The position numbers and the translations under genes were made by a program. This document shows positions 1-11,793 of a DNA stretch of 11,793 bases, piece by piece. This DNA is from an uncultured bacterium (GTDB lineage: Bacteria > Bacillota_I > Bacilli_A > RF39 > UBA660): NCBI GenBank assembly GCA_905215145.1, contig CAJMOW010000032.1:1-11793 (forward strand), read 5' to 3'. The notes under the pieces were generated by a model. It was not told the DNA's origin. It saw only the letters and a list, made by a program, of their open reading frames with translations, and ran no database searches. Numbering within the stretch: position 1 is the first letter of the stretch; every line of letters begins with the position of its first letter.

Positions 1-2
1 GT

Positions 3-428
3 AATGTTGCTACAGGATTAAAGAGTTTCTTTGCATTATCTAACTTATATAATACTAGATTTAAACAAGTTTATGATAGTATTGTAAATAGAGATTTTGA
101 TACAACTAGACAACTTTTAAGTAGATATTCATTTATTAAAGGTTCTCAACGTAATGGAACAGAACAATTAATTACATTAGCAAATGTAGATTTTTCTATG
201 TTTGAAAATGATCCTGAATGAATTTCTAAATATGCAGTTCCTGCAGATATTGCAAATAATATTATTCAGCTAATAGACTTCCAAAGAAGATTAACTGATA
301 AATCTCTTGATATGGGAGAGTTACTGAATGCTGCAACAGATAATGCTAAGGAGTTAATTCTTAAGAAAATTAATGCAGACTCTAATTGAGTTGATCTTTA
401 TGTATATAGTTTAATGGAGAGGACTTAA
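3..428 (+). CDS. Large virion-type protein, N-terminal part missing (upstream fragment of a frameshifted gene)
   Basis: The reading frame is open at the left window edge and runs 141 codons to a TAA at 426-428. It reads through TGA codons at 219 and 387, both of which fit Trp (contexts DPEWIS and DSNWVD). The visible part is helical and includes the stretch AATDNAKELILKKINA, which I associate with the giant virion/RNA-polymerase-associated proteins of crAss-like phages; this is recognition, not a search. The frame ends just where the neighbouring frame begins to read as sensible protein. The text DLYVYSL continues naturally into NGEDLRRIGDLMVS in frame 2, so this fragment and the CDS at 446-2803 are probably one gene broken by a missing base (about 405-425). 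The alternative is a genuine gene end followed by a new start at 446. No catalytic motif is visible in this part. Confidence 0.75.
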
Positions 429-445
429 GAAGAATTGGAGATTTA

Positions 446-2803
446 ATGGTATCTGAAGAAGTTACTAAACTTGTATCGGAATATAATACAAATCTTTGAA
501 CAGATCCAATTCCAAAAAATAAAATTCATTTCATTGATCAAGCTATTGATGATCCTTCAAGATATGCAGTTTATAAACCAAATGCATCTGAAGCTGATAT
601 TAAAAAAGCAAATGAGAGAACTGAAATTTTATTTAAAACATTAAAGAAGAAAGCTAAAGGTGCAGAAGAAATTAGAATTCTAGGTAGATTATTAAAAATT
701 AATCAAGGACTTCCTACAGATAAATGAGGAAAGTATTCTTATATTAAGGGAATTGAAACATTTATTAATGATAAGTTTAAAGATGAAATTGGAGAGAAAT
801 TTAATCTACTAAAGTTTGCTGCTAATGAAGAATACAGATTACAACAAATTGATAACTATGAAAAAGTTAAGACTACATTTAATATATTAGATGTTATAGC
901 TAGTGTTCCACACTTCAAAGAAATGTTTAATATTCTAAGTGTTGATAATGAAGTTCTTAATCGATTATCAGTTAGAAATCAAGTTGAATCTATTGTTATA
1001 GATGAAACTACTCCTAAAAGAGGAAGTAAGTTATCTATAGAAGAATTTAGACAAACTAGAAATAATATTGATGATTTCTTAATTGATTCATGAATTAAAA
1101 CTAAAAATTTAAGTTTTCAAGTTCCAGTTAATCAGAAATATAAGGTAGAAAATTCTATTTTAATTAATAAAGATGAAAACTTTATAATTAATCTAGACAG
1201 TAAGGATAATATTGATTCATTTAGAATGTATATTGAGGATTATATTATTCCTACACTTAAAGAAAAATTACCTGATAATGCATTTATTAAATATTTATGC
1301 TTTGGATTAAAAACTGATTCAGAAGGTAAGGAAAGAGGTTTTTATAAACTTCCATTTAATATGATGCAGATAGATAATAGTCAAAAGACTAAAGCTCTTT
1401 ATGAACAAATTTTACGGGATTTTAATAGTTTAAATAAAGTTACGATTCCTGAGTTTGGAGCTCTAAATCCTGTTAATGCCTTTTATTTATATAACTTAAT
1501 TGTTAATAAAGATGGTTTTGGGCAGGCTTCATTAACTCGTTTATTTGAGGACTTAGTAGCAAGCGGAGATAATTCATTATGGGTTGTTGATTATAATAAT
1601 TGAATTGACCAACAAAATCCACAAGAACTTGCAAATACGTTCCTAAAACGAGATCCAAATGATAGTATGGCAGAAAGAGCAGAAGCAGTACTTATCAATG
1701 CCGCAAATGAAAATGTTGAAACTATTGGATTTAAATCTGAAGAAAATACTTCTTTAGATAGAGATTATAACGATTCAACTATAGATACTACTAAACCAAT
1801 ATTAGTATCTGATGGAAATGAGCAGTATAGACAAGTAAGATTCAATATTCCTAAAACAGATATATCTGTCGAAGAAGCTTTAAAAGTTGCTAAAATTATT
1901 GAAGTTGCAGAAACAAAAGCAGATAAAAATAATGAAGATATTGTTTCTTACATTGATTTTGACTATTCTACAGAATGAGGTATAACTGAAAGTGTAGCAG
2001 AGTTATTTGATGAAGAATATGATCAAGGAGTATATGCTGTAACTGATAAACTAATAGGTGAACATAACATATTAGTAGACGAGTTTAATAGTACTAATAC
2101 ATCTTCTAAAAATCTTATATCTAGAACTCTAAAACATATTATCTTTAATTCAGGAGCTTTTGTTAGAACTGATCCAAATCAACTTACTTTATTTAATAAT
2201 GGACCAACCAAATTCTATGACTTAAAAACTCCAATGTCTACTAAGATTACAGAATTAGTAAAAAATGTAAATTCTTTACAAAATATAAGATTAGTAACAG
2301 ATCAGGATGTAATTAATGAAGACACTGCAACTAAAAATGCAAAAGGATTTATTAAAGAAGGAATAATTTATATTAATATTGATAGAGCTACAGATGATAC
2401 TCTAATTCATGAATTCTCACATCTATACCTAGCAGATGCTAGAAATATGTATGCTGAGTCTTATTATAAGATTCTAGGTAATATACAAGATACTGAATTA
2501 TGAAATAGAATGCGACAAAATCCTTATTATAAAAATAAGAAAGGATCTGACTTTGATGAAGAAGTTTTAGCAACTATGATTACAGACTATTATAATGGAT
2601 ATATTAAATCTGATGCAGAATTAAAAATTATAGATAAAATTCTTTCAATTGCTAATCCTGAACTTAAAACTATTATTAATAGTGGAGAAATCATGCCATT
2701 CTATGATAGTTTTATTCATGAAAACTATAAACTTAGTCAAAAAGTAGCTACAGTCAAGAATAAATTAATGAATGATGATATTATAAAAGAAGATTGTAAA
2801 TAA
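446..2803 (+). CDS. Giant virion-type protein with C-terminal HEFSH zincin-like metallopeptidase motif (downstream part of frameshifted gene)
   Basis: Read with TGA=Trp this is one frame of 785 codons ending in TAA. It passes six in-frame TGAs (497, 725, 1091, 1601, 1976, 2501) and has one TGG. Most of the protein is unrecognised and helical, with an acidic, probably flexible stretch around residues 430-445. Near the C-terminus a zincin-type motif HEFSH lies at residues 655-659 in the context DTLIHEFSHLYLA. An acidic pair E705-E706 (DFDEEVLATM), 46 residues later, is a candidate third zinc ligand, so a Zn-dependent peptidase is a reasonable inference. The ATG at 446 has a GGAG about 6 bases upstream. 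However, frame 2 is open back to 410 and reads as protein there, so 446 may be an internal Met of a longer product that includes 3-428. The gene overlaps the next one by one base (TAATG at 2801-2805), suggesting coupled translation. Confidence 0.85.
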
Positions 2804-5800
2804 TGGCAAGAAATTGTACATACGAAATTACGATAAACGGTGAAAAGAAAGTGTTCAACTCCGAAATGGAGTTGGACACGTTTCTTGACAACTACGTTCA
2901 AAATATGGTAGTTGATAATGTTGATGCAACACTACAAATAGATCAACAACAAGTCACTGTAGACAAAATAAGTGAAGCTATAAAAAAATATAAATCACTT
3001 GCTACAGAGTTTGAAATAACAAATGAAGACGGAGAAAAGGAAATTGCTTTAAAATTAGATAAATCAATGGGTGTTACTAAGTTCCTTACAACCTATGGAG
3101 ATCCTTTTGATTTAGCTAAAGTATTAGTTACAAAATTTAATCTTGAAGAGTATCTGAAAAGAGAAAAAGAAAGACTAATGAAAAAAGGCATGACTTCGAA
3201 CGAAGCAGATAAATATTTGGAGGATCTACAAAAGAGTTGAACTCAACTAACCGATTATGGTACAGAAGTACATAAACTTTTTGAATCTGTAATTAATCCT
3301 GAAATAGAATATACTCCAAAATTATTAAATGAAGAGCAAGTATCATTGTTACAAAACCAATTAAGAGATTTTATAGAAGACACTAAAGAAAAATTTGGAA
3401 GAGACTGTAAATTCATTACTGAAATACCAATTGTTTCTGAAGATATAGCTGAACCCTATAAAGCAGCAGGATTAAATTCAATTAATGGTAGAATTGACTT
3501 ATTAATTGTAGATAAAAATGGTAATGCTCATATTCGAGATTTTAAAGTATCTCGAAAAGCAGTAGGAGCTTGAGATGAAACTAGAAATGCATTATTAAAT
3601 AATGTATGAGCTTCTACTAAAAAATTAGGTGCAGCATATCAGTTAAACTTCTATAAAGCTATGTTAGAACAACAAGGTATTAATGTAGCTACAGTAGGAA
3701 TTATTCCTGTTAAACTTGATATTGATTATAAAAAAGATAATTCAGGAAATGATAATTTATCTCAAATTGATAATTTATCGAGTGTATACATTGATTCTGA
3801 TAATATTATAGTAAATCCATCTAATACAATTGGAAAATATTATGATAGAGTTAGAGAAATTATTCCTATTAGACGTTTAACAGATTCATTTGATATTATT
3901 AAAACTATTGAAGAACCTATGAGTAAGTTCTTTCCTAATTATGAACTATCTTCAAAAGTTCAAAGAAAGAACGCAAACTTTAAGTTTTATAAAGAAAAAA
4001 TCGTTCAATATATTAGTTCTTCTGCTCCTGAAGCAGGATATGGAAAATATAGATTCTGAAATGAATATAAACCTAAAGATTCTGTAAAAAGTAGGTGAGA
4101 ATATGCTCAAACGGAAGAAGAACTTGATAAAAAGTTAGAGGACTATATAAAAAGTATTAATGAGCGACGTGGAAATGAGTTAGCTGATATTGCTCAGGAT
4201 ATTATAAATGTCCAGCAGGGATCGATGGATATTAACGATATTGCAAAGGATGATCCATATAAAGGAGACTTTTTACGTAGACATATTGAAAAATATATTG
4301 AAGGAGAATGGCAATTTGAAAATAATCCATCATTTATTTCTGCAGGTTTACTAGTATTTACAAAAAATAAAGTATTAGAAATAGTATCTATTACAAATAA
4401 TGTTACTCATCAAACAGTTAAACTTGAAAAGGGAACAAATATTTTAGGTTCAACAATAGCTAATCGAGATGTTGATGAACATAAAATAATGTCTGCGACA
4501 AATGGAAATATTGACTTAATTAAAGTAATGGCATTACTAAATAGCGATGCTATTAAATATGAAAATTATCGAATTAATAAAATTGAAAGTATTAATATTT
4601 GGCAACAAACTGGTTCAGAGCAATATTTTGATAAGTTATATGATAACTTTGTAGAATTATGTAAAATACACAATGTTCCTATAAATCTTAAAAGATCAAA
4701 CTTTAGTTCAACTCTTGAATCTGTGGTAAGTACAATTACTGATATATGTGGTCCTGAAAAACTAAAACATATTGGGAATTGAGCTGTTACATTTAGTGCT
4801 GATGATGTTGTTAAGGGTGGAGAATTTCTAAAAAATAGAATGGAAGAACTTAGGAAACTGGATAACGCTCAGGGATTGCGTAAAGCAATACATACTGGAC
4901 AATGAAATTTTGATGATCCTTTACAAACTTCTTATATGTTACTTGGAAAAGCTCTTAACAAAGTAAGGGGATATGAAGTTTATATTGAACCAGACCCTGC
5001 AAAATGAGTTAGTGTAACAGGTAGTTTTCACGCAGGAACTAATATTACAAGTATTAATAATTCTCCTTCATTAACAGCTCAAGAAGTTGGACGTATTGTT
5101 GCAGTAACAGAAACTAAGATACGTAGACAAGAATTAGCTTGGGATTCTAAGATTAGAAAAGTATTTAAGGAATTTTATAAATTTAAAGATCAAAACCGTT
5201 TAATAGGTGGAGAAGTAAAATATTTTGATAATCTATTTAGAAGAGATGAAAATGGTAATATTACAAAAGATTTTATGTTAAAAGACATTAATGATAGTTC
5301 TTTAGCTAAAGAAGAAAAAGCGTTAATAAAAACATTTACAGAAATTGTAAACCAACTTCGTTTTGAAGGAAATCCTGGACGTTATCAACAAGCAATAGAA
5401 GACGGAACTTATTATCAAGTTCCTGTAACTATTGGTTCTATGAAGTCTCAATTCCATAATAAAGGTTTTAAAGAAGGTCTTAAAATGGAGTATCAAGAAG
5501 TTACTAATATGTTAAGGCTGTTTGAGGAACAAATGAAGGATTTTGATCTTGCTAAAGATGCGCAAAGAGTATATAACAAATTTAAAATTGGAAATGATAC
5601 CCGAGAGCAAATTATATCAAATCATGGAATAAATAGTCTTGAAACTCAACTCGAAGATTTATTAAGAAGCTATATTCATGCATATGTTGCAGAAGCAGAA
5701 TACAATGATATTATTCCTCAAATTCAAGGAATTAAAATAGCATTACAGTATAATCAAGCAATGTATGGACAAGAAGCAGAAAACTTACTTGAATTTCTTG

Positions 5801-7239
5801 ATAAGTATCTAACAGTTAATATCTATAATAAACCTATTATGGATAAAGGTTTACAACCTGTTTATAAAACTTTAGCTGCAATTAAGAAATTTACTACTGC
5901 TACTGCTTTAGGTCTTAACTTAAGATCTGGACTTCGAGAAATGATGCAAGGTATGTGAATTCATATTAGTAGAGCTATGACAAATGCTTATGGAAAAGAT
6001 CAATTTTCTGGAAAGGATTTAGCTGAAGCTTGAGGAATTATCTTTAAAGATAGTCCAAAGCGTATTGCTACTTTAACAAAAGTTGAAGCTTTAAATGCAG
6101 ACTTTGGTATGGCTAATATGGACGCCGACATAGTTCAAAAAGAACTCAGTCAATCTCGTAATGGTATTAAGAACTTTAATTCTGATATGTTATATGTTTG
6201 TAATAGAGCTCCTGATGTATATCATAGAATGGGCTTATTAATTGCAAAAATGATTCATGATGGATGCTGAGAAGCATATAGTTTAAATTCAGATGATGAA
6301 TTAGTATATGACTTTAAGAAGGATAAACGTTTTAATGTGTTTACTGCTGCAGGAGCTGATGTAAATTCTGAAGCTTATAAGAGACAAGAAGGATTATATG
6401 AAGCTTATAGACAGCAATTCAATCAAGAAGGATGAAATATTGAAAAAGGACAACCGTTACCTAGAGCCTATACTGTTAGAGAAGCAACAAGTATTAAGTC
6501 TTTTGCAGAACTTTGTTTTGGACACTATGATAAAAATACTCAGATGCTTGCTAAAAGTATGTTTATGGGAGCTATGATGTTACAATTCCGTACATTCCTT
6601 TCTGCTAAACTTGAACAATGGATTCTTAAACCTGGAACTTATGATCAAGGTAAGTTTGTAGAAAAATTTGATGAAAATGGAGTTCGTTATGTAATGATTC
6701 AATCAACAGGAGAAAATGGGTTACCTACTACAAGAGTTGATCTTGAAACAAATGTAAAAGAAGGAGAAACAGCTACTCCTTATGTAGAATGGCAAGGAAG
6801 ATTTATTGAAGGTATTGCTTATTCTATGATTGATTTTCTAAAAGCTATAGGTAAAATGGATTATAATGAATTTAAAGCATTATGAGCTAATCCAACTAAA
6901 AAGGCTAATTTTTATTTATTCTTAACTGATTTAATATTTATGAGTCTAATAATGTGGATGATATATGCAGTATTCCTTTCAGAAGAAAATAAAGAAGAAT
7001 TAGGAGCATTAGGACACTTAGGAGCTATGGCTTTATATACATCATTTCAAGATGGTCCAATTCAAAATATTGTTGCACAATTTGCAAGAGACTTAAATCC
7101 ACCTGCATACTCTATTATTAAGAATATTGTAAATCAAAGTACAGCTGTTATTACTGGAGATAAAAATCTCTGGGAAGGAGCTACAAGTACATTTGGATTT
7201 ATGAGTGATCTTAAGTATATTGGAGATAAATTAGATTAA
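2803..7239 (+). CDS. Giant 1478-aa virion-type protein with embedded RecB/Cas4-like PD-(D/E)XK nuclease domain
   Basis: This is a single frame of 1478 codons when TGA is Trp: 13 TGAs (3238, 3571, 3607, 4057, 4096, 4780, 4903, 5005, 5956, 6031, 6268, 6433, 6883) and 7 TGGs, ending in TAA. Residues about 150-290 carry the full motif set of RecB/Cas4-like nucleases. These are H157 in GTEVH, E207 in TEIPI, D232 in NGRIDLL, D246-x-K248 in IRDFKVS, and Q280xxxY284 in QLNFY. The rest is mostly helical and unrecognised. A hydrophobic segment at about 1371-1392 (ends in MWMIYAVFL) could cross or insert into a membrane. The start ATG overlaps the upstream stop. The size, tandem arrangement and recoding fit the giant packaged proteins of crAss-like phages, which probably enter the host with the DNA; that role is inferred. 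No RNA polymerase DxDGD motif is visible. The operon ends here at a terminator. Confidence 0.9.
2851..2914 (+). other. Two tandem RNA hairpins inside the start of the giant nuclease-containing gene
   Basis: The first hairpin pairs 2851-2862 (GTGTTCAACTCC) with 2868-2879 (GGAGTTGGACAC). It has 12 base pairs including one U-G and a 5-nt GAAAT loop, unusually stable for this AT-rich sequence. The second pairs 2889-2895 (CAACTAC) with 2908-2914 (GTAGTTG) around a 12-nt loop. Both stems share CAACT/AGTTG arms, so the 3' arm of the first can alternatively pair with the 5' arm of the second. They begin 48 bases after the start codon. The structure is read directly; a role in translation control, pausing or mRNA processing is only a guess. 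Confidence 0.5.
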
Positions 7240-7273
7240 AAAAATAACCTCTATCCGCATAAGCAGATAGAGG
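7238..7273 (-). terminator. Intrinsic terminator of the minus-strand operon
   Basis: A perfect 8-bp stem, CCTCTATC (7248-7255) with GATAGAGG (7266-7273), has a 10-nt loop. On the minus strand it is followed by a U-rich tail, TTATTTTTTT (7247-7238). It lies beyond the end of the last minus-strand gene (7344). The tail orientation assigns it to the minus strand. The T-tract overlaps the stop codon of the plus-strand gene. Confidence 0.75.
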
Positions 7274-7279
7274 CAAAAG

Positions 7280-7319
7280 AAATCCCCTTACTCGCAATTA
7301 AGCAAGTAAGGGGATTTTT
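7280..7319 (+). terminator. Intrinsic terminator of the plus-strand late operon
   Basis: A 13-bp perfect stem pairs 7280-7292 (AAATCCCCTTACT) with 7305-7317 (AGTAAGGGGATTT). It is followed by the end of a T-run (7315-7319), about 40 bases after the stop of the giant plus-strand gene. The stem is strong enough that it could also act on the minus strand, where TTTCTTTT follows it. Confidence 0.85.
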
Positions 7320-7343
7320 CATAGAAGTAAAACAATTTATTTT

Positions 7344-7652
7344 TTAAAGATCAACACCTGGTAATATTATATTTTCGCTCTTAGAATAATCAATAAATAT
7401 ATGCCAAACAAAGAGTCCGTTTTCAGTTATACATGAACCAACATATAATTTATTACTAGCATCAAAAGCTTGACCAGTACCAATTATATAAACATCAACC
7501 TCTATTGTTGATTTATCATCTGTATCTATTATAGCTCAAATTGTAGGTGTATTTCTTTGGCTATCAACATATAAAATTTCTGCACTACTAGGTAACTTAA
7601 TCGTTTGAGGATAAGTAAAATCTAGAGGATATTTATATATAATTTTATTCAT
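7344..7652 (-). CDS. DUF7352-like small phage protein, 102 aa
   Basis: The gene runs from ATG (7650-7652) to TAA (7344-7346). It contains one TGA read as Trp (codon 39, 7536-7538, TIWAII) and one TGG (LFVWHIF). The pattern MNKIIYKYPLDF...QTIKLPSSAEIL...TPTIWAIID...IIGTGQAF...LYVGSC...GLFVWHIF matches a small beta-rich phage family I know as DUF7352; its function is unknown. That family has an aromatic residue, normally Trp, at the position of the in-frame TGA, which supports the recoding. The start overlaps the stop of the upstream zinc-ribbon gene (TAATG), so translation is likely coupled. It is the last gene of the minus-strand operon. Confidence 0.8.
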
Positions 7653-7816
7653 TATTTCTTAGCTTTTTTACCGCCATTACAAATGGTACAAGTAGAAGTA
7701 CCTGATTTCTCTCCAATATTAAAAACACGAATAAATTTTCCGTATTTTTCATCTTGAAACTCATGTGTAATTTTATTATCTGCGCAGTTTTTACAAAACT
7801 TAATTTCAGTAGCCAT
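7652..7816 (-). CDS. Small zinc-ribbon-like protein, 54 aa
   Basis: This short frame runs from ATG (7814-7816) to TAA (7652-7654). It encodes four cysteines in two CxxC knuckles: C8/C11 (FCKNC) and C43/C46 (CTIC), followed by a basic tail KKAKK. This is the layout of a zinc ribbon that could bind nucleic acid or protein; no specific family is recognised. It overlaps the dNMP kinase gene by 17 bases upstream and DUF7352 by one base downstream, so it looks like a genuine member of the operon. It has no Trp codon, so the code does not affect it. No clear Shine-Dalgarno sequence is seen, as is common in Bacteroidota phages. Confidence 0.75.
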   Translation of the reverse strand: MATEIKFCKNCADNKITHEFQDEKYGKFIRVFNIGEKSGTSTCTICNGGKKAKK

Positions 7817-8525
7817 ATACAATATTTTTACATTTATTAAATAATTCTTTTAATGTACCATTATTTACTAACGATATATCAAATTTATGTTTTTTATAAA
7901 GAGTATCTAGTTCTCTTTCTGAAGAATGTAAACCTATACTACAACCTTTTCTTGTTACATGAATAATAAAGGCATTGTATTCTTTTACTACTTCATTTTC
8001 AATTGCAAATCTTTGATCTGCAATTACAATATTACTTTTATTTCCACTTTGAAGTGTTGAATATATTCATAATTTATCTCCAAAATATTTACGCATTATA
8101 TCTGTACCAAAATATTGTAATATTTGTCTAATAGATAAATTATATTCTATAGCTAAATTTCTATTTTCTTTTTTTAATTCTCTAGCGAATACTTTATCTG
8201 TAGGTTCATTTCCAAAAGTTTTTACTCTACTATCGTAAAGTAAAAACTTCTGAAAATCAAAATGATAATATTCTTTAAATTCTCTATCATCAAACTTACT
8301 CTTATCTACATTCATCATAATAGATAACATTTCCTTTAGTTTATCTGCATAATGTACTATCTTTCAACGCTTTGAAATCATAAACGGTACAGGAGTAAAA
8401 TTTAATGCAGAAGCAATATTATAAGAATGTAAACAAGTTGGAGTATTTAATAAATAGTTTAGATATTTAGCAACTTCATCTTTTCCACTTCCTTTAAAAC
8501 CTTGAATAGCTATTATATTTTTCAC
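7800..8525 (-). CDS. Deoxynucleoside monophosphate kinase (T4 gp1-like), 241 aa
   Basis: dNMP kinases phosphorylate dNMPs to dNDPs for phage DNA synthesis. The frame starts with GTG (8523-8525) directly after the TAA of the upstream gene. No closer ATG would keep the P-loop. It reads through three TGAs as Trp (8364-8366, 8067-8069, 7806-7808) and ends in TAA at 7800. The N-terminus IAIQGFKGSGKDEVA is a P-loop at residues 9-15. It has Asp after the Lys, typical of the dNMP kinase family in place of the usual Ser/Thr. Further family-like blocks are HYADKLKEML, IRQILQYFGTDIMRK and IVIADQRFAIENE. Length matches the roughly 240-residue T4 enzyme. Read with the standard code, the gene would break into pieces and lose the P-loop. 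Its third TGA is the penultimate codon. Confidence 0.9.
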
Positions 8526-9725
8526 TTATTCTAATGTAAAATCGAAGTTCATAGGTATAGCATCAAGTTGCGACTTATGTTCAGCCCATTTCTTTTCAAA
8601 ACTTTTCTTGAGTTTGTCTATAACTATCTTTCTAGCCTTTTCTTTATCTGCATCATTTGTACTACTTTTATAAAGTTTATTTATAATATTATCAGTAATG
8701 CCACTATAAACCTCTCTTTCAGAAATTCCTAATGTATTTAAAATTTGTTGAAATCCTACACTTTTAAAAGCAGAATTACTTGTAATAGTATTCCAGTTAC
8801 TCATAAGTAGAATACCTACAGAACAAACTGAATCTAGAATATTATATCCAGAGAGTAATTTAATACCCATACCTACAACAGTAGGATCTTGAGAACCTAA
8901 CATTCCAGATAAAGATTTAAGATCGTCCTCTGTAAGATCAGACAAATTATTACTTACAAATTTATCTAATTCTGTATCATATATTACTTTCATATAATTA
9001 TTTAAAATATTATTAACTTGCTCATACTCTGAATTATCTGTAAAGAAACAGCATTTACCTGAATAAAATAATGTACAGTCTGCAGGAATAATTCCCTCAG
9101 CCATTACTGCTGAAGCAAACTGTTCAAGAGGATTTGAAGAGCTAGTATTTATCGCTTTATTAATAAAGTTGTTTAAGTCTTTAGTAGAACTACTTTGATA
9201 ACAAGCTCCAGGTTTATGATCAATTAGATAATAAGTATCTTCTGATGGAGAATAATATAATTTAATGTTTTTATCCCTTGGAGCACCTCCTGAACTATAT
9301 TGAGGCGTATATACACTATATTTTACTTTTGGCAGTATACAAACATCTGCTTTTGCAGCAGTTAAACTACGTTTTATAGTAGTAGCTTCGCTTAGTTTAA
9401 ATCGAGGATATTTAGATTTAGGATCAAAATATACTCTTTTTACTCCAGTTAGACTTGTTAAAGTTTTAGAAGAAATGATAGTTTCTATACTATCACTATC
9501 TCCTAAATACATACCAAATACTTTTTCTGCACAAAAAGGACTAGTATAATAGCAATCGTCTCCAATATGTTTTTTACTCCCATTAACATCATAAACAACA
9601 ATCATATCTGCAAGGCAAGTGTTACTTATGTTGTTATAACAGTAACCATTATTACTATTTCCTTGTCTTCTATAATAGTCACAAACAACTATTCTTAATT
9701 TTGTATCATTTAAATTAAATAACAT
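8526..9725 (-). CDS. Conserved phage protein of unknown function, 399 aa
   Basis: The frame runs from ATG (9723-9725) to TAA (8526-8528), one base after the ATPase stop and directly abutting the dNMP kinase start. I do not recognise a domain. The N-terminal part (about 1-110) is rich in Cys and Tyr (C15, C29, C37, C58, C64) and may bind metal, but the cysteine spacing is not a standard zinc finger. Residues about 75-150 include KYPRFKLSEATTIKRSLTAA. The C-terminal third looks helical and ends in a charged segment (DKEKARKIVIDKLKKSFEKK). It has no VWA MIDAS (DxSxS) motif, although MoxR ATPases often pair with VWA proteins. Position next to the MoxR-type ATPase suggests a partner or substrate adaptor; this is inference from context only. 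Both Trp codons are TGG and no TGA is in frame. Confidence 0.85.
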   Translation of the reverse strand: MLFNLNDTKLRIVVCDYYRRQGNSNNGYCYNNISNTCLADMIVVYDVNGSKKHIGDDCYYTSPFCAEKVFGMYLGDSDSIETIISSKTLTSLTGVKRVYFDPKSKYPRFKLSEATTIKRSLTAAKADVCILPKVKYSVYTPQYSSGGAPRDKNIKLYYSPSEDTYYLIDHKPGACYQSSSTKDLNNFINKAINTSSSNPLEQFASAVMAEGIIPADCTLFYSGKCCFFTDNSEYEQVNNILNNYMKVIYDTELDKFVSNNLSDLTEDDLKSLSGMLGSQDPTVVGMGIKLLSGYNILDSVCSVGILLMSNWNTITSNSAFKSVGFQQILNTLGISEREVYSGITDNIINKLYKSSTNDADKEKARKIVIDKLKKSFEKKWAEHKSQLDAIPMNFDFTLE

Positions 9726-9726
9726 A

Positions 9727-10509
9727 TTATATTAATTTTCTAGCTACTTTAGGATTTAATAACAATTTATTGCATCTTGTAGGATGATTTTTTTGGAGAG
9801 TTTTAATTAAACTGAAAATCAAATCCTCAGAAAATAACATCTTATCATGCTCAATAATTTTAAGAATTCTATCAACAGCTACTTCTGTTTTACTACCTTT
9901 TGTATCAAAATATAGATTTACAAAATTACAGAATCGAGTTGTTAAAACTGCAGCAATATCTGCACGATAGTTAGTACCATCATATACTTGTTTTGCTAAT
10001 TCTCCTTTAACATAATCCCAATCTTTATTTAACATTGTATCTGGGTCCATTAATTTATCTAACTTATTAGCAATAAATGTAGTAAATAAGTTTCCAATAA
10101 CGTTTTCTTCAGATGTAAAACATCCTTGAGCAATATTAAGAATTAAACCTAAAGTATTAGTATCAGACCAATCTTTAAAACCTGAAATAGTATTTGCAAA
10201 AGTTACTAAACTTCGTGGGTTAACTTTCTGAACTCCACCTTCCTTCTTCATAATTTCAGGATAAGAAAGAACGAAATTGATAAAACGTCCATCAATTCCT
10301 TCCTTTTCTGCCCAACGAGCCCATACATCTTTATCGAAACCTAATTCAAAACTAATGTACCGAGTCTTTTGAGCATTATCCATAGAGTTAACGTTATAAT
10401 CTCCATTATCTGGATTAGAAGTTAATATAATAGTACAATTAGGAGGTAATGACCAACTTATATATTCGCCTCTGTCCACCAACTCCATGGTAGCTTGTAT
10501 AAATCTAGG
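9727..10509 (-). CDS. MoxR-like AAA+ ATPase, exon 2 (C-terminal 260 aa)
   Basis: This exon continues the ATPase after a group I intron and ends in TAA (9727-9729). Its first codon is CCT (Pro) at 10507-10509. The ATG just upstream (10510-10512) ends in the intron's terminal G and is not a gene start. Joined to exon 1 the protein reads DDFNRAD-PRFIQATMEL, which aligns without gaps to the MoxR pattern DEINRAPPKTQSALLE. Visible motifs, in exon-2 numbering, are sensor 1 TSNPDN around residue 32, a probable arginine finger R50 (NAQKTRY), and sensor 2 R99 (VNPRSL). The fold is a hexameric AAA+ chaperone-like remodelling ATPase; the substrate in this phage is unknown. All five Trp are TGG. The following 399-aa gene starts one base after the stop. 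Confidence 0.9.
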   Translation of the reverse strand, partial: PRFIQATMELVDRGEYISWSLPPNCTIILTSNPDNGDYNVNSMDNAQKTRYISFELGFDKDVWARWAEKEGIDGRFINFVLSYPEIMKKEGGVQKVNPRSLVTFANTISGFKDWSDTNTLGLILNIAQGCFTSEENVIGNLFTTFIANKLDKLMDPDTMLNKDWDYVKGELAKQVYDGTNYRADIAAVLTTRFCNFVNLYFDTKGSKTEVAVDRILKIIEHDKMLFSEDLIFSLIKTLQKNHPTRCNKLLLNPKVARKLI

Positions 10510-10745
10510 CATTATTGTTATCGTATAGGCTCTTTATCCTATACTTCTACGTCTTTTCTTAGGTTATAACGTAGTTCAGACTATATCATCACTATATAAA
10601 TAGTGTAGCGCACTCGTGGTACTTTACTATCCATTCCTGGACTCCATGTACTAGTCGTTGAACTTTCTAATTATTACTAATTAGCTTAGCTGCTGATTGA
10701 CCTCCTCAGGCTTTTCCAGCAATTCACGCTATTTTATGCGGACCT

Positions 10746-11489
10746 CTAGATTTTATACTTTCATTTATATCCTCCTGCAGTAAGATTTTTTCTTATAGCG
10801 CGAGATATATTACAAATTTTTAGTTCTTTTTCAGCATCTGTTTTAGAATCTCACTCTTTAATAAAAACATTATCAAGTGAATATTGAATAACAGGTATTT
10901 TCTTATATTTCTTTTTTAGTTTAGAAAGATTTTCTTTTAATTCAAATGATCATCTATATCCACCAGCAGTATAACTACGATTATTACATACACTACATAT
11001 TGCAGTAGTATCTTGGTTAGTAGATATAGCTGCATCTGTTATCGATTTATAACTTTGAAGATATTTTCCTTCTAAACTATACTGATATACCATTTTTATA
11101 TTAACTGGAGAATGTGTCTCATAATATTTCTTTTTAGAGATACTTATTCTATGTTTATATTCTTTATCTCTAATGATATTCTCAGGGTCTAAAATATGAT
11201 TTATATAAGGTTTAATACTATTTATATAGTATTTTTCTCTACTAATTCTATTTTCCTCAAGACAAGTTTCTATAACTTCAAAATAAATATTATCAATGCC
11301 ATACTTGTTATACAAATTTTGCATAGTATGATTGTGATGTTTATTTTGTTTTAAAGTAATTAGATGTTGTCTTAATCTATGCTGAATATTTTTTGAACTT
11401 CCTATATATTCTTTATCGTGGATCTTTATTTTATAAATTCCACAAACTTTTTTATAAACTTTAATCTTTTGTAATGTTAGTTTTTCCAT
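10746..11489 (-). CDS. GIY-YIG homing endonuclease with two NUMOD-type DNA-binding modules, 247 aa
   Basis: This enzyme would cut intronless copies of the ATPase gene so that repair copies the intron in. It runs from ATG (11487-11489) to TAG (10746-10748) and reads three TGAs as Trp (10950-10952, 10851-10853, 10761-10763). The GIY-YIG catalytic domain spans about residues 14-97: G17-I18-Y19, Y28-I29-G30, R38 (or R40), H42, catalytic E85 in SREKYYIN, and N97. Two tandem NUMOD1-like modules follow, at about 133-180 and 199-243. Each has the plan (V/I)xQYSL...A...TAGGY(R/K)W, and each closes on a TGA-coded Trp. With the standard code the protein would stop after residue 179, keeping catalysis but losing the second module. 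The gene fills the P1 loop of the intron, and its last codons overlap the P10/guide region. No Shine-Dalgarno is evident; a possible promoter lies just upstream. Confidence 0.92.
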
Positions 11490-11505
11490 ATTTTTAAATT
11501 TATAT

Positions 11506-11536
11506 CAAAGATACTAAATTTATTCAGGGAAACAAA
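11506..11536 (-). promoter_or_regulatory. Possible Bacteroidota-type promoter for the homing endonuclease
   Basis: On the minus strand TTTG (11536-11533) is followed after 19 bases by TATCTTTG (11513-11506). This matches the Bacteroides housekeeping promoter, with TTTG at -33 and TAnnTTTG at -7. A transcript would begin close to 11499, leaving a short AT-rich leader before the ATG at 11489. A chance match is possible in such AT-rich DNA; a lone TAnnTTTG without a -33 box occurs elsewhere on this strand (7880-7887). Confidence 0.35.
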
Positions 11537-11556
11537 ACTTTACAATATATTTTTTA

Positions 11557-11793
11557 ATCCGCACGATTAAAGTCATCAAGAATTAGAATTGTGCCATTTT
11601 CATTTCGAGAAGTAGGAACCCATGCAGGAAGAGCGTATCCCATTCGAGATATATTATCTTTAATTCTATAACCCTCTCCAATATAAGAATCTAGTACATC
11701 TGCAGATACCCAAAGACATTCCTCATCCTTAATTACTATTTCATTTTCTACAACAGGCATTCCATCATCATCAAGTCTAGGACGCTCTGTACA
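11557..11793 (-). CDS. MoxR-like AAA+ ATPase, exon 1 (partial, N-terminus outside the window)
   Basis: Seventy-nine codons are visible and the frame is open at the right window edge, so the Walker A motif lies outside. The exon ends in the Walker B motif TILILDDFNRAD, a MoxR-type signature (usually DEINRA) with Asp in place of the second acidic residue Glu. The TAA directly after it (11554-11556) is intron sequence, not a real stop. The protein continues at 10509 after splicing, in phase 0. The internal ATG at 11758-11760 is unlikely to be the start because the same frame continues upstream without a stop and AAA+ proteins need about 100 more residues before Walker B. Both Trp here are TGG. 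Confidence 0.88.

Follow-up and report, generated by a model that had tools for sequence, protein, structure and literature searches.

A RecB/Cas4-class nuclease domain joined to a putative virion cargo body in a TGA-recoded, crAss-like phage

Results

Gene block and reading frame

The window (the whole stretch of 11,793 nucleotides analysed here) is of phage origin and uses TGA as a tryptophan codon. Its plus strand carries three frames and, within the third, a nuclease domain and a long C-terminal body:

3..428, plus strand: end of the upstream RNA polymerase protein, with its 5' end outside the window
446..2803, plus strand: P0002, 785 aa, RNA polymerase-linked zincin-like segment with HEFSH at 2408-2422
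2803..7239, plus strand: P0001, 1478 aa, translation table 4 with 13 TGA as Trp and stop TAA; 31 database homologues
3238..3735, plus strand: RecB/Cas4/MGME1-type PD-(D/E)XK nuclease domain, predicted, residues 146-311 of P0001
3271..3273, plus strand: H157, the motif histidine (31/31 aligned sequences)
3421..3423, plus strand: E207 (31/31)
3496..3498, plus strand: D232, in GxxD (31/31)
3538..3546, plus strand: D246-F-K248, the DxK motif (D246 and K248 each 31/31)
3640..3654, plus strand: Q280xxxY284, the QxxxY helix (31/31)
4093..7236, plus strand: mostly helical body, residues 431-1478, related to crAss001 gp49 and phi14:2 gp076 (hhalign, BFVD, AlphaFold)
6916..6972, plus strand: hydrophobic helix, residues 1372-1390, possible membrane segment (hydropathy)

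The standard code breaks all three plus-strand frames (3-428, 446-2803 and 2803-7239). The P0001 frame is broken under table 11 and runs through 1478 aa only if TGA encodes Trp, and the protein of that length claimed in a first-pass annotation of this DNA was confirmed under table 4. TGA accounts for 13 of its 20 Trp codons. The three TGA codons of the nuclease region (W146, W257 and W269) align with Trp in 30 of 30 homologues, although these database proteins may themselves have been translated with TGA as Trp. An unrecoded relative that is open under table 11, L016, also has Trp aligned at W146 and W269.

The minus strand (7344-11489) is recoded as well. It encodes a DUF7352 protein (one in-frame TGA), a deoxynucleotide monophosphate kinase (three), a GIY-YIG/NUMOD1 homing endonuclease (three), an ATPase-type frame (none) and a 399-aa protein (none) for which no significant family match was found. 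The ATPase-type gene, at 9727-11793 on the minus strand, may be interrupted by the ORF of the homing endonuclease (10746-11489); the upstream piece, at 11554-11793, gave no match to the ATPase, and a search against Rfam introns found none.

Gene order was read in eight recoded IMG/VR relatives (L001-L008) from the 15 loci found, and runs from a DxDxD RNA polymerase through the zincin-like segment to the nuclease protein. The protein directly upstream of the nuclease protein contains HExxH in all eight loci. In six of them DYDID or DFDID, the motif of the polymerase, is present as well, in the same chain, which is about 3000 residues long; in L002, and apparently in L006, the polymerase/zincin chain is split into separate frames, like that of the window. 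The window includes only the C-terminal end of the RNA polymerase, and the order beginning with DxDxD is the one seen in those six recoded relatives. Two pieces of P0002 match within residues 2450-3111 of the 3111-aa RNA polymerase protein of L008, and the 3-428 frame is 32% identical to residues 2115-2264 of the same protein, beyond its DFDID at 1926. In Carjivirus, the annotation likewise has a ‘zincin protease’ fused to an RNA polymerase-associated protein.

Phage lineage

A zeta group of crAss-like phages (proposed Echekviridae) has been described (PMC7886860, PMC12386605), and we took TGA recoding, a crassviral TerL and a genome of 145-192 kb as its marks. By these marks the window and its relatives may fit this group: the window is recoded, the crAss001 TerL matches seven of eight relatives' records (with in-frame TGA in all but MT835470), and six of the 15 relatives' contigs measure 157-204 kb, the others being shorter. 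The crAss001 major capsid protein matched one of ten records (E 9.5e-5, with internal stops). The tie of the relatives to crassviruses by direct search is thus through TerL only and not through the capsid protein.

The nuclease domain

By profile, motif and predicted fold, residues 146-311 of P0001 are a RecB/Cas4-class PD-(D/E)XK nuclease. The first-pass annotation had placed such a domain in the N-terminal third of the protein, for which 146-311 of 1478 is the better statement. Pfam PF12705 matches residues 148-293 (E 1.7e-5, 25.3 bits against a cut-off of 22). This family is less sensitive when used alone: it was listed for 12 of the 31 database homologues and was seen at the cargo domain in five of ten related records, above the cut-off in one. 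The ordered set H157, E207, D232, D246-x-K248 and Q280xxxY284 occupies every position claimed for it, and none of its seven residues varies across the 31 aligned sequences (P0001 and 30 of its 31 database hits, P0003 being excluded as 99% identical). The motif is thus kept in all the close homologues, though not in all more distant carriers. Taken alone, it makes a modest case; a motif-only pattern, written around the P0001 motif, was found in 28 of 2000 shuffles of P0001. The evidence independent of that pattern, namely the Pfam match, the 31/31 identity and the AlphaFold core, is strong.

The AlphaFold core comprises helices at 132-164, 177-198 and 271-290 and strands at 203-211, 226-236, 242-250 and 295-311, and matches RecB-class nucleases in the PDB. 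It contains the alpha-beta-beta-beta-alpha arrangement whose absence would have counted against the first-pass reading of a QxxxY-type, RecB/Cas4-like nuclease; with PF12705, the motif identity and the PDB matches, that reading held up. Of seven blocks into which P0001 was divided, this stretch is also one of the two best conserved, with 12.2% invariant columns at 146-311, 12.9% at 961-1260 and 1.0-4.3% in the five others. From its motif and modelled core, the domain presumably has metal-dependent nuclease activity. In Cas4, AddB and EXO5, a four-Cys iron-sulphur cluster frames the nuclease domain. Four such framing cysteines were not found in P0001, which has a single Cys (C202) within residues 100-430 and therefore no four-Cys iron-sulphur cluster.

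The body of P0001

AlphaFold models residues 431-1478 as one mostly helical body (pTM 0.82). A structure search of the PDB with this body gave no match at E up to 0.001. In BFVD, the first matches were a 1478-aa protein named ‘Exonuclease V’, with 91% identity across the body, and fragments of crAss-like virus proteins. Next came a cr111_1 protein annotated as a ‘putative RNA-polymerase subunit’ (E 4e-11), a 1421-aa ‘structural protein’ of Cellulophaga phage phi14:2 (S0A048, E 1.7e-9) and a structural protein of phi17:2 (R9ZWK0, E 2e-7). Further down, at E values between 1e-4 and about 0.02, are several proteins labelled ‘large polyvalent protein associated’, together with internal virion proteins of other phages.

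With the cr111_1, phi14:2 and phi17:2 proteins the TM-scores are low, at 0.31-0.48, and for that reason the link to gp49-type proteins rests on profile evidence too. The family's C-terminal alignment matched a seven-sequence gp49-type profile by hhalign (probability 96.5, E 7e-10, 644 columns), and gave no match to crAss001 gp50, phi14:2 gp077 or phi14:2 gp078 taken as single sequences. The family profile also aligns the body with those of cr1_1 (probability 93.3, E 2.7e-7) and L013 (probability 94.6, E 7e-8). Single-sequence HMM scores for this link are weak, from E 3.7e-7 for P0001 to 0.08 among the 15 of 31 members listed, which indicates that the P0001 family and the gp49-type groups are far apart. 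The profiles and predicted folds together point to a P0001 body that is remotely homologous to the gp49-type RNA polymerase-associated proteins. Near the C-terminus, hydropathy exceeds 1.6 within the last 200 residues in 26 of 31 family members; hydrophobic peaks are also present near the C-terminus of gp49, cr1_1, L012 and L013 and absent in L016. The helix at 1372-1390 could be a membrane segment of an ejected protein.

Other crassvirus carriers of the domain

The same domain was found in a second cargo protein. Residues 1711-1947 of crAss001 gp47 (AXQ62690, 2341 aa) match it by hhalign (E 4e-9) and HMM (1.7e-15), and the family profile detects it in cr85, cr106 and DAC15 and, weakly, in Dulem41. 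It was also found in the gp49-type proteins of cr1_1, cr4_1, L012 and L013. The domain thus sits either near the end of a gp47-type protein, where the metal site is changed, or ahead of a gp49-type body.

The seven motif residues are complete in 11 of 18 aligned carriers (eight zeta-type, L012, L013 and cr1_1), and cr4_1 has six plus an X at an in-frame stop. Among gp49-type carriers the motif is intact except in L016 (MT835470, 19989-24566), the unrecoded relative of P0001, which lacks E207 and D246, with the one X site of cr4_1 to be kept in mind. The gp47-type proteins (crAss001, cr85, cr106, DAC15 and Dulem41) keep D232, D246, K248 and Q280 and do not keep H157 and E207; Dulem41 also lacks Y284. 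In crAss001 gp47, the metal-site positions read D for H and N for E, the E207 column lying in a divergent stretch where the assignment depends on the alignment. The H site is GTSVD in 119 of the 120 gp47 relatives listed, out of 2270 found. The intact motif therefore goes with gp49-type carriers, whereas the nuclease-bearing protein that has been seen in virions is gp47, with its motif altered.

The counterpart in phage cr1_1 (L018, 11793-17816) is a 2007-aa protein that combines ART-PolyVal (residues 291-399, E 5.8e-10), HExxH (residue 517) and the nuclease in one chain.

A scan of frames of at least 200 residues, in stretches of 13 crass records, found the domain in six. It was not found in the scanned stretches of p-crAssphage, crAss002, cr3_1 and cr107_1 (Intestiviridae), cr127_1 (Crevaviridae), or cr111_1 and phi14:2 (Steigviridae). 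Overall, the cargo blocks of seven of 21 crass records gave no nuclease hit, so crassviruses in general do not need the domain. Sipho_Gp157, a family that several records annotate as a Gam-like host nuclease inhibitor, is present in five of the 21 crass records. It was present in five of the seven records with no detected cargo nuclease and in none of the 14 with one, which include L009 (known only from its match) and L016 (with its broken motif); the Fisher p of 0.001 overstates the case, since four of the five Sipho_Gp157 records are Intestiviridae and the events are not independent.

Virion evidence

Mass spectrometry has placed crAss001 gp45, gp46, gp47, gp49 and gp50 in virions (PMC10172136), and the same study proposes that the cargo exits before the DNA does, in a partly unfolded state. 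In phi14:2, gp076, gp077 and gp078 are marked as structural by MS/MS in the annotation of KC821624. The ‘virion-type’ label that the first-pass annotation gave P0001 as a guess gains support from homology to these virion proteins of crAss001 and phi14:2. P0001 combines in one chain the nuclease type seen in the gp47 cargo and the body type of the gp49 cargo, and because it joins parts of two cargo proteins in this way, packaging and ejection in this phage are a reasonable inference from homology.

Discussion

We consider it an evenly balanced proposition, built on sequence, models and analogy, that P0001 travels in the capsid, is ejected along with the virion RNA polymerase and trims DNA ends at the start of infection. 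In the sequence of events that we envisage, P0001 would enter the capsid as part of the virion RNA polymerase cargo and would leave it together with that polymerase; its metal-dependent nuclease would then trim ends, mainly single-stranded ones. MGME1, RecE, RecB, Cas4 and EXO5 prefer DNA ends or single strands, and by analogy P0001 may share this preference. The weakest step is the substrate, which would mainly be the phage's own incoming DNA or the template of the RNA polymerase. We place these first because the domain does not leave the polymerase block, where one or the other of two proteins carries it, and because it persists even where the metal site is altered; a weapon that had lost its edge should be lost.

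The strongest of the alternatives, although in our view an unlikely one, is an injected effector: the nuclease would be one warhead of a polyvalent-type cargo and would degrade host or competitor DNA soon after entry. The cr1_1 counterpart, with ART-PolyVal (Pfam E 5.8e-10), HExxH and nuclease in one 2007-aa chain, speaks for it, as do the lower fold matches of the body to ‘large polyvalent protein associated’ and internal virion proteins. Polyvalent proteins are also predicted to be injected with phage DNA (PMC5512222). However, the polyvalent effectors described there are varied domain sets, whereas the P0001-type domain stays with the RNA polymerase block and is retained in gp47 despite the altered H and E positions. 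The main text of PMC5512222, moreover, has neither RecB nor DEXK, and restriction endonuclease appears only in the title of a reference. The first-pass annotation had suggested an unusual weapon or processing factor. Its weapon part has to be qualified: a PD-(D/E)XK domain in a crAss-like transcription protein was already published in 2021 (PMC7886860), and the changed metal site of the Steigviridae gp47 fits a DNA-handling part of the RNA polymerase complex better than a dedicated weapon.

The bearing of the end-trimming reading can be pushed further, to a version that we hold to be decidedly doubtful. Here a RecB-type nuclease, shot into the cell as a functional component of the crassvirus virion RNA polymerase, would resect the incoming genome from its ends to expose single-stranded DNA as the starting place of that polymerase, and would be the first end-processing enzyme known to go ahead of a phage genome. 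Its carrier would have been switched between two cargo proteins, and the lineages without the domain would use Gam-like end protection.

Two further alternatives appear improbable to us. In one, P0001 is a packaging or head-completion nuclease that acts in the producing cell, its presence in virions being a by-product. There is a precedent in T4 gp4, a virion-associated protein of the restriction endonuclease fold with a DNase activity needed for packaging (PMC7824862). Another PD-(D/E)XK hit, however, lies 2.7-4.0 kb from TerL in seven relatives' records and is the better candidate for such a role, and some crassviruses have no detected cargo domain at all. In the other, P0001 would be a late protein that stays in the producing cell for recombination or the breakdown of host DNA and is never packaged. 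This would agree with the plain name Exonuclease V of the database protein that is 91% identical over the body, but the C-terminal body shares ancestry with gp49-type virion proteins and, in the relatives, the gene lies directly behind that of the RNA polymerase. A catalytically silent DNA-binding module of the RNA polymerase complex, finally, would accord with the altered H and E positions in the gp47-type proteins of crAss001, cr85, cr106 and DAC15 and with the loss of D246 in L016, and is very improbable, as the identity of seven motif residues in 31 of 31 sequences is hard to explain without catalysis.

From a biological perspective, crassviruses have been called the most abundant viruses in the human gut (PMC10172136). 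Should their cargo include an intact RecB-class nuclease, DNA processing, and not transcription alone, would begin with particle-borne proteins. The two alternative carriers, together with the altered metal site of some lineages, amount to a natural experiment. As crAss001 can be cultured, the question of a cargo nuclease is directly testable.

Comparison with known systems

The predicted core of the P0001 domain is common to MGME1, AddAB, RecB, AdnA, RecE, Cas4 and EXO5, which we take to have the same ordered motif. Identity to these proteins is 12-18% in the matches listed and, unlike them, the P0001 domain is embedded in a 1478-aa phage protein.

Among crassviruses, the body of P0001 is shared, by profile and predicted fold, with crAss001 gp49 and phi14:2 gp076, both of which adjoin an RNA polymerase gene. 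In contrast to P0001, no nuclease domain was found in crAss001 gp49 or in the phi14:2 cargo region. The homologous nuclease domain of crAss001 is in gp47, a virion protein (PMC10172136) that keeps the D, DxK and QxxxY elements; it differs from P0001 in placing the domain close to the C-terminus of another protein, with a HEAFH motif following it. The Suoliviridae proteins of cr1_1 (2007 aa) and cr4_1 (1803 aa) have the nuclease domain before a gp49-type body, as in P0001, and are encoded by the last genes before opposite-strand genes that include replication genes. Unlike P0001 they have extra N-terminal parts (ART-PolyVal and HExxH in cr1_1), and the identity of cr1_1 to P0001 is 33% over only 112 residues. 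The polyvalent proteins of Iyer et al. 2017 (PMC5512222) resemble P0001 in being large, multidomain, near virion genes and predicted to be injected with DNA. They are marked by at least two unrelated enzymatic domains per chain; the nuclease is the only enzymatic domain recognised in P0001.

The closest published case is that of Yutin et al. 2021 (PMC7886860), in which some crAss-like phages have a PD-(D/E)XK domain within a large transcription protein; it resembles P0001 in order, gene block and domain type. Their account of this case offers neither a motif analysis nor a connection to virion cargo and does not mention that different lineages have different carriers, and our literature search found no paper tying the crAss-like PD-(D/E)XK domain to virion cargo. 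Three observations are added here. Which of two cargo proteins bears the domain differs with the lineage; most gp49-type carriers have it intact, and those of gp47 type that were examined have it altered; and, by homology, both carriers appear to correspond to virion cargo.
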